DNA of 64,000 nt, taken from Chitinophaga terrae (ex Kim and Jung 2007) (GTDB lineage Bacteria; Bacteroidota; Bacteroidia; Chitinophagales; Chitinophagaceae). Of the stretch, positions 1 to 64,000 are shown piece after piece. The translations under genes and the position numbers were made by a program. The stretch lies in assembly GCF_900107795.1 (NCBI RefSeq), contig NZ_FNRL01000002.1, forward strand, positions 310,001-374,000, read 5' to 3'. Each line of letters starts with the position of its first letter. Positions within the stretch are counted from its first letter, which is position 1. The notes below the pieces were generated by a model, which had not been told where the DNA came from, did not search any database, and worked only from the letters and a program-made list of their open reading frames with translations.

Positions 1-1392
1 AGCTACAATTTGCTGATCGCAGATACCATCCCGCTGCAGTACGACTATGTGAACGGTACTACCAGGCCGAAGGTAAGCCAGCACGAACAATTTAAACTGT
101 ATAGCTGGAGGGAAGAGGATATTCCTGCCGTGAAGGATGAGGTTTACATGCCTACGCTCAATGATGTGGGCAAGGTGCTGCACTTGTCGACCGTTAAAAG
201 CTGGGACGTGATAGCTGAATGGTACAGCGATCTGACCAGGTCTCAATCGAAAGATAACTTCGAGATCAGCCAGGTGTTCAATGAGCTGTTTCCTAAAGGA
301 ACCGATAAGTTAGATGACCTAACTAAAGCGAGAACCATCTACGAGTATATCGTGAAGAACATCGCCTATAGTTCTGTATCGTTCCGCCAGGGGGCCTATG
401 TGCCGCAGCGGGCGGCTAAAACGCTGGGTACCAAACTGGGAGATTGTAAAGACCTGTCGACCCTGTTCCTGGCCTTTGCAAAGAAGGCCGGTCTCGAAGC
501 CAACCTGATGCTGGTAAGTACAAATGATTACGGGCGCCAGAACATGCGCTTGCCGTCTATGGATTTCAATCACTGTATCGTGAAATACAAAGCGGGCGGA
601 AAGTATTATTACCTGGAGCTGACAGATAATGCGCTGCCGTTCAATGCGATTGCTACCGGCCTTGCAGGTGCGCAGGTGTTGAATATCCCTTACAATTACA
701 AGCCGGGTGAGAAAATAGAAGTATTGGCAGGCGGTAATGCAGTGAGAAAGCTGTTGTCGAGAGACCTGGATATGGAGGTAGTGGGCAGCGACCTTAAGGT
801 TACTTCCAACAGCGTATATACAGGGGAACTGGCGAGTGAAGTAAGGCACGATTACCAGCATAAGAACCACGACGAATTGAAAGACGCTGTGCAGGAGTAT
901 ATAGGGAAGAAATTCAAGAACCAGGTGGTAGTGGATGATTTCAGGTTTACAAATCTTGACAACCTGGAAGACACGGTAAAGTTTTCTATTTCCTTTACTG
1001 TGAAGAACGATGTGATCAATGTGGGAGATTTCAATATGATCAAGCCTGCGTTGATAGACCAGGTTGCGACGGCCAATATCTTCAAGCCGGAGGCGAGGAG
1101 ATACCCGTTCCAGTACTGGGATTATGAAAATACGGACGATTACCTGACCAGGCTGCATATTAAATTACCTGCCGACAGGCAGTTTGAGCAGATACCCGGC
1201 AATACAACGCTTTCGATGGGCGATATGAAATACGAGTTGAATTTCAGTAAGGAGTCTGACCATAGCCTGGTGGTAAGCCGGAAGTTTACGACCAATAGCA
1301 GTAAGGATATAGAGGCGAAGGATTTTAAGGGGCTGGAAGATTTCTTTACAGGGATTATCAAAGCAGAGCAGAAGTATATATCGTTTAAATAA
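1..1392 (+). CDS. Transglutaminase-like protein (DUF3857/DUF3858 type), 5' end outside window
   Basis: The reading frame is open from the first base, so the N-terminus lies upstream; 463 residues are visible. A transglutaminase core is clear: a Cys in GDCKD (visible residue 149), a His in FNHCIVKY (about 191) and an Asp in ELTDNALPF (about 209) form the expected Cys-His-Asp triad. The flanking beta-rich sequence fits the DUF3857 and DUF3858 regions that bracket this core in large exported Bacteroidota proteins. Such proteins are usually secreted or periplasmic with no defined substrate; the signal peptide would be in the missing part. A terminator follows directly. The fold is secure, the biological role unknown. 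Confidence 0.85.
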   Translation, partial: SYNLLIADTIPLQYDYVNGTTRPKVSQHEQFKLYSWREEDIPAVKDEVYMPTLNDVGKVLHLSTVKSWDVIAEWYSDLTRSQSKDNFEISQVFNELFPKGTDKLDDLTKARTIYEYIVKNIAYSSVSFRQGAYVPQRAAKTLGTKLGDCKDLSTLFLAFAKKAGLEANLMLVSTNDYGRQNMRLPSMDFNHCIVKYKAGGKYYYLELTDNALPFNAIATGLAGAQVLNIPYNYKPGEKIEVLAGGNAVRKLLSRDLDMEVVGSDLKVTSNSVYTGELASEVRHDYQHKNHDELKDAVQEYIGKKFKNQVVVDDFRFTNLDNLEDTVKFSISFTVKNDVINVGDFNMIKPALIDQVATANIFKPEARRYPFQYWDYENTDDYLTRLHIKLPADRQFEQIPGNTTLSMGDMKYELNFSKESDHSLVVSRKFTTNSSKDIEAKDFKGLEDFFTGIIKAEQKYISFK

Positions 1393-1414
1393 ACATTATA
1401 ATTTTATTGAATAG

Positions 1415-1446
1415 AAGGGCCTGTACAAACGGGCCCTTTTCTTTTT
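1415..1446 (+). terminator. Intrinsic terminator after the transglutaminase-like gene
   Basis: A 7-bp stem AAGGGCC/GGCCCTT (1415-1421 with 1432-1438) with a 10-nt loop is followed by a T-rich run. It lies 23 nt after the stop codon. The rest of the gap to atpB (about 180 nt) is AT-rich and shows only the atpB promoter box. Confidence 0.85.
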
Positions 1447-1629
1447 CTGAGGATAATAAGGTATATAGAAAAAACATATATAACAGACTTTTTGGCGAGC
1501 CTAAAAATCGGGGTTAAAATTTCGAAAAAAAGCCAACAATTTTTGGCCTATAATACACTGATTATCAAATCTGTTACAATATATCTTTCTTTTTTTTCGT
1601 AGTCGCCTATTTTTAAAACTAAAAACGAG

Positions 1630-1637
1630 TATCTTTG
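1630..1637 (+). promoter_or_regulatory. -7 promoter box for the atp operon
   Basis: TATCTTTG matches the Bacteroidota -7 consensus TAnnTTTG and ends 19 nt before the GTG at 1657. No clear TTG -33 element is seen. Confidence 0.5.
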
Positions 1638-1656
1638 CGCAAAATTTCAGAAAACG

Positions 1657-2823
1657 GTGATTTCTTTCAATTGGTTAAAACATAGAATGGTAGCACTTGT
1701 GATGGTAATAGGCCTTCACGGTATTAGTAATTTTTCCTTTGCAGAGGAAGCGCATCCGGCGGCAGCAACTGAGGAAGCTCATGAGCAGCATGCGGGAGAA
1801 GAGCCGAAGAAGGGTTTTGATGCAAAAGAAGTTATTCTCGGTCACGTTAAAGATGCCCATGACTGGCACTTTTTCAGTATGGGCGATACCCACGTAACCA
1901 TTCCGTTGCCGGTAATCTTGTATAGTCCTACCCGTGGTCTTTCTGTGTTTTCATCTTCCAAATTCCATCATGGTCATGAATCGCATGATGGTTACCGTTT
2001 GGTTGATCAGCATTATGTACATGAAAAAGGATTAGATCCTGCCAAATACCCAACCGGTACTATTATCGCGGTAGACGAGAATAACAACCCGGTTGAAGAG
2101 AAATTCTACGATTTCTCTATGACAAAGAACATCACTTCTATGATCATTGCGGCTGTTTTGCTGCTTGTGATCATGTTGAGTGTGGCAAAAGCTTACAAGA
2201 CCCGTGGTTCCAAGAAAGCGCCTAAAGGCTTGCAAAGCCTGCTGGAGCCGGTGATCATCTTTATCCGTGATGAAGTGGTAAAGCCTAACATCCCTGGTAA
2301 AAAGGCTGAAAAATTCACTCCATTTATCCTGACTGTTTTCTTCTTTATCCTGATAAACAACCTGTTGGGCTTATTACCGGGTTCAGCTAACGTAACCGGT
2401 AACCTGGCTGTAACATTTGCATTGGCGCTGATCAGCTTTATTGTGACAATGTTATCTACCAACAAACATTTCTGGGCTCACATCCTGAATCCGCCGGTTC
2501 CGTTCCTGATGAAATTCATCCTGGCGCCAGTGGAGCTGATCGGGGTGTTCACCAAGCCGGTATCATTGATGATCCGGTTGTTTGCCAACATCATGGCGGG
2601 TCACATCATCATCTTAAGTATTATTTCCCTTGTTTTCATATTTGGAGCAATAAACGCGGTAACTGGTTACCTGTTCCTGCCTGTAACAATTGGTTTCAAC
2701 ATCGTGATGATGATGCTGGAATTACTGGTAGCATTCATCCAGGCATTTATCTTTGCCAACCTGACTGCAGTATTTATTGGTCAATCTATGGAAGGTGCGC
2801 ACGATGAGGCACACCACCACTAA
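1657..2823 (+). CDS. atpB: ATP synthase F0 subunit a
   Basis: This is the membrane stator subunit of the F-type ATP synthase, carrying the proton half-channels next to the c-ring. At 388 residues it is longer than the E. coli protein (about 270) because of a signal peptide and a His- and Glu-rich exported segment of roughly 120 residues before the first helix of the conserved core. The essential Arg lies in VSLMIRLFANIMAGH (R307). The GTG at 1657 is chosen because it keeps a basic n-region (KHR) ahead of the hydrophobic signal core; the ATG at 1687 would drop it. The C-terminus is again His-rich (DEAHHH). It is first in the operon atpB-E-F-H-A, 38 nt before atpE. Confidence 0.95.
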   Translation: MISFNWLKHRMVALVMVIGLHGISNFSFAEEAHPAAATEEAHEQHAGEEPKKGFDAKEVILGHVKDAHDWHFFSMGDTHVTIPLPVILYSPTRGLSVFSSSKFHHGHESHDGYRLVDQHYVHEKGLDPAKYPTGTIIAVDENNNPVEEKFYDFSMTKNITSMIIAAVLLLVIMLSVAKAYKTRGSKKAPKGLQSLLEPVIIFIRDEVVKPNIPGKKAEKFTPFILTVFFFILINNLLGLLPGSANVTGNLAVTFALALISFIVTMLSTNKHFWAHILNPPVPFLMKFILAPVELIGVFTKPVSLMIRLFANIMAGHIIILSIISLVFIFGAINAVTGYLFLPVTIGFNIVMMMLELLVAFIQAFIFANLTAVFIGQSMEGAHDEAHHH

Positions 2824-2834
2824 TGAAATCGTAA

Positions 2835-3119
<285 letters not shown>

Positions 3120-3130
3120 GCCAAACTCTT

Positions 3131-3250
3131 TACTGCATCCGGCGCACAGGGCAATGGATGCAGTAATACCTAGGAGAGATTTGATGATTTTTTGATGAAG
3201 AGATAATCGATATCAAAAAGTTCCGGGAGTCTCGACCATTCAAAAAATCA
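3131..3250 (+). promoter_or_regulatory. Two inverted repeats between atpE and atpF
   Basis: The first is a perfect 10-bp stem, TACTGCATCC (3131-3140) with its complement at 3156-3165, loop 15 nt, and no T-run after it. The second is a perfect 11-bp pair, TGATTTTTTGA (3185-3195) with 3240-3250, enclosing 44 nt. They fit RNA structures that stabilise or process the atpE message rather than a plain terminator. Only the base pairing is seen directly. Confidence 0.55.
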
Positions 3251-3282
3251 AGCAATCAAACAACTATCAAAATTCAAATAAT

Positions 3283-3777
3283 ATGGATCTGTTACAACCC
3301 GCTTTAGGCTTGTTTCTTATTTCATTGATCATTTTCATCATCGTATTCCTGATCCTGAAAAAATTTGCCTGGACTCCCATCCTTTCTACACTGAAAGAAA
3401 GAGAAGGTTCAATTGCCGACTCTATTGCTACGGCTGAAAGAGTGAAAGAAGAAATGGCTCAAATGAAAGCAGAACACGAACATGTTCTTGCAGAAGCAAA
3501 GGCAGAAAGAAGCAAGATCCTGAAAGAGGCAAAAGAGGCGAAAGATATGATCATCAGCGAAGCTAAAACTCAGGCTCAGGCTGAAGCTAAAAAGATCATC
3601 AGTGAAGCATATGCCGCTATCGAAAACCAGAAGATGGCTGCATTGACAGACGTTAAAAACCAGGTTGGTACCCTCGTAATCGAAGTAGCAGAAAAAGTGC
3701 TGAGAAAAGAACTGTCCGACAAAGCAGCTCAGGAAGGTTACGTGAAACAACTGGCAGAAGAAATCAAATTGAACTAA
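3283..3777 (+). CDS. atpF: ATP synthase F0 subunit b
   Basis: The 164-residue protein has one N-terminal membrane helix (about residues 8-28), then a long Glu/Lys/Ala-rich coiled coil that forms the peripheral stalk joining F0 to F1. Length and layout are normal for a bacterial subunit b, and only one b-type gene is present here, so a homodimer is expected. It lies 29 nt before atpH. The longer gap to atpE (163 nt) carries paired inverted repeats. Confidence 0.95.
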   Translation: MDLLQPALGLFLISLIIFIIVFLILKKFAWTPILSTLKEREGSIADSIATAERVKEEMAQMKAEHEHVLAEAKAERSKILKEAKEAKDMIISEAKTQAQAEAKKIISEAYAAIENQKMAALTDVKNQVGTLVIEVAEKVLRKELSDKAAQEGYVKQLAEEIKLN

Positions 3778-3806
3778 GAATCAGCGTTAGCTAAAAGCTT
3801 TTTTAT

Positions 3807-4367
3807 ATGCAGAATCCCCGTTTAGCATCCAGGTATGCAAAGGCATTGATAGATCTGGCTCAGGAACTGAACCAGCTGGAAGCGGTGAATACCGATATGC
3901 TGTACTTACATCAGGTACTGAAAAGCAGTGCCGACCTGGCGAGTTTGCTGAAAAGCCCTATCATTAAGGCTGATAAAAAGCAAAAGATCCTGGCGGCTGT
4001 ATTCAATGGCAAACTGGGCAACACTACCAGCTCTTTCATCAACCTGCTGGTAAACAAAGGCCGTGAAGGCGATCTGTATGAAATAACCGGTGAATTTAAC
4101 CGCCAGTACATGGCACTGAAAAACATCGGTAAAGTAAAGATCACTACTGCTATTCCTTTGGATGCTGCTACGCTGGAAGTTATCCGCCAGAAAGTGGCCG
4201 CTCAGAGCTCACAGGAGATCGTGCTGGAATCAGCCGTTAATCCTGACCTGATCGGCGGTTTCGTACTGGAAACAAACGATCAGCTGATCGACGCTTCTGT
4301 ACTCCGCGATCTGAAGGATATCAAACAACAATTCTCTAAGAACGTTTACGTATCAGATTTACGTTAA
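3807..4367 (+). CDS. atpH: ATP synthase F1 subunit delta
   Basis: The 186-residue protein is an OSCP/delta subunit: a helical N-terminal domain that binds the tip of subunit alpha and a C-terminal domain that binds the b stalk. The start at 3807 gives the family-like N-terminus MQNPRLASRYAKALIDLA. The near-C-terminal segment PDLIGGFVLE matches the conserved delta signature. It sits between atpF and atpA as in most Bacteroidota. Confidence 0.95.
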   Translation: MQNPRLASRYAKALIDLAQELNQLEAVNTDMLYLHQVLKSSADLASLLKSPIIKADKKQKILAAVFNGKLGNTTSSFINLLVNKGREGDLYEITGEFNRQYMALKNIGKVKITTAIPLDAATLEVIRQKVAAQSSQEIVLESAVNPDLIGGFVLETNDQLIDASVLRDLKDIKQQFSKNVYVSDLR

Positions 4368-4449
4368 TCAATACAGCAGCCGCTGCGTACACGCAAAGCT
4401 GTTGTCGTTATTCTAAATTTTTTAACGACTTTTTTTTAAACACATAACT

Positions 4450-6027
4450 ATGGTTGACATTAAACCAGATGAAATTTCGGCGATATTACGCCAGCAGTTA
4501 AGCAACTTCAATGCTTCTGCCGACCTCGAAGAGGTAGGTACCGTATTGCAGGTGGGCGATGGTATTGCCCGTATCTACGGTTTAGGAAATGTAGCCTACG
4601 GTGAACTTGTTGAATTCGGCAATGGCGTTAAAGCAATTGCACTGAACCTGGAAGAAGATAACGTAGGTGTGGTATTAATGGGTGAATCAGCAGGTATTAA
4701 AGAAGGTGATAAAGTACGTCGTACCAAGAAAATCGCATCTATCAATGTAGGTGAAGGAATGATTGGCCGCGTTGTTAATACCCTGGGCGAACCTATCGAT
4801 GGTAAAGGCCCTATCAAAGGTGAAACGTACGAAATGCCATTAGAGCGTAAAGCTCCTGGCGTATTGTTCCGTGAGCCGGTTAAAGAACCAATGCAAACAG
4901 GTGTGAAAGCGATCGACGCGATGATCCCTATTGGCCGTGGTCAACGTGAATTGGTGATCGGTGACCGTCAGACCGGTAAAACTGCCATCTGTATCGATAC
5001 CATCATCAACCAGAAAGAATTCTACGAAGCAGGTAAACCTGTTTATTGTATATATGTTGCAATTGGTCAGAAAGCCTCTACTGTTGCCGGCGTAATGAAA
5101 ACATTACAGGAAGCAGGTGCAATGGCTTATACTACCATCGTTGCTGCTAGCGCTGCTGATCCGGCTCCGTTACAGTTCTACGCTCCTTTCGCTGGTGCTG
5201 CAATCGGTGAATTCTTCCGTGACAGCGGTCGCCCTGCCCTCATCGTATATGATGACCTGTCTAAACAGGCAGTTGCTTACCGCGAGGTATCCCTGCTGCT
5301 GAAACGCCCTCCTGGCCGTGAAGCTTATCCTGGTGACGTATTCTACCTGCATAGCCGTTTGCTCGAGCGCGCTGCAAAGATCATCAACAAAGATGAGATC
5401 GCACGCCAGATGAACGACCTGCCTGAATCTATCAAACACCTGGTAAAAGGCGGCGGTTCCCTGACAGCTTTGCCTATCATCGAAACACAGGCTGGTGACG
5501 TATCCGCTTACATCCCTACCAACGTAATCTCCATCACCGATGGTCAGATCTTCCTGGAAAGTAACCTGTTCAACGCAGGTATCCGCCCGGCGATCAACGT
5601 AGGTATCTCCGTAAGTCGTGTAGGTGGTAACGCGCAGATCAAATCCATGAAAAAAGTATCCGGTACCCTGAAACTCGATCAGGCCCAATACCGCGAAATG
5701 GAAGCGTTCTCCAAATTCGGCGGTGACCTCGATGCTGCTACCAAAGCCGTTATCGACAAAGGTCAGCGTAACGTGGAAATCCTGAAACAACCTCAGTTCT
5801 CTCCATATACCGTAGAAAAGCAAATCGCTATCATCTACCTGGGAACTAACGGTCTGTTACGCGACGTTCCGGTTAAACAAGTACGCGCTTTCGAAGAAGC
5901 TTTCCTGAACGAAATGAGCGTTCGTCTGCCTGATGTACTGGCCGAATTCAAAAAAGGTAATTTGCCTGAAGATGGTATCAAGAAAATGGTTACCCTGGCA
6001 AATGAACTGAAGCCTCGCTTCGCATAA
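4450..6027 (+). CDS. atpA: ATP synthase F1 subunit alpha
   Basis: At 525 residues this is a full-length non-catalytic nucleotide-binding subunit of F1. It shows the N-terminal beta-barrel, a Walker A motif GDRQTGKT (171-178) and the ATP synthase alpha/beta signature region around [14 protein letters not shown]. It is the last gene of this cluster: a hairpin terminator follows 29 nt after the stop and the next gene is a TonB receptor. The gamma, beta and epsilon genes are not in the window; gamma often follows alpha in related genomes. Confidence 0.98.
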
Positions 6028-6055
6028 GTAATGTAATTACATCGCTTAATATAAT

Positions 6056-6089
6056 ATAAAAGCCGCTGTCTTCTGGCAGTGGCTTTTAT
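6056..6089 (+). terminator. Terminator closing the atp operon
   Basis: The stem ATAAAAGCCGCTG (6056-6068) pairs with 6077-6089 through one G-U pair, with an 8-nt loop. The A-rich left side and T-rich right side would allow termination on either strand. Confidence 0.9.
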
Positions 6090-6102
6090 ATTTAAATTTG
6101 TT

Positions 6103-6133
6103 TTGGTTTATAATGTAAACTAGTTTATTTTTG
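6103..6133 (+). promoter_or_regulatory. Promoter of the TonB receptor operon
   Basis: TTG at 6103-6105, 20 nt spacing, then TATTTTTG at 6126-6133. Both elements match the Bacteroidota TTG / TAnnTTTG promoter, and the box ends 17 nt before the ATG at 6151. Confidence 0.65.
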
Positions 6134-6150
6134 GTTAACAATTCCAGAAC

Positions 6151-8307
6151 ATGACCAAAGTCTTTACCCCGCTTTTTATCTTTATTTGTTGTCCCCTGCT
6201 CTCCATAGCTCAATATGTTATCAGCGGAAAGGTAACAGATGCTAAAAAACATCCGCTACCAGGTGTGAATATCTCCGTCAAAGATTCATACGACGGCGCT
6301 ACCTCCAAACCAGACGGCACTTTTTCCTTTACTACATCCGAAAAAGGAGAGGTAATACTGGTAGCCGCATTGATGAACTTCCAGACGCTGGAAATGAAAG
6401 TCAACACCGGCGCTGGCCAACAACTGAACATCGTCCTGAAAGAATCGGCCAGCGCCCTCCGGGTTGTTACCATCTCGGCCGGCAGCTTTGAAGCCAGCGA
6501 CGATAAAAAAGGAACCGTACTGAAACCTCTCGATATCGTTACCACAGCCGGCGCAGGCGCAGATATAGTAAATGCCATCAAAACCCTGCCCGGCGCCCAA
6601 CAAACAAACGACAGGGAAGGCCTCTTCGTTCGCGGCGGAACAGGTTACGAAACCCAAACCCTGATCGACGGCATGCTGGTAAGGAATCCTTTCTTCAGCA
6701 GCCTGCCCGATGTGCCCGGCCGGGGTAGGTTTTCCCCCTTCCTTTTCAAAGGCACTACCTTTAGCAGCGGAGGCTATTCGGCACAATACGGTCAAGGTCT
6801 TTCGTCTGCCCTGATACTCGAATCCACTGACCTGCCCGACCGCTCTTCTTCTTCCCTGGGCCTGTCGGTGATCGGCGTCAGCGGAGGACTTGAACACCTG
6901 GCAAAAGACAAGAAAGCATCCTACGGCGTGGAAGCTGACTATACAAATCTTTCCCCTTACTTCGGCGTGGTAAAGCCCACTCAAACCCTTTCGCTGGGCC
7001 CTGAGATCATAGGTACCTCCGCCAACTTCAGGATCAAAACCTCCTCAACAGGGATACTTAAATTCTACGGCTACGGCAACTGGAGCAAAATGGGTTTCGA
7101 TAATAACAGTATCGAATATCCCGGCAATACCGAATCGTTTAAGCTGCGTAACAATAACGTATATACGAACCTTACCTACAAGGAAAAGATCGGCGATGGC
7201 TGGCACTTATACATCGGCGCATCCTACAGTGTGAACAACGACAATATCCATACGGATACCCTGCAGAAAAACCCGGCGCCTACGCTTATCAAGGTAAGAT
7301 CTGAACTCAGCCAGGGGCGGGTCATGATTTCCCGCAACCTGGGGCAGTTCTCGGTATTGCGAATGGGAACCGAATACCAATATGCTGTGGAACGCTCTGC
7401 ATTCAATAGCTATTCTGCTAATTACACGGATAATTACAACGCAGGCTTCATCGAAGGAGATATCTATATCACGCCAAGCCTGGTAGGCCGCGTAGGCGGC
7501 CGGCTGGAGCACAGCTCAGTGATCGAAAAGTGGAACCTGGCGCCCCGCGTATCACTGGCCTATAAAGTGAGCAATTACAGCCAGTTTTCCGTTGCCTACG
7601 GCGATTATTACCAGAAGCCGGAGCCGCAGTACCTGCGGGTCGACAGGGGCCTGGATTACATGAAGGCAACCCACTATATTGTTAGCTTCCAGCGGGTGGC
7701 CAGCGATTACACCTTCAGAACGGAAGTGTTTTATAAGAAGTATAATAACCTTGTTAAGACGACGCCTTCTTACAGCAATAACGGCGACGGATATGCGCAA
7801 GGCGTTGAAATATTCTGGCGGGATCGCAAGACCATCAAAAACGCAGATTACTGGATTTCTTATTCCTACCTCGATACCAAGCGGAATTACCTGAACTACC
7901 CGTTCAGGGTACAACCCGACTTTGCCGCCACACATACTGCCAGCGTTGTTTACAAACACTTTATTTCAAAGATCAAGACAAACCTGGGAGCAACTTATTC
8001 ATTTGCTACCGGCCGGCCTTATTACAATCCTAACCTGCCGCCGGATAAGTTTATGTCCGAGAAAACAATTTCTTATAATTCGCTGGGCTTAAGCGCCAGC
8101 TATCTTACCAATATTCATAAAGCCTTTACCATCTTTGTACTATCAGTAACCAATGTGATCGGCAACAAACAGGTGTTTGGTTACCGCTATTCCACCGATG
8201 GATTGAGGCGCAGCGAAATAGTGCCAAATGTGCCAAGATTCATCTACCTGGGTATGTTCATGAACTTTGGAATAGACAGGCGGCAGGATGTTATTAATAA
8301 CCTTTAA
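6151..8307 (+). CDS. TonB-dependent outer membrane receptor with carboxypeptidase-like regulatory domain
   Basis: The 718-residue protein has a signal peptide (cleavage likely after SIAQ), then a CarboxypepD_reg-like domain (ISGKVTDAKKHPLPGVNISV), a plug domain (IKTLPGAQQTNDREGLFVRGG, about 142-162) and a C-terminal beta-barrel rich in aromatic strands. It should import a ligand across the outer membrane using TonB. There is no SusD-like partner, so a glycan uptake system of the SusCD kind is unlikely; a metal chelate, cofactor or peptide is possible but not shown. Two genes follow closely: a secreted helical protein (12 nt) and a winged-helix regulator. Confidence 0.92.
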   Translation: MTKVFTPLFIFICCPLLSIAQYVISGKVTDAKKHPLPGVNISVKDSYDGATSKPDGTFSFTTSEKGEVILVAALMNFQTLEMKVNTGAGQQLNIVLKESASALRVVTISAGSFEASDDKKGTVLKPLDIVTTAGAGADIVNAIKTLPGAQQTNDREGLFVRGGTGYETQTLIDGMLVRNPFFSSLPDVPGRGRFSPFLFKGTTFSSGGYSAQYGQGLSSALILESTDLPDRSSSSLGLSVIGVSGGLEHLAKDKKASYGVEADYTNLSPYFGVVKPTQTLSLGPEIIGTSANFRIKTSSTGILKFYGYGNWSKMGFDNNSIEYPGNTESFKLRNNNVYTNLTYKEKIGDGWHLYIGASYSVNNDNIHTDTLQKNPAPTLIKVRSELSQGRVMISRNLGQFSVLRMGTEYQYAVERSAFNSYSANYTDNYNAGFIEGDIYITPSLVGRVGGRLEHSSVIEKWNLAPRVSLAYKVSNYSQFSVAYGDYYQKPEPQYLRVDRGLDYMKATHYIVSFQRVASDYTFRTEVFYKKYNNLVKTTPSYSNNGDGYAQGVEIFWRDRKTIKNADYWISYSYLDTKRNYLNYPFRVQPDFAATHTASVVYKHFISKIKTNLGATYSFATGRPYYNPNLPPDKFMSEKTISYNSLGLSASYLTNIHKAFTIFVLSVTNVIGNKQVFGYRYSTDGLRRSEIVPNVPRFIYLGMFMNFGIDRRQDVINNL

Positions 8308-8319
8308 TCAACACATAAT

Positions 8320-8967
8320 ATGAAACAGATCCTCCTGGCCCTTTTATTATTGGGCAATATGGCAACCGTATCTGCGCAGAGCGAGCGTTATATTGCCGCT
8401 ATGACCAAGCAAACCTCCGACCTCGACAGCGCAGGTACCTTTACCCCTGAAGCGCTTCAGCAGAAAGGCAACACATTTGAACGCATCGCGGATGCCGAGA
8501 AGAATCAATGGCTGCCTTATTACTATGCCGCCTATACGCAGATCATGCAAACTTTCATATTGAAAGATAAGTCGCAGGTTGACCCGTTGGCCGACAAAGC
8601 CTCTGCCAACCTGGATAAGGCGGAAGCGTTAAGCCCAAAGAACAGCGAGATAGCCTGTTTGCGCTCACTGGTAGCTACAGCGCGCCTGTCGGTAGATCCA
8701 ATGACCCGCGGCGCGAAGTTCGGGCCTGAAGCCGGAGCCCAGCTGGCTGCTGCAAAAAGCTTTAACCCTGAAAATCCGCGTGTTTACCTGCTGGAAGGTC
8801 AGGCTTTGCTGTTTACCCCTGAACAATGGGGCGGAAGTAAAACAAAAGCTAAGGAAACGCTGGAACTGGCGCTTTCCAAATTCGCTGCCTTTAAGCCCGA
8901 ATCTGATATAGCGCCGAAGTGGGGAGAGGCTTATGCCCGCCAGCTTTTGCAAAATGCGTCTAAATGA
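8320..8967 (+). CDS. Secreted TPR-like helical protein of unknown function
   Basis: The 215-residue protein begins with a clear signal peptide (MKQILLALLLLGNMATVSAQ, cleaved after SAQ). The rest is Ala-rich and helical with segments such as ANLDKAEALSPKNSEIACL and ARVYLLEGQALL-like stretches that resemble tetratricopeptide repeats. It starts 12 nt after the TonB receptor stop and is very probably co-transcribed, so a periplasmic role tied to that receptor is a fair guess. No catalytic motif was recognised. Confidence 0.75.
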   Translation: MKQILLALLLLGNMATVSAQSERYIAAMTKQTSDLDSAGTFTPEALQQKGNTFERIADAEKNQWLPYYYAAYTQIMQTFILKDKSQVDPLADKASANLDKAEALSPKNSEIACLRSLVATARLSVDPMTRGAKFGPEAGAQLAAAKSFNPENPRVYLLEGQALLFTPEQWGGSKTKAKETLELALSKFAAFKPESDIAPKWGEAYARQLLQNASK

Positions 8968-9009
8968 TCTATTTTGTTGACAGACAGTTATCAATAAACC
9001 TTGGAAAGT

Positions 9010-9306
9010 ATGGATTTTAAAGACCTGGACCCGGTATTACATTCGCAACTCAGGCTGGCAGTGATGTCGTTGCTGTTGAGAGAAGAAGAAGCAGAATTCA
9101 CGTTTCTGAAAGAGAAAACGAATGCGACTGCAGGAAACCTCAGTGTCCAGATCAATAAATTGAGGGATGCAGGTTATATCACCGTGGTAAAGCAGTTTAA
9201 AGACAACTATCCGCAAACGGTTTGCAAGATCACGCCTGTTGGCAGGAAAGCATTCGAAAATTACGTGGCGTCTATTCAATCCTATTTAAATACGGGGAAG
9301 AAGTAG
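9010..9306 (+). CDS. Small winged-helix transcriptional regulator (MarR/ArsR-like)
   Basis: The 98-residue protein is almost entirely one winged helix: a recognition region NATAGNLSVQINKLRDAGYI followed by a wing VVKQFKDNYPQTVCKITPVG. The ATG at 9010 is preferred over a TTG at 9001 because GGAAAG lies just ahead of it. It is the third gene of the TonB receptor group (42 nt after the previous stop) and may regulate that operon. No metal-binding cysteine motif is visible. A strong two-way terminator follows. Confidence 0.8.
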   Translation: MDFKDLDPVLHSQLRLAVMSLLLREEEAEFTFLKEKTNATAGNLSVQINKLRDAGYITVVKQFKDNYPQTVCKITPVGRKAFENYVASIQSYLNTGKK

Positions 9307-9323
9307 CCGTTGCTGCTGATACA

Positions 9324-9365
9324 AAACGAGAAAGGGCATCTACCGGTAGACGCCCTTTCTCGTTT
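9324..9365. terminator. Bidirectional terminator between convergent genes
   Basis: A perfect 14-bp stem, AAACGAGAAAGGGC (9324-9337) with 9352-9365, encloses a small second palindrome around ACCGGT. It serves both the winged-helix gene and pdxA. Confidence 0.92.
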
Positions 9366-9386
9366 ATATTTTTATCAAATACCGGA

Positions 9387-10448
9387 TTATTCTGAATCCA
9401 GCACTGTTTTCTTCAGCGGATTGGCTGTATTCTCGGCATACCTGATCCTTTGTTCCAGGATATCGAGGCAGGTAAAGATAGCCTGGCGGAAGGAATCCGG
9501 ATCTGCCAGGTTTTTACCGGCGATATCGAATGCGGTTCCATGATCCGGGGAGGTGCGAACGATATCCAGACCGGCTGTGTAGTTAATACCGTTGCCGATA
9601 GCCAGGGATTTGAATGGGATAAGGCCCTGGTCGTGGTACATGGCCAGTACGCCATCGAACTGTTCGTACATATGGCGGGCAAAGAATGCATCGGCGCTGT
9701 ATGGGCCAAAGCACAGGATGCCATTAGCTTTTGCATGATTGATGGCTGGAATGATCTGGGTGATCTCTTCGCGACCGATCAGCCCTTCGTCGCCGGCATG
9801 AGGATTCAGGCCCAATACGGCAATACGGGGATTATCTATTCCGAAATCCTTTACCAGGCTGTCGTTCATGAGATACAGCTTATCAAGGATGTTCTCTTTT
9901 GTTACATATTTGGCCACTTCGGCAATCGGCACATGTTCAGTAAGCAGGCCTACTCTCATATTGTCGGCAGTCATGAACATCAGCACATCATCGGCGCCGA
10001 AAGCATCTCTCAGGAAGGGGGTATGGCCTGTGTAATTGAAATTGGCGCTCTGGATATTGTTCTTATGAATAGGAGCGGTTACCAGCCCGTCTATAAACCC
10101 TTCTTTAATGCATTTAATGGCAGCATCCAGCGCTTTAGCAGCGTATTTGCCGCCGGTTTCATTGAGTACGCCCGGGGTGATCTGCACTTCTTCTTCCCAG
10201 CAGTTATACACGTTCACCTGTTTGTGGTTCAGGCGAGAGAAGTCTTTGATACTCTGGTAGTTAAAGTTATTTTCGTTCATCAGCTTCCTGTAGAAGTTGA
10301 TGGTTTTGTTGGATGCGAAGATAACAGGGGTACAAAATTCCATCATCCTGTTGTCCAGGAAGGTTTTGATGATGATTTCTGCACCAATACTATTGATATC
10401 GCCAATGGTGATACCTATAACTGGTTTATTTATCTGGATGTTACTCAT
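9387..10448 (-). CDS. pdxA: 4-hydroxythreonine-4-phosphate dehydrogenase
   Basis: The 353-residue enzyme oxidises 4-phosphohydroxy-L-threonine in the DXP-dependent pyridoxal phosphate pathway. Family motifs are in order: ITIGDINSIGAEI near the N-terminus, VTAPIHK, TGHTPFLRD, LGLNPHAGDEGLIG, MYHDQGLIPFK and RTSPDHGTAFDIAG, which supply the metal-binding His and Asp residues. The first motif is the Bacteroidota form of the usual TxGDPAGIGPE. The start ATG follows a TATCTTCG box that lies between it and the inverted-repeat element at 10490. Confidence 0.95.
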   Translation of the reverse strand: MSNIQINKPVIGITIGDINSIGAEIIIKTFLDNRMMEFCTPVIFASNKTINFYRKLMNENNFNYQSIKDFSRLNHKQVNVYNCWEEEVQITPGVLNETGGKYAAKALDAAIKCIKEGFIDGLVTAPIHKNNIQSANFNYTGHTPFLRDAFGADDVLMFMTADNMRVGLLTEHVPIAEVAKYVTKENILDKLYLMNDSLVKDFGIDNPRIAVLGLNPHAGDEGLIGREEITQIIPAINHAKANGILCFGPYSADAFFARHMYEQFDGVLAMYHDQGLIPFKSLAIGNGINYTAGLDIVRTSPDHGTAFDIAGKNLADPDSFRQAIFTCLDILEQRIRYAENTANPLKKTVLDSE

Positions 10449-10469
10449 GCTTTTGCCTCAATGATCCTG

Positions 10470-10477
10470 CGAAGATA
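10470..10477 (-). promoter_or_regulatory. -7-like box for pdxA
   Basis: Read on the minus strand this is TATCTTCG, a near match to TAnnTTTG, ending 21 nt before the pdxA start and lying just outside the inverted-repeat element. Confidence 0.4.
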
Positions 10478-10489
10478 AGGTATTTCCCA

Positions 10490-10697
10490 GGTTTCACGCA
10501 AAGGAGCTAAAGGAAGTAAAGAGCGCAAAGGATTTTTTTAAGGGAATTAAGACTAATAAGGAAAGATAAGAAAACAAAGAAGGGAAAGATTGTATTAATT
10601 GTATTATATAACATAATCTTCGTCCTCTTTGCTTTCTTATCCTTCCTTAAAAAATCCTTTGCGCTCTTTACTTCCTTTAGCTCCTTTGCGTGAAACC
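10490..10697. repeat. CGCAAAG long inverted-repeat element, copy 1
   Basis: A 208-bp hairpin-forming element lies between the divergent pdxA and rsmA genes. The outer arms match perfectly over 49 bp (10490-10538 with 10649-10697). The arm shows an exact 9-nt rhythm of AAAG: AAAGGAGCT, AAAGGAAGT, AAAGAGCGC, AAAGGATTT. The middle is also roughly palindromic, with TTATATAACA near the centre and AAGAAA/TTTCTT flanks. Its ends read AGGTTTCACGC on both sides rather than a stop codon. Small reading frames inside it are by-products of the repeat. Confidence 0.93.
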
Positions 10698-10716
10698 TTT
10701 TTGGGTGAAATGTTGC

Positions 10717-10724
10717 TATCTTTG
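10717..10724 (+). promoter_or_regulatory. -7 promoter box for rsmA
   Basis: TATCTTTG ends 9 nt before the ATG at 10734, implying a very short leader. It lies just outside the inverted-repeat element. Confidence 0.5.
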
Positions 10725-10733
10725 CCAGACAAC

Positions 10734-11489
10734 ATGTATACATTAAAAAAATCACTCGGACAGCATTTTCTGACTGATGAGAATATCAGCAGGAAGATCG
10801 TGGAATCGTTACCTGTATCAGATGGCCAGCAGGTGCTGGAAGTAGGTCCGGGCGCGGGAGCCATAACCAAATACCTGTTGCAGATCCCCGGCATTCATTT
10901 CAAGGCGGTGGAGCTGGACACGGAAAAGGTCACTTACCTCGAAAAAACTTATCCAGCTATCCAGGGGAAGCTGATCAACGAGAGTATATTGGACACAGCC
11001 CTGCCATTTGAAGGGCCTTTCAGGATTATAGGCAATTTCCCTTATAATATCTCTACCCAGATCATGTTTAAGGTGCTGGAATGGCGCCCGCAGGTGGATA
11101 TTGTGGTAGGAATGTTCCAGAAGGAAGTAGCGCAACGGATCGCTTCTCCGCATGGGAATAAGGATTATGGCATTCTGAGTGTATTGCTGCAGGCGTTCTA
11201 TAAAATTGAATACCTGTTCGAGGTGCATGAAAATTGTTTCAACCCGCCTCCCAAGGTGAAGTCGGCCGTTATCCGGCTTACCCGCCTGGAACAGCCGGCG
11301 GATATTGCTTCCGAACGCAAGTTCTTCGTATTGGTAAAAACTGCATTCGGGCAACGCAGGAAGCAATTGCGCAACCCATTAAAAACTATGTTTAGTAAAG
11401 AATTGCTGGCATCAGACCCGATCTTTTCGAAAAGGGCGGAAGAATTAACAGTAGCTGATTTTGCAGCATTATCGCATAAGATGATATGA
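10734..11489 (+). CDS. rsmA: 16S rRNA dimethyladenosine transferase (KsgA/RsmA)
   Basis: The 251-residue enzyme dimethylates two adjacent adenines near the 3' end of 16S rRNA late in 30S assembly, using SAM. The start MYTLKKSLGQHFL is the standard family N-terminus, so upstream in-frame codons are not used. Motif I EVGPGAG (36-42) binds SAM and NFPYNIS (from 101) is the catalytic motif IV. The stop overlaps the next start (ATGA), coupling it to the dehydrogenase gene. Confidence 0.96.
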   Translation: MYTLKKSLGQHFLTDENISRKIVESLPVSDGQQVLEVGPGAGAITKYLLQIPGIHFKAVELDTEKVTYLEKTYPAIQGKLINESILDTALPFEGPFRIIGNFPYNISTQIMFKVLEWRPQVDIVVGMFQKEVAQRIASPHGNKDYGILSVLLQAFYKIEYLFEVHENCFNPPPKVKSAVIRLTRLEQPADIASERKFFVLVKTAFGQRRKQLRNPLKTMFSKELLASDPIFSKRAEELTVADFAALSHKMI

Positions 11490-12415
11490 GCAGGAAAGTA
11501 TTAGTAACGGCAAAAACGCATCCTTATTTAGTAGATCAGTTAAAGAACAAAGGCTTCGAAGTGGTTTACATGCCTTCCATTACCTATGATGAAGTGTATC
11601 AGCAGATCGCCGATTGTGTAGGGATGATCGTAACTACCCGTATAAAGGTAGACAAGTATATCCTGGACAATGCCCGGCAGCTGGAATGGATAGGACGTTT
11701 GGGGTCAGGCATGGAGTTGATAGATGTTGCTTACGCGCAGAGCAAGGGCATTCATTGTGTCAGCAGTCCTGAAGGAAACAGGGATGCGGTAGGAGAGCAG
11801 GCAGTAGGGATGTTGTTGTGTTTGATGAACAATATCCTGAAAAGCAACCTGGAGTTGAAAGAAGGAATATGGGAGAGAGATGGCAACCGGGGTACGGAAT
11901 TGAATGGTAAAACGGTAGGTATTATTGGTTATGGAAATACCGGTAATACTTTTGCCCATAAGCTGAAAGGTTTTGATGTGAATATCCTGGCTTATGATAA
12001 GTATAAGCAGGGATTTGGGAATGAGGATGTGAGGGAAGCTACGATGGAAGAGATATTCAGGGATGCGGATGTAGTGAGCCTGCATTTGCCGCTGACGGAG
12101 GAAACCCGTCATATCGCGAATGCACAGTTCTTTTCTTCATTTGCGAAACCTGTGTATTTCATGAACACGGCCAGGGGAAAGCTGGTGAAGAACCGCGACC
12201 TGATTGAGGCTATTGAAAAGGGCGTGGTAGCGGGAGCTTGCCTGGATGTTCTGGAGAATGAAAAACTTCCTACATATAACGAGGAAGAGAAAGCGCAGTT
12301 AGCCTGGTTTTTGAAGTCGCCGAACGTGATTGTGACGCCGCATATTGCGGGGTATTCGCATGAGGCTAGTATTAAGATGGCCAGGATAACATTGGAGAAG
12401 TTGAATATATTATAA
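11486..12415 (+). CDS. D-2-hydroxyacid dehydrogenase (phosphoglycerate dehydrogenase-like)
   Basis: The 309-residue NAD-dependent enzyme has the two-domain D-isomer-specific fold. The Rossmann fingerprint GIIGYGNTGNTFA is visible, followed by the catalytic Arg in MNTARGKLV, the acid in CLDVLENE and the His in VTPHIAGYS. It lacks the C-terminal ACT domain of long phosphoglycerate dehydrogenases, so its substrate (3-phosphoglycerate, glyoxylate or another 2-oxo acid) cannot be fixed from sequence. Its start overlaps the rsmA stop by 4 bp, so the two are translated together. Confidence 0.88.
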   Translation: MSRKVLVTAKTHPYLVDQLKNKGFEVVYMPSITYDEVYQQIADCVGMIVTTRIKVDKYILDNARQLEWIGRLGSGMELIDVAYAQSKGIHCVSSPEGNRDAVGEQAVGMLLCLMNNILKSNLELKEGIWERDGNRGTELNGKTVGIIGYGNTGNTFAHKLKGFDVNILAYDKYKQGFGNEDVREATMEEIFRDADVVSLHLPLTEETRHIANAQFFSSFAKPVYFMNTARGKLVKNRDLIEAIEKGVVAGACLDVLENEKLPTYNEEEKAQLAWFLKSPNVIVTPHIAGYSHEASIKMARITLEKLNIL

Positions 12416-12510
12416 ATTCGCCCGGAGAATAACAATCCCTTGATTAAATAATTGATTTACAATCGATTAAAATCAGGGGTGAGGATGTTTTTTCTTTATA
12501 TTATTTTCAT

Positions 12511-12518
12511 TATATTTG
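12511..12518 (+). promoter_or_regulatory. -7 promoter box for greA
   Basis: TATATTTG lies 83 nt before the greA ATG and just upstream of the leader hairpin at 12535. Confidence 0.5.
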
Positions 12519-12534
12519 CGGTAATACCAGTAAA

Positions 12535-12570
12535 CAACGCTTCTGTGCAAATGGAGGCGTTGATTTTTTT
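12535..12570 (+). terminator. Hairpin with T-run in the greA leader (possible attenuator)
   Basis: Stem CAACGCTTC (12535-12543) pairs with GAGGCGTTG (12554-12562) with one G-T, then a run of eight T after one A. It lies after the predicted promoter and ends about 30 nt before the greA ATG. It could terminate transcription inside the leader or end read-through from the upstream gene. Confidence 0.7.
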
Positions 12571-12601
12571 TTCTTATAACCAAAAAAAACAGCAACAGGT
12601 T

Positions 12602-13075
12602 ATGTCTGGCGTAAATTACATTACTAAAGAAACCCTTGATCAAATGATGAATGAGCTGACCTACCTTAAAACAAAGGGAAGGGCAGAGATTGCACGCGCA
12701 ATACAGGAAGCCAGGGAAAAGGGTGACTTAAAGGAGAATGCCGAATATGATGCTGCGAAGGAAGCACAGGGCCTGCATGAAGCTAAGATTGCTACATTGG
12801 AAGCGGCGATAGCTACTTCCCGTATTGTGAGTGCCGAGGCGATAGATACGTCTAAAGTCTCTATTTTATGTAAGGTAACGATCACCAATATGGCCAATAA
12901 GAAATCAGTTACTTACCAGATCGTGTCAGAAACGGAAGCGGACCTGAAGGCAGGAAAGATCTCTATTACATCGCCTATTGGCAAAGGTTTGTTAGGTAAG
13001 CAGGTAGGAGAGATTGCGGAGATCCAGGCTCCTAATGGCCTGATTAAGTTTAAGGTTGATAAGATTACAGTATAA
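12602..13075 (+). CDS. greA: Transcription elongation factor GreA
   Basis: The 157-residue protein has the N-terminal antiparallel coiled coil (about 15-75) with the acidic tip in GDLKENAEYDAAKEAQ that stimulates RNA cleavage by backtracked RNA polymerase, and a C-terminal FKBP-like domain (SITSPIGKGLLGKQVGE). The ATG at 12602 gives the normal family length; upstream in-frame codons run through the leader hairpin and are rejected. A terminator follows at 13103. Confidence 0.96.
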   Translation: MSGVNYITKETLDQMMNELTYLKTKGRAEIARAIQEAREKGDLKENAEYDAAKEAQGLHEAKIATLEAAIATSRIVSAEAIDTSKVSILCKVTITNMANKKSVTYQIVSETEADLKAGKISITSPIGKGLLGKQVGEIAEIQAPNGLIKFKVDKITV

Positions 13076-13102
13076 TTGTACTTGTCTTTTTAGGATATTT
13101 GC

Positions 13103-13130
13103 AGGGGTTGCGGTATTGCAACCCTTTTTT
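13103..13130 (+). terminator. Terminator after greA
   Basis: Stem GGGTTGC (13105-13111) with GCAACCC (13118-13124), 6-nt loop, then six T. Confidence 0.9.
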
Positions 13131-13150
13131 ACTGCCATAAATTGAGTGTT

Positions 13151-13540
13151 ATGACCATATTTACGAAGATTATTAATGGAGAGATCCCAGGCTATAAGAT
13201 TGCCGAAAATGAGCATTTCTGCGCCTTCCTGGATGCCTTCCCATTAGTCAAGGGCCATACGTTGGTGGTTCCTAAAGTGGAAACTGATAAATTCTTTGAT
13301 GTTGCGGATGAATTAATGGGAGAGTGGTTATTATTTGCCAAACCGATTGCCAGGGCGATCGAGCAGGTAATACCATGTAATCGTGTAGGGGTATGCGTAG
13401 TAGGACTGGAAGTTCCGCATGCGCATATGCACCTGATTCCTATTAACTCGGCAGACGATATGAATTTTTCTCGTAGTAAACTGGAACTGACGCCGGATGA
13501 ATTTAAAGAGATCCAATCGCAGATCATTGCGGCGTTATAG
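13151..13540 (+). CDS. HIT family nucleotide-binding hydrolase
   Basis: The 129-residue protein carries the histidine triad HAHMHL (H90, H92, H94), whose middle His attacks the alpha-phosphate of nucleotide conjugates, as in HINT-type phosphoramidases. The ATG at 13151 gives the usual MTIFTKIINGEIP N-terminus. The gene converges on a response regulator gene 24 nt away, with no strong terminator between them. Confidence 0.93.
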   Translation: MTIFTKIINGEIPGYKIAENEHFCAFLDAFPLVKGHTLVVPKVETDKFFDVADELMGEWLLFAKPIARAIEQVIPCNRVGVCVVGLEVPHAHMHLIPINSADDMNFSRSKLELTPDEFKEIQSQIIAAL

Positions 13541-13564
13541 CTGTTTGGGAGTTCTTTAATTCTC

Positions 13565-14290
13565 TTAGTGCTCTTTATTATTATCCTTATTATTTTTTGG
13601 ATTTGGGATATTGAACCTGAAACCAACGCCATGCACGGTTTCTAATTTTATTTGCGGATCTGATTTAAAATGTTTCCGGAGTTTCGTAATAAAAACATCC
13701 ATACTTCTACCCAGGAAATAGTCGTCTTTTCCCCATACATGAGAAAGGATATCTTCCCGTTTAAGTGTTTTATTAGGATTATTACAGAAATATTTTAGCA
13801 GATCCGCTTCCTTTTGGGTAAGGGAAATTGATACATCTCCGTTTGCAGTGTATAGTCGTAAGTCTTCGTAATCGAAGGTTAATAAGCCAATGGCATATTG
13901 GGTGGATTTGGGTTTGGCGGGAGTTCTGGAGCGTTTCAGGAATACTTCGATCCGTAAGATCAGTTCTTGCATGCTGAAAGGCTTGCTGATATAATCGTCG
14001 GCCCCGATCTGTAAACCTGCTATCCGATCTTCTTTTTCATTTTTGGAAGTGAGAAACAATATAGGAACATGGTCGTTGCTAGCGCGTATTTGTTGTGCCA
14101 GTTCCAGGCCGTCTTTTTTGGGCATTACTACATCCAATAAGCAAATATCAAATGAACGTAATTGAAATTGCTCCCATGCTGCCTGGCCATCAACACTGTG
14201 CACTACATCGTAGCCTGCTTCTTCTAACCGTTTCTTTGTAACCGCACCAATATTCTGATCATCTTCCACCAATAGGATTCTTGCTTTCAT
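13565..14290 (-). CDS. OmpR-family response regulator, orphan (RprY-like)
   Basis: The 241-residue protein has a receiver domain with the acidic pocket DD (10-11), phospho-acceptor D53 in CLLDVVMP and Lys in YISKPF, then a winged-helix DNA-binding domain (about 135-232) with the wing sequence VHGVGFRF. No histidine kinase gene adjoins it. A second regulator of the same build lies at 16955, with similar motifs such as ADDYISKPF and GRSMDV, so the pair are paralogues. Such orphan regulators in Bacteroidota include RprY, which acts in stress and metabolic control; the exact match is not proven. Confidence 0.9.
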   Translation of the reverse strand: MKARILLVEDDQNIGAVTKKRLEEAGYDVVHSVDGQAAWEQFQLRSFDICLLDVVMPKKDGLELAQQIRASNDHVPILFLTSKNEKEDRIAGLQIGADDYISKPFSMQELILRIEVFLKRSRTPAKPKSTQYAIGLLTFDYEDLRLYTANGDVSISLTQKEADLLKYFCNNPNKTLKREDILSHVWGKDDYFLGRSMDVFITKLRKHFKSDPQIKLETVHGVGFRFNIPNPKNNKDNNKEH

Positions 14291-14471
14291 ATCTGCCTGA
14301 TGCTGATTAATGTAAAAAAGCTTGTTATAGTCTGTTCATAGAACAAATGATGGTCACTTTTCATAGTTAAGCATTGAGCTTATCCTTTGTTATAGTTTTG
14401 TCGGGTTATGAATTTAAACCAAAGTAACTACAATTTACGGATTTATAAAATAACCTGATACATCCGGTTAA

Positions 14472-15032
14472 TTATCTGACTATCCTTTCAGGGTGCTGCT
14501 GAATGAATTGTTCCCAACCTTTTGATTTACTGATGCCGGCGAGAGGATTACATTCCTGGTAATGATGGCAAACTGCTACCGCCAGGGCATCTGTGGCATC
14601 AAAGTAATCAGGTTTGCCGGTTATCTGCAGTATGCGTTGCAACATCAGCCAAACCTGTTCTTTATCAGCGTTCCCATTGCCGGTTACGGATTGCTTTACT
14701 TTCTTTGGAGAATATTCTGTAACAGTTAAGCCGTTATGGATAGCCGCCGCAATAGCAACGCCCTGCGCCCGGCCCAGTTTCAACATACTTTGTACGTTTT
14801 TCCCGTAAAATGGGGCTTCAATAGCAAAACTTGTAGGTTTATATTGCCTGATAAGTGAATTTACACAGTTGTGTATCTGTTGCAGTCTTTCATAGTGATC
14901 CTTGTATTTCGATAACTTCTCCACATTCATATCCAGCAGGCTAACCTTTTTTCCGGTTATCGAAATAAGACCATACCCCATCACAAGCGTGCCTGGGTCT
15001 ATCCCGAGAATTATTTTTGACTTGTTTGCCAA
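14472..15032 (-). CDS. ruvC: Holliday junction resolvase RuvC
   Basis: The 186-residue endonuclease cuts four-way junctions made by RuvAB. The acidic active site is visible: D12 in GIDPGT, a Glu in FAIEAPFYG and a pair of Asp in DYFDATDALAVA, which bind metal. Length is normal. ruvB lies 2.8 kb away on the same strand rather than in an operon with it. The ruvC promoter box overlaps the start of the divergent membrane-protein gene. The 181 nt between ruvC and the regulator gene show no other feature. Confidence 0.96.
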   Translation of the reverse strand: MANKSKIILGIDPGTLVMGYGLISITGKKVSLLDMNVEKLSKYKDHYERLQQIHNCVNSLIRQYKPTSFAIEAPFYGKNVQSMLKLGRAQGVAIAAAIHNGLTVTEYSPKKVKQSVTGNGNADKEQVWLMLQRILQITGKPDYFDATDALAVAVCHHYQECNPLAGISKSKGWEQFIQQHPERIVR

Positions 15033-15040
15033 CCACCCGT

Positions 15041-15077
15041 TATTTTTGCCAAAAAATTGACTATCTGAACAAAAGTA
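15041..15077. promoter_or_regulatory. Overlapping divergent promoter boxes for ruvC and the LPG-synthase-like gene
   Basis: Plus strand: TATTTTTG at 15041-15048, with a TTG ending at 15019 (21 nt spacing). Minus strand: TACTTTTG at 15077-15070, reading into ruvC. The two transcripts would overlap at their 5' ends. Confidence 0.5.
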
Positions 15078-16054
15078 CCAAAATAATTCTCAATTACTTA
15101 TTAGGGACAGCGCTTTTTGCCTTGTTAACCTACTCAATATACCGGCAATTGCTCAAAAGGGATAACCTGCACGAGTCGTTGCTGCATATGGGAGAGTCGC
15201 TGCAGCGCAAAGGATGGACAGGCATAACCCTGGTGTTTATACTGATGTTCTTTAATTGGGGATTGGAAGCCCGTAAATGGCAGAAGTTAGTCCATTTGCT
15301 TGAAGAGGTCTCATTTATAAAAGCGTTCAGCGCTATCCTTTCAGGAGTTTCGTTCTCCATCAACACCCCTAATCGTATAGGCGAATACGGGGGCCGTATC
15401 CTTTACCTGCGGAACGAAAACAAGCTGAAAGCCATCGCAGCCACTATCGTAGGAAGTTTCAGCCAGCTTATCATCACTATTATTTTTGGGTTAATTGGTT
15501 TGCTTTATTATGTCAACAATTACCCGCCAGCAGTCGAAAGCAGCTTCCTGGACCCTGGGCTCTGGCATAAATTACTGTTAACTGTCCTGGTAGTTATTTG
15601 TCTGCTGACCGTTTTGTTATATTTTCGGTTAACGATCATTCTTTCTATCTTCGAAAAGATTCCATTTCTTCGGAAAGCGAAGGCATTTGTTGAAATAATC
15701 GTACAGTATCCACCCCGCGAATTACGTTATCTGTTGCTGCTTTCAGCGCTCCGGTACATCGTCTTCTCGGCACAGTATTTGATTTTGTTGGACGCACTGG
15801 GAATGGAATTCTTATGGTGGCAGGGATTTTTGCTGAACAGCGTCATTTACCTGGTAATGGCTGGAGTTCCCACCCTGGCGATAGCAGAATTAGGTGTAAG
15901 AGGTAAAGTGAGTATCTTCTTTCTGGGACTACTAAGCACCAATACAATGGCTATCATTGCCGCTACTGTAGGCATCTGGTTGATCAACCTCGTATTGCCG
16001 GCTCTATTTGGAAGTGTGCTGTTACTGGGTGTTAAAATTTTTAAGGAAAAATAG
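15065..16054 (+). CDS. Lysylphosphatidylglycerol synthase-type membrane protein (YbhN/UPF0104-like)
   Basis: This multi-spanning inner-membrane protein (about 329 residues, roughly eight helices) has the LPG_synthase_TM fold, with the family-like segment INTPNRIGEYGGRILYL and a C-terminal glycine-rich region AIAELGVRGKVS. There is no catalytic aminoacyl-transferase domain, so a flippase or lipid-transport role is likelier than lysyl transfer. No ATG fits: TTG at 15017 lies upstream of the apparent promoter box, and the next ATG would delete the first helix. CTG at 15065 gives the N-terminus xNKSTKIILNYLLG and a leader like its neighbours, but this start is uncertain. It is followed 9 nt later by the DUF3108 gene. 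Confidence 0.8.
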   Translation: MNKSTKIILNYLLGTALFALLTYSIYRQLLKRDNLHESLLHMGESLQRKGWTGITLVFILMFFNWGLEARKWQKLVHLLEEVSFIKAFSAILSGVSFSINTPNRIGEYGGRILYLRNENKLKAIAATIVGSFSQLIITIIFGLIGLLYYVNNYPPAVESSFLDPGLWHKLLLTVLVVICLLTVLLYFRLTIILSIFEKIPFLRKAKAFVEIIVQYPPRELRYLLLLSALRYIVFSAQYLILLDALGMEFLWWQGFLLNSVIYLVMAGVPTLAIAELGVRGKVSIFFLGLLSTNTMAIIAATVGIWLINLVLPALFGSVLLLGVKIFKEK

Positions 16055-16063
16055 CTTCCACCG

Positions 16064-16855
16064 ATGAAGTATTTATTACTCATAATTTTATGGCTTTCCT
16101 GTTTTCTAACCGCCGATGCGCAAAGTGACTTTTGCTCTATCCGTAATTTCAGTTTCCAGGCCGGAGAAAGCATCACCTTCAAAGTTTATTATAACCTCGG
16201 CAAAATGTACGTTGGCGCCGGTGAAGCCGTTTTTAACGTTAGCCTCGAAAAATACGCCGGCAGGGATGTATACCACATCGTTGGCGACGGAAAAACCTTC
16301 AGAGCATACGACTGGATCTTCAAAGTTCGCGACCGGTACGAAAGCTATGTAGATACCGCTACCCTGCAACCCCTGAAATTTATACGAAATGTGAACGAAG
16401 GTGGGTATAAAATCTACAATAACGTTGTATTCAACCAGGCAGGCCACCAGGCCGTCAGTACCAACGGTACTTTCCCGGTTCCCCCTTGCGTGCAGGATGT
16501 GATCAGCGCCATCTATTACGCCAGGAACATAGATTTCTCCAAATACAACGCAGGCGACAAGATCCCGTTCGCCATGTTCCTCGACGACCAGGTCTATAAC
16601 ATCTATATCCGTTACCTGGGCACTGAAGAGGTAAATACAAAATTCGGGAAGTTCAGGGCCATTAAATTTAAGCCCCTCCTGATTAAAGGAACCATTTTTG
16701 AAGGAGGAGAAAAGATGACGGTTTGGGTGAGCGACGATAACAATAAGGTGCCCCTCCGGGTAGAAAGCCCCATTTCAGTTGGAAATATCGTTGTGGATAT
16801 GGTGAATTACAGCAATCTCCGCTACCCCTTCTCGTCGTTGCTGAACAAAAAGTGA
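16064..16855 (+). CDS. Exported DUF3108 protein
   Basis: The 263-residue protein has a signal peptide (cleavage after TADAQ) and a beta-rich DUF3108 domain covering most of its length, with typical pieces such as GESITFKVYYNLG near the start and MTVWVSDDNNKVPLRVE near the end. DUF3108 proteins are periplasmic with no agreed function; some are linked to envelope lipids. It starts 9 nt after the LPG-synthase-like gene, suggesting a shared envelope role. Confidence 0.85.
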   Translation: MKYLLLIILWLSCFLTADAQSDFCSIRNFSFQAGESITFKVYYNLGKMYVGAGEAVFNVSLEKYAGRDVYHIVGDGKTFRAYDWIFKVRDRYESYVDTATLQPLKFIRNVNEGGYKIYNNVVFNQAGHQAVSTNGTFPVPPCVQDVISAIYYARNIDFSKYNAGDKIPFAMFLDDQVYNIYIRYLGTEEVNTKFGKFRAIKFKPLLIKGTIFEGGEKMTVWVSDDNNKVPLRVESPISVGNIVVDMVNYSNLRYPFSSLLNKK

Positions 16856-16929
16856 TCTCAGCAGTTTTAACAATTCATTGGGCCTGGCTCCGCTGAAATT
16901 TCCCGACCTTACATACCGTATAAAAACTT

Positions 16930-16937
16930 TATATTTG
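16930..16937 (+). promoter_or_regulatory. -7 promoter box for the second response regulator
   Basis: TATATTTG ends 17 nt before the ATG at 16955. Confidence 0.5.
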
Positions 16938-16954
16938 ATTATAATCAATTCATT

Positions 16955-17662
16955 ATGACCATGGAAGAACGTAAACCCAAAATATTACTGGCCGAGGATG
17001 ATACCAACCTGGGCATGGTACTTAAAAATTACCTGGAACTGAATGATTACGATGTGGAATTATGCAGGGACGGTATTTTGGCTTTGGCCGCCTTCCGACG
17101 CGAGAAATTCGATATCTGCCTGCTGGACATCATGATGCCCAATATGGACGGGTTTAAACTGGCCGAAGAAATCAGAGACGTGGACCCCGATATCCCGCTT
17201 TTCTTCCTCTCTGCCAAAACTATGAAAGAAGACATTATCCAGGGATACAAACTGGGGGCGGACGACTATATCTCCAAACCTTTCGACAGCGAATTATTAC
17301 TCCTGAAGATCAAAGCTATCCTGAAACGGAACCAGGAACTGAACAACAAGGAAGAAGAAGTACACGAGTTCGTAATAGGCTCTTATACCTTCAACTCCCG
17401 CCTGCGTACCCTGGCCCATAACGGGGAAACACATACGCTGTCTCCTAAGGAAAATGAACTGCTCCATATGCTCTGCGAACATAAGAACGACCTGCTGCCA
17501 CGCGAACTGGCCCTTAAAAAGATCTGGGGCAGCGATACCTACTTCAATGGCCGCAGTATGGACGTTTATATCGCCAAACTCCGCAAATACCTTAAAGACG
17601 ATCCAAACATCGAAATCGTGAACATCCACGGTAACGGCTTCCGCCTCGTCGTGAAAGATTGA
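16955..17662 (+). CDS. OmpR-family response regulator, orphan (RprY-like), second paralogue
   Basis: The 235-residue protein has a receiver domain (phospho-acceptor D58 in CLLDIMMP, Lys in YISKPF) and a winged-helix domain ending in IHGNGFRLVVKD. It resembles the regulator at 13565 in build and motifs. No kinase gene is nearby. A second ATG two codons later is an equally possible start. The TGA stop at 17660-17662 is immediately followed by the inverted-repeat element, with no spacer. Confidence 0.9.
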   Translation: MTMEERKPKILLAEDDTNLGMVLKNYLELNDYDVELCRDGILALAAFRREKFDICLLDIMMPNMDGFKLAEEIRDVDPDIPLFFLSAKTMKEDIIQGYKLGADDYISKPFDSELLLLKIKAILKRNQELNNKEEEVHEFVIGSYTFNSRLRTLAHNGETHTLSPKENELLHMLCEHKNDLLPRELALKKIWGSDTYFNGRSMDVYIAKLRKYLKDDPNIEIVNIHGNGFRLVVKD

Positions 17663-17857
17663 TTTCACGCAAAGGCGCTAAGGAGGCAAAGGAACATAAG
17701 AAGTTTTTTAAGAGGCAAAGGATTTTGTAAGAATAATTAAGAAAGCAAAGGGAGCGAAGATTATGTTATATAACACGATCTTCGCTTCCTTTGCTTTCTT
17801 ATTTTATCTTAAAAAACTTCTTATGTTCCTTTGCCTCCTTAGCGCCTTTGCGTGAAA
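17663..17857. repeat. CGCAAAG long inverted-repeat element, copy 2
   Basis: A 195-bp element fills the whole gap between two convergent genes. The arms match perfectly over 51 bp (17663-17713 with 17807-17857). The left end follows the TGA of the regulator gene at once; the right end touches the TAG of ruvB. The centre is a further palindrome with TGTTATATAACA and GCGAAGAT / ATCTTCGC. The arm sequence differs from copy 1 (it has GGCGCTAAGGAGG and AACATAAGAAG), yet the two arms agree with each other. Confidence 0.95.
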
Positions 17858-18886
17858 CTAGAAGAGGAGGTTGCTTCCACCCCTGAAAGGCGTTTTGCCG
17901 AGGTGTATGTACGCTTTTTCCGTTACTTCCCTGCCCCGGGGAGTACGTTTGATAAACCCTTCCTGGATGAGGAATGGCTCATACACTTCTTCCAGGGTGC
18001 CGGCTTCCTCGCCTACAGCGGTGGCGATTGTGGTGATCCCTACAGGGCCTCCCTTAAAGTTTTCGATGATGGTGTTCAGGATACGGTTATCCATCTCATC
18101 CAACCCATATTCATCTACATTCAACGCTTTCAGGCTTAGCTGGGCTATTTCCATATCTATCACCCCATTACCCACAACTTGTGCAAAATCCCTCACCCTG
18201 CGCAACAACCCGTTGGCAATACGGGGCGTACCTCTCGATCTGCGGGCAATTTCATGCGCGGCATCCGAAGTGATCTTGGTACCCAATAACCCGGCCGCTC
18301 TCCAGATGATCTTCTGCAAGGTAGCTGCATTGTAATATTCCAGCCGCGATTTAATGCCGAAACGCGATAACAGGGGGGCAGTCAGTAACCCCGACCTCGT
18401 AGTAGCGCCCACCAGGGTGAACGGCAGGAGGTTTAGTTGTATAGACCTGGCACTGGGACCGCTTTCTATCATAATATCGATACGGTAGTCTTCCATGGCC
18501 GAATACAGGTATTCTTCCACCACAGTGCTTAACCGGTGTATCTCATCGATAAACAATACGTCCTTTTCTTCAAGATTGGTCAGCAAACCAGCCAGGTCGC
18601 CCGGCTTCTCGATCACCGGCCCCGAAGTTTCCTTGATATTCACTCCCAATTCGTTGGCAATGATCCTCGACAACGTGGTTTTACCCAAGCCCGGAGGACC
18701 ATGAAACAGGATATGATCAAGCGCTTCGCCACGCATTTTGGCAGCCTTAATAAATATCTTCAGGTTTTCGATGATCTGCTCCTGCCCGGAAAATTCAAGG
18801 ATCTCCCGAGGACGTATACTGTTCTCGAACTCTTTCTCAGCATTGCTGAGTTTATTTTCTTCTGGTCTTAAAGGCTGATTGGACAT
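17858..18886 (-). CDS. ruvB: Holliday junction branch migration ATPase RuvB
   Basis: The 342-residue AAA+ motor drives branch migration with RuvA. Visible motifs are Walker [10 protein letters not shown], Walker B DEIH ([10 protein letters not shown]), sensor region GATTRSGLL and the arginine-finger region, then the winged helix at the C-terminus ending in [16 protein letters not shown]. The N-terminus [10 protein letters not shown] is normal. The TAG stop touches inverted-repeat copy 2. ruvC is on the same strand 2.8 kb upstream. Confidence 0.97.
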
Positions 18887-18899
18887 AACTGAATTCGCT

Positions 18900-18907
18900 C
18901 AAAAATA
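18900..18907 (-). promoter_or_regulatory. -7 promoter box for ruvB
   Basis: Minus-strand TATTTTTG ends 13 nt before the ruvB start. The remaining 230 nt to the M28 gene show only an imperfect GC hairpin near 19014-19045. Confidence 0.45.
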
Positions 18908-19136
18908 CGCAAATAATCAAGACAGCAGATTAGGTTGTAAAATACATTACCCGGGTGGAGGGCTTACAGGCAAGTTGAAAGTTTCGGGTTATCCTGCAAA
19001 AGTTTTAGATTCGCCTGGGGCAAAAGATTATAGCTGCCCCTGGCCAGGGTGATGCCAGCATCTTACCAGCTAAATGTCTGAAACAAAATCCTGTACCGCA
19101 ACCAAAGTCAACAACCTGAATAACGATTAGTAAAGT

Positions 19137-20450
19137 ATGAAAAAAGCAGTATGGCTATTAGGGGCTGCATTAAGCCTGTCACTTGTTACACCGGCGCAGG
19201 AGATCAAAGAAAAGGAAGTAAGGCGACTAGTGAGTACATTGGCCGCCGACGATATGGAAGGCCGGTATCCCGGCACCCCCGGTATCGAAAAAGCCGCTTC
19301 CTTTATCAGCGATGAGTTCAAACAGGCCGGCTTATCACCACTTCCCGGGGAAAGCTCTTTCCTCCAAAAGTTCAATAAATACTACATAGGGGTTGATAAT
19401 ATTTCTTTCAAAGTGAACGGGAAGAAGAAAAACTGGGTAGTAGTACCCATAGGCAACAGCCTGCGATACGACTGGGTGTATAATGAAGATGATTATATCA
19501 TTTTGCATATCAAAGATAAAACGGAGTTGTTGAAAGCATTGCGCAGAACGTCAGACAAAAACAGGTTGATATGGCTCGACCCTTCCATGGCTGGCTATCT
19601 CAGCGGCCTGGTCGCTTATTATTCCGAAGGGGTATATGAGTCGGAAGATGCATTGAACACGGCTGCCGAAAATGCAAAGAAAGGGAAGCAAACCGTGTTG
19701 GTGGTAGAGCAATCACCGGTTGCTGATGGTACGCCCTGGGAGATCCATATCAACAGGAGCGCCAAAACAAAAGAATATGCTAACGTTGCCGGCATGATTA
19801 AAGGCAAAAGCAAACCTGATGAGTATGTGGTATTCAGTGCACATTATGATCATCTCGGTATTCTTCCTGCAGTGGCGGGCGATTCAATCGCCAATGGCGC
19901 GGACGACGACGCATCGGGCACCACTGCCGTTATCATGCTTTCAAAATATTTCAGCCAGCAACAACCTGAAAGATCAGTGATCTTTGTTGCTTTCACTGCC
20001 GAAGAAAGCGGCGGTTATGGTTCGCGTTATTTCTCCGAACAACTGGACCCTGATAAAGTAGTAGCGATGTTCAATATAGAGATGATCGGGAAGGAATCGA
20101 AGTTTGGGAAGAACAGCGCATTCATCACCGGGTTTGAACGCTCCGACTTTGGACCTATCCTGCAACGCAACCTGCAGGGATCTGAATTTAAATTCTATCC
20201 TGATCCTTACCCGGAGCAGGACCTGTTCTATCGTTCAGACAATGCAACGCTGGCAAAGAAAGGCGTACCGGCTCACAGTATTTCAACAACGCAGATAGAT
20301 AAAGACCAGTTCTATCATACAGTTGATGATGAAACAGAAACCCTGGATACAGAAAATATCACCAGTATTATCAACGCGATCGCTGTAAGCGCATCATCTA
20401 TCATCAAGGGAACGGATACGCCTACACGAATAGAGAAATCGAACCAATAA
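19137..20450 (+). CDS. Secreted M28 family zinc aminopeptidase
   Basis: The 437-residue protein has a signal peptide (cleaved near TPAQ) and an M28 catalytic domain with its two-zinc ligands in order: His in FSAHYDHLG, bridging Asp in NGADDDASGT, Glu pair in TAEESGGYG, acid in NIEMIG and the last His in FYHTVDDE. A protease-associated-like insert lies between the N-terminal segment and the catalytic part. It probably trims peptides in the periplasm or outside the cell. A strong terminator follows, so it is a single-gene unit. Confidence 0.93.
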   Translation: MKKAVWLLGAALSLSLVTPAQEIKEKEVRRLVSTLAADDMEGRYPGTPGIEKAASFISDEFKQAGLSPLPGESSFLQKFNKYYIGVDNISFKVNGKKKNWVVVPIGNSLRYDWVYNEDDYIILHIKDKTELLKALRRTSDKNRLIWLDPSMAGYLSGLVAYYSEGVYESEDALNTAAENAKKGKQTVLVVEQSPVADGTPWEIHINRSAKTKEYANVAGMIKGKSKPDEYVVFSAHYDHLGILPAVAGDSIANGADDDASGTTAVIMLSKYFSQQQPERSVIFVAFTAEESGGYGSRYFSEQLDPDKVVAMFNIEMIGKESKFGKNSAFITGFERSDFGPILQRNLQGSEFKFYPDPYPEQDLFYRSDNATLAKKGVPAHSISTTQIDKDQFYHTVDDETETLDTENITSIINAIAVSASSIIKGTDTPTRIEKSNQ

Positions 20451-20468
20451 ACATTTTCTTTTACATAC

Positions 20469-20508
20469 AATGATCCGGTTGAAGTGTGCTCAACCGGATC
20501 ATTTTTTA
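20469..20508 (+). terminator. Terminator after the M28 peptidase gene
   Basis: A perfect 14-bp stem, AATGATCCGGTTGA (20469-20482) with 20490-20503, 7-nt loop, followed by T-rich sequence. Confidence 0.93.
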
Positions 20509-20603
20509 TTTAATTAATATAACGTTGCTGCATATTCGAAATATGTTTATTAAATTTATCCCTGAAGACTTTTCCCCATAGTCATTTAAAACCATATCAA
20601 TAT

Positions 20604-21353
20604 ATGAAAACCGGAATCTTGAAACGATGCTTTGCCATTGGCATTGCCGCCAGTTTCCTTGTATCCTGCTCGCAGGAAATGGCGAAACCTGATCAACCAA
20701 TCGATAACACTGACGGAGCCAGTGTTAACTACGAAATCTCAATCGTCAATCCTTCGTACACGCTTACCCCTGATGCAACCGGAAGGCTCAGCGCCATTAC
20801 CGGCGATGCTTCTTTGGCTAAAGCATCTGCAGGCTTTGATGTAACCTGGGATACTGCCACTGCAAGACTGAAAGAACTTCGTTTTGAAGCCAGACGCGGA
20901 AAAGACGAAGTAGAATTTAAACTGAAAACAGACAGGATCATAGACCTGAAGCAAGCTCCGGCTGTACTTGGCTCAATCATTATTCCGAAAGGAACTTATC
21001 AGCAAGTCAAAGTATATGCAAAAGCAGAAGGAGATAAAAAATCTCCGGCTGTAAGATTCAAAGGATTCCTGACCTGGGACGGCAAAAAGATCCCGATGGA
21101 GATCCAGTTAGCAGGCAAAATTGAACTGGCTGCTCACGGTAAGGATGTAGTGATCACAGACACCGGGGTTGACTGGAAAGGAAGCCTGAAAGTATCTATG
21201 GACCTGGTATTGACGAAACTCCAGATAGGAGATTTCACCGGGTCTTTTGCCAACGGTAAATTGTTTATCAGCATTGATGTGAATGGTAACCTGCACGATA
21301 AGGTAAAAGGCGCGCTGGAAAACAGTATGTCAGTTGAGCATCGTCACGATTAA
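20604..21353 (+). CDS. Lipoprotein of unknown function
   Basis: The 249-residue protein has a lipoprotein signal peptide with lipobox FLVSC (Cys about residue 22). After it comes an acidic linker and then a beta-rich domain with alternating strands (FDVTWDTATARLKELRF, IIIPKGTYQQVKVYAKAEG, TGSFANGKLFISIDVNG). The layout resembles small surface lipoproteins that build a single beta-sandwich. No family was recognised with confidence. It ends in a His-containing tail and a terminator, and has no co-directional neighbour close enough to be an operon partner. Confidence 0.75.
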   Translation: MKTGILKRCFAIGIAASFLVSCSQEMAKPDQPIDNTDGASVNYEISIVNPSYTLTPDATGRLSAITGDASLAKASAGFDVTWDTATARLKELRFEARRGKDEVEFKLKTDRIIDLKQAPAVLGSIIIPKGTYQQVKVYAKAEGDKKSPAVRFKGFLTWDGKKIPMEIQLAGKIELAAHGKDVVITDTGVDWKGSLKVSMDLVLTKLQIGDFTGSFANGKLFISIDVNGNLHDKVKGALENSMSVEHRHD

Positions 21354-21361
21354 TAACTTTT

Positions 21362-21402
21362 TGCAGGTGCATCGTTCCTTGCCAGCGGTGCATCTGCATT
21401 TT
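21362..21402 (+). terminator. Terminator after the lipoprotein gene
   Basis: Stem TGCAGGTGCA (21362-21371) pairs with TGCATCTGCA (21389-21398) through one G-T, extendable inward by three pairs, then TTTT. Confidence 0.85.
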
Positions 21403-21481
21403 ATCTATCCCGCACCTGTTTCTCTCTCCACAATCCCTTCTTCCCAAAAAAATATTTAATCGCGAAGCTATAGCAATGGCT

Positions 21482-22168
21482 TTAATGCGTATACTGGTTA
21501 AGTTGCAAGATCAGTTCAGGGTCAGGACAGTTTCGCAGGTATTTTTCTTTTTCGCTGTATTTGCAAACGCCGGGGTAATCGCCTCTCATACCCTGCATGT
21601 CTTCTATGATCTGGAAGTGTAAATGAGGCGGCCATCCGCCGTTTTCTGCCGGCGTACCAAAATTAGCCAGCAGTTCGCCCGCCTTTACAGGCATGTGTTC
21701 GTATAGCCCTTGCAGGTTGGAGATGCTTAGGTGTCCATACAGGGTATAGAAAGAATGCCCGTCCAGGTGATGTTGCAGGATGATGGTGGCGCCATAATCG
21801 CCGAAGTGATCATTGAACCGGAAGCTGTGTACATGGCCGTTCAATGGCGTAAAGATCTCAGTGCCGGCTTCGCCCCAGATGTCGGTGCCCAGGTGCAGCC
21901 GCCGGGGTTCATCGCCTGCATCGAAATGCGGGCTTACCGCGTAGATGGTCCGGTGCTCAGCATAGCCGCCTATTCCCAGCCTGCAGCCAGCCGATTCCAG
22001 GGTTGACTGGATATACCTGCTGAATTTATTTATATCCTGCAGGATGGCTTTGGTAAGCGTGGTGTTGTTAGCTGTAAAGTCCATTACCAACAGGCTTTCA
22101 TGCTCGCTGAGGAGCGGTACCACCGGCCGGAATTTTGACTGATGTTTCTTTAGTACCTCCTGTAACAT
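21482..22168 (-). CDS. M23 family metallopeptidase without signal peptide
   Basis: The 228-residue protein has the LytM/M23 zinc site: H92 and D96 in HLGTDIWGE, and H182/H184 in PPHLHFQ. The first 80 residues are a helical and beta region with no signal peptide or membrane helix, unlike cell-wall M23 enzymes. M23 domains of this type also occur inside larger proteins that join a kinase-like domain and a class III aminotransferase (recalled, not checked), so a non-peptidoglycan substrate in the cytoplasm is possible. It is transcribed away from the Lgt-like operon. Confidence 0.85.
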   Translation of the reverse strand: MLQEVLKKHQSKFRPVVPLLSEHESLLVMDFTANNTTLTKAILQDINKFSRYIQSTLESAGCRLGIGGYAEHRTIYAVSPHFDAGDEPRRLHLGTDIWGEAGTEIFTPLNGHVHSFRFNDHFGDYGATIILQHHLDGHSFYTLYGHLSISNLQGLYEHMPVKAGELLANFGTPAENGGWPPHLHFQIIEDMQGMRGDYPGVCKYSEKEKYLRNCPDPELILQLNQYTH

Positions 22169-22233
22169 TTTTAATGGTGCTTATCGTTCATCTAAATATA
22201 AATATTAATTTGTGTATAAAATAATCGGACCCC

Positions 22234-22992
22234 TTGCAGTTTCCTGTATATATCAACTTTTTATCGCTACATCTGCCGCTGCATGCAGCAACAGAAACCC
22301 TGGGAATGTTTATCGGCTTCCGGTATTTCCTTTACCTGAGGCGGAAGCAGGGCGATTACATCAATAGTAATAACCGCATCTGGATCATTATAGGCGCTAT
22401 TTTCGGGGCTTTAGCCGGCAGCCGCCTGCTGGGGGCGCTGGAAAACCCGCCTGCCTTTTTTCATGCCGGCAATCCGCTTCTTTACCTGTATCTCAACAAA
22501 ACCATTGTTGGCGGCTTGCTGGGAGGATTGATCGGAGTAGAGCTCACGAAGAAAGTCATAGGAGAGAAAACCTCCAGCGGCGATCTTTTCGTTTCCCCCC
22601 TTATCCTTGCCATGATCATTGGGCGAATAGGCTGTTTTTCGATGGGGGTATATGAAGAAACCTACGGTATTGCCACAACCCTGCCCTGGGGCCTGAACCT
22701 GGGAGACGGCGTTTCGAGGCACCCTGTGGCCTTGTACGAGATCCTTTTCCTGGTTGCTTTATGGGCGACTATAGCTTTTTTGCAGAAGAGTTACAGCTTA
22801 GAGAACGGGGCACGTTTTAAAATGTTTATGATAGGTTACCTGGCTTTCAGGCTCCTGTTAGATTTCATAAAACCAGGGTACAGGTATTTTGCCGGCCTGG
22901 GTTCCATACAGCTGGCCTGCCTGGCAGGACTGATATATTATGCCCCATCTATTATTTTTCCGTCACGACTGATAAAGAAGCAATATGCCTGA
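22234..22992 (+). CDS. Divergent Lgt-like membrane protein (prolipoprotein diacylglyceryl transferase family)
   Basis: The 252-residue protein has about seven membrane helices and the Lgt fold: R131 in MIIGRIGCFSMG (matches E. coli R143), RHPVALYE at 162-169 and R206 in YLAFRLLLDF (matches R239). The His that precedes GGL in typical Lgt is Val here (V92 in TIVGGLLGG), and the usual Asn in GRIGN is Cys. It is therefore probably not the housekeeping Lgt but a relative that moves a glycerolipid part to another acceptor; that is inference. The start is TTG at 22234. It overlaps the radical SAM gene by 8 bp. Confidence 0.8.
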   Translation: MQFPVYINFLSLHLPLHAATETLGMFIGFRYFLYLRRKQGDYINSNNRIWIIIGAIFGALAGSRLLGALENPPAFFHAGNPLLYLYLNKTIVGGLLGGLIGVELTKKVIGEKTSSGDLFVSPLILAMIIGRIGCFSMGVYEETYGIATTLPWGLNLGDGVSRHPVALYEILFLVALWATIAFLQKSYSLENGARFKMFMIGYLAFRLLLDFIKPGYRYFAGLGSIQLACLAGLIYYAPSIIFPSRLIKKQYA

Positions 22993-24394
22993 AAAGAATT
23001 ACACGTATTACGATTTCACCCTGAGCATCTGCAGCACCTGCCTGCGCAGGGTAGATGCAAAGATCATATTTGAAGAAGGGAAGGTGTTTATGGTCAAACA
23101 CTGCCAGCAACACGGAATGGAAAAGGTGTTGATAGCTACGGATATTGACTATTACAAGAATACCCGCAACTATAACAAGCCTTCTGAGGCGCCGCTTAAA
23201 ACAAATACTAAAACGCATTATGGATGCCCCTACGACTGTGGCCTCTGCCACGATCATGAACAGCATTCCTGTTTGAGCGTAATAGAAGTAACAGACCGCT
23301 GTAATCTTACCTGCCCGACCTGTTATGCCATGTCGTCGCCCCATTACGGCCGTCACAGGACCCTGGAAGAGATAGAGGCCATGCTGGACATCATCGTGGC
23401 AAATGAAGGACAGCCGGACGTGGTGCAGATAAGCGGCGGCGAACCTACTATACATCCGCAATTCTTCGAAATACTGGATATCGCCAAAACCAAACCTATC
23501 CGTCACCTGATGATCAACACGAACGGGATCAGGATCGCGAAGGACAAAGAGTTTACAGCCAGGCTGGCTACTTATATGCCCGATTTCGAGGTATACCTAC
23601 AGTTCGATTCTTTCAGACCATCGGTGCTGGAAAAAATGAGGGGAAAGGATCTTACAGATACCCGGCAACAGGCAATTGAAAACCTGAACGAGGCGGGACT
23701 CAGCACTACCCTGGTAGTTACCTTGCAGAAAGGAATGAATGACGATGAAATAGGCCAGATCATTGATTACGCGCTGAAACAACCCTGCGTACGGGGCGTG
23801 ACTTTCCAGCCGGTGCAGGCAGCAGGTAGAACAGACGAATTCGACCCGTCGACAGACCGTATGCCATTAACGGAAGTACGGCAGCAGATACTGGCCCAAT
23901 CGCCTGTCTGGACGGCTAACGATATCATTCCCGTTCCCTGCAACCCCGATGCCTTAGCTATGGCTTACGCCCTGAAGATAGACGGACAGGTGTTCCCGCT
24001 GACCCGGTATGTGGACCCGGCGGTTTTACTGAATAACGGGAAAAACACCATCGTGTATGAACAGGACGAACGGTTGCATCAGCACGTGTTGAAGATCTTC
24101 AGCACGGGTATCTCTACGGATGCGGCGGTGAACGATATGCAGTCGCTGCTCTGTTGCCTGCCGCAGGTACAGGCGCCAGGGTTAAGCTATAAGAACCTGT
24201 TCAGGATCGTTATCATGCGTTTCCTCGATGCATACGACTTTGATGTAAGGGCGATAAAAAAGTCCTGTGTACACATTGTACATAAAGATGGACGTATTAT
24301 CCCTTTCGAAACAATGAACCTTTTTTACAGGGATGATAAGGAAGAATACCTGAAAGAATTACAGAAAGAACGCGAGTTTTCTCACATTATTTAA
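22985..24394 (+). CDS. Cys-rich radical SAM enzyme, tetraether-synthase (Tes/MJ0619)-like
   Basis: The 469-residue protein has the radical SAM cluster motif CNLTCPTC (C106, C110, C113) followed by the SAM-binding ISGGEPT. Before it lie extra metal ligands: CSTC (C16, C19), C40 and H43, resembling a rubredoxin-like site, and GCPYDCGLC (C81, C85, C88) plus C96. This N-terminal pattern matches, from memory, the family of archaeal MJ0619 and the tetraether lipid synthase Tes, which joins isoprenoid chains through C-C bonds. It overlaps the Lgt-like gene by 8 bp, so a lipid or lipoprotein substrate in the membrane is likely. Other COG1964 roles remain possible. Confidence 0.8.
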   Translation: MPEKNYTYYDFTLSICSTCLRRVDAKIIFEEGKVFMVKHCQQHGMEKVLIATDIDYYKNTRNYNKPSEAPLKTNTKTHYGCPYDCGLCHDHEQHSCLSVIEVTDRCNLTCPTCYAMSSPHYGRHRTLEEIEAMLDIIVANEGQPDVVQISGGEPTIHPQFFEILDIAKTKPIRHLMINTNGIRIAKDKEFTARLATYMPDFEVYLQFDSFRPSVLEKMRGKDLTDTRQQAIENLNEAGLSTTLVVTLQKGMNDDEIGQIIDYALKQPCVRGVTFQPVQAAGRTDEFDPSTDRMPLTEVRQQILAQSPVWTANDIIPVPCNPDALAMAYALKIDGQVFPLTRYVDPAVLLNNGKNTIVYEQDERLHQHVLKIFSTGISTDAAVNDMQSLLCCLPQVQAPGLSYKNLFRIVIMRFLDAYDFDVRAIKKSCVHIVHKDGRIIPFETMNLFYRDDKEEYLKELQKEREFSHII

Positions 24395-24404
24395 ATAGCG
24401 TATT

Positions 24405-24665
24405 ATGAGTTCCTTTACCAGACTGCTTTTGATCTTTGTGGCTATCCCCATAGTTGTTATTTTAATCGGGGGATTATTGGCGGGATTGGAGGGTATGCTG
24501 GAAGCCCTGATCTTCGCCGGCTTCCTGTTAGTGGTTTATCTTGTTGCGGCGCTGATCTGTTTTATTCTCGACCATCGCGATGCCGGGAAGGCGCTTTTAT
24601 TATCTGCGGGTATTATACTGTTGATAGGGTTATCGACCTGCGGGATAATGCTGGGTATGAGTTAA
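24405..24665 (+). CDS. Small membrane protein of unknown function
   Basis: The 86-residue protein is nearly all hydrophobic, with three predicted helices (about 5-27, 31-53 and 62-84) and a short charged loop DHRDAGK. It starts 10 nt after the radical SAM stop and belongs to the same operon, which suggests an accessory or scaffolding role for that membrane system. No motif was recognised. Confidence 0.7.
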   Translation: MSSFTRLLLIFVAIPIVVILIGGLLAGLEGMLEALIFAGFLLVVYLVAALICFILDHRDAGKALLLSAGIILLIGLSTCGIMLGMS

Positions 24666-24690
24666 AGATCTTTTCAGAAAAATAGAAAGT

Positions 24691-24719
24691 AAAACGGCGA
24701 AGATCATCTTCGCCGTTTT
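24691..24719. terminator. Bidirectional terminator between the radical SAM operon and leuS
   Basis: A perfect 14-bp palindrome, AAAACGGCGAAGAT (24691-24704) with 24706-24719, flanked by A-rich and T-rich sides. It ends 9 nt before the leuS stop. Confidence 0.93.
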
Positions 24720-24728
24720 CTGTTTGAA

Positions 24729-27494
24729 TTATATTACTACGTTGATCATTTTTCCTTTGATGATGATCATCCGTTTGAGGCTTTTTCCTTCCATCCATTT
24801 CTCTACAACCGGGTTGGCCAGTACAGCTTTTTCGATTTCCTCTGTTGCCAGGTTCAGGTCGAAGCTCATTTCTGTACGGGTTTTACCGTTGATAGCTATA
24901 GGGTATGTGAATGCTGTTTCTGCGGTATACTTTTCTTCATATACCGGGTAGATGGCATTCAGGATGCTTTCGTTATGCCCCAGGTATTGCCACAGTTCTT
25001 CGCAAAGATGCGGAGCATATGGAGTCAGCAATACCAGCAACGGTTCCAGGATCGCGCGTTTATGGCAATTCAGGGAAGCCAGTTCGTTAACGCAGATCAT
25101 GAAGGAACTAACCGCTGTATTGAACGAGAAGTTATTGGTATCGTGATCGATCTTCTGAATGGTCTTATGCAGGATCTTCAGCTCTTCCGGGGTAGGAGCC
25201 TGTTCATTTACAATAATACCTTTCTGTTCATCAGCAAAGAGGCGCCACAGCTTTTTCAGGAAGCGGTGAACTCCTTCGATCCCCTTGGTATCCCAGGGTT
25301 TGGATTGTTCCACAGGCCCCAGGAACATTTCGTACATGCGGAAGGTATCTGCGCCATATTTATTCACCAGGTCGTTAGGATTAACGGTGTTGAATAAACG
25401 CTTGCTCATTTTCTCCAGCTGCACACCGCAGATGTATTTGCCGTCTTCCAGGATAAAGGTAGCGTCGGCAAATTCAGGTTTCCATTTCTTCAGTGCTTCA
25501 ATATCCAGTTCCACGCCGTCTACGATGTTCACGTCTACGTGCAGCGCGTCTGTCTGGTACTGGTCTTTCAGGCCATGGGAAACGTACTGGTTAGTGCCGT
25601 GAATGCGATAAACAAGGCGGGAGCTTCCCCCGATCATTCCCTGGTTGATCAGCGATTTGAAAGGCTCGTCAAAGCCCAGGTAGCCGAGGTCATACAATAC
25701 TTTTGTCCACAGCCTTGAATACAGCAGGTGACCCACTGCATGTTCGGTACCTCCCACGTATACATCTACCTGGTTCCAGTAGTCGGTAGCCTTGCGGTCT
25801 GCAAACGTGTTCTTGTTATGAGGGTCCATATACCTCAGGAAATACCAGCTGCTGCCGGCATACCCTGGCATGGTGTTCGTTTCGCGTTTTACATCCGGGG
25901 CAATATTCACCCAATCGGTAATGTTTGCCAATGGTCCTTCTCCGTCCGGTCCGGGTTTGTAGTTTTCTACATACGGCAGTTCAACAGGCAGGTCTTTTTC
26001 GTCCATTGCATACGGTACGCCGTTCCTGTATACGATAGGGAAAGGTTCTCCCCAGTACCGCTGCCGGCTGAAGCCCGCATCTCTCATTTTGTAATTGATC
26101 TGGCGGCGGCCAATACCCATTTCTTCCAGCTTGTTGATCACTACATCCATGGCGGGCCTCATTTCCATGCCATCCAGGAACCCGCTGTTCTGCAGTTTGG
26201 CGTCTTTGGTCGGATTGGCTTCCGTACCATTGAATGCATCGCCAATGATATTGGTGATAGGAATATTGAAATGCCTGGCAAAGCCGAAGTCGCGCTGGTC
26301 GCCGCATGGAACTGCCATGATAGCGCCGGTGCCATATCCGGCCAGTACATACTCCGCTATCCATACAGGAATTTCGCGGCCATTGAACGGGTTGATGGCG
26401 TATGCGCCTGTAAAGCAACCGGTGATCTGTTTTACTTCCGCCATACGCTCTCTTTCGGAGCGGCTTTGAACGTAATCCAGGTATTTTTCTACCGCTTCTT
26501 TCTGTTCAGGAGTGGTAATGCTGGAAACCAGTTCGTGTTCAGGAGCCAGTACCATGAAGTCTACCCCGAAGATGGTATCCGGGCGGGTAGTGTAAACTTC
26601 TATCTGCCCGTCGTTATTTTTCAGGTTGAATTTGATCTCGGCTCCCTGGCTTTTACCGATCCAGTTGCGTTGCATTTCTTTCATTGCATCGCTGAAGTTC
26701 ACGGTTTCCAGTCCTTCCAGCAGGCGGTTGGCATATTCGGTGATCCTCAGGAACCACTGCCGCATTTTCTTTTTCACTACAGGGTATCCGCCTCTTTCGC
26801 TCACCCCGTTGATCACTTCGTCGTTTGCTAATACGGTACCCAGGGCCTCGCACCAGTTTACTTCTGCATAAGCCAGGTAAGCCAGGCGGTATTGCATCAG
26901 GATGTCGCGGCGGGTCACTTCATCGTATTGTTTCCATTCTTCTGCCGTAAACTGGATGGAGCGGTCGCCGGGGCATACATGGTTTTTGTTGCCTTCCTGT
27001 TCGAAGACGCCTTCCAGGGTTTTGATCGGCAGGGCTTTTTGCAGGTTCCTGTCGTACCAGCTCTCGAAAAGTTGCAGGAATATCCACTGTGTCCATTTGT
27101 AATAAGATGGGTCGCTGGTATTCACTTCCCTGCTCCAGTCGTAACAGAAGCCGATATTATTGAGCTGCTGGCGGAATGCATTGATATTTTGCTCGGTAGT
27201 TACCACAGGGTGTTGCCCTGTTTCGAGGGCATATTGTTCGGTTGGCAGACCGAAGGCGTCGTACCCCATGGTATGGAGCACATTAAATCCTTTTAGCCTT
27301 TTATAGCGTGCATAAATGTCTGTTGCAATGTACCCTAACGGGTGTCCCACGTGCAGTCCCGCCCCCGAAGGGTAAGGGAACATATCCAGCACATAGCATT
27401 TAGGCTTGGGACTGTCATTACTTACGTGGTAAATATGGGAATCTTCCCATTGTTTCTGCCACTTTTTTTCGATTGCCCTGAAATTGTACTCCAT
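24729..27494 (-). CDS. leuS: Leucyl-tRNA synthetase
   Basis: The 921-residue class I synthetase charges tRNA-Leu. The HIGH-type motif is HVGH in AGLHVGHPLGY (near residue 50), the CP1 editing domain contains TTRPDTIFGVDF, and the catalytic loop is KMSKR where KMSKS is usual. The C-terminal anticodon and helical domains are complete. A weak promoter-like box (TAATTTTG on the minus strand) lies at 27687-27694, about 190 nt upstream. It is transcribed alone. Confidence 0.98.
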   Translation of the reverse strand: MEYNFRAIEKKWQKQWEDSHIYHVSNDSPKPKCYVLDMFPYPSGAGLHVGHPLGYIATDIYARYKRLKGFNVLHTMGYDAFGLPTEQYALETGQHPVVTTEQNINAFRQQLNNIGFCYDWSREVNTSDPSYYKWTQWIFLQLFESWYDRNLQKALPIKTLEGVFEQEGNKNHVCPGDRSIQFTAEEWKQYDEVTRRDILMQYRLAYLAYAEVNWCEALGTVLANDEVINGVSERGGYPVVKKKMRQWFLRITEYANRLLEGLETVNFSDAMKEMQRNWIGKSQGAEIKFNLKNNDGQIEVYTTRPDTIFGVDFMVLAPEHELVSSITTPEQKEAVEKYLDYVQSRSERERMAEVKQITGCFTGAYAINPFNGREIPVWIAEYVLAGYGTGAIMAVPCGDQRDFGFARHFNIPITNIIGDAFNGTEANPTKDAKLQNSGFLDGMEMRPAMDVVINKLEEMGIGRRQINYKMRDAGFSRQRYWGEPFPIVYRNGVPYAMDEKDLPVELPYVENYKPGPDGEGPLANITDWVNIAPDVKRETNTMPGYAGSSWYFLRYMDPHNKNTFADRKATDYWNQVDVYVGGTEHAVGHLLYSRLWTKVLYDLGYLGFDEPFKSLINQGMIGGSSRLVYRIHGTNQYVSHGLKDQYQTDALHVDVNIVDGVELDIEALKKWKPEFADATFILEDGKYICGVQLEKMSKRLFNTVNPNDLVNKYGADTFRMYEMFLGPVEQSKPWDTKGIEGVHRFLKKLWRLFADEQKGIIVNEQAPTPEELKILHKTIQKIDHDTNNFSFNTAVSSFMICVNELASLNCHKRAILEPLLVLLTPYAPHLCEELWQYLGHNESILNAIYPVYEEKYTAETAFTYPIAINGKTRTEMSFDLNLATEEIEKAVLANPVVEKWMEGKSLKRMIIIKGKMINVVI

Positions 27495-27744
27495 ATCGGT
27501 TGTAGCTGCCTGGAATCGACCGTCGATAACAATACATCAGGTCATCCAGGCGTTATCATTTAGAAAATTAAAATCCTGTTCGGCAAAATAATGTTAAATT
27601 CATTAATACTCCAATGTCAATCACTCACAAGTCTATATCTTGCTATTGCAATGCCCTTGGTTGGGGGATATTAACTATCAGAGGGGCAAAATTAAACACA
27701 TAACTACTATTTTTTATTATTTTCGCCGATAAACTGCAAGATTA

Positions 27745-28617
27745 ATGGCGCAATCCGGGAAATCATCAGCAAAGAAGTCTAAACCATCCTACCTGTACTC
27801 CATCGTTGGTGTAGCACTGGTACTGTTTTTACTGGGCACATTGGGTCTGGTGGTCATTCATGCCAATAAACTGAGCATGTATTTTAAAGAAAGTATTGAA
27901 ATACAGGTGATCCTGAGAGACAATGTCAAAGAACAACAGGCATTGACGTTAAGGGATTCCATCTCCCATAAACCATATATTAAATCTATTGAGTATGTGT
28001 CGAAGGATATGGCGGCTGAAAGATTTAAGAAAGAGTTCAGGGAAGACTTCCTGACCTTATTGCAGTATAACCCGCTTTACAGCAGCATCAATATCCGGGC
28101 AAACGCCAGGTATGTGAATAACGATAGCCTGAAGATCATTGAGAACAACCTGCTGCAACAGAATATAGTAAGAGAGGTTTCCTACCAGCGTTCGCTGGTT
28201 AGCAAACTGAATGAGAATGTGAATAAGATAGGATTAGTGATCCTGCTGATAAGCGCTTTATTGTGCCTGGCTGTTATCTTCCTGATAGACAATACTATCC
28301 GTCTTGCAATGTTCAGTAACCGTTTCCTCATCAAAACCATGCAAATGGTAGGGGCAACCCGCTGGTTCATTGCCAAACCGTTTGATATGCGTAGTATTGT
28401 GAACGGCGCTATCAGTGCGGTGATTGCGATCGCCTGTTTGCTGGGTTTAATGTCGGCTGCGGATAAGGTGTTGCCGGAGCTGGCCGGGTTGAGAGACAAT
28501 GTGATGATAGGATTGCTGTTCGTGGGAATGATCCTCATAGGCATTTGCATTTCCCTGGTAAGCACCCATCGCGCTGTGATGAAATATCTTCGTTTAAAAC
28601 TGGATGATCTTTATTAA
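27745..28617 (+). CDS. ftsX: Cell division protein FtsX
   Basis: The 290-residue membrane protein has one N-terminal helix (about 18-40), an extracellular domain, then three C-terminal helices, which is the FtsX layout. The motif MQMVGATRWFIAKPF just after helix 2 is the FtsX signature. FtsX with the ATPase FtsE signals to cell-wall hydrolases at the division site. ftsE is not adjacent. It is followed by the DUF3098 gene after 33 nt, a usual Bacteroidota arrangement, and then uppP. Confidence 0.93.
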   Translation: MAQSGKSSAKKSKPSYLYSIVGVALVLFLLGTLGLVVIHANKLSMYFKESIEIQVILRDNVKEQQALTLRDSISHKPYIKSIEYVSKDMAAERFKKEFREDFLTLLQYNPLYSSINIRANARYVNNDSLKIIENNLLQQNIVREVSYQRSLVSKLNENVNKIGLVILLISALLCLAVIFLIDNTIRLAMFSNRFLIKTMQMVGATRWFIAKPFDMRSIVNGAISAVIAIACLLGLMSAADKVLPELAGLRDNVMIGLLFVGMILIGICISLVSTHRAVMKYLRLKLDDLY

Positions 28618-28650
28618 AAAATTATTCTGAAAATAATAACATCAAAACTT

Positions 28651-28911
28651 ATGGCTAAGTCAACTAACCAGGTGTCACCAGAAGGTAAGCCTATTTTCCC
28701 TAAAGAGAATTACAAATTCATGCTTATTGGAATTGTTGTGATCATCATTGGGTTTTTGTTGATGACTGGAGGCGATTCTTCAGATCCAAACAGCTTTAAA
28801 CCATCAGAAGTATACAGTTTCCGTCGTATCACTTTAGCGCCGATCGTTATTGTATTGGGCCTGCTGATCGAGGTATACGCTATCATGCACCGTCCTAAAA
28901 CGAAGGCCTGA
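28651..28911 (+). CDS. DUF3098 membrane protein
   Basis: The 86-residue protein has two membrane helices (about 24-39 and 61-78) separated by a polar loop GGDSSDPNSFKPSEVYSFRR, which marks DUF3098. These small proteins are often found directly after ftsX in Bacteroidota and may act in division or envelope assembly; no function is proven. A terminator lies just after it. Confidence 0.85.
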   Translation: MAKSTNQVSPEGKPIFPKENYKFMLIGIVVIIIGFLLMTGGDSSDPNSFKPSEVYSFRRITLAPIVIVLGLLIEVYAIMHRPKTKA

Positions 28912-28936
28912 TAAAGCTGTCTGACACGATATTACT

Positions 28937-28964
28937 AGCGATGAACTCTCATCGCTTTTTTTTT
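28937..28964 (+). terminator. Terminator between DUF3098 gene and uppP
   Basis: Stem AGCGATGA (28937-28944) with TCATCGCT (28949-28956), 4-nt loop, followed by eight T. Confidence 0.9.
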
Positions 28965-28987
28965 CACTTTTAACCATATTGGATTCA

Positions 28988-29788
28988 ATGAATGTTTTTC
29001 AGGCTATTATCATTGCTATCGTGGAGGGGTTGACGGAGTTCCTGCCTATTTCCTCTACCGGGCATATGATCATTGTTAGCGCCCTGTTAGGAATTGGTAA
29101 AGACGAGTTTACCAAACTTTTTGAAGTAGTTATCCAGCTTGGAGCCATTTTAGCGGTAGTAGTGCTTTACTGGCGCAAATTCTTTGTATTTGACAAAAAC
29201 AGGTTTGTATTTTACCTGAAGCTGGTGGTTGCCGTCATCCCCGCGTTGATCTTAGGATACCTGTTCAGCGATAAGATCGATCAGCTGCTGGAAAGCCCGC
29301 TTACCGTAGGTATTACGCTGTTGCTTGGCGGTATCATATTGCTGTTTGTTGATAACTGGTTCCAGCATCCGAAGATCGATACAGAAGAGAAGATTGATAT
29401 TTTCACTGCTTTAAGGATAGGTTTTTATCAATGCCTTGCCATGATCCCCGGTACCAGCCGCAGCGCTGCTTCTATCATCGGGGGAATGCAGCAGAAACTC
29501 ACCCGCAATGTTGCAGCCGAATTCTCTTTCTTCCTGGCAGTTCCAACCATGGCCGCAGCTACCGGCTACAAACTCCTGAAAGGGAAAGACCTGCTGCTTG
29601 CACATCCTGAGAACCTGAAAATACTGCTGATAGGCAACATTGTAGCTTTCGTGGTAGCCTTGCTGGCCATCCGTTTCTTTATAGGCACCGTTAAACGCTT
29701 CGGCTTCAAAATGTGGGGATACTACCGCATCATAGTAGGCCTCATCATCATTATCGCCATCCTAACCGGCTACAACCTCGAAGTCTAG
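28988..29788 (+). CDS. uppP: Undecaprenyl-diphosphate phosphatase
   Basis: The 266-residue integral membrane enzyme recycles undecaprenyl diphosphate, the lipid carrier for cell wall and surface polymers. Its two active-site regions are clear: EGLTEFLPISSTGH near the N-terminus and PGTSRSAASIIGG near residue 160. The ATG at 28988 gives the usual N-terminus; a TTG three codons earlier is less likely. The TAG stop at 29786-29788 is directly followed by inverted-repeat copy 3. Confidence 0.96.
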   Translation: MNVFQAIIIAIVEGLTEFLPISSTGHMIIVSALLGIGKDEFTKLFEVVIQLGAILAVVVLYWRKFFVFDKNRFVFYLKLVVAVIPALILGYLFSDKIDQLLESPLTVGITLLLGGIILLFVDNWFQHPKIDTEEKIDIFTALRIGFYQCLAMIPGTSRSAASIIGGMQQKLTRNVAAEFSFFLAVPTMAAATGYKLLKGKDLLLAHPENLKILLIGNIVAFVVALLAIRFFIGTVKRFGFKMWGYYRIIVGLIIIIAILTGYNLEV

Positions 29789-29982
29789 TTGCACGCAAAG
29801 ACGCGGAAGAAGGCAAAGGGCGCAAAGGATTTTTTAAGGAAAATAAGATTATTAAGGAAAATAAGAAAGCAAAGAGAGCGAAGATTGTGTTATATAACAT
29901 CATTCTTCGCTCTCTTTGCTTTCTTATTTTCCTTAAAAAAATCCTTTGCGCCCTTTGCTCCCCTCTGCGTCTTTGCGTGAAA
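29789..29982. repeat. CGCAAAG long inverted-repeat element, copy 3
   Basis: A 194-bp element fills the entire gap between the stop codons of uppP (TAG) and ald (TGA, on the minus strand). The left arm begins TTGCACGCAAAGACGC, the right arm mirrors TTTCACGCAAAGACGC. The arms pair with about five mismatches in the middle of the outer segment and match fully through GGGCGCAAAGGATTTTTT, apart from one T. The centre has TGTTATATAACA and AGCGAAGA-type stems as in copy 2. Confidence 0.95.
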
Positions 29983-31200
29983 TCACCCTTTTACTGCGAG
30001 CAGCAATTCGAGGTCTGTATATTTCAGCTTGAATCTTTCGCTCAGGTGGTAATTGGTTAGCGCTCCCTTGTAAAGATAAATGCCGTTGCGTACACCACGC
30101 TTGATCCACACCAGGTTTTCGAAGCCGCCGTCGTCGGCTGCTTCTACCAATAAAGGCATCAGCACATTGCTGATAGCTTCTGATGCTGTACGGGCGAAGC
30201 CGGACGGGATATTTGGAACACAGTAGTGAACTACATCATATTTTTTGAAGACAGGGTTTTCGTGGGTGGTAATCTCAGAAGTTTCAAAACATCCGCCCCT
30301 GTCGATGCTTACATCTACGATAACGGAGCCGGCTTTCATGTTGCTGACCATCGCTTCGGTTACCACAACAGGCGTACGCCCGCTTTGGGATGATAAGGCG
30401 CCAACAGCTACATCGGCATTCCGCAGTTGTTCGGCCAGCACTTTAGGCTGGATAACACTGGTGAATACACGTACGCCGATGTTATTCTGCAGTCTTTTCA
30501 GTTTATAGATGTTATTGTCGAATACTTTAACGGAAGAACCCAGCGCCAGCGCAGTTCTGGCTGCAAATTCACCTACGATGCCTGCACCAATGATCACTAC
30601 TTTGGTAGGTGGGATGCCGGTGATGCCTCCCAGCAAAATTCCTTTGCCCTTATTGTCGTTGCTCAGGTACTGACCGGCAATCAACATACAGGCGCCGCCG
30701 GCAATTTCGCTCATCGCTCTTACGATGGGGTAAGTGCCTGCGTCATCTTTCAGGTTCTCGAAAGAAAGGAGGGTAATGCGTTTGTCCATCATCTTTTGTA
30801 CCTGGTGGGCTTTCAGCGCAGCCAGGTGAATAGGGGAGATAATGATCTGGTGCGGATGGAGCAGCTCTATTTCTTCGTCGTTCAGCGGGGCCGATTTGAC
30901 AATGATCTCTGCTTTGAAAACTTCCTTTTTATCATACAGGATCTCAGCGCCTGCCTCAGAATAGTCTGTATCGTAATAATGCGAACCATCGCCTGCTTTA
31001 TGCTCTACAACTATATGATGTCCGTGGGCGGCCAGTATGCTTACTGCATCGGGGGTAAGGGCAATCCGGTTTTCCTGAAAAGAGGTTTCCTTGGGTATAC
31101 CTATGTACAAACGGGAATTCTTCTGCGGGATATCCAGCGTTTCTTCCAGTGTTGAATAGGTAAAGCCGGCACTTACTACAGGTTTTTGCCTCTGCTCCAT
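29983..31200 (-). CDS. ald: Alanine dehydrogenase
   Basis: The 405-residue NAD-dependent enzyme interconverts alanine and pyruvate plus ammonium. The N-terminal domain has GIPKETSFQENRIALTP, and the Rossmann motif VVIIGAGIVGEFAART (about 197-212) binds NAD. The C-terminal part holds VDVSIDRGGCFETS and VPNIPSGFARTAS. It is longer than typical Ald (about 370) owing to an N-terminal extension and a C-terminal segment. It has its own promoter box downstream of tsaE. The TGA stop touches inverted-repeat copy 3. Confidence 0.93.
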   Translation of the reverse strand: MEQRQKPVVSAGFTYSTLEETLDIPQKNSRLYIGIPKETSFQENRIALTPDAVSILAAHGHHIVVEHKAGDGSHYYDTDYSEAGAEILYDKKEVFKAEIIVKSAPLNDEEIELLHPHQIIISPIHLAALKAHQVQKMMDKRITLLSFENLKDDAGTYPIVRAMSEIAGGACMLIAGQYLSNDNKGKGILLGGITGIPPTKVVIIGAGIVGEFAARTALALGSSVKVFDNNIYKLKRLQNNIGVRVFTSVIQPKVLAEQLRNADVAVGALSSQSGRTPVVVTEAMVSNMKAGSVIVDVSIDRGGCFETSEITTHENPVFKKYDVVHYCVPNIPSGFARTASEAISNVLMPLLVEAADDGGFENLVWIKRGVRNGIYLYKGALTNYHLSERFKLKYTDLELLLAVKG

Positions 31201-31232
31201 AAAACGGTTTGTTGTTTTAATATCGTAGAATT

Positions 31233-31240
31233 CAAAGATA
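31233..31240 (-). promoter_or_regulatory. -7 promoter box for ald
   Basis: Minus-strand TATCTTTG in the 42-nt gap between tsaE and ald, ending 32 nt before the ald start. Confidence 0.5.
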
Positions 31241-31242
31241 CA

Positions 31243-31680
31243 TCATTTAGAAGATGATGTTATTTCACGTAATGTCCTTTTTTGGTCTGGTTCTACCGTC
31301 AACTGGAGATGTACCGTGTCTTCCGGCAGCATATGTTCTACCAGGTCGGGCCACTCCACGAAACAAATGGCATCCTGGTAAAGCGTATCCTCCACGCCTG
31401 CGCTGATAGCGTCATCTTCATCCTTTAACCTGTACAGATCCAGGTGAAAGATCTGATGCCGCTGCCCGGACGCATCGCGATAGCCATATTCATTGATAAT
31501 TGAAAAAGTCGGGCTGGCGGTTGTGTCGGCCACTCCTTTGGCGGCGCAGAGAGATTTGACTAACGTAGTTTTACCAGCACCCATTACACCAGTTAAAGTG
31601 AAAACCCTTTTATCCGGATATTTTGACCAGAAATCTTTAGCTATTCCAGCTAATTGATCCAACGTAAATGTCCATTGCAT
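31243..31680 (-). CDS. tsaE: tRNA t6A biosynthesis ATPase TsaE
   Basis: The 145-residue P-loop protein works with TsaB, TsaC and TsaD to make the t6A base at position 37 of ANN-decoding tRNAs. Walker A is GVMGAGKTT (31-39) and the Trp- and Glu-containing region CFVEWPDLVEHMLPED is typical. It lies 42 nt upstream of ald. In many Bacteroidota tsaE lies near porX and ald; porX is here too, but 15 kb away. Confidence 0.93.
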   Translation of the reverse strand: MQWTFTLDQLAGIAKDFWSKYPDKRVFTLTGVMGAGKTTLVKSLCAAKGVADTTASPTFSIINEYGYRDASGQRHQIFHLDLYRLKDEDDAISAGVEDTLYQDAICFVEWPDLVEHMLPEDTVHLQLTVEPDQKRTLREITSSSK

Positions 31681-31882
31681 GTGCGAATTTAATTATTTCT
31701 CTCATGCAGAGGTAGTTTAAAAGGAGAAATGAAAATAAGGATAATTAATTGGTTATAAGTAGAATAGGTGTTGCGACGCTTAAATTGATAATGTGTTGTA
31801 GAATGATTTGCATATAATTAGAACCAGCTGGCAAATGCTTCGATGTTGCATTAATATTTTACCTGATTCATCCTTCAACAAA

Positions 31883-31902
31883 TAACTTTGTAAACACGGA
31901 GG
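31883..31902 (+). promoter_or_regulatory. Promoter box and GGAGG ribosome site of copA
   Basis: TAACTTTG at 31883-31890 is followed by a GGAGG at 31898-31902, an unusually good Shine-Dalgarno for this phylum. A three-codon frame ATG GTA AAA TGA (31905-31916) ends overlapping the copA ATG at 31913. Confidence 0.5.
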
Positions 31903-31912
31903 AAATGGTAAA

Positions 31913-34018
31913 ATGACAGCCATAAATTGTAAAGTAGAAGGCATGCATTGTACCAGCTGCGCTCTGAACGTATCCAAATACCTGGAGAAAAAAGGCATGC
32001 AGCAGGTTAATGTGAGCTTTGCCACAGACGAAGTCAGTTTTGTAGCGCCGGCAGGCGCAGATTCAGCCGAGGTTTTGGAAGGAATTGCCCAAATGGGCTA
32101 CCGGGTTGTATTGCCTGAAGATAAACCGGTGAAGCAACCTTTTACCCGTTCGTTAACATTTAAATTCATCTTTTGCGCCGTTTTTACCCTGCCACTGTTA
32201 TTGCATATGTGGGTACACTGGGCCTGGCTGCATAATCCCTGGGTACAATTAGCGCTTACCTTGCCGGTATATATCGTTGGAATGCTGCATTTCGGCAAAA
32301 GCGCCGTAAAAGCGCTATTCAACCGCATGACCAACATGGATGTGCTGGTGACCCTTGGATCTACTGCTGCATTCATCTATAGCCTTGTAGGTACGCTGGT
32401 TTTCAAAAACCCGGAATACCTGTTCTTCGAAACCACAGCAGCTATTATTACCCTGGTATTCCTGGGGAATTTACTGGAAGAAAAATCTGTGAAGCAAACT
32501 ACTTCCGCTATTACAGAACTGGCTAAAATGCAGGTCACTACTGCTAAACTGATCAATACAGATCACGGGCATGAACATATCTCGGAAGTTGACAACCGCA
32601 TACTGAAATCGGGCGATTGCGTGCTGGTGAACAGCGGCGACAAGATCCCCATGGATGGTACTGTTTACTGGGGCGCCGGCCATGTGAATGAATCTATGAT
32701 CTCCGGCGAAAGCAGCCCCGTTGCCAAACAAGTGAACGATAAGGTGATCGGCGGCACCGTACTGGAAGAAGGTAATATCAAGATGTTTGTTACCGCCACA
32801 GGAAAAGATACCGTACTTTCTTATATCATTGACCTGGTAAAACAGGCGCAGACAGAGAAGCCGCCCATGCAGAAACTGGCTGATAAGATCAGCGCCGTAT
32901 TTGTGCCACTGGTTCTGGGTATTTCACTGATCACTTTTATCGGCTGGTATTTTATCGGCAATATTCCGTTTGCTGATGCCATGATGAGAAGCGTTGCAGT
33001 CCTGGTTATTTCCTGCCCCTGCGCCATGGGCCTGGCTACTCCCGCCGCTGTAATGGTAGGCCTGGGAAGGGCTGCCAGGAATGGCATCCTCATCAAAGGC
33101 GGTCATACGCTCGAAATGTTCAAGGGAATAAAGCAGGTGGTTTTTGATAAAACAGGCACGCTTACTACCGGCAAACTCAGGCTGCATGCCTGGGAATACA
33201 ACGATATGTCTGAAGCCTATTTCAAGCAACTGGTATACAGTCTCGAAAAATTTTCTTCCCATCCTATCGCCAGGTCTATCGTGAAAGAATGGAAAACAAC
33301 GGAAACTGTTCCCCTGCAGCAGATAAGGGAGCATAAAGGGCTTGGCATGAAAGCGCAGGATAAGGATGGAAACGAATGGCAGCTTGGCTCCTTTAAAATG
33401 GCGGCAGGTGCGGCCTCCGACGATAGCCATAATCTTTACCTGCTGAAGAACGGCGTATTGGCCGGATGGATCGATCTTACAGACGAAATAAGACCTGAAG
33501 CTGCAACTGTGATAAGCGTACTTTCACAAGCCGGTATCAAGTCTGTTCTCCTGAGTGGCGATACCAAACGCAAATGCATGGAACTGGCAGGAAAACTGGG
33601 TATTACGGAAGTATATGCCGAGCAATCGCCTGAGCAAAAACTGCAACAGATCGCCGCATTGATGCAAACCGCTCCTACCGTAATGGTAGGCGATGGGATC
33701 AATGATGCGCCGGCATTGGCAAAAGCAACGATTGGCGTATCGCTGAGCGATGCAACGCAGGTAGCCATGCAAAGCGCCAATGTATTATTGCTGAACAATA
33801 ACCTCGGAGCCTTGCCGCTGGCATTAGGCCTTGGTAAACATACTTATCTCACGATCAAACAAAACCTTTTCTGGGCCTTTATTTACAATGTGGTCGCCAT
33901 ACCCGTTGCAGCGCTGGGATTGCTGAATCCTATCGTTGGAGCAGGAGTGATGGGACTTTCCGACGTTGTACTGGCTGTTAATTCTGTAAGGTTAAGATAC
34001 AAGAGGGTAGACAGGTAA
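31913..34018 (+). CDS. copA: Copper(I)-exporting P1B-type ATPase
   Basis: The 701-residue pump has one N-terminal heavy-metal domain (GMHCTSC, C13/C16), the transmembrane CPC (SCPCAMGLATPAA), the phosphorylated Asp in DKTGTLT and the HP of SSHPIA, plus GDGINDAPAL. Helix 7 fits the Cu+ signature NxxxxxxYNxxxxP exactly (NLFWAFIYNVVAIP); helix 8 reads MGLSD rather than MxxSS. It should export Cu+ from the cytoplasm. No CsoR or CueR regulator or chaperone gene is adjacent. Confidence 0.95.
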   Translation: MTAINCKVEGMHCTSCALNVSKYLEKKGMQQVNVSFATDEVSFVAPAGADSAEVLEGIAQMGYRVVLPEDKPVKQPFTRSLTFKFIFCAVFTLPLLLHMWVHWAWLHNPWVQLALTLPVYIVGMLHFGKSAVKALFNRMTNMDVLVTLGSTAAFIYSLVGTLVFKNPEYLFFETTAAIITLVFLGNLLEEKSVKQTTSAITELAKMQVTTAKLINTDHGHEHISEVDNRILKSGDCVLVNSGDKIPMDGTVYWGAGHVNESMISGESSPVAKQVNDKVIGGTVLEEGNIKMFVTATGKDTVLSYIIDLVKQAQTEKPPMQKLADKISAVFVPLVLGISLITFIGWYFIGNIPFADAMMRSVAVLVISCPCAMGLATPAAVMVGLGRAARNGILIKGGHTLEMFKGIKQVVFDKTGTLTTGKLRLHAWEYNDMSEAYFKQLVYSLEKFSSHPIARSIVKEWKTTETVPLQQIREHKGLGMKAQDKDGNEWQLGSFKMAAGAASDDSHNLYLLKNGVLAGWIDLTDEIRPEAATVISVLSQAGIKSVLLSGDTKRKCMELAGKLGITEVYAEQSPEQKLQQIAALMQTAPTVMVGDGINDAPALAKATIGVSLSDATQVAMQSANVLLLNNNLGALPLALGLGKHTYLTIKQNLFWAFIYNVVAIPVAALGLLNPIVGAGVMGLSDVVLAVNSVRLRYKRVDR

Positions 34019-34030
34019 GACCGAATATCT

Positions 34031-34038
34031 TATCTTCG
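34031..34038 (+). promoter_or_regulatory. -7-like box for recQ
   Basis: TATCTTCG, a one-base variant of TAnnTTTG, ends 20 nt before the TTG start. Confidence 0.4.
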
Positions 34039-34058
34039 CGCGTAACCATTGAACAGCT

Positions 34059-35981
34059 TTGAACTCGCCCGTCGCCATATTACAACAGTATTGGGGATAC
34101 CAACAATTCAGGCCCTTGCAGGAAGATATCGTCAATTCCGTTCTGCAGGGCCGGGATACATTGGCGTTGTTGCCTACAGGCGGCGGAAAATCCATCTGTT
34201 TCCAGGTGCCTGCGTTAATGCGCCGGGGGCTTTGCCTGGTGATAACGCCGCTCATCGCCCTGATGAAAGACCAGGTTGCAAACCTCAAACGTAAAAACAT
34301 TACCGCTTACGCTATCTATGCAGGGATGCCTTTCCAGGAAGTGGAAAGAGTGATGGAAGCTGCCAGGAGAGGGCGTTGCAAGTTCCTGTATGTATCGCCC
34401 GAACGTTTGCAAAGCAAACTATTTCAGACCTATTGCGATGGCTTGCCAGTTAATTTGCTGGCGGTAGATGAGGCGCATTGTATTTCTCAATGGGGTTATG
34501 ACTTCAGGCCCGCATACCTGCAAATTGCCGATATCCGGAGCTACTTCCCCGGTGTGCCGGTGCTGGCGCTTACCGCATCTGCTACGCCAAAAGTGCAGGC
34601 CGACATCTGCGACAAGCTGCTGATGAAGGAACCCCGTATCTTCACAAAAAGCTTTGCCAGGTCTAACCTTTCCTACAGCGTATTGGAGGAAAACACCAAG
34701 ATCAACAAGATCCAGCATATCCTGCAAAAAGTACCGGGATGCGGCATTGTATATTGCCGCAACCGCAGGCGTACAAAAGAAATAGCAGACCTGCTCCGCA
34801 TGCAGGGCATACCTGCCAGCTTTTATCATGCAGGGCTGCCACAGGAAGAAAGGAATCTCCGCCAGGAAGCATGGATCAATAACGAAGTTCGTGTCATGGT
34901 TTGTACCAACGCCTTTGGTATGGGCATCGATAAACCTGATGTCCGGGTAGTGATCCACTTTGATGCGCCCGACAGCCTGGAGGCTTACTACCAGGAAGCC
35001 GGAAGAGCAGGGCGGGATGAAGAGAAGGCGTATGCTGTGCTGTTGTATAATGAAGTTGAACTGGCTGAAATGCAGGAGAGGATTGCACTGCAATTTCCTA
35101 CATTGGAGGAAGTCAGGCAGGTATACCAGGCAATCGTTAACTACCTGCAGATCCCCGTTGGCAGTGCAGAAGGCGAATATTTTGATTTTGACATCAACGA
35201 TTTTGCCCGGACTTTCCATCTCAATCTCACCCTTGTTTACAGCGCCGTAAAACTCATGGAGCAGGAAGGGATCGTACAGCTTAGCGAAAGCGTATTGCTG
35301 CCTTCAAAAGCCACTTTTTTAGTAGATAAAGAAACCCTGTATAACTTCGAAACGGCCTACCCCGCGCTGGAAGAAATTACCAAAACGCTGTTAAGGACTT
35401 ACGAAGGAATATACGATAACGAGGTGCCGGTATACGAACGGCAGATGAGCCGCATACTTTACATTGAAGAAGATGAAATAGTTGCCCTGCTGAATCAGTT
35501 GAACCAGGCGGGCATCATCAGGTATTCTCCCCGTCGGGATAAGCCACAGCTTTGCTTTTTGCAGGAGCGTGTTTCTGCCATGAATTTACGGATCAACATG
35601 GCCCGCGTAGAGATCCGCAAGCAGGCGTACATTGAACGGCTGGATGCAATGATCGCTTACACCAGGAATAAATCGACCTGCCGGACAACGGAACTGGTGA
35701 ACTATTTCGGGGAGCAGGAGAGCAAGCCATGCGGTGTTTGTGATGTCTGTATCCAGAAAAGCCAGGCTCCTTTTACGCCCGCAGATTTCAGGAAGTTAGC
35801 GGATGCGGTGGTGGCTGCGCTGGCCGACCAGGCTTTGCTGCTATCGGGGTTGCAGGCAAAGCTGCCAGGCGTTTCAAGGCATCATTTGCTGGAAGTATTA
35901 CAATACCTGAGCAGCGAGGGCATGATAGCAAGAAGTGAAGAAGGATTGTATTCAAAGATCCGCCGCAACTTCCTGTATTAA
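34059..35981 (+). CDS. recQ: ATP-dependent DNA helicase RecQ family
   Basis: The 640-residue superfamily 2 helicase has the RecQ motif FRPLQEDIV, Walker A LLPTGGGKS, DEAH in AVDEAHCISQWGYDFRP, motif VI QEAGRAGRD and a zinc-binding region whose last cysteines are CGVCDVC. The winged-helix region follows the zinc site. There is no clear HRDC domain at the C-terminus. The start is TTG at 34059; no upstream ATG is in frame. It lies 40 nt after copA but has its own promoter-like box. Confidence 0.93.
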   Translation: MNSPVAILQQYWGYQQFRPLQEDIVNSVLQGRDTLALLPTGGGKSICFQVPALMRRGLCLVITPLIALMKDQVANLKRKNITAYAIYAGMPFQEVERVMEAARRGRCKFLYVSPERLQSKLFQTYCDGLPVNLLAVDEAHCISQWGYDFRPAYLQIADIRSYFPGVPVLALTASATPKVQADICDKLLMKEPRIFTKSFARSNLSYSVLEENTKINKIQHILQKVPGCGIVYCRNRRRTKEIADLLRMQGIPASFYHAGLPQEERNLRQEAWINNEVRVMVCTNAFGMGIDKPDVRVVIHFDAPDSLEAYYQEAGRAGRDEEKAYAVLLYNEVELAEMQERIALQFPTLEEVRQVYQAIVNYLQIPVGSAEGEYFDFDINDFARTFHLNLTLVYSAVKLMEQEGIVQLSESVLLPSKATFLVDKETLYNFETAYPALEEITKTLLRTYEGIYDNEVPVYERQMSRILYIEEDEIVALLNQLNQAGIIRYSPRRDKPQLCFLQERVSAMNLRINMARVEIRKQAYIERLDAMIAYTRNKSTCRTTELVNYFGEQESKPCGVCDVCIQKSQAPFTPADFRKLADAVVAALADQALLLSGLQAKLPGVSRHHLLEVLQYLSSEGMIARSEEGLYSKIRRNFLY

Positions 35982-36006
35982 GCCGCTACGACGGATCTTA
36001 AAGTTA

Positions 36007-37059
36007 TTATGCAGGCAGTGTTACCACTTTCCCTGTTTCGCTGCTCTGGAAAGCTGCTTCTATTACCTCTACAACACGAATCGCATCTTCAGGTACAACC
36101 GGGTTAGGCGCGTTATTGGCAATAGCCTCATACACTCCCTGGTAGTAATCCATATAGTTGCCATTTTCTCCGGGTACAAACTTCTTTACCACTTCCCCGT
36201 TGATCTCGGTGTGCAGCAATCCCCACTCGTGCGGCGCTTCGGCTCCCCAGTCGGGGCTGTTAGGAAATAATCCTCTTTGCAGTTGCGCTTCCTGGATATC
36301 TGATTTGGTTTTGATAAAAGAACCTATGCGGCCATGGATCTGGTAAGCCGGCAATGCTTCTCTTACCAGGTAGCTGCATTTCACTCTTGCGCGCAGTTTA
36401 TCATAGTACAGGACCAGTTCAAAGTAATCGTCGACGATCGAATCTTTACGGATAACGCGGATGTCGGCCCACACGGCTTTAGGCATTCCGAAGATTGTCA
36501 GCACCTGGTCGATCAGGTGGGATCCCAGGTCATACAGGGCTCCTGTTCCCGGCCCGCCAACTTCTTTATGTTTTTTGTAGCTCAGTTCTTCTTTGAAACG
36601 ATCGTAGTGGATCTCCGCTTCCAGTACATCTCCCAGGACGCCTGATTCGATGATCTTCCTGACTACTTTATAATCGCTGTCGTACCGCCTGTTGTGGTAC
36701 ACACTTAATAATAAACCCTTGGATTTAGCCAATGCAGCCAGTTCCTTACCTTCGCCGGCGTGTACGGTGAAAGGTTTTTCCACGATCACATTTTTACCAG
36801 CTTCCAAAGCGGCTTTAGCGTATTCGTAGTGGGTATAATTAGGAGTATTCACTACTATCAGCTCTAAAGATTTATCGGCCAGCATTTCTTCCAGGCTCCT
36901 GTAAACCTTGACATCAGGATAGCGTTCCTGCGCCAGGTTCTTGCTTCTTTCAACTACCGCTGTAAATTCAAAACCCGGATTTACATGGAGGAAAGGCGCG
37001 TGGAACACCTGGCCGGACATGCCGTACGAGCATACGCCCGTTTTAATTACTTTACTCAT
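36007..37059 (-). CDS. Gfo/Idh/MocA family oxidoreductase
   Basis: The 350-residue NAD(P)-dependent enzyme has the N-terminal Rossmann domain (GVCSYGMSGQVFHAPFL, with Ser where the third Gly is usual) and the EKPFTVHAGEG motif whose Lys acts in catalysis. The C-terminal alpha/beta domain contains HYDRFKEELSYK and YDLGSHLIDQ. Members oxidise sugars or cyclitols; the substrate is not clear. It converges on recQ with a 25-nt gap and no strong terminator. Confidence 0.92.
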   Translation of the reverse strand: MSKVIKTGVCSYGMSGQVFHAPFLHVNPGFEFTAVVERSKNLAQERYPDVKVYRSLEEMLADKSLELIVVNTPNYTHYEYAKAALEAGKNVIVEKPFTVHAGEGKELAALAKSKGLLLSVYHNRRYDSDYKVVRKIIESGVLGDVLEAEIHYDRFKEELSYKKHKEVGGPGTGALYDLGSHLIDQVLTIFGMPKAVWADIRVIRKDSIVDDYFELVLYYDKLRARVKCSYLVREALPAYQIHGRIGSFIKTKSDIQEAQLQRGLFPNSPDWGAEAPHEWGLLHTEINGEVVKKFVPGENGNYMDYYQGVYEAIANNAPNPVVPEDAIRVVEVIEAAFQSSETGKVVTLPA

Positions 37060-37091
37060 ACTTTTGATGTGCTATATATTAAACTATCGTT

Positions 37092-38651
37092 TTAAAACCA
37101 GCTGCTTTTTTTACTGCGTCCGCCTAATCCCAGGGCCCCCAGCAGGCTGCGGGTAATAACGCTGGCGGCTGTACGGCCTACCTGGCGGGCAGCAGAGCTG
37201 TCCAGTACTTCTTCCAGGAAGCCTTTTTCCTTCTTCTGCGAACCGCTTGATTTATTGCTGCTGGCTTCTCCAGCAGCGGCGGCTGTTTTGTTGGCTGCTT
37301 CTTCCAGCTTGGCAGTTAATATTTCGTAAGCGCTTTCATTATCGATCTGCTCACTGTATTTCTTTACCAGCTTGGAATTGTTTACCAGCGCGTCTATCTC
37401 CGCAGGCGTCAGCACGTCCATCCTGGATCTTGGAGAAACCAGCATGGTAGCGGCTAAAGGAGTAGGTACGCCCTTTTCGTTCAGGCAGGTGATAAGGGCC
37501 TGTCCTATACCTATCTGCGTTAAGAGTTCATCTGTTTTGTAGAAATCGGAAAGCGGGTAGTTTTCAGCTGTTTGTTTGATTGTTTTACGGTCGTTGGCTG
37601 TAAAGGCCCTTAACGCGTGTTGTACTTTCAAGCCCAGCTGGCCAAGTACGGATGGTGGAATATCCATCGGGTTCTGTGTACAGAAGAAGATACCAATGCC
37701 CTTGGAGCGGATAAGTTTTACGATGGTATCTATCTGTTTCAGCAGTGCGTCGCTGGCTTCATTGAAGATCAGGTGAGCCTCATCAATGAACATTACCAGC
37801 TTGGGTTTATCCATATCTCCTTCTTCAGGCATGGTGGCGTATAATTCGGCCAGCAGGCTAAGCATGAAGGTGGAGAATAGTTTAGGTTTATCTTGCAGGT
37901 CGCTGACCCGGAGAATGGAGATCATGCCTCTGCCATCGTCGCTGATGCGCATCAGGTCATCCACTTCAAAAGATCTTTCACCGAAGAAAAGATCCGCTCC
38001 CTGTTGTTCCAGTTCTATTACTTTACGGAGTATCGTGCCTGTAGAGCTGGTGGAGATCTTGCCGTAATCTTTTTCCAATTCGGCTTTTCCCTCGTCGCTG
38101 GCGTATTGCAGCACTTTCTTGAAGTCTTTCAGGTCGAGCAGCGGCAGCTTGTTATCATCGCAATATTTGAACAGCATGGCTACAAGGCCTGCCTGGGTAT
38201 CGTTCAGCTCAAGGATCTTGGATAGCAGCACAGGTCCGAACTCGCTAACGGTAGCGCGTAAACGTACTCCTTTTTCCTGGCTTAATGAAAGCAATTCGGC
38301 GGGGTAAGCCGCAGGGCTCCAGGAACCCCCGATGAGTTTATACCGTTCTTCGATCTTTGGATTGGCGCTACCGGCAGCGGCAATGCCACTAAGGTCGCCT
38401 TTAATATCCATCAGTAGTACAGGTACGCTGGCATCGCTCAAACCTTCTGCAATGATCTGCAGGGTTTTTGTTTTACCGGTACCGGTTGCCCCGGCAATAA
38501 GTCCGTGCCGGTTAAGCGTTTTTAAGGGAAGATTAACGTCTGCTCCCGCTACAACCTCACCATCTAACATCGCACATCCTAACTTAAAATGCTCTCCGGA
38601 AAATGAGTAGCCGTTTTTAATGTATTCGAGAAATGCATCCTGATTGGCCAT
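37092..38651 (-). CDS. HerA-like P-loop ATPase (DUF853 family)
   Basis: The 519-residue protein is a DUF853/YjgR ATPase: Walker A GATGTGKTK (about 54-62), VLLMDIKGDLSG, and a Walker B-like FIDEAHLIFN. These proteins resemble the HerA/FtsK helicase family but their role is unknown. The C-terminus is a low-complexity Ala/Ser/Lys tail (about 430-519) with no recognised domain. It ends 32 nt before the oxidoreductase gene, and both may share a transcript. Confidence 0.9.
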   Translation of the reverse strand: MANQDAFLEYIKNGYSFSGEHFKLGCAMLDGEVVAGADVNLPLKTLNRHGLIAGATGTGKTKTLQIIAEGLSDASVPVLLMDIKGDLSGIAAAGSANPKIEERYKLIGGSWSPAAYPAELLSLSQEKGVRLRATVSEFGPVLLSKILELNDTQAGLVAMLFKYCDDNKLPLLDLKDFKKVLQYASDEGKAELEKDYGKISTSSTGTILRKVIELEQQGADLFFGERSFEVDDLMRISDDGRGMISILRVSDLQDKPKLFSTFMLSLLAELYATMPEEGDMDKPKLVMFIDEAHLIFNEASDALLKQIDTIVKLIRSKGIGIFFCTQNPMDIPPSVLGQLGLKVQHALRAFTANDRKTIKQTAENYPLSDFYKTDELLTQIGIGQALITCLNEKGVPTPLAATMLVSPRSRMDVLTPAEIDALVNNSKLVKKYSEQIDNESAYEILTAKLEEAANKTAAAAGEASSNKSSGSQKKEKGFLEEVLDSSAARQVGRTAASVITRSLLGALGLGGRSKKSSWF

Positions 38652-38696
38652 GTGTATTTTTTTATGAAGATAATAAAAACCGAAAACGAGTAAAGG

Positions 38697-38734
38697 GCAA
38701 AAAAAAGCAGACCAGGAACTTTCCAGGTCTGCTT
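38697..38734 (-). terminator. Terminator after the GroES-like gene
   Basis: Stem AAGCAGACC (38705-38713) pairs with GGTCTGCTT (38726-38734). On the minus strand the stem is followed by eight T, so it stops transcription coming from the GroES-like gene. Confidence 0.88.
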
Positions 38735-38756
38735 CTCTTCTGATTATTAAAATTTC

Positions 38757-39137
38757 TTATAGGTCTTCTTCTCTTTCCAGCATTAAAATGGCCGCCTGTG
38801 GTACGATATAGTAGGTTTCTTCTTCGTAAACCACTTGAGTGGAACCGCTGACCAGGAAAATAGCCAGATCCCCTTCTTTTACCTGTAAAGGGATGTATTT
38901 TACTTTTTCTTCCTCCGGTTTCCAGGCTTCATCACTATCGGCAGGGACAGGAATCGCATATCCGGGCCCCGTTTTTATTACGTAACCACGTTGCACCTTT
39001 TCCTTTTCCTGTACGCCAGGAGGTAAATATAGCCCGCTGCTGGTACGCTCGTGGGGAGTAGCAGGCTTAATCAATACTCTGTCGCCCACAACGATCAGTT
39101 TTTTCAATTTATTGTCCGTTGTAATATGAATAGCCAT
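38757..39137 (-). CDS. GroES-like co-chaperonin family protein
   Basis: The 126-residue protein has the chaperonin-10 fold: VGDRVLIKPATPHERTSSGLYLP at the start and a mobile-loop region, then GPGYAIP and a dome-like middle. It is longer than true GroES (about 95) and no groEL follows, so it is a second, paralogous Cpn10 of the type seen in Bacteroidota, not the main GroES. It forms a single-gene unit with a promoter box and a terminator. Confidence 0.88.
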   Translation of the reverse strand: MAIHITTDNKLKKLIVVGDRVLIKPATPHERTSSGLYLPPGVQEKEKVQRGYVIKTGPGYAIPVPADSDEAWKPEEEKVKYIPLQVKEGDLAIFLVSGSTQVVYEEETYYIVPQAAILMLEREEDL

Positions 39138-39150
39138 GCCATAGCCGTAT

Positions 39151-39158
39151 CAAATATA
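39151..39158 (-). promoter_or_regulatory. -7 promoter box for the GroES-like gene
   Basis: Minus-strand TATATTTG ends 13 nt before the start codon. Confidence 0.5.
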
Positions 39159-39198
39159 ATGCTGATCTGTGGCTCAGTGACAGACTGGCAGTAATAGG

Positions 39199-40038
39199 TT
39201 ACAGGTCTTTCAGTTTAAAGGTTTCACCTGCCCTGATACCTTTCTCTGTCTGTTGCAAAGTACAGCATTCTGTCACCGGGTCGTGCTCAAAAAAGAGGAT
39301 GTACTGGTTATCCAATGCCTCCTTCAGGTACTGCTTTTTCTCCTGTAAAGTCGTCAGCGGGAACATGTCGTATGCCATTACATAAGGAACAGGAATATGC
39401 CCGGTTGAAGGCAGTAGATCTGCCATATAAAGGATGGTTTTGCCCTTGTAATTCAGCTGTGGGAGCATCATGGCGTCTGTATGCCCATTTACAAAGCGAA
39501 CGGTGAAATTGTCAGTGAACCTGACACCTTCCGTATGTTCCACAAACTTCAATTGGCCGCTTTCCTGTATAGGCAGTATATTCTCTTTCAGGAAAGAGGC
39601 TTTCTCCCTGTCGTTAGGTTCGGTTGCCCATTTCCAGTGGTCGGCATTGCTCCAGTAGGTAGCATTTTTAAAGGCGGGGACAAGTTTCTCGCCTTCTCTT
39701 ATAATGCTTCCGCCGCAATGATCGAAATGCAGGTGGGTGAGAAAAACATCCGTGATATCATTTCTATGGAATCCATGAGCGGCAAGCGATTTGTCGAGCG
39801 TTGCATCGCCATGCAGGTAATAATGACTGAAAAATTTCGCGTCCTGTTTATCGCCGATCCCGTTATCTACCAGGATCAGCCTGTTGCCGTCTTCTATCAG
39901 CAAACACCTCATAGCCCAGGAACAAAGATTGTTTTCATCTGCCGGGTTCAGTTTATTCCAAATGGTTTTAGGAACTACGCCGAACATAGCCCCGCCGTCC
40001 AACTTAAAAAAGCCCGTATCTATGGTGTATAATTTCAT
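39199..40038 (-). CDS. MBL-fold metal-dependent hydrolase
   Basis: The 279-residue protein has the metallo-beta-lactamase metal motif LTHLHFDHCGG (about 100-110), a later His in VNGHTDAMM, an Asp in MADLLPST and a final His in FFEHDP, which make a two-metal site. This arrangement is close to lactonase and related hydrolases, but the substrate cannot be named. There is no signal peptide, so it acts in the cytoplasm. A TATATTTG box precedes it. Confidence 0.88.
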   Translation of the reverse strand: MKLYTIDTGFFKLDGGAMFGVVPKTIWNKLNPADENNLCSWAMRCLLIEDGNRLILVDNGIGDKQDAKFFSHYYLHGDATLDKSLAAHGFHRNDITDVFLTHLHFDHCGGSIIREGEKLVPAFKNATYWSNADHWKWATEPNDREKASFLKENILPIQESGQLKFVEHTEGVRFTDNFTVRFVNGHTDAMMLPQLNYKGKTILYMADLLPSTGHIPVPYVMAYDMFPLTTLQEKKQYLKEALDNQYILFFEHDPVTECCTLQQTEKGIRAGETFKLKDL

Positions 40039-40055
40039 AATGCGTTGAATTTAAC

Positions 40056-40063
40056 CAAATATA
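40056..40063 (-). promoter_or_regulatory. -7 promoter box for the MBL hydrolase
   Basis: Minus-strand TATATTTG ends 17 nt before the start codon, within the end of the gap to the MFS gene. Confidence 0.5.
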
Positions 40064-40064
40064 C

Positions 40065-41339
40065 TTAAACCAGCTGTTTCTGCTTTTTTAAAGCGGAATA
40101 GGTCCAGGCCAGCCCTATCAGGAAGAAGACGCCCAGGGCCAATACAGAATTGTGAATATCTTCTGTCAGATCCTCGATATAGGCGAAGGTGAACATACCG
40201 ATCACGATAGATATTTTTTCCGTTACATCATAGTAGCTGAAGAAGGAGGCGGTATCTGTAGTTTCGGGCATCAGCTTCGCGTAGGTAGAGCGGCTTAAAG
40301 ACTGTATACCGCCCATGATGAGGCCTACCAGCGTAGCCAGCATATAGAAGTGAGTGGCTGTTTTCATCATATAACCGGCATAACATACCACCATCCAGAG
40401 AAGGATAACCCCAATCAATACACGAAGGTTGCCATATTTGCCTGAAAGTTTGGCAATTATCCAGGCGCCGGGTATTGCTACCACCTGTATGATCACAATG
40501 GTCACTATCAGGTTGGTGGAAGGCAGGTTCAGCACCTTGCTTCCGAATACGGTAGCTGCCAGCATAATAGTTTGTACACCCATGCTGTAGAAGAAGAAGC
40601 CTCTCAGGAACCTTTTCAGTACGGGCATCTGCTTTACCTGTGTAAATACTTTGCGTAATTCTGTAAATCCATCTTTGATGGCATTGCCTTTATGACCGGC
40701 GCGTGTTGCTGTGCTGTCGGGCAACGTTCTGAAAGTGATCTGTGCAAATCCCAGCCACCAGACGCCTACAAGAAAAAAAGTGAGTTTGACGGGCAGCAGA
40801 TCGCCTGATCCGAAACGTGGCAGTATCAGTACCAGCAGGAAACCTATTACCTGCAGTATAACGCTGCCTATATAGCCCATGCTGTAGCCCCGGGCGCTGA
40901 CAGCATCCCTGTCTTCCGGCGCGGCAATTTCGGGCAGGAAAGAGTTATAGAAAACCAGTCCTCCGCAATAGCCTATAGTTGCCAGTATAAATGCAAGAAC
41001 GCCAATGCCGAGGTGATCGTGGTCAAAGAAGTACAAAGCGCAACAGGAGAGGGAACCCAAGGTGGTAAAGAACTTCAGGAAGTTCTTTTTGCTGCCCCTG
41101 GTATCGGCAATGGAAGAAAGGATAGGGGAGGTAAAAGCAACTATCAGGAATGCTACGGCGGTAGCATAGCTGTAGAGGGAAGAGTTCAGGAACTTCATAC
41201 CCAGGAAGGTGAGATGTTCGTCTGTTACCGCTAGAAAATAAATCGGGAAAAAGGTAGTAGTGATAACGAGGTTGTAGACGGAGTTGGCCCAATCGTACAT
41301 CGCCCAGCCATTGATAACTTTCTTACTGGCAGTGTTCAT
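40065..41339 (-). CDS. MFS transporter, UMF1 (Atg22-like) family
   Basis: The protein (424 residues from ATG at 41339) has about 12 membrane helices and the UMF1 N-terminus INGWAMYDWANSVYNLVITTTFFPIYF. UMF1 permeases are related to fungal Atg22 amino-acid effluxers; the substrate here is unknown. The ATG at 41339 is preferred since a TATCTTCG box sits upstream of it and earlier in-frame codons run through that box; ATG at 41348 is also possible. It is last of a minus-strand run from the lpx operon. Confidence 0.88.
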   Translation of the reverse strand: MNTASKKVINGWAMYDWANSVYNLVITTTFFPIYFLAVTDEHLTFLGMKFLNSSLYSYATAVAFLIVAFTSPILSSIADTRGSKKNFLKFFTTLGSLSCCALYFFDHDHLGIGVLAFILATIGYCGGLVFYNSFLPEIAAPEDRDAVSARGYSMGYIGSVILQVIGFLLVLILPRFGSGDLLPVKLTFFLVGVWWLGFAQITFRTLPDSTATRAGHKGNAIKDGFTELRKVFTQVKQMPVLKRFLRGFFFYSMGVQTIMLAATVFGSKVLNLPSTNLIVTIVIIQVVAIPGAWIIAKLSGKYGNLRVLIGVILLWMVVCYAGYMMKTATHFYMLATLVGLIMGGIQSLSRSTYAKLMPETTDTASFFSYYDVTEKISIVIGMFTFAYIEDLTEDIHNSVLALGVFFLIGLAWTYSALKKQKQLV

Positions 41340-41360
41340 AACTAGCATTTTAGCTTTGGG

Positions 41361-41368
41361 CGAAGATA
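41361..41368 (-). promoter_or_regulatory. -7-like box for the MFS gene
   Basis: Minus-strand TATCTTCG, ending 22 nt before the ATG at 41339. Confidence 0.4.
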
Positions 41369-41392
41369 GCACTACCTTTCAAAAAGTGGAAG

Positions 41393-42010
41393 CTATTTAT
41401 ATTGGGAGATGTGTATATGTTCTTTGCACATGAAATATTCCTGTTCATCGTTGGAGCTGACGATGATCAGCCTGTCGCCTCCGTATTGGTTAATGAGCTG
41501 CTGGTAAACGGTAACACCTGCAGCATCCAGGTTTGTGCAGGGTTCGTCGAGCAGCAGCACCGGAACGTCTGAGAGGATGGCCAGGGCCAGTTTGATCCGT
41601 TGTTTCATGCCTGATGAAAAGTAGCGGATCTGTTTTTTTGCGGCTTTTTCCAATCCAACCAGCTCCATTGCCAGTTTAGGCGTTACGTCAGGGAGGAAGT
41701 TCTTGAATTGCAGATGGAATTGAATGGCTTCTGTAAGGGTGAATTCTTCTACTAATTCCAGGTAGGGAGTGGCAAACGTGCAATAGTTGAAGAAGTTGTC
41801 GGGGGCGATATCCTGGCCGGAAGTAGTATAAGAGATGGCGCCTTCGCTGTGTTGAATGGCGCCGCCTATTATCTGTAACAACGTGGATTTCCCGGAGCCG
41901 TTAGGGCCTAAGATGGCGTAACGCCCGCCTTGCTGGAAGGTGAGCGTTACCCGACGGAAAATCCAGTCGTAATTATATCTTTTTCCTACTTGATCAAGAG
42001 ATATCATCAT
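41393..42010 (-). CDS. ABC transporter ATP-binding protein
   Basis: The 205-residue ATPase has Walker A GPNGSGKST (35-43), a signature-like YFSSGMKQRIKLA and Walker B VLLLDEPCTNLD. There is no membrane partner gene nearby. It overlaps the lpxA gene by 4 bp (ATGA), so it is translated with the lipid A genes and may belong to a lipid or envelope export system whose permease is elsewhere. The substrate is unknown. Confidence 0.9.
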   Translation of the reverse strand: MMISLDQVGKRYNYDWIFRRVTLTFQQGGRYAILGPNGSGKSTLLQIIGGAIQHSEGAISYTTSGQDIAPDNFFNYCTFATPYLELVEEFTLTEAIQFHLQFKNFLPDVTPKLAMELVGLEKAAKKQIRYFSSGMKQRIKLALAILSDVPVLLLDEPCTNLDAAGVTVYQQLINQYGGDRLIIVSSNDEQEYFMCKEHIHISQYK

Positions 42011-42801
42011 TCGTCGTTCGTGAGGGAAGTGTAGCCTCTCATTATTCCCCTGCCTGAATCGCGGATGAAAGATAGGATCTCGTCGCGTTCATCAGTTGCA
42101 GGGAATTCTGCTTCAATAATGCTTACAGCCTTGGATAATTTGTATCCCTTTACAAAGATGATACGGTAGATATCCAGGATGTGATTGATCTTTTCCAAAG
42201 AGAAGCCTCTTCTTTTGAGTCCTACTGAATTGACGCCAACATAAGAAAGCGGTTCGCGGGCTGCCTTTACGTAAGGAGGAACGTCTTTACGTACCAGGGA
42301 ACCTCCTGTAACAAAGGCATGATCGCCGATCTTGCAGAATTGCTGAACAGCAACCATTCCTGCCAGTACAACATGATCGCCAACGGTGATATGGCCGGCC
42401 AGCGTGGTATTGTTAGAAAATACGCAGTAGTTGCCAACTTCACAGTCGTGTGCAATATGGCTGTATGCCATAATGAGGCAGTTGTTGCCAACTTTGGTCT
42501 TCCATTTATCTTTTGTTCCGCGGTTGATGGTCACATATTCGCGGATCGTAGTGTTATCACCTATTTCTGTAGTGGTTTCTTCTCCCGCAAATTTTAAATC
42601 CTGAGGAATAGCAGAAATTACAGCTCCCGGGAAAATACGGCAGTTCTTGCCGATACGGGCGCCGTCCATGATGGTCACGTTGGAGCCTATCCAGGTACCC
42701 TCTCCGATCTCAACATTCTTGTGAATAACGGTGAAGGGGTCAATTTTTACATTGGGCGCAACTTTGGCGTCCGGATGTATATATGTTAGCGGGTGGATCA
42801 T
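42007..42801 (-). CDS. lpxA: UDP-N-acetylglucosamine acyltransferase
   Basis: The 264-residue left-handed beta-helix protein adds the first fatty acid to UDP-GlcNAc, the first step of lipid A. Hexapeptide repeats run from residue 6 to about 180, with the catalytic His in the region YSHIAHDCEVGNYC, and a helical C-terminal domain follows. It overlaps lpxC/fabZ and the ABC ATPase gene by 4 bp on each side. Confidence 0.97.
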   Translation of the reverse strand: MIHPLTYIHPDAKVAPNVKIDPFTVIHKNVEIGEGTWIGSNVTIMDGARIGKNCRIFPGAVISAIPQDLKFAGEETTTEIGDNTTIREYVTINRGTKDKWKTKVGNNCLIMAYSHIAHDCEVGNYCVFSNNTTLAGHITVGDHVVLAGMVAVQQFCKIGDHAFVTGGSLVRKDVPPYVKAAREPLSYVGVNSVGLKRRGFSLEKINHILDIYRIIFVKGYKLSKAVSIIEAEFPATDERDEILSFIRDSGRGIMRGYTSLTNDE

Positions 42802-44222
42802 TGCTTAGGTTTGCCTTCTCTTGTTTTTATAATTTGTGCGATCATGTCGGCTTCTGTGGCTACTTTATTGCCGATAAATACTGTACCCCGCATTTCTACC
42901 AGTCCTCTTCTGATCGGACTGAGCAACTCCATTTTCAGGATCATAGTATCTCCTGGTACCACTTTCTGTTTGAACTTACAGTTGTCTATTTTCAGGAAAT
43001 AGGTATCGTAATTCTCAGGGTCTGGTACCCTGTTCAGGGCAAGGATACCGCCAACCTGGGCTAATGCTTCCAGCTGCAGTACGCCCGGCATTACAGGATT
43101 TCCCGGGAAATGGCCCTGGAAGAAGCTTTCATTGAAGGTAACATTTTTAATACCTACTACTTTTTCTTCTTCCAGTTCAATGATCTTATCAACCAGCAAC
43201 ATTGGATAACGGTGCGGCAATGTTCTTTCGATACGCGGGGTATCAAAGATTGGCTGTTGATTAGGATCGTAGACAGGAACGTCTTTATTGTGTTTGTTCT
43301 TTTTGATATATGCCTTGATCTGGCGGGCAAATTCTACGTTGGTAGAGTGGCCCGGGCGATTGGCAATGATATGCGCATGGATAGGATAACCTATCAGTGC
43401 GAGGTCGCCTACTACATCCAGCAGTTTGTGCCTGGCTGGTTCGTTAGGGAAACGCAATTCAATATTGTTGAGGATACCTTCTTTCTGTACAGAAATGGTT
43501 TCACGGTTGAACACTTTGGCTAACCTGTCCAGTTCTTCTTCGGTAACCGGTTTATCTACTACTACGATCGCGTTGTTGATATCGCCGCCTTTGATCAGGT
43601 TCAGTGAAAGCTGGTATTCCAGTTCATGAAGGAAACAGAAGGTGCGGCAGGGAGCGATTTCGGTGGTAAATTCTTCAATCCCTTTCATTTTGGCGTGTTG
43701 AGTGCCTAAAACAGGGGAATTGAAGTCGATCAGGCAGGTAATACGATAATCTACAGATGGCATTGCTACCATTTCCACCTTTTTCTTCTCATCATAGAAG
43801 CTGATGTTGGTGTCGATGGTGTAGTAGATTTTCTTGGCATCCTGGTTTTGCAGGCCTGTTTTTTCGATTTCGGTGATGAATTCGTAGGCGCTGCCGTCCA
43901 TGATCGGAATTTCGCCAGCGTCCAGTTCTACTAAAACGTTGTCTACTCCCGTTCCTGCCAATGCAGCCATAATGTGTTCAACGGTGCTTACCCTTGCTCC
44001 GTTATGCTCTAAAGTAGTGCTGCGGGTGGTTTCTACTACGTAGTCTACATCCGCTTTAACAATAGGCTGACCAGGCAGATCGATGCGCTGAAACTTGATG
44101 CCATGTCCCGGAGGCGCTGGTTTAAGCGTCATGTTTACATGTACACCTGTATGCAAGCCAATACCGGAAAAGGTAATATCCCCTTTTAGGGTATGTTGGT
44201 ATTGCAACTGTTGATTTTCCAT
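42798..44222 (-). CDS. lpxC/fabZ: Bifunctional LpxC deacetylase and FabZ dehydratase
   Basis: The 474-residue fusion joins LpxC (about 1-310), which removes the acetyl group of UDP-acyl-GlcNAc with zinc, to FabZ (about 330-474), the 3-hydroxyacyl-ACP dehydratase. LpxC ligands are seen in STVEHIMAAL and ARHKLLDVVGD; FabZ has GHFPGNPVMPGV with its catalytic His. This fusion is typical of Bacteroidota and ties lipid A and fatty acid flux, since both use 3-hydroxyacyl-ACP. It overlaps lpxA by 4 bp and follows lpxD after 42 nt. Confidence 0.97.
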   Translation of the reverse strand: MENQQLQYQHTLKGDITFSGIGLHTGVHVNMTLKPAPPGHGIKFQRIDLPGQPIVKADVDYVVETTRSTTLEHNGARVSTVEHIMAALAGTGVDNVLVELDAGEIPIMDGSAYEFITEIEKTGLQNQDAKKIYYTIDTNISFYDEKKKVEMVAMPSVDYRITCLIDFNSPVLGTQHAKMKGIEEFTTEIAPCRTFCFLHELEYQLSLNLIKGGDINNAIVVVDKPVTEEELDRLAKVFNRETISVQKEGILNNIELRFPNEPARHKLLDVVGDLALIGYPIHAHIIANRPGHSTNVEFARQIKAYIKKNKHNKDVPVYDPNQQPIFDTPRIERTLPHRYPMLLVDKIIELEEEKVVGIKNVTFNESFFQGHFPGNPVMPGVLQLEALAQVGGILALNRVPDPENYDTYFLKIDNCKFKQKVVPGDTMILKMELLSPIRRGLVEMRGTVFIGNKVATEADMIAQIIKTREGKPKQ

Positions 44223-44264
44223 AATAACCTAACTCTAATATATAACTAGTTGAACAGTAATAAA

Positions 44265-45314
44265 TTAAACGCCTGCTTTTTCCTGCAGCAGTTGTTTTAC
44301 CATCTCTTCCAATTCTTTAACGCGCTTTTCAAGGTCCGGCAAATTTCTAAAAATTGCCTGACTTTTCAGCGAACTTTTGTAATCATAGGCTGGACTGCCT
44401 GTCAGGGAGGAGTTTGGAGTGGTAATAGATTTAGATAAGCCGCTTTGGGCATTGATCTTGGTTCCGTCGGCGATGTGGATATGACCAACCATACCAACCT
44501 GGCCGCCGATAACGCAGTTCTGGCCAATTTTGGTACTTCCGGATACGCCGGTTTGTGCTGCAATAACAGTATTTGTTCCTATATCAACATTATGGGCTAC
44601 CTGGATAAGATTATCGAGCTTCACTCCCTGGCGGATCACGGTACTACCCATGGTAGCACGGTCGATAGTCGTATTGGCGCCTATCTCAACATCGTCGTGG
44701 ATCACTACATTACCGATCTGGGGAACTTTTTTATAGGAGCCGTCGGCTTGGGGGGCAAACCCGAAACCATCGCCGCCGATAACGCAGCCGGCATGTAACA
44801 TTACACGTTTGCCTACTACGCAGTTGTCATAAACTTTTACGCCGGGGTAAAGAACAGAATCGTTATTTACTACCACGTTATCGCCCAGGTAAACGCCCGG
44901 GTAGATCTTTACGTTATCGCCCAGGACTACATTCTCGCCCAGGTACGCAAATGCGCCTACATACACGTTAGCTCCCATCTTCACAGAAGCGGGAACGTAG
45001 GAAGGTTGCTGAATACCGGATTTATTGCCTGTCAGGTAACGGTATTGCTCCAGGAGCGAAGCAAAGCTGCTGTAAGCATCCTTTACCCTGATCAGGGTCG
45101 GTTTAACAGGACGTTCGATCACCAGGCTTTCATTGATGATCAAAATGGAAGCATTGGTAGTATATATGAACTCTTCATATTTAGGATTAGCTATAAAACT
45201 GAGCATGCCCTCATTCGCTTCTTCAATTTTGGCGATGTTGCTCACCTTAACGTCCGGATTTCCCTCCAGCTTCCCATTCAGCATGGTAGCTAATTGTAAT
45301 GCGCTAAACTGCAT
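44265..45314 (-). CDS. lpxD: UDP-3-O-acylglucosamine N-acyltransferase
   Basis: The 349-residue protein adds the second acyl chain in lipid A synthesis. It has an N-terminal uridine-binding domain (about 1-100), a left-handed beta-helix of hexapeptide repeats (about 105-300) with the catalytic His in IQVAHNVDIG, and a C-terminal coiled-coil segment LEKRVKELEEMVKQLL. It is the first gene of the lpxD-lpxC/fabZ-lpxA operon. Confidence 0.97.
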   Translation of the reverse strand: MQFSALQLATMLNGKLEGNPDVKVSNIAKIEEANEGMLSFIANPKYEEFIYTTNASILIINESLVIERPVKPTLIRVKDAYSSFASLLEQYRYLTGNKSGIQQPSYVPASVKMGANVYVGAFAYLGENVVLGDNVKIYPGVYLGDNVVVNNDSVLYPGVKVYDNCVVGKRVMLHAGCVIGGDGFGFAPQADGSYKKVPQIGNVVIHDDVEIGANTTIDRATMGSTVIRQGVKLDNLIQVAHNVDIGTNTVIAAQTGVSGSTKIGQNCVIGGQVGMVGHIHIADGTKINAQSGLSKSITTPNSSLTGSPAYDYKSSLKSQAIFRNLPDLEKRVKELEEMVKQLLQEKAGV

Positions 45315-45382
45315 AGTTTAAAATTGTAATGTTTTCCAGACCCAACACCGGATAGTTTGAAATTTGCTTAACATTTTATTCC

Positions 45383-46627
45383 TTATAAAACGTTGTTAGT
45401 CTGAATTTTTGGATGACAAATGTAGAATTTTTTTACCGGTATCGCCAGCGTATGGCTAATCAGTGCATTATCAATAGACGAAATGTCTTTTACACTCCCG
45501 TCTTTGAATAAAATATTGATCTTTTCGTCGTTTACATTGTAGGCCCTTAAGGTGGCAGTCCCGGAAAACACGAAATAGTCCAGATCCGCTCCTTCAATGC
45601 CTAATTTATCTTTTACCTGTGTCTTTAGTCTTTCAATCTCCTGTTCTTCAAATGCCTGATCTCTTAACACCACCTTAAATAAATTCCTATTTATCAACCA
45701 GTTACTTAAAAGTGACAGAATCTTGTCTTCGTGGTTTGTCCACACTTTGATGGCCCCCATGATATCATAGTCGTCCAGCAGGCAAAAACGTTGCAGGCAT
45801 TCTTCCGTACATTCGAAATTATTCCTGGTGATATTGTTGTACAGGAAGTAGGAAAGGGTAGGAGAACAAAACAGTTCCACTCCTTTCTGTGCCAGTTCCT
45901 TGGCCCTTGTCAACACCTTTACCAGCATATTTTCGGCGCTTAATACCGTTTTATGCAGGTATACCTGCCAGTACATCAGGCGGCGGGCGATCACGAATTT
46001 TTCTATTGAATAAATACCTTTCTCTTCCACCATCAGCTCACCGTTATGAACAATGAGCATTTTGATGATCCGGTCATATCCTATCGTTCCTTCAGCTACG
46101 CCGGTATAAAAACTGTCCCGGTTTAAATAATCCATCCTGTCTACATCTAACTGGCTGGAAACCAATTGATGCAGGAATTTTTTATGATAACGGTTGTTGA
46201 AAATTTCAAGGGTAAGCGACAATGCGCCATTCATTTGCCTGTTCAACTCCTCCATTAGCCATTGGCTGATCACTTCATGCGATACGCCTTCAATGATCCC
46301 GTGTTCCAGGGCATGCGAATACGGGCCATGACCTACATCATGCAATAAAATAGCCAATTTTGCTGCTACTTCCTCTTCTTCCGAAATTTCTGTGCCTTTG
46401 CTTTTTAATTCCTGCAACGCCATACACATGAGGTGATAGGCGCCCATGCTGTGATGAAAACGCGTATGCATAGCACCAGGATACACCAGATGGGCTAAAG
46501 CCATTTGATGAATACGGCGAAGCCGTTGGTAATATGGATGTGAAATGAGGTTAAGAATCAACGGGTGATCTATGGTAATAAAGCCATACACCGGATCATT
46601 AACAATTTTTCGCTTGCGTTCGGTCAT
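45383..46627 (-). CDS. HD-domain phosphohydrolase (SAMHD1/dNTPase-like)
   Basis: The 414-residue protein has the HD metal site: His in TRFHHSMGAYH, HD in LLHDVGHGPYSH and a later Asp in SQLDVDRMDYL, as in dGTPase and SAMHD1 relatives. The substrate may be a dNTP, but this is not settled. It lies 68 nt upstream of lpxD on the same strand. A TAGTTTTG promoter box lies at 46694-46687. Confidence 0.9.
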   Translation of the reverse strand: MTERKRKIVNDPVYGFITIDHPLILNLISHPYYQRLRRIHQMALAHLVYPGAMHTRFHHSMGAYHLMCMALQELKSKGTEISEEEEVAAKLAILLHDVGHGPYSHALEHGIIEGVSHEVISQWLMEELNRQMNGALSLTLEIFNNRYHKKFLHQLVSSQLDVDRMDYLNRDSFYTGVAEGTIGYDRIIKMLIVHNGELMVEEKGIYSIEKFVIARRLMYWQVYLHKTVLSAENMLVKVLTRAKELAQKGVELFCSPTLSYFLYNNITRNNFECTEECLQRFCLLDDYDIMGAIKVWTNHEDKILSLLSNWLINRNLFKVVLRDQAFEEQEIERLKTQVKDKLGIEGADLDYFVFSGTATLRAYNVNDEKINILFKDGSVKDISSIDNALISHTLAIPVKKFYICHPKIQTNNVL

Positions 46628-46962
46628 TGCATTTAGTTATACGATTTCGGACGTGGACCCGCATCCGAGATCTCAGTGCCTTTGTGCAAAACTACACCTA
46701 GAATTAATTATATGTAAATTTTTTACCTATAATGACGCTCTCCGTCCACGAAACCCCTATAACAGTGAAAACAATCGGTAGGTTGCAGGTAGATATCATG
46801 CGAAGTTAATTAACTTTCTTTCCTCTCGTGCTTTTGGGAAAGCCTTTTTTAACCAGCTGGCTTGTTTTTAACATATAATTACATGGAAATGATAGTAGGG
46901 GAATGATTTTTGACATAAAATTGGGGTAATTTCCGATTTTCCAGAAACCTTAAATCTTTTTA
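46628..46962. other. Intergenic region between divergent HD hydrolase and porX genes
   Basis: This 335-nt gap has no gene. It contains a minus-strand TAGTTTTG box at 46694-46687 for the HD gene. Toward porX the sequence is AT-rich, with no convincing TTG/TAnnTTTG pair; TTTTTG at 46908 and TAATTTCC at 46927 are 14 nt apart and only weakly fit. The purine-rich stretch before 46963 offers no clear Shine-Dalgarno. Confidence 0.6.
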
Positions 46963-48516
46963 ATGAGTCAGATAAATATACTATGGGTTGATGACGAAAT
47001 TGAATCGCTAAAGTCTCAGATCATTTTTTTAGAAAGTAAAGGATATAAAGTATCGGCCCTCACCAACGGGTACGATGCGCTGGAATTCCTGAAAGACCAG
47101 GTTGTGGATGTGGTATTGCTGGACGAATCCATGCCCGGTATCACCGGCCTGGAAACCCTTGGCAAGATCAAGGAAATTGACCAGCAGATCCCCATTGTCA
47201 TGATCACAAAAAATGAAGCGGAAAATGTGATGGATGACGCCATCGGTTCCCAGATCACCGACTACCTCATCAAACCTGTTAATCCTAACCAGGTATTATT
47301 ATCTCTCAAAAAAATTATCGACAATAAAAGACTGGTGGCCGAAAAAACTACCAGCGCCTACCAGCAGGAATTCCGCAGCCTTTTCATGGCGTTGAGCTCA
47401 AACCCTGACCATACAGAGTGGGCGGATATCTATAAAAAACTGGTCTATTGGGAAATGGAAATGGCCAAAACCGATAGCCCGGAAATGCTGGAAGTGCTGA
47501 ACGCCCAGAAAACGGAGGCCAACAGCGAGTTTTCCAAATTCATTTCCCGTAACTACAGCGATTGGCTGCACCCTAAAGCTACAGACGCCCCCGTGATGTC
47601 GCATACCCTGTTCAGGGAAAAAGTAGTGCCCAACCTGGACCCGAATGTGCCGAATGTTTTCCTGTTGATAGACAACTTACGTTACGATCAGTGGAAGGCT
47701 ATCCTGCCACTTTTCCAGGAATCATTCAGGCTGGTAGAAGAAGATACTTTTTACAGCATACTGCCTACCAGCACCCAGTATAGCAGGAATGCCATTTTCT
47801 CAGGCATGCTGCCCATCGATATAGAGCATAAGTTCCCGCAGGAATGGAAGAACGATGATGAAGAAGGAGGAAAGAACCTGTACGAAGAGCATTTCTTTGC
47901 AGAGCAACTGAAAAGGCTGAAAATGGACAGCCGCTTTCATTACACGAAAGTGACCAACCACGCAGACGCCCAGACCATGCTTAATAATATCCACAATATG
48001 ATGGATTACCCGCTGAGCATCATCGTGTATAACTTCGTGGATATGCTCAGTCATGCCAGAACAGAGATGGAAGTGCTGAAAGAACTGGCCGCCGATGAAG
48101 CGTCCTACCGCTCTATTACCGCCAGCTGGTTCGAGCACAGCCCGCTAAACCAGGCCCTTAAACGGATCAGCGATAAAAAGATCAACCTGATAGTGGCCAC
48201 TGACCATGGCAGCGTAAGGGTGAAAACGCCTGTAAAGGTGATAGGCGACAAACAAACGACTACGAACCTACGCTATAAACATGGCCGCAACCTGAACTAC
48301 GACGCTAAAGAAGTATTGGCCTTCAGGGATCCGAGAGATGCAGGTTTGCCGAAACCCAACGTAAATTCATCCTACATCTTTGCCAAAGGCGACGGCTATC
48401 TTTGCTACCCTAACAACTACAATTACTTTGTAAACTATTATAAAAACACCTTCCAGCACGGAGGTATTTCACTGGAAGAGATGATAGTGCCGTTTGCAAG
48501 AATGATAACCAGGTAA
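46963..48516 (+). CDS. porX: PorX: response regulator with PglZ-type phosphodiesterase domain
   Basis: The 517-residue protein has a receiver domain (DD at 10-11, phospho-acceptor D54 in LLDESMPG, Lys in YLIKPVNP), a linker of helices, and a C-terminal PglZ domain of the alkaline phosphatase superfamily with metal ligands in LLIDNLRYDQW, NFVDMLSH, ATDHGSV and a His near the C-terminus (FQHGG). PorX with the kinase PorY controls the type IX secretion system, and the PglZ domain cleaves nucleotide phosphodiesters. It indicates that this organism has T9SS. PorY is not in the window. Confidence 0.95.
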   Translation: MSQINILWVDDEIESLKSQIIFLESKGYKVSALTNGYDALEFLKDQVVDVVLLDESMPGITGLETLGKIKEIDQQIPIVMITKNEAENVMDDAIGSQITDYLIKPVNPNQVLLSLKKIIDNKRLVAEKTTSAYQQEFRSLFMALSSNPDHTEWADIYKKLVYWEMEMAKTDSPEMLEVLNAQKTEANSEFSKFISRNYSDWLHPKATDAPVMSHTLFREKVVPNLDPNVPNVFLLIDNLRYDQWKAILPLFQESFRLVEEDTFYSILPTSTQYSRNAIFSGMLPIDIEHKFPQEWKNDDEEGGKNLYEEHFFAEQLKRLKMDSRFHYTKVTNHADAQTMLNNIHNMMDYPLSIIVYNFVDMLSHARTEMEVLKELAADEASYRSITASWFEHSPLNQALKRISDKKINLIVATDHGSVRVKTPVKVIGDKQTTTNLRYKHGRNLNYDAKEVLAFRDPRDAGLPKPNVNSSYIFAKGDGYLCYPNNYNYFVNYYKNTFQHGGISLEEMIVPFARMITR

Positions 48517-48527
48517 TTGCTTTTTGC

Positions 48528-48535
48528 TATTTTTG
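48528..48535 (+). promoter_or_regulatory. -7 promoter box abutting a short-leader start
   Basis: TATTTTTG ends only 4 nt before the ATG at 48540, so the transcript would start at or near the first codon. Confidence 0.45.
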
Positions 48536-48539
48536 CCGC

Positions 48540-48857
48540 ATGAATATTAAAATCACGCCCAACAACTTAACCAAGCTGGAGAAGATCTTCGAAGACGCAA
48601 AGTATGTTCTGCGTTTTGAAAAAGGAAGCTTCAACTCCGGTTATTGTATCCTGGAGCACAAGAAAGTGGTAGTGATCAATAAATTTCTCAATCTGGAAGG
48701 CCGTATCAATACCCTGATAGATATCCTGAGCACATTACCGCTGGAAGAAGAAATGCTCACAGCCGAATCTCACAAGCTGTACAAGCAGATCCAGGCAGAT
48801 AAACCTGTTTCCCAAGCTTCTGCAGAACAACCCGGAGAAGAAAAGACAGAGGAATAG
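48540..48857 (+). CDS. Conserved small protein of unknown function
   Basis: The 105-residue protein has a compact alpha/beta N-terminal part (TPNNLTKLEKIFEDAKYVLR, then GYCILEHKKVVVINKFLN) and an acidic, low-complexity C-terminal tail ending GEEKTEE. It resembles short conserved hypothetical proteins of Bacteroidota. It lies 23 nt after porX and 22 nt before the next gene, so co-transcription with both is likely although a -7 box precedes it. No function can be assigned. Confidence 0.7.
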   Translation: MNIKITPNNLTKLEKIFEDAKYVLRFEKGSFNSGYCILEHKKVVVINKFLNLEGRINTLIDILSTLPLEEEMLTAESHKLYKQIQADKPVSQASAEQPGEEKTEE

Positions 48858-48879
48858 GATCAATAAAAAAGTATTTGGG

Positions 48880-49641
48880 ATGAAAGTTACATTCTTAGGT
48901 ACAGGCACTTCACAAGGCGTTCCGGTTATAGCCTGCGGTTGCGAGGTCTGTACTTCTACCGATAAAAAGGATAAAAGACTCAGAAGCAGCATCATGGTTT
49001 CTTCGCCTGCCGGCAACATCGTGGTAGACACGACCCCCGATTTCAGGTACCAGATGCTGCGGGAAAAAGTCGGTCACCTCGAAGCCGTACTGATCACCCA
49101 TTCTCACAAAGATCATATAGCCGGGATGGACGATATCCGAGCCTTCAACTATTTCCAGAAAAGCGCTATCAATATTTACGCATCCGAATTTTCGCAGGAA
49201 GTGATCAAGAGGGAATTCGCCTATGCGTTCACCGAATACAAATACCCGGGCATCCCCGAGATCAACCTGCAAACCATCCCTGACACACCGTTTGACGTAA
49301 ACGGGCTGCAGGTTACTCCCATACACGTACTGCATCACCAGATGCCGGTACTGGGCTTCAGGTTCCATGATTTCACCTACATCACCGACGCTAATTTCAT
49401 TGCCCCGGAAGAAAAAGAGAAGATCAGGGGATCAAAGATCCTGGTGCTGAATGCGCTGCGTCGGGAAAAACATATTTCTCATTTTACCCTCGGAGAGGCC
49501 ATCGAATTGGGCCGGGAGCTGGAAGTGCCGGAAGTATACTTCACCCACATCAGCCATCAGCTGGGCTTACATGCTGAAGTGTCGAAAGAGCTGCCAGAAG
49601 GTATGGCATTGGCATATGATGGGTTAACGCTGGAAATCTGA
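48880..49641 (+). CDS. MBL-fold phosphodiesterase (PhnP/RNase Z-like)
   Basis: The 253-residue protein starts with GTGTSQGVPVIACGCEVC, the mark of the PhnP-like cyclic phosphodiesterase branch, and has the metal motif THSHKDHIAGMDD (about 83-95), further His in HVLHHQMP, Asp in YITDAN and a final His in FTHISHQLG. PhnP hydrolyses ribose cyclic phosphates; this protein may do likewise, but no phn genes are near. It follows the small conserved protein gene. Confidence 0.9.
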   Translation: MKVTFLGTGTSQGVPVIACGCEVCTSTDKKDKRLRSSIMVSSPAGNIVVDTTPDFRYQMLREKVGHLEAVLITHSHKDHIAGMDDIRAFNYFQKSAINIYASEFSQEVIKREFAYAFTEYKYPGIPEINLQTIPDTPFDVNGLQVTPIHVLHHQMPVLGFRFHDFTYITDANFIAPEEKEKIRGSKILVLNALRREKHISHFTLGEAIELGRELEVPEVYFTHISHQLGLHAEVSKELPEGMALAYDGLTLEI

Positions 49642-49681
49642 CCCTTCGCATTTGGTTAACAATTGACCGCTTTCTCTTTTT

Positions 49682-49689
49682 TATTTTTG
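49682..49689 (+). promoter_or_regulatory. -7 promoter box for the HhH gene
   Basis: TATTTTTG ends 18 nt before the ATG at 49708; a TTG lies 16 nt upstream of it (49663-49665). Confidence 0.5.
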
Positions 49690-49707
49690 AGGCCTAGTTG
49701 TTAACCC

Positions 49708-50412
49708 ATGCGTAAATTCTATTTACCTCCCATTTTTCAATTCTCCCGGAAAGAAAGGACAGGTATTATCCTGTTGGCGCTGCTTATTGTTGTTACTCAT
49801 TACATCCCCGACCTGTGGCCTGCGAGCGAGCCAGCAGCAGAGGAAGACCTGCAAGCTGCCGTGAAGGCATTTGAGCAGCAACTGATCAGCGACAGTATAG
49901 TTACCTCCGCAAGGCGGGATACTTATAACCGCCGTCCACGCTGGACTACGGAAAGGTCTTTTCCCCCAATGAAGAAGGATACATTTCGTCATGCCCGCAA
50001 GCCGGCTATAAAGCCGATCGATATCAATACGGCTGACACCTTGTTATGGCAGCTTTTACCGGGCATAGGACCGGGGTTTGCAAGGAGGATCGTTCGCTTC
50101 CGGGAGGCGCTTGGAGGGTTCTATAGCATACAACAGGTGGCTGAATGTTATGGATTGCCTGATTCGACATTTCAAAAAATTCAACCTTTTCTGAAGATTG
50201 GTGATAGTTCTCTAAAAATTCTAGACCTCAACCTCACAGATGAAAAATCTTTAGCTGCTCACCCATACATACGCTATAAACTGGCCCGCCAGATAGTTCA
50301 ATATCGCAGTATGCATGCGGGTTTCAGCAAGGTTTCGGACCTTCGGCAGCTACCGTTGGTGGATGATATTATTTATCGTAAACTTGAATATTACATAACA
50401 GTAAAACCTTAA
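49708..50412 (+). CDS. ComEA-like helix-hairpin-helix protein
   Basis: The 234-residue protein has an N-terminal membrane helix (about 17-35) and then two or more helix-hairpin-helix regions with the ComEA signature DINTADTLLWQLLPGIGPGFARRI and a second hairpin around QIVQYRSMHAGFSKVSDLRQLP. Such proteins bind DNA outside the inner membrane during transformation. It lies 12 nt before the acyl-CoA dehydrogenase gene. A competence role is possible but no other com genes are here. Confidence 0.85.
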   Translation: MRKFYLPPIFQFSRKERTGIILLALLIVVTHYIPDLWPASEPAAEEDLQAAVKAFEQQLISDSIVTSARRDTYNRRPRWTTERSFPPMKKDTFRHARKPAIKPIDINTADTLLWQLLPGIGPGFARRIVRFREALGGFYSIQQVAECYGLPDSTFQKIQPFLKIGDSSLKILDLNLTDEKSLAAHPYIRYKLARQIVQYRSMHAGFSKVSDLRQLPLVDDIIYRKLEYYITVKP

Positions 50413-50424
50413 ATCCACGCGTTT

Positions 50425-51564
50425 ATGAATTTTCAGCCTACGGAAATGCAGCTACAGATTGCACAAATGATCCGCGACTTCGGGAAAACAAACATTGCGC
50501 CTTATGTGACAGAATGGGATGAGAAGCAGGAATTTCCTGCAGCGGTGCTAAGGCAGATGGGAGAGCTGGGATTGATGGGGGTACTGGTGCCCCAGGAATA
50601 TGGGGGAAGCGGGCTTGGCTACCTGGAATATGTAACGGTGATCAGCGAAGTGGCCCGGATCTGCGGCGCTTTAGGACTGAGCGTTGCCGCGCATAATTCG
50701 CTTTGCACAGGTCATATCCTGCAATTCGGGAATGAAGCGCAAAAACAACGTTACCTGCCCAAGCTGGCAACAGCTGAATGGATAGGCGCCTGGGGGCTTA
50801 CAGAGCCGAACACCGGCTCGGATGCCATGAATATGAAATGTGTAGCGCATAAGGAAGGCGATGAATGGGTGATAAACGGCACAAAAAGCTGGATTACGCA
50901 CGGTAAAAGCGGGGAAGTGGCAGTAGTGATAGCCAGGACAGGAAATGTGAGAGATAGCCACGGGATGACTGCTTTTGTGGTAGAAAGAGGAACGCCAGGC
51001 TTCAGCGGCGGGAAAAAAGAAAATAAACTAGGTATGCGGGCATCTGAAACCGCGGAAATGATATTCGACAATTGCCGCGTTCCGGAAGCCAACCTGCTGG
51101 GAAATGTAGGAGAAGGGTTTATCCAGGCTATGAAAGTGCTGGACGGAGGGCGTATTTCAATTGCCGCTCTTTCGCTTGGCATTGCAAAAGGGGCCAGAGA
51201 TGCAGCATTAAAATATGCGAAAGAACGGCACCAGTTTGATCAGCCTATTGCCAATTTCCAGGGAATAGCGTTTAAGCTGGCAGATATGGCAACTGAAATT
51301 GAAGCGGCGGAACTGTTAACATTGCAGGCGGCAGATATGAAGAACAAGAAAATGAAAATGACGGAGGAAGCGGCCATGGCAAAGTATTTCGCGTCGGAAG
51401 TAGCGGTAAAAACAGCGAATGATGCCGTACAGATTTTTGGTGGATATGGCTATACGAAGGACTTTCCGGTAGAAAAATTTTATCGAGATGCAAAATTATG
51501 TACCATCGGGGAGGGGACTTCCGAGATCCAGAAAGTGGTCATTGCACGGGAAGTATTACGCTGA
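50425..51564 (+). CDS. Acyl-CoA dehydrogenase
   Basis: The 379-residue flavoenzyme has the FAD and substrate signature [17 protein letters not shown], the second family signature near [19 protein letters not shown], and IGEGTSEIQ with the catalytic Glu region near the C-terminus. It should oxidise short- or medium-chain acyl-CoA in beta-oxidation or amino-acid catabolism. It follows the HhH gene by 12 nt. No electron-transfer flavoprotein genes are adjacent. Confidence 0.95.
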
Positions 51565-51668
51565 TTCTGATAGGATTGGGAACCTGTTTTTTTTATAATT
51601 TGTTATAAAAGGTACTATTACCGTTCATCATTTTTTCAAAAAAATATAACATTAACCCTTTAGTGTTA

Positions 51669-51808
51669 TTGAATATTGCAAAAGGAACGTTAAATTTGGG
51701 TTAATTCGTCACTCTTTACCGTTTATCAACCTTAACGCAAATTCACAGTAAGATTTGAAACATTTCTACCCAATGAAAAGCACCCTGTAAGCGGGTGCTT
51801 TTCTATAC
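51669..51808 (+). ncRNA. Candidate small RNA with its own promoter and terminator
   Basis: Within the 391-nt gap between the acyl-CoA dehydrogenase and cytochrome genes, a TTG (51669-51671) is followed after exactly 19 nt by TAAATTTG (51691-51698), a full Bacteroidota promoter. An 11-bp stem GAAAAGCACCC (51775-51785) with 51793-51803, and a T-containing right side, ends about 100 nt downstream. No ORF with a start and RBS lies between. The expected transcript is about 51704-51806. It does not resemble 6S, SRP or tmRNA that I recognise. Confidence 0.5.
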
Positions 51809-51926
51809 CGAGCCTTTTTAACCGGCCAACATTGGGAAAGAGACCACCTGTAATCCCACGTTATGATTTTTTTACTGGAAATAATTATTACGTAGTTCTA
51901 CCGGCAAATCAACTTTAAGGTCCCTA

Positions 51927-51934
51927 TATCTTTG
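51927..51934 (+). promoter_or_regulatory. -7 promoter box for the cytochrome c gene
   Basis: TATCTTTG, 21 nt before the ATG at 51956. Its position rules out the upstream TTG frame start at 51932. Confidence 0.5.
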
Positions 51935-51955
51935 CGTTTCACAATTCTAATTGTT

Positions 51956-52831
51956 ATGTTCTCCAAAATTCTGAAGTACGTGGGTATTGCCATACTTGCG
52001 TTGCTGCTAACAGGCGCTATCGCCTATGGTGTATTTGCCTGGCGCTTTGACAGGAAAGTCAATAAACCCTATGCCGTGAATGTCCGGAATATCCCTATCC
52101 CTACGGATTCTGCGACCCTGGCTTACGGGCGGCACCTATACGAGATCAAAGGCTGTGGCGAATGCCACGGGGCCAATCTTGGCGGCAGGGTAGTGATCAA
52201 TGACCCTGCGATCGGTAAAATAACCGGTACCAACCTGACCTATGGTAAGAACGGCTTGCCTTCCTCCTTTGATAACGAAGCATGGTTGAAAGCATTAAGG
52301 CATGGCCTCAATACAGAAAATAAACCCCTGTTATTGATGCCGTCCCAGGATTATTATAAACTGGATGATCATGATATGGCGGCGATCATTGCCTACTGCA
52401 AATCTCTCCCTTATATCGATAGCCTGGCTGCTCCTAATGAAGTAGGCCCTTTAGGCAAAATTCTGACCGTATTGGGCAAAATTGATATGGTACCTGCCGA
52501 AACCATAGATCATGGCTATAAACAGCCGGAAAAGGTGCAAACAGCGGCATCAGCAGCCTATGGTCAATACCTGGTAGCTTCGTGTACCGGTTGTCATAAG
52601 CCGGCCTTAACAGGCGGAGACAATCCTGTACCTGGCGGGGTACCTGTTGCCAACATCACTTCAAAAGGAAATGTAGGCAAATGGAGCAAGGAAGATTTTA
52701 TAAAGACATTGCGTACAGGCAATACTCCCGAAGGAAAAGTATTGAGAAATGAAGATATGCCCTGGAAGATGACGGAAAAATACACCGACGTGGAGCTGGA
52801 GGCGCTGTACTTATACCTGAAGAGCATTTGA
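51956..52831 (+). CDS. Membrane-anchored dihaem cytochrome c
   Basis: The 291-residue protein has an uncleaved N-terminal helix (about 9-28) and two CxxCH haem motifs, CGECH (C67, C70, H71) and CTGCH near residue 210. The layout resembles the small cytochrome subunit of alcohol or aldehyde dehydrogenases and similar electron carriers. Its partner is unknown since no dehydrogenase lies beside it. The ATG at 51956 follows a TATCTTTG box. The TGA stop touches inverted-repeat copy 4. Confidence 0.9.
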   Translation: MFSKILKYVGIAILALLLTGAIAYGVFAWRFDRKVNKPYAVNVRNIPIPTDSATLAYGRHLYEIKGCGECHGANLGGRVVINDPAIGKITGTNLTYGKNGLPSSFDNEAWLKALRHGLNTENKPLLLMPSQDYYKLDDHDMAAIIAYCKSLPYIDSLAAPNEVGPLGKILTVLGKIDMVPAETIDHGYKQPEKVQTAASAAYGQYLVASCTGCHKPALTGGDNPVPGGVPVANITSKGNVGKWSKEDFIKTLRTGNTPEGKVLRNEDMPWKMTEKYTDVELEALYLYLKSI

Positions 52832-53225
52832 TTTCACGCAAAGACGCGAAGGAGGCTAAGAGCGCAAAGGATTTTTATTAAGAGAAATAAGGAAGCAAAG
52901 GACAGAAAATACTTGTATTGAGGCGAGGGCCACAAAGAATTTTGACCTAAAGCGAATTTTAAGAAAGCAAAGGATAGAAAATACTTGTATTGAGGCGAGG
53001 GCCACAAAGAATTTTGACCTAAAGCGAATTTTAAGAAAGCAAAGGACAGAAAATACTTGTATTGAGGCGAGGGCCACAAAGAATTTTGACCTAAAGCGAA
53101 TTTTAAGAAAGCAAAGGGATTGAAGAGTATGTCTATATCAACATCTTCAATCCCTTTGCTTCCTTATTTCTCTTAATAAAAATCCTTTGCGCTCTTAACC
53201 TCCTTCGCGTCTTTGCGTGCCCCAA
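52832..53225. repeat. CGCAAAG long inverted-repeat element, copy 4 (with insert)
   Basis: A 394-bp element fills the gap between the TGA of the cytochrome gene and the TAG (minus strand) of the small helical gene. Outer arms (about 52835-52894 with 53160-53219) match with one mismatch; an inner perfect 17-bp stem (53109-53125 with 53145-53161) surrounds the centre. The left arm is interrupted by a 72-bp unit repeated three times; removing it gives an element of about 178 bp like the others. Confidence 0.95.
52895..53110. repeat. Three 72-bp tandem repeats inside element copy 4
   Basis: Three units begin GCAAAGGA(C/T)AG at 52895, 52967 and 53039; a fourth GCAAAGG starts at 53111. Units 1-3 differ at one base (C/T/C). 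The unit carries GAGGCGAGGGCCAC and TTTTGACCTAAAGCG, not found in the other elements. Because 72 is a multiple of three, both strands hold open frames of 24-residue repeats, which look accidental. Confidence 0.95.
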
Positions 53226-53414
53226 CTAACCGAGGAAGTCGTCGCTCGCCTGGCTTCCTTCTTTCGCCATACCGGCAAACCAGTTATCCACAGTACCTGC
53301 TATGAAAGGAGGCAGTTTGCCTTTTACATATTCTTTGATGACATCAATAGCTTGTGCAGCCTGCTCGGCTGTGAGGCCGGCTTTATCCTGCAATTGCTGA
53401 ATAAGTTCTTGCAT
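53226..53414 (-). CDS. Small helical protein of unknown function
   Basis: The 62-residue protein is a helical bundle-like peptide (QELIQQLQDKAGLTAEQAAQ, then IDVIKEYVKGKLPPFIAGTV) of the type seen in short DUF2267-like Bacteroidota proteins; the match is from memory. The TAG stop touches the inverted-repeat element, and the C-terminus SQASDDFLG may be altered or truncated by it. The gene shows a normal start region but no recognised promoter. Confidence 0.65.
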   Translation of the reverse strand: MQELIQQLQDKAGLTAEQAAQAIDVIKEYVKGKLPPFIAGTVDNWFAGMAKEGSQASDDFLG

Positions 53415-53454
53415 AAAATAGTGTTTTATGGTTTGGAGATAGGTTGTATTTAAT

Positions 53455-53502
53455 GCAAAAGGATTTACTGATCCGTGATGCAGTTTCAGTAAATCCTTTT
53501 GC
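53455..53502 (-). terminator. Hairpin between clpX and the small helical gene
   Basis: A perfect 16-bp stem, GCAAAAGGATTTACTG (53455-53470) with 53487-53502, 16-nt loop, lies 28 nt downstream of the clpX stop. No long T-run follows on the minus strand apart from the TTTT in the stem, so it may end clpX transcription or stabilise its 3' end. Confidence 0.75.
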
Positions 53503-53529
53503 CTGGCTGTAATAATATTTTGATAGTAA

Positions 53530-54774
53530 CTACGCTACTTTCAGTTTTACGAGTGTAGACTGTTCCAATTTAGCCTCGGCATATTCCCTGGTAAGGTGGA
53601 ATACAGACTCGTTGGAAGATGGCAGTTCGTACATAGCGTCGCTGAGTACTACTTCACAGATAGAACGCAAGCCACGGGCTCCCAGTTTATATTCCATCGC
53701 TTTATCCACGATGTAGTCTATAGCTGCTTCTTCTACCTGCAGGTCAATATTTTCTACTTTAAACAGCTTTTTGTATTGCTTGATCAAAGCATTTTTAGGA
53801 ACTGTGAGGATAGATTTCAGCGTATCACGATCCAGTGAATTCAGGTAAGTAACAACAGGCAAACGGCCCAGTAATTCAGGGATCAGGCCGAAGGATTTCA
53901 GGTCCTGGGAATTGATATACCGGAGGATCTGTTTCCTGTTCTCTTCTTCTTTTTCCTTGTTAACGGTAAAGCCGATCGAGTGAGTCTGAATTCTTCTGCT
54001 GATGATCTTTTCGATGCCATCGAAGGCGCCGCCGCAGATGAACAGGATATTTTGGGTGTTTAATTTGATCAGCTTCTGTTCAGGGTGTTTACGGCCGCCC
54101 TGAGGTGGAACCAATACTTCAGTTCCTTCCAGGAGTTTCAGGAGGCCTTGCTGAACTCCTTCGCCGCTTACATCACGGGTGATGGAGGGGTTATCGCTTT
54201 TACGGGCGATCTTATCGATCTCGTCGATGTATACGATCCCTCTTTCAGCGGCTTCCACGTCGTAATTGCAAACCTGGAGCAGGCGGCTGAGGATACTTTC
54301 CACGTCTTCGCCTACGTAACCGGCTTCTGTGAACACGGTTGCATCTACGATTGTGAAAGGTACGTTGAGTTGTTTGGCGATGGATTTAGCCAGCAGGGTT
54401 TTACCTGTACCGGTTTCACCTACCATGACGATGTTGGATTTTTCAATTTCCACTTCATCATCTTCTATTTTCTGGTTAAGCCTTTTATAGTGGTTGTAAA
54501 CAGCTACAGCCAGTATTTTCTTAGCATCGTCTTGACCGATTACATATTCGTCCAGGAACTTTTTGATGTCCACAGGTTTTGCCACTTTAGGGGCAAAATG
54601 CTGAGGCGTTGCAGAAGCAGATTTGCGGCCTGGAGTGAAAAGCTCCTGGTCTATTATTTCCTGGGCGTTAGCCACACAGTTTTCACAGATATGTCCTTCT
54701 GCGCCGGCAATCAATATCTGCACTTCTTCTTTCGAGCGGCTGCAAAAGGAACAACGAATTTTGGATTCTTTCAT
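53530..54774 (-). CDS. clpX: ATP-dependent Clp protease ATPase subunit ClpX
   Basis: The 414-residue AAA+ unfoldase has an N-terminal zinc finger (C8, C11, C30, C33), Walker A GETGTGKT (119-126), Walker B DEIDK in [10 protein letters not shown], and the IGF loop in THSIGFTV that docks on ClpP. It passes unfolded substrates to ClpP. It is co-directional with tig and clpP, but a 20-bp hairpin and its own promoter box separate it from clpP. Confidence 0.97.
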
Positions 54775-54819
54775 TGCTGAATAGATTGATTTTCTACGAA
54801 ACTATCATTGTCAGGGTTA

Positions 54820-54827
54820 CAAATTTA
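54820..54827 (-). promoter_or_regulatory. -7 promoter box for clpX
   Basis: Minus-strand TAAATTTG, 45 nt before the clpX start and just after the clpP hairpin, suggests clpX is transcribed independently. Confidence 0.5.
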
Positions 54828-54847
54828 CGTTAAATCGGGCTAAAACA

Positions 54848-54904
54848 GTGTAGCGAAGAAAGTAGCGTTTTTTTTGTTATATGTCGCTACTCTCTTCGCT
54901 ACAC
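54848..54904 (-). terminator. 20-bp hairpin between clpP and clpX
   Basis: GTGTAGCGAAGAAAGTAGCG (54848-54867) pairs with 54885-54904 with a single mismatch; the 17-nt loop is T-rich. On the minus strand the stem is followed by TGTTTTAG. Its AGCGAAGA, GTTATAT and TCTTCGCT pieces recall the centres of inverted-repeat copies 2 and 3, so it may be a shorter relative. Confidence 0.75.
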
Positions 54905-54928
54905 CAGCTATACGTTTAACTGTAAGGC

Positions 54929-55630
54929 TTATTGAGGAGTTTCCAGATTTTTCTTAGGATTTTTCTGGAGAACGTCATCAATGATACCGTATTCTTTCGC
55001 TTCGTCTGCAGTCATCCAGTAGTCGCGGTCTGAGTCTTTTTCCACTTTTTTCACTGGTTGTCCGCAGTGGGTGGCAATGATTTCGTTGAGTTCTTTCTTC
55101 AGTTTCACGAACTCACGGGCAGTGATTTCGATATCGGAAGTCTGACCTTCAGCGCCACCATGTGGTTGGTGGATCATTACGCGGGCGTGTTTCAGAGCGG
55201 TACGTTTACCTTTGGTACCAGCTACCAGCAGTACAGCGCCGAAAGAGGCGGCCATACCTGTACAGATAGTTGCTACGTCAGGAGAAATGATCTGCATGGT
55301 ATCGTAGATTCCGAGACCGGCATATACGCTACCACCAGGGCTATTGATATACATCTGAATATCGCGGTTACGGTCGGCTGATTCCAGGAATAGCAGTTGC
55401 GCGGTGATTACGTTGGCAACATAGTCATTGATCGGATCGCCGAGGAAAATAATACGATCAGCCATCAACCGGGAGAAAACGTCCATCTGGGTCATGTTCA
55501 TTTGACGTTCTTCCAGGATATACGGAGTCAGGCTGTTAAGCTGGTGACTTTTAGCATAGCTGTCTACTACCAGGCTGCTGATTCCACGATGATGGATGGC
55601 ATATTTTCTGAATTCGTTATTAATGTTCAT
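54929..55630 (-). CDS. clpP: ATP-dependent Clp protease proteolytic subunit ClpP
   Basis: The 233-residue serine protease has the catalytic Ser in TGMAASFGAVLL (S129), His in MIHQPHGG (H154) and Asp in the region DSDRDYWM. Phe replaces the usual Met after the Ser. An N-terminal extension of about 40 residues is present relative to E. coli ClpP, in part a propeptide. The ATG at 55630 is chosen; the longer frame would run into tig. It overlaps the end of tig by 11 bp. Confidence 0.96.
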   Translation of the reverse strand: MNINNEFRKYAIHHRGISSLVVDSYAKSHQLNSLTPYILEERQMNMTQMDVFSRLMADRIIFLGDPINDYVANVITAQLLFLESADRNRDIQMYINSPGGSVYAGLGIYDTMQIISPDVATICTGMAASFGAVLLVAGTKGKRTALKHARVMIHQPHGGAEGQTSDIEITAREFVKLKKELNEIIATHCGQPVKKVEKDSDRDYWMTADEAKEYGIIDDVLQKNPKKNLETPQ

Positions 55631-56999
55631 GATGGTGATGTTTATGAGGTAAATTAACAAAATCTTCTGCTTTGATTTCCTCTTCTTTCACGTTCACCTT
55701 GGTTTCGGCCAGGTCAAATAACTTGGTAGTGATCATTTCGCGATAAGTCTGGTCTACAAACTTTTCGTCTTGTAACAGGCGGTCCAGGTAGCTGTCTAAC
55801 CATTCTGCGCCGTCGGCAGCGGCGCCACCATAGTAGCCTAATACTTTTTGTTTGGCGTTTTCTTTCAGTTCATCGAAAGAAACTTCCAGTTTATTGTCTT
55901 TAATCAGTTTATCGCTGATCAGTGTCCAACGTAATTGATGGTCGAAACTTGGGTATTCGTTTTCGGCTTCTTCAGCGGTTTTTGGCTTTTCACCGCCTAC
56001 TTGCAGCCAACGTTTGAGGAAATCTTTAGGGAGGTCTATCGGTGTTTCGTGAACCAGCACTTCGAACAGGTCGTTATGCATGTGGTTACGGGCTTCGATA
56101 TCCCAGTATTTCCCGATCTCTTCTTTCAGTTTAGCGCGGAAAGCTTCTTCTGTAGTGATGTCTTCTCCCGGGTAAACTTCTTTGAAGAATTCTTCGTTCA
56201 ATTCTCTTTTTTCAATCAGACCTACTTTAGTGATGGTCAGTTTGAAGTATTTCTGAGCTGCTTCTTTATCGTCAGTTGCGAAGCCCAGGTCTTTCAGAAT
56301 CCAGCCCAGACGTTGTTCGTCGAAGGAGGTAGCTAACTGGAAAACGATGCTGTCATCGATCTTTTTGCCCATCAGCTGTTCCTGGATGCCGGCAGAGAAA
56401 TATTTAACAAGTAATGAATTTTCTTTAACGATACCGCCTTCAACCAGGTTGCCTTTTGCATCTGATTCTTCGAATTTAACGTTTATAACGTTATCTTCAG
56501 AGGTAATTGTTTCAGGCTCGGTAGTTTTTCCACCCTTTAACTGTAAACGGGTTACTTCATCGTTCACCATTTCGTCTGTTACCGTTACTTTATAGCGGGT
56601 AAGCGTGGTTTTGTTGTTTTCGAGCGGAGTGATTTCGAAACTTGGTTTCAGACCTACTTCAAACTCGAATGAATATTCAGCCGGGTTGTTGAAATCCAGG
56701 TTTTTTGGTTCTTTGTCGAGTGATAATGGTTGGCCAAAAATTTCCAGCTTTTCTGCCTGTACATATCCCATTAACTCTTTTTCTACAGTTTTCAGGACTT
56801 CATCGCCGAACAGCGCCTGACCATGCATTTTTTTAATCATGCCTGCAGGTACCATACCTTTGCGGAAACCTGGGATATTGGCTTGTTTGCTGAATTGTTT
56901 TACTGCTTTGTCAAAATTAGGAAGGTAATCTTCCTGGCTCACTTTCACAGTGATCTTATCGTTCAATAAACCAATGTTTTCTCTCGTAACGGTTGCCAT
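55620..56999 (-). CDS. tig: Trigger factor
   Basis: The 459-residue ribosome-associated chaperone and prolyl isomerase has the N-terminal ribosome-binding region (ATVTRENIGLLNDKITV, FRKGMVPAGMI), a middle PPIase-like part and a long C-terminal helical domain. The C-terminus is His-rich (HKHHHHEH). ATG at 56999 gives the MATVTRENIG N-terminus. It overlaps clpP by 11 bp, so tig and clpP are translationally linked. Its upstream gap is long (see the next entry). Confidence 0.95.
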   Translation of the reverse strand: MATVTRENIGLLNDKITVKVSQEDYLPNFDKAVKQFSKQANIPGFRKGMVPAGMIKKMHGQALFGDEVLKTVEKELMGYVQAEKLEIFGQPLSLDKEPKNLDFNNPAEYSFEFEVGLKPSFEITPLENNKTTLTRYKVTVTDEMVNDEVTRLQLKGGKTTEPETITSEDNVINVKFEESDAKGNLVEGGIVKENSLLVKYFSAGIQEQLMGKKIDDSIVFQLATSFDEQRLGWILKDLGFATDDKEAAQKYFKLTITKVGLIEKRELNEEFFKEVYPGEDITTEEAFRAKLKEEIGKYWDIEARNHMHNDLFEVLVHETPIDLPKDFLKRWLQVGGEKPKTAEEAENEYPSFDHQLRWTLISDKLIKDNKLEVSFDELKENAKQKVLGYYGGAAADGAEWLDSYLDRLLQDEKFVDQTYREMITTKLFDLAETKVNVKEEEIKAEDFVNLPHKHHHHEH

Positions 57000-57625
57000 A
57001 ATTGAATTATATAAAGTGTTCTTTAGAAGCAATAATGATTCCTTGTTTATTTTTCTGCCATGAAGTCACAACGGTGGGTAGGATTGGCAGGGAGCGGTTC
57101 CCGGTCAAATTTTAGTGAAATTCAGTCAGGATACGACATTTGTGAGGATGAAAAGAAAGGAATAGTCAAACATTTCACATTTGCCATATTGACGCATCAC
57201 ACAACCATCATTTAATGAATAAGCGGCTTTTAACCCCTATTATTAAAACCGTTTAGCGATGTAAACAATTGAAAATTAAATTGTTGTGAAAATCGCACAC
57301 CTTAAGGCTGCGCGAAGATAGCTAATTTACATGGGTTTTATCTCCTAAAATATTGCAAATCTTTATGGACGGACAGCGAAGGGCAAACGGACCCGGGCAG
57401 GGTGCGCAAACTTTTCTAGACTTTAACCGGGAGATGGATTTTATTAAAAAATAGATAGATTGCAATAATGAATTTATACTGTGGTTTTTGTTAATCCGGT
57501 TAAACCTATACCACCAAATGAAGCGACCTATGAGCCATTCAACTTCCTTCATAGCCCAAAAACATAACTGGTGATAATTGCCGGAATGCTGACCGTAGTA
57601 TTCAGAACTATTTAAACCTTACATT
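57000..57625. other. Intergenic region upstream of tig and of the VGIGT-repeat gene
   Basis: This 626-nt gap has no convincing gene. A minus-strand TATCTTCG box at 57320-57313 would give tig a leader of about 300 nt. A 7-bp hairpin AACAATT (57264-57270) with 57279-57285 and GGGAGCGGTTCCC-type short pairing near 57090 are the only structures noticed. No clear plus-strand promoter for the 57626 gene was found. Confidence 0.6.
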
Positions 57626-58933
57626 ATGATCAAAGTATTCAGATTAGCCGGTTTGTTAGCCGTAGCCGCCTTGGGCGCCCAGCCCTTATATGCCCAAAAC
57701 AAGATTGATACAGTTGGAAGTGTCGGAATCGGAACCAAAACACCGTCGGCGGCATTCGAGGTGATCAATGATTTTAAATTAGGAGTGGGGGGAAGTAAAG
57801 GAGGACAGGCTTATGGCATTGGTTTTACAAAAAATGTTGGCCCTCAGCTTTATGGTACCCAGGCAAATGGACTGACGTTAGGCGGGGCTATCTCTAATAC
57901 TGATATGACGATCTTGCCCAATGGCAAGGTGGGTATCGGTACAGGCGCTCCAAGCGCTTTCCTGGACCTGGGACGCGCATTTACGGATACCCTGGCTTCT
58001 GTACTGGCCAGGTTGCCGGAAGGTAATGGCGTGGGTTCGGGGACCTATCTTGGCGTCCAAACCTATAAAACGGCAGGAGCAGATGTTGTCTCCTTTGCAC
58101 TGGAGCACAAGTTTTACGGGCAAATCAACAGTGCCATTAATTTTCACAGAGGCGGAAGTACGCAAGGTGGGTTCATAAGCTTTGAAACTAACAATGGCGC
58201 TGAAAGAATGAGGATCGCAGCCAGTGGGAACGTAGGCATAGGTACTACTTCCCCGGCGTTTAAACTGGATGTGCAGAATGGTATTATTAATGTGGGTAAT
58301 GGCGCCGGCAAATATTTCAAAACCGGATATATTACTATTGGAAATACTGCTCTGAATAACCGGCCATATATAGCGTTTAACGCCACGCTGACGAATTCCG
58401 ACGATAAGAATGAATTTACGCCAATGTATAGCACAGGAAGCGGTTTAGTGATCATGGGAGAAGCGGGATATAACGGCTTGCATATTTTGCAAAAAAATTA
58501 TGCGGGCAGCAGCGGGCCATTCGATGTAAATTCCTTTACCGAAGTATTTACAATAGGCGGCAACGGCGCCGTTGGAATTGGTACAACCACTTTAGGTACC
58601 AATAAACTTTCAGTTGAAGGGACTATTGCCGCCCGGAAAGTTCGGGTAACCCAATCCGCTAACTGGGCCGACTTTGTATTCCATCCCGATTACAAACTAC
58701 CTCCTCTCCAGGAAGTTGAATCCTTTATCAGATCCAACCAGCACCTCCCGGAAATCCCGTCAGCTGCTGAAGTAGAGAAAGAAGGAATTGACCTGGGAGA
58801 CATGAACAAGAAGCTCCTGCAAAAGATCGAAGAACTCACCCTTTATATCATAGACCAGCAAAAAACAATTAACAAACTCCAGGAAAAGGATAAAGCAATG
58901 GAGCTGAGATTGCAGCAGCTGGAGAAAAAATAA
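57626..58933 (+). CDS. Secreted VGIGT-repeat protein with tail-fibre-like C-terminal domain
   Basis: The 435-residue protein has a signal peptide (cleaved after LYAQ) and at least four VGIGT segments (for example NVGIGTTSPAFKLDV) that are typical of phage tail-fibre-like bacterial proteins. The C-terminus (residues about 340-435) carries ADFVFHPDYKLPPLQEVESF and a coiled coil (DMNKKLLQKIEELTLYIIDQ), resembling the chaperone-like end of such fibres but without a recognised S74 catalytic dyad. It is probably a trimeric surface protein of unknown function. A terminator follows. Confidence 0.8.
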   Translation: MIKVFRLAGLLAVAALGAQPLYAQNKIDTVGSVGIGTKTPSAAFEVINDFKLGVGGSKGGQAYGIGFTKNVGPQLYGTQANGLTLGGAISNTDMTILPNGKVGIGTGAPSAFLDLGRAFTDTLASVLARLPEGNGVGSGTYLGVQTYKTAGADVVSFALEHKFYGQINSAINFHRGGSTQGGFISFETNNGAERMRIAASGNVGIGTTSPAFKLDVQNGIINVGNGAGKYFKTGYITIGNTALNNRPYIAFNATLTNSDDKNEFTPMYSTGSGLVIMGEAGYNGLHILQKNYAGSSGPFDVNSFTEVFTIGGNGAVGIGTTTLGTNKLSVEGTIAARKVRVTQSANWADFVFHPDYKLPPLQEVESFIRSNQHLPEIPSAAEVEKEGIDLGDMNKKLLQKIEELTLYIIDQQKTINKLQEKDKAMELRLQQLEKK

Positions 58934-58946
58934 TCATCAGGAATAG

Positions 58947-58983
58947 AAGTTCCCTGGTTTAATAAAGCCAGGGAACTTTTTTT
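58947..58983 (+). terminator. Terminator after the VGIGT-repeat gene
   Basis: A perfect 11-bp stem, AAGTTCCCTGG (58947-58957) with 58968-58978, followed by seven T. Confidence 0.93.
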
Positions 58984-59110
58984 ATGCCGTATGATATCAA
59001 CGCTGATATCCCCGGGAAAAGATCAAATAGTGCAAGTCTTGTATCAAAATTCATAACATCTCCCTTAGCGTACCTGATATATTTACAGGTATCAGCAATG
59101 TATCTCCGTT

Positions 59111-62104
59111 ATGAAATGTTTAGCTAGTCTTTGTATTCCACTTTTCCTGTTATTTCCCTGCTTGCCGGCGTCCACACAATCAAACAACCTGAAAGCGGGA
59201 TTTCTCCGCCCGCCCGCCAATTGCCGGCCCGGCGTTTATTGGTATTTCATGGATGGGAATATGAACGCAGAAAGCATTACCCGCGACCTGGAGTCGATGA
59301 AAACGGCTGGTATAGGGCAGGTAGTGTTCCTTGAAGTGAATGTGGGTATCCCACGGGGGAATGTTACTTTCCTGAGCGACGAATGGCTGCATCTCTTTTC
59401 TCACCTGGTAAAAGAAGCAACGCGTTTAGGTATATCCGTTACACTCGGCATAGGGCCGGGGTGGACAGGAAGCGGAGGACCATGGGTAACCGCCAATCGT
59501 TCCATGCAAACCCTGGTAGCCAGCGAAACGGTTATTCAGGCGAATGATGCAGCGCCTGTTGTACTGCCTGTGCCGCCTCCGGAAAAACCTTTTTTCGGTG
59601 AGGGTACTTTAACTGATGAATTGCGTGACAAACGTAATGCGTTCTATGAAGACGTGGCCGTATTGGCCTTCCCGGCGCCGGAGAAACAGGAAAAGATTGC
59701 CAGCTGGCCTGAAAAAGCATTCTATTACCGGGCTCCATATACATCCAGTATCGTTAAGCCATTTTTGACGGAAGCCACTACAGTGGTAGATCCTGCTGCT
59801 ACAATACCGCGCCGGGAGGTGCTTGACCTGACGGAAAAAATGGATAAACAGGGCCGGTTACACTGGCGGCCTCAAAGCGGGAAATGGATAGTAATGCGCT
59901 TCGGAAGCCGCAACAACGGCGCTGTTACGCGTCCTGCTCCCATACCGGGATTAGGTTTTGAATGCGATAAATTTGATACTACCGCCCTGAAAGATCACCT
60001 CAACGCGTACGTGGGAAGAATATTTGAAAAAGTGGGAATGAAGCCAGGAAAACAATCGCCCGGCGGAATAACATTCCTGCATATGGATAGCTGGGAAATG
60101 GGTTCGCAAAACTGGTCGCAGCATTTCAGGAAAGAGTTCTCCAGGCGCAGGGGATATGATCCGTTAAAATACTTCCCGGCCTATCGGGGTTACGTAGTGG
60201 ACAACGCCCAGGTAAGTGAACGTTTCCTGTGGGATATGCGCTTAACGACGCAGGAACTGATATTCGAATACCATGTGAAGTTTGTAAAAGAATATGCAAA
60301 GAAATACAACCTGAAGCTATCTATTGAGCCATACGATATGAATCCAACATCCGACCTGGAACTCGGGCGGCTGGCAGATGTGCCCATGGCCGAGTTCTGG
60401 AGCCTGCATAGGGGATTCAACAGCTCTTTCAGTGTAATAGAAGCATCTTCCATTGCTCATGTTGAAGGAAAACCGCAGGTACCCGCCGAGGCTTTTACCG
60501 CGCAGGATAATGAAGGGTGGCAGCAGCACCCTGCATCCATGAAGAACCAGGGCGATTGGGCATTTGCCGCAGGTGTGAACAGGTTTGTATACCATACCTT
60601 CCAGAACCAGTTCCTGCCGGATTCTTTAAAGCCCGGTGCAACTATGGGGCCATATGGTATACATTGGGACAGGAGCCAGACATGGTGGCCGATGGCAGGC
60701 AGTTATCATCAGTATGTAACCCGCTGCTCCTATTTGTTGCAGCAAGGCCGCACGGTTGCCGATATCCTGTACCTGGCGCCGGAAGGATGCCCGCATGTTT
60801 TTGTACCTCCTTCGTCTGCCATCCGTGGCGATACGATCGGCGACAGGCGCGAGTATAACTTCGATGGATGTACGGCGTCGCAATTGGCCAGGGCGAAGGT
60901 GGTGAATAAGAAAATTGTATTTCCCGGCGGCGCAACATACAGGGTGTTGGTATTGCCCGCTTCTGAAACTATGACGCCTGAGTTGCTTTCAGTGGTAGAA
61001 CGCCTGCTGAAAGCCGGTGCAATGGTGATCGGTAACCCGCCTTCCAGGTCGCCAAGCCTGGTAAACTATCCTGCCTGCGATAAAGAAGTTGTAGCCGCAG
61101 CTAAGCGAATATGGGCAGTTGCCGATGATCCTTCTCTTTCTATCCGCCCTTATGGAAAAGGAACAATTATCTCCGGCGGCAATACAAAAGAACTGGATGG
61201 CCAGTTGTATCCTTTTTATGAAACTGTAACGGCAATGCTTAAACGCTACGGGGCGCCGGCAGACTTTGAGGCCGACGGTCCCGTGAGGTACACCCACAGG
61301 ACTGGCGGACATTGGGATGTATATTTCGTTTCAAACACTACTGATAAACCTGTTAATGTTCAGTGCCGTTTCCGTACAACCAAAGGAGCGCCCGAACGCT
61401 GGGATGCCATTAATGGCAAGATCAGCCGGGTAAAATATTTTGAACAGGAAGGTCCGGTCACTTCCCTTCCTTTGCAGTTAGATGCATTTGAAAGCTGCTT
61501 TATAGTGTTTGATGAGAATAACCGCTGGGCCTCAATTTCAGCGCCTGTAGAAAAGAAATCGTTGCAGGTAATGGATCTCAGCACTGAATGGAAAGTAGCC
61601 TTTGATAAAAAATGGGGAGGGCCTGAGATGGCCGACTTTTCCCGGTTGCAGGACTGGAGCCGGTCGCCGGATTCCGGTATCCGTTATTATTCAGGCATCG
61701 CTGTCTATACCAAAACATTCGACTACAATGCTTCGATGAAACAAAGCGGCATTTACCTGGATCTTGGAAAAGTCCGTAACCTTGCCCGCATTACCCTGAA
61801 TGGAAAAGAGTTAGGCACTGTATGGACAGCGCCATGGCGTATTGATATCAGTTCGGCTCTAAAGCAAAAGAACAATGTGCTGAAAATAGAAGTAGCGAAT
61901 TTATGGGCGAACCGGTTGATCGGCGATGAACGAAGGACGGACGATGGCATAAAGAACGGCGCCTGGCCTCAATGGTTGATAAACGGAACGCCAAGGCCTG
62001 GTAACAGGTATACTTTCACAACCAGCAGGCAATATAATGCTAACTCCAGGTTGTTTGAGTCGGGGTTACTGGGGCCAGTCACTATTACAATAGAGGACGA
62101 ATAG
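59111..62104 (+). CDS. Glycoside hydrolase family 106-like (alpha-L-rhamnosidase type)
   Basis: The 997-residue secreted protein has a signal peptide (cleaved near ASTQS) and the GH106-type N-terminal motif GVYWYFMDGNMNAESITRDL with MKTAGIGQVV, then a large catalytic region and a C-terminal jelly-roll domain (SGIAVYTKTFDY, LDLGKVRNLARITLNGKELG). GH106 members remove alpha-L-rhamnose from plant or bacterial glycans. There are no SusC, SusD or other carbohydrate genes next to it, so it is an isolated enzyme rather than part of a utilisation locus. The substrate is not fixed by sequence. Confidence 0.88.
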   Translation: MKCLASLCIPLFLLFPCLPASTQSNNLKAGFLRPPANCRPGVYWYFMDGNMNAESITRDLESMKTAGIGQVVFLEVNVGIPRGNVTFLSDEWLHLFSHLVKEATRLGISVTLGIGPGWTGSGGPWVTANRSMQTLVASETVIQANDAAPVVLPVPPPEKPFFGEGTLTDELRDKRNAFYEDVAVLAFPAPEKQEKIASWPEKAFYYRAPYTSSIVKPFLTEATTVVDPAATIPRREVLDLTEKMDKQGRLHWRPQSGKWIVMRFGSRNNGAVTRPAPIPGLGFECDKFDTTALKDHLNAYVGRIFEKVGMKPGKQSPGGITFLHMDSWEMGSQNWSQHFRKEFSRRRGYDPLKYFPAYRGYVVDNAQVSERFLWDMRLTTQELIFEYHVKFVKEYAKKYNLKLSIEPYDMNPTSDLELGRLADVPMAEFWSLHRGFNSSFSVIEASSIAHVEGKPQVPAEAFTAQDNEGWQQHPASMKNQGDWAFAAGVNRFVYHTFQNQFLPDSLKPGATMGPYGIHWDRSQTWWPMAGSYHQYVTRCSYLLQQGRTVADILYLAPEGCPHVFVPPSSAIRGDTIGDRREYNFDGCTASQLARAKVVNKKIVFPGGATYRVLVLPASETMTPELLSVVERLLKAGAMVIGNPPSRSPSLVNYPACDKEVVAAAKRIWAVADDPSLSIRPYGKGTIISGGNTKELDGQLYPFYETVTAMLKRYGAPADFEADGPVRYTHRTGGHWDVYFVSNTTDKPVNVQCRFRTTKGAPERWDAINGKISRVKYFEQEGPVTSLPLQLDAFESCFIVFDENNRWASISAPVEKKSLQVMDLSTEWKVAFDKKWGGPEMADFSRLQDWSRSPDSGIRYYSGIAVYTKTFDYNASMKQSGIYLDLGKVRNLARITLNGKELGTVWTAPWRIDISSALKQKNNVLKIEVANLWANRLIGDERRTDDGIKNGAWPQWLINGTPRPGNRYTFTTSRQYNANSRLFESGLLGPVTITIEDE

Positions 62105-62129
62105 ACGGCTGCCAGGTAATTTCGTATAG

Positions 62130-62164
62130 GGCTGACCTTTATATTTTTGGGTCAGCCTTTTTTT
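62130..62164 (+). terminator. Terminator after the glycosidase gene
   Basis: Stem GGCTGACC (62130-62137) pairs with GGTCAGCC (62150-62157), then a run of seven T. The rest of the 295-nt gap to the next gene is unremarkable. Confidence 0.9.
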
Positions 62165-62399
62165 ATTGAACAATGCTAACTCCACTCTTACAGGGATGGA
62201 GCGAGCGTGTTCATTTTATTCATTCTGAAATTCTGTTCATTTTGTTCATTCACGAAACGGCTGACTTCCCTGCTGTTTTAACCCCTATTTTAGCTGCTGT
62301 ACCGAAATAGCCCGATAGAATCATAGCGATAGTATCCTTATGCATAACCCACTGCGTCCCTATAACTCCCGGAATGTCGTTTCTGTTTGCCAAAGCAGA

Positions 62400-63761
62400 A
62401 TGAAGTACCTGTTATGCCTGTTGGGATGTTGTTTATTCTCGCTTTTAACCAATGCACAAAATTGCCCCGTTACCCAGCAGAGGAAATACGCTACCCAACA
62501 TATAGAAGAGAGTTCAGCGGGTTCGGTATCCGAAGGTGAAAAAAGCGCGGATGCAAACCCAAAAACTGCGTCCACATTAAGTATAGGATTGGCGCTTTTA
62601 GGCGGTAGCGCTACTCAGCATATGGGCTTCAGTTCACGGGTTCAGGCGGGTACACCGGTAAGCGTTAAAATAAATTATCCTTCAAGTCTCCTGGGTGTGG
62701 GCGTTACCGTTACGGTACAACCCTTTGTTTACAACGGTTCAGGTAGCCCTGTGGCCACAGGCCGGTCCTGGACCGCTTCCAGCCTTCTTGCGTTGGCCAG
62801 CGCCAATGGCGATTTTATCATGACAGTAACCCCGCAAAATAACAGTGGCGTTAACCTGCCTTACGATGGGGTTTCAGTGAAAATGTCGGCAGCCGTGGGG
62901 CTTGGACTTAGCATGAATGTTTACGACGCCTGGATCATGGAAACCGTTAATCCTGCCGCCTGCAATAATCCAATAGATGTATTGTCGGGCGCCCGGGCCG
63001 GTGCAGTGCAGTTACTCAATGCTACCGGTGGGGTGACCCAACCCTGGGACGCGATAGACGATGATCCCGGACTGACCACTTACGCAACGCTTAACACAGG
63101 TGTACAGGTATTAAGCCAGGTATTTGAAACGGTTGTTTTCAGTACTCCATCAAAACCCGGCGATTCGCTCTATATCGTATTGCAGGACCCCGGCGCCGCA
63201 TTGCTGGACCTGGGACTCCTGAATGGTTTCAGGATACAGCCTTACCTCGGCGATAACGCTGTTGGCGCCCCAATAACTAATAGCGCATCCCTGCTGAACC
63301 TGCGTTTGCTGGCTGGTGCAGGGAACAAGTATGTGTTGTCTGCCGCTGTGCCGGCGTCGTTCGACCGGCTCGATATACAAATGGGAGGGGTAGCCAACGC
63401 GCTTGCGTCCCTGCGGCTATATGATGTTCGAATGGTCGCGCCCCGTCCGCAGATCGAATTGCAGTTGAACGGTATTCCGGATGCGGGCCCTGTATGCATC
63501 CGGGATGTAGGAAAGATCAAACTGCAAGTAACGAACATCGATCCCTGCGCCACTTATTACTGGTACAAATCAGACAATACGCCACTGCCGGCAGGCACTT
63601 CGTTTTCGCCGGTCCTTACCGCCGCCGGAACTTATACCTGGTATGTGGAAGCAGTTCGGAACGGCTGTTCCAGCCAGGTTAAAAATCGTATGCCCGTTAC
63701 CGTGAAAATAGTTCCCGTACCTGGTAGTCCCTTGCTTACTATTCAACCAAATAATCCATAA
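62400..63761 (+). CDS. Secreted surface protein with Ig-like C-terminal domain
   Basis: The 453-residue protein has a signal peptide MKYLLCLLGCCLFSLLTNAQ; the ATG at 62400 is chosen as it starts that peptide, while an in-frame ATG at 62340 gives an implausible extension. Two related beta-rich domains follow (about 60-190 and 195-370), then an Ig-like domain (about 375-470) with the family-like ATYYWYKSDNTPLPAG and GTYTWYVEA. It ends PNNP with no type IX sorting domain. The next gene begins 3 nt later, so they are likely to be co-expressed parts of a surface structure. Confidence 0.75.
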   Translation: MKYLLCLLGCCLFSLLTNAQNCPVTQQRKYATQHIEESSAGSVSEGEKSADANPKTASTLSIGLALLGGSATQHMGFSSRVQAGTPVSVKINYPSSLLGVGVTVTVQPFVYNGSGSPVATGRSWTASSLLALASANGDFIMTVTPQNNSGVNLPYDGVSVKMSAAVGLGLSMNVYDAWIMETVNPAACNNPIDVLSGARAGAVQLLNATGGVTQPWDAIDDDPGLTTYATLNTGVQVLSQVFETVVFSTPSKPGDSLYIVLQDPGAALLDLGLLNGFRIQPYLGDNAVGAPITNSASLLNLRLLAGAGNKYVLSAAVPASFDRLDIQMGGVANALASLRLYDVRMVAPRPQIELQLNGIPDAGPVCIRDVGKIKLQVTNIDPCATYYWYKSDNTPLPAGTSFSPVLTAAGTYTWYVEAVRNGCSSQVKNRMPVTVKIVPVPGSPLLTIQPNNP

Positions 63762-63764
63762 AAT

Positions 63765-64000
63765 ATGAAAACAACTACACTTATGAAGAGTCCATCCCTT
63801 TACCGCTTCGCCCTTCTGGCTGTTATAATGCTTATGAGCGCATGGCAGTTAAAAGCACAGGTCATTAAAACGGCGGCCGACCTGGTAGGAACAAGTACGC
63901 AGGATGGTAAAACCATCATCTGTTCTGAGAGCGCGAATTTTACGCTTAAATCTTCGACTGTTGACCCTACCGACAACACTACCCCTTATAAAACCTGGAC
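63765..64000 (+). CDS. Secreted protein, 3' end outside the window
   Basis: The frame opens at 63765 with MKTTTLMKSPSLYRFALL and contains a signal peptide (cleaved near LKAQ); an internal ATG at 63783 is also possible. Only 78 codons are visible, ending in a Thr/Asp-rich stretch (SSTVDPTDNTTPYKTW), and the gene runs off the window. It is 3 nt after the previous surface-protein gene, so probably in the same operon. No family can be given from this piece. Confidence 0.7.
   Translation, partial: MKTTTLMKSPSLYRFALLAVIMLMSAWQLKAQVIKTAADLVGTSTQDGKTIICSESANFTLKSSTVDPTDNTTPYKTW

Follow-up and report, generated by a model that had tools for sequence, protein, structure and literature searches.

A conserved module of an Lgt-like enzyme, a Tes/TrsS-fold radical SAM enzyme, and a small cysteine-bearing membrane protein in Bacteroidota

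The present study demonstrated by comparative genomics that three genes located in the window (the whole 64,000-nucleotide stretch of Chitinophaga terrae DNA analyzed here), encoding an Lgt-like integral membrane enzyme, a radical SAM enzyme of the Tes/TrsS fold, and a small three-helix membrane protein, constitute a conserved and strongly co-inherited module. The reading that we tentatively favor, at a probability somewhat short of even, is that the module is dedicated to lipid modification and has three parts, in which the Lgt-like enzyme would lipidate a cysteine of the small protein and the radical SAM enzyme would modify the lipid.

The open reading frames reported in a preliminary description of the window, including the 8-bp overlap of the two enzyme genes and the 10 nt between the radical SAM stop codon and the small-protein gene, were confirmed at their exact coordinates (Table 1). 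The TTG start of the Lgt-like gene agrees with the start conserved in its family (MxFP). In the source genome of 6.63 Mb, the left neighbor of the operon is a divergent peptidase-like gene, named from sequence alone (21482-22168, minus strand), and the right neighbor is the convergent leucyl-tRNA synthetase gene; for the hairpin lying before the latter, the scan gave a call solely on the minus strand.

Table 1. Genes, metal-binding sites, and other features of the operon, in window coordinates
Feature	Position	Strand	Remarks
Lgt-like integral membrane enzyme, PF01790	22234..22992	+	252 aa, TTG start; paralogue of canonical Lgt
Tes/TrsS-fold radical SAM enzyme	22985..24394	+	469 aa; rubredoxin-like, N-terminal 4Fe-4S, and radical SAM sites
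Three-helix small membrane protein	24405..24665	+	86 aa; predicted N-in/C-out; candidate lipid acceptor
Rubredoxin-like site C16, C19, C40, H43	23030..23113	+	Equivalent to GDGT-MAS C9, C12, C33, H36
N-terminal 4Fe-4S site C81, C85, C88, H91	23225..23257	+	Equivalent to GDGT-MAS C73, C77, C80 and H83
CX3CX2C radical SAM motif, C106, C110, C113	23300..23323	+	
Codon of C79, conserved Cys at predicted outer end of helix 3	24639..24641	+	Motif G-[FL]-[SG]-x-C
Terminator-like hairpin, 13 pairs	24691..24719	.	Separates the operon from the convergent leucyl-tRNA synthetase gene

Conservation and co-inheritance of the three genes

The gene-neighborhood survey proposed in the preliminary description was carried out on 80 homologous radical SAM loci, which belong to Bacteroidota wherever the taxon was named, and the pair proved to be conserved: the Lgt-like gene adjoined the radical SAM gene, mostly with an overlap, in about 70 of the 80. 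In 76/80 loci, the radical SAM gene was followed by a small membrane ORF (62-110 aa with two to four hydrophobic segments, as defined by a hydropathy criterion), which adjoined that gene even where no Lgt-like gene was linked (L061, L065, L072, and L075). The Lgt-like gene was absent or distant at 11 loci, and nine of the corresponding genomes carry one. Tandem copies of the small-protein gene were seen at L009, L015, L016, L017, and L135, the first copy at L009 being devoid of the cysteine.

Of the 392 genomes of Bacteroidota that were compared, 31, distributed over 17 genera, encode a member of the close radical SAM family. The Lgt-like family was present in all 31 of these genomes versus 2/361 of the others (G017 and G179; Fisher p = 6e-44, a value overstated owing to the relatedness of the species), and the G179 protein clusters with canonical Lgt in the tree. 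In G017, an Lgt-like gene of the partner clade was observed (L110, 1414-2259), with no close radical SAM homologue found in that genome. Both enzyme genes were present or absent together within genera (e.g., g12, g13, and g20), and they were found together even when dispersed, namely as three module genes on three contigs in G034 and as two enzyme genes on two contigs in G279. Judged from these genome comparisons, the two enzymes are functionally coupled, also where they are unlinked, as the preliminary description had supposed from the operon. The profile of the small protein gave a weak scan, in which 10/148 genomes matched, seven of them radical SAM-positive. An orphan small protein carrying the Cys motif was observed in G013 (L153), which belongs to the same genus as G034 and has no close radical SAM homologue.

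The preliminary description had placed the system in Bacteroidota; the pair is conserved there, although it is not confined to that phylum, since it also occurs in Mycobacterium and Nonomuraea. A related enzyme pair is encoded in Actinomycetota by overlapping genes in Nonomuraea and by closely spaced plasmid genes in M. avium and M. branderi, and G096, a genome of the Bacteroidota phylum, carries a pair of the Actinomycetota type. The radical SAM proteins of this type have lost the N-terminal cluster cysteines and retained the CC...PFC cysteines, indicating that the two radical SAM types differ in their clusters and share the partner. Small proteins comparable to that of the window adjoin the pair, lie within it, or neighbor one of its genes in G096, G121, G133, G167, G242, G279, and G388, and two each were found in M. 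avium and M. branderi, where they are located between the enzyme genes. No Cys-bearing small protein was found near the Nonomuraea locus, and among the listed neighbors of radical SAM relatives that have no Lgt-like partner, none was a small Cys protein. The mycobacterial plasmid modules (L115, 3126-6446; L126, 4364-7557) each contain two tandem small Cys proteins, and horizontal transfer of these modules is suggested by the approximately 80% identity between their radical SAM proteins and the Nonomuraea one.

Folds, ligands, and family placement of the two enzymes

The radical SAM protein contains the domains PF04055 (E=2e-29) and Zn_ribbon_HMPTM (E=2e-18), and its closest relative is that of C. 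silvatica (94% identical). Its predicted model, which is poor at residues 372-399, aligned with GDGT-MAS over 398 residues (VIA-align Z 40.0, rmsd 2.6; Foldseek E 3e-35), with the second-best family reaching Z 19.7. The CxxC...CxxH rubredoxin-like site and the GCPYDCGLC and CNLTCPTC motifs named in the preliminary description were all found, and C16, C19, C40, and H43, the N-terminal 4Fe-4S ligands C81, C85, C88, and H91, and the radical SAM cysteines C106, C110, and C113 were invariant in 81/81 sequences. H91 aligns with H83 of GDGT-MAS and is taken here as the conserved His ligand.

The C-terminal part differs. M411 preserves Met439 of GDGT-MAS and C428 preserves C456, whereas C455 is replaced by S427, C470 by E442, C438 by Ile in 81/81 sequences, and Tyr459, which is not essential in GDGT-MAS (PMC9433317), by Ile. 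The designation of C455, C456, and C470 as candidate ligands of the C-terminal cluster is drawn from the alignment, the text of PMC9433317, in the part available to us, naming none. In GDGT-MAS, a hydrophobic lipid pocket is present and the C-terminal cluster domain is the proposed site of a cluster-bound intermediate (PMC9433317); as the candidate ligands of this cluster are replaced, Tes chemistry should not be assumed for the present family. The family has extra invariant cysteines at positions 96, 268, 319, 390, and 391, and C319, C390, and C391 might build a different cluster. Among the NCBIfam models, TrsS (NF045646) scored best, with 328.1 bits against a cutoff of 490, and Tes (NF045702) gave 281.9 bits against a curated cutoff of 450. 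The Tes identity given in the preliminary description thus holds for the fold and fails for family membership, which was rejected because of the NF045702 cutoff and the replaced candidate ligands. An anti-phage role was likewise rejected, since the matches were confined to those of viperin type, which cover the radical SAM core and reach about 50 bits.

As to the Lgt-like protein, the Lgt fold suggested by the preliminary description was borne out: the sequence matched PF01790 with 70.5 bits (threshold 24.9, E=1.8e-19), and the AlphaFold model (pLDDT 93) matched E. coli Lgt in Foldseek (E 6e-8) and aligned with 5azb over 239 residues (Z 13.5, the next entry having 6.2). The score for the equivalog model TIGR00544 was 32 bits, below the cutoff of 118.9, and a stronger, canonical-type Lgt match sits elsewhere in the same genome; therefore, this protein is not the housekeeping Lgt. 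R131 and R206, the equivalents of R143 and R239 that are essential in E. coli Lgt (PMC4728403), were invariant in 44/44 Lgt-like sequences. The positions of E. coli Y26, H103, and N146 are occupied by His17, Val92, and Cys134 in the Lgt-like protein and by Ser, Tyr, and Cys in the canonical-type Lgt of the same genome. The argument that the loss of H103 and N146 proves an altered Lgt activity was accordingly rejected, since the genome's own canonical-type enzyme differs there too. In a tree computed without an outgroup, the canonical, Bacteroidota-type, and Actinomycetota-type proteins formed three separate clades.

The small membrane protein and the proposed lipid modification

The third gene, to which the preliminary description had given no role, encodes a protein that is conserved as a partner of the two enzymes and has one nearly invariant cysteine. 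In the alignment of 76 small proteins, from which the uncertain ORF L050 was removed and to which that of the window was added, a Cys occupied the same near-C-terminal column in 75/76. The residue at position -2 was G, S, T, or A in 86 of the 88 Cys-bearing sequences, a count slightly favored by the script, which decided between several C-terminal cysteines in favor of those having a small residue at this position. In the same 88 sequences, the Cys lay at a median of 18 residues past the last basic residue, and this spacing resembles that of lipoprotein signal peptides. The segment from helix 3 through the Cys had a mean pairwise identity of 36% versus 20% in the rest of the protein. The N-terminus and loop 2 are basic and loop 1 is acidic, and this charge pattern predicts an N-in/C-out orientation. 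A canonical lipobox ([LVI][ASTVI][GAS]C) was detected in only 1/76 proteins within the last 30 residues and in 4/76 within the first 35.

From topology, conservation, and fold, we infer the following possible sequence of events. The small protein would reside in the inner membrane, its Cys lying at the end of helix 3 that faces the periplasm, where Lgt also acts, and the Lgt-like enzyme may transfer a diacylglyceryl group from phosphatidylglycerol to the thiol of this Cys. The recognition motif would be non-canonical, with a small residue at -2 and no lipobox, so that the small protein would be lipidated and probably not cleaved. On the cytosolic side, the radical SAM enzyme may perform radical chemistry on lipid chains, those of the donor lipid before its transfer being the likeliest target. 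This would yield a small membrane protein bearing a radical-modified glycerolipid. The co-occurrence, the unlinked cases, the Actinomycetota pair, the small protein at 76/80 loci with its charge pattern, its better conserved helix 3, and its Cys with a small residue at -2 and a signal peptide-like spacing, the lack of such a protein among the listed neighbors of radical SAM relatives that have no Lgt-like partner, the equivalents of R143/R239, and the fold of GDGT-MAS, an enzyme with a lipid pocket, speak for this three-part model; the rarity of the lipobox, the Nonomuraea locus, the orphan in G013, the replaced candidate ligands of the C-terminal cluster, and the predicted location of the radical SAM enzyme and the Cys on opposite sides of the membrane speak against it. 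The more specific reading, that this is a new kind of protein lipidation occurring in at least two phyla, in which a polytopic protein would receive a radical-altered diacylglyceryl group on a Cys located where its last helix meets the outer face, with neither lipobox nor cleavage, is rather unlikely in our estimate.

Other explanations have to be weighed against the same data. One is the remodeling of free lipids, which takes up the idea of the preliminary description that a carbon-carbon bond or a methyl change would be made on a membrane lipid or lipoprotein. Here, the radical SAM enzyme would couple or alter lipid tails in a Tes-like manner (e.g., tails of the iso-C15 type), a different lipid or a head group would receive the diacylglyceryl group from the Lgt-like enzyme, and the small protein would serve as an anchor or as a lipid-presenting or redox subunit. 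We regard this as somewhat unlikely, although the GDGT-MAS fold of the radical SAM model agrees with it and a role of bacterial Tes homologues in making membrane-spanning lipids has been proposed (PMC8941075). A subunit should keep its contact surfaces, whereas here conservation is concentrated in helix 3 and one Cys and the rest of the small protein has drifted (53% identity with the C. silvatica counterpart, against 94% for the radical SAM protein); the replaced ligand candidates also tell against this explanation.

A lipidated RiPP-like pathway, in which the small protein itself would be the cytosolic substrate of the radical SAM enzyme before being lipidated by the Lgt-like enzyme, would follow the precedent of DAG-RiPPs, in which MNIO-modified lipopeptides are lipidated via the lipoprotein pathway (PMC12636315), and would suit the small genes that stay by the radical SAM gene with no linked Lgt-like gene. 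It is distinctly unlikely, as the sole conserved reactive residue of the small protein is the Cys at its predicted outer face, the remainder being mostly hydrophobic helix, and the closest structure, GDGT-MAS, has its lipid pocket and no peptide site (PMC9433317). The Lgt fold and the catalytic arginines would equally fit a second Lgt serving ordinary lipoproteins beside an unrelated radical SAM neighbor; this is very improbable given the near-perfect co-occurrence over 17 genera, unlinked cases included, the related pair in a second phylum, and the separation of the Lgt-like clades from canonical Lgt.

The preliminary description had considered the system to be undescribed in Bacteroidota. 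Bacterial Tes homologues themselves had already been reported and proposed as brGDGT enzymes, a function without experimental test (PMC8941075), and bacterial Tes matches have been counted in metagenomes (PMC11868695), neither paper giving an experimentally confirmed function; in contrast, no description of the Lgt pairing, the triad, or the small protein was found in the open-access literature searched. One stated hope is that bacterial Tes homologues explain the membrane-spanning lipids of bacteria. For one family of these homologues, a specific transferase partner and a candidate acceptor have now been found, which makes the question directly testable. If the acceptor model is true, the module would represent a new bacterial route of protein lipidation and would advise caution, since a bacterial Tes homologue would not always be a marker of tetraether-like lipids.

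Comparison with known systems

Compared with GDGT-MAS/Tes (MJ0619, PDB 7tol/7tom), the radical SAM protein shares the fold over its full length, the rubredoxin-like CxxC/CxxH site, the N-terminal 4Fe-4S ligands, the radical SAM motif, and the equivalent of Met439. It differs in its identity of 30-33%, the replacement of C455, C470, C438, and Y459, the extra invariant cysteines, and its partnership with an Lgt-like enzyme and a small Cys protein. Two Tes-like radical SAM genes that represent another type were observed in the Bacteroidota phylum (L138 and L139), with no Lgt-like gene seen nearby, and the L139 protein scored 432 bits versus the 450-bit Tes cutoff.

The TrsS radical SAM (seleno)protein (NF045646) is the top-scoring NCBIfam model, although the score remains below its cutoff. 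TrsS-like relatives occur in M. vanbaalenii and in a haloarchaeon and likewise score below the cutoff; in each, a methyltransferase gene follows the radical SAM gene, and neither an Lgt-like nor a small Cys protein was seen near these loci. On the M. vanbaalenii plasmid (L112, 3296-8336), CcdA-like, protein disulfide oxidoreductase, and second radical SAM genes lie upstream; on the haloarchaeal plasmid (L114, 5488-8149), a low-molecular-weight phosphatase gene and the methyltransferase gene flank the related radical SAM gene.

Canonical Lgt (E. coli, PDB 5azb) resembles the Lgt-like protein in fold and in the equivalents of R143, R239, Y235, G142, G145, and G154. Unlike it, the present protein belongs to a separate clade with approximately 20% identity and has a shorter GRxG-to-RHP region.

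DAG-RiPPs resemble the present module in combining a small substrate protein, a metalloenzyme, and diacylglyceryl transfer, the last being proposed here (PMC12636315). Whereas DAG-RiPPs use an N-terminal signal peptide, a canonical lipobox, the ordinary lipoprotein pathway, and an MNIO (PMC12636315), the candidate acceptor here is a three-helix membrane protein that is accompanied by its own Lgt-like partner and a radical SAM enzyme.
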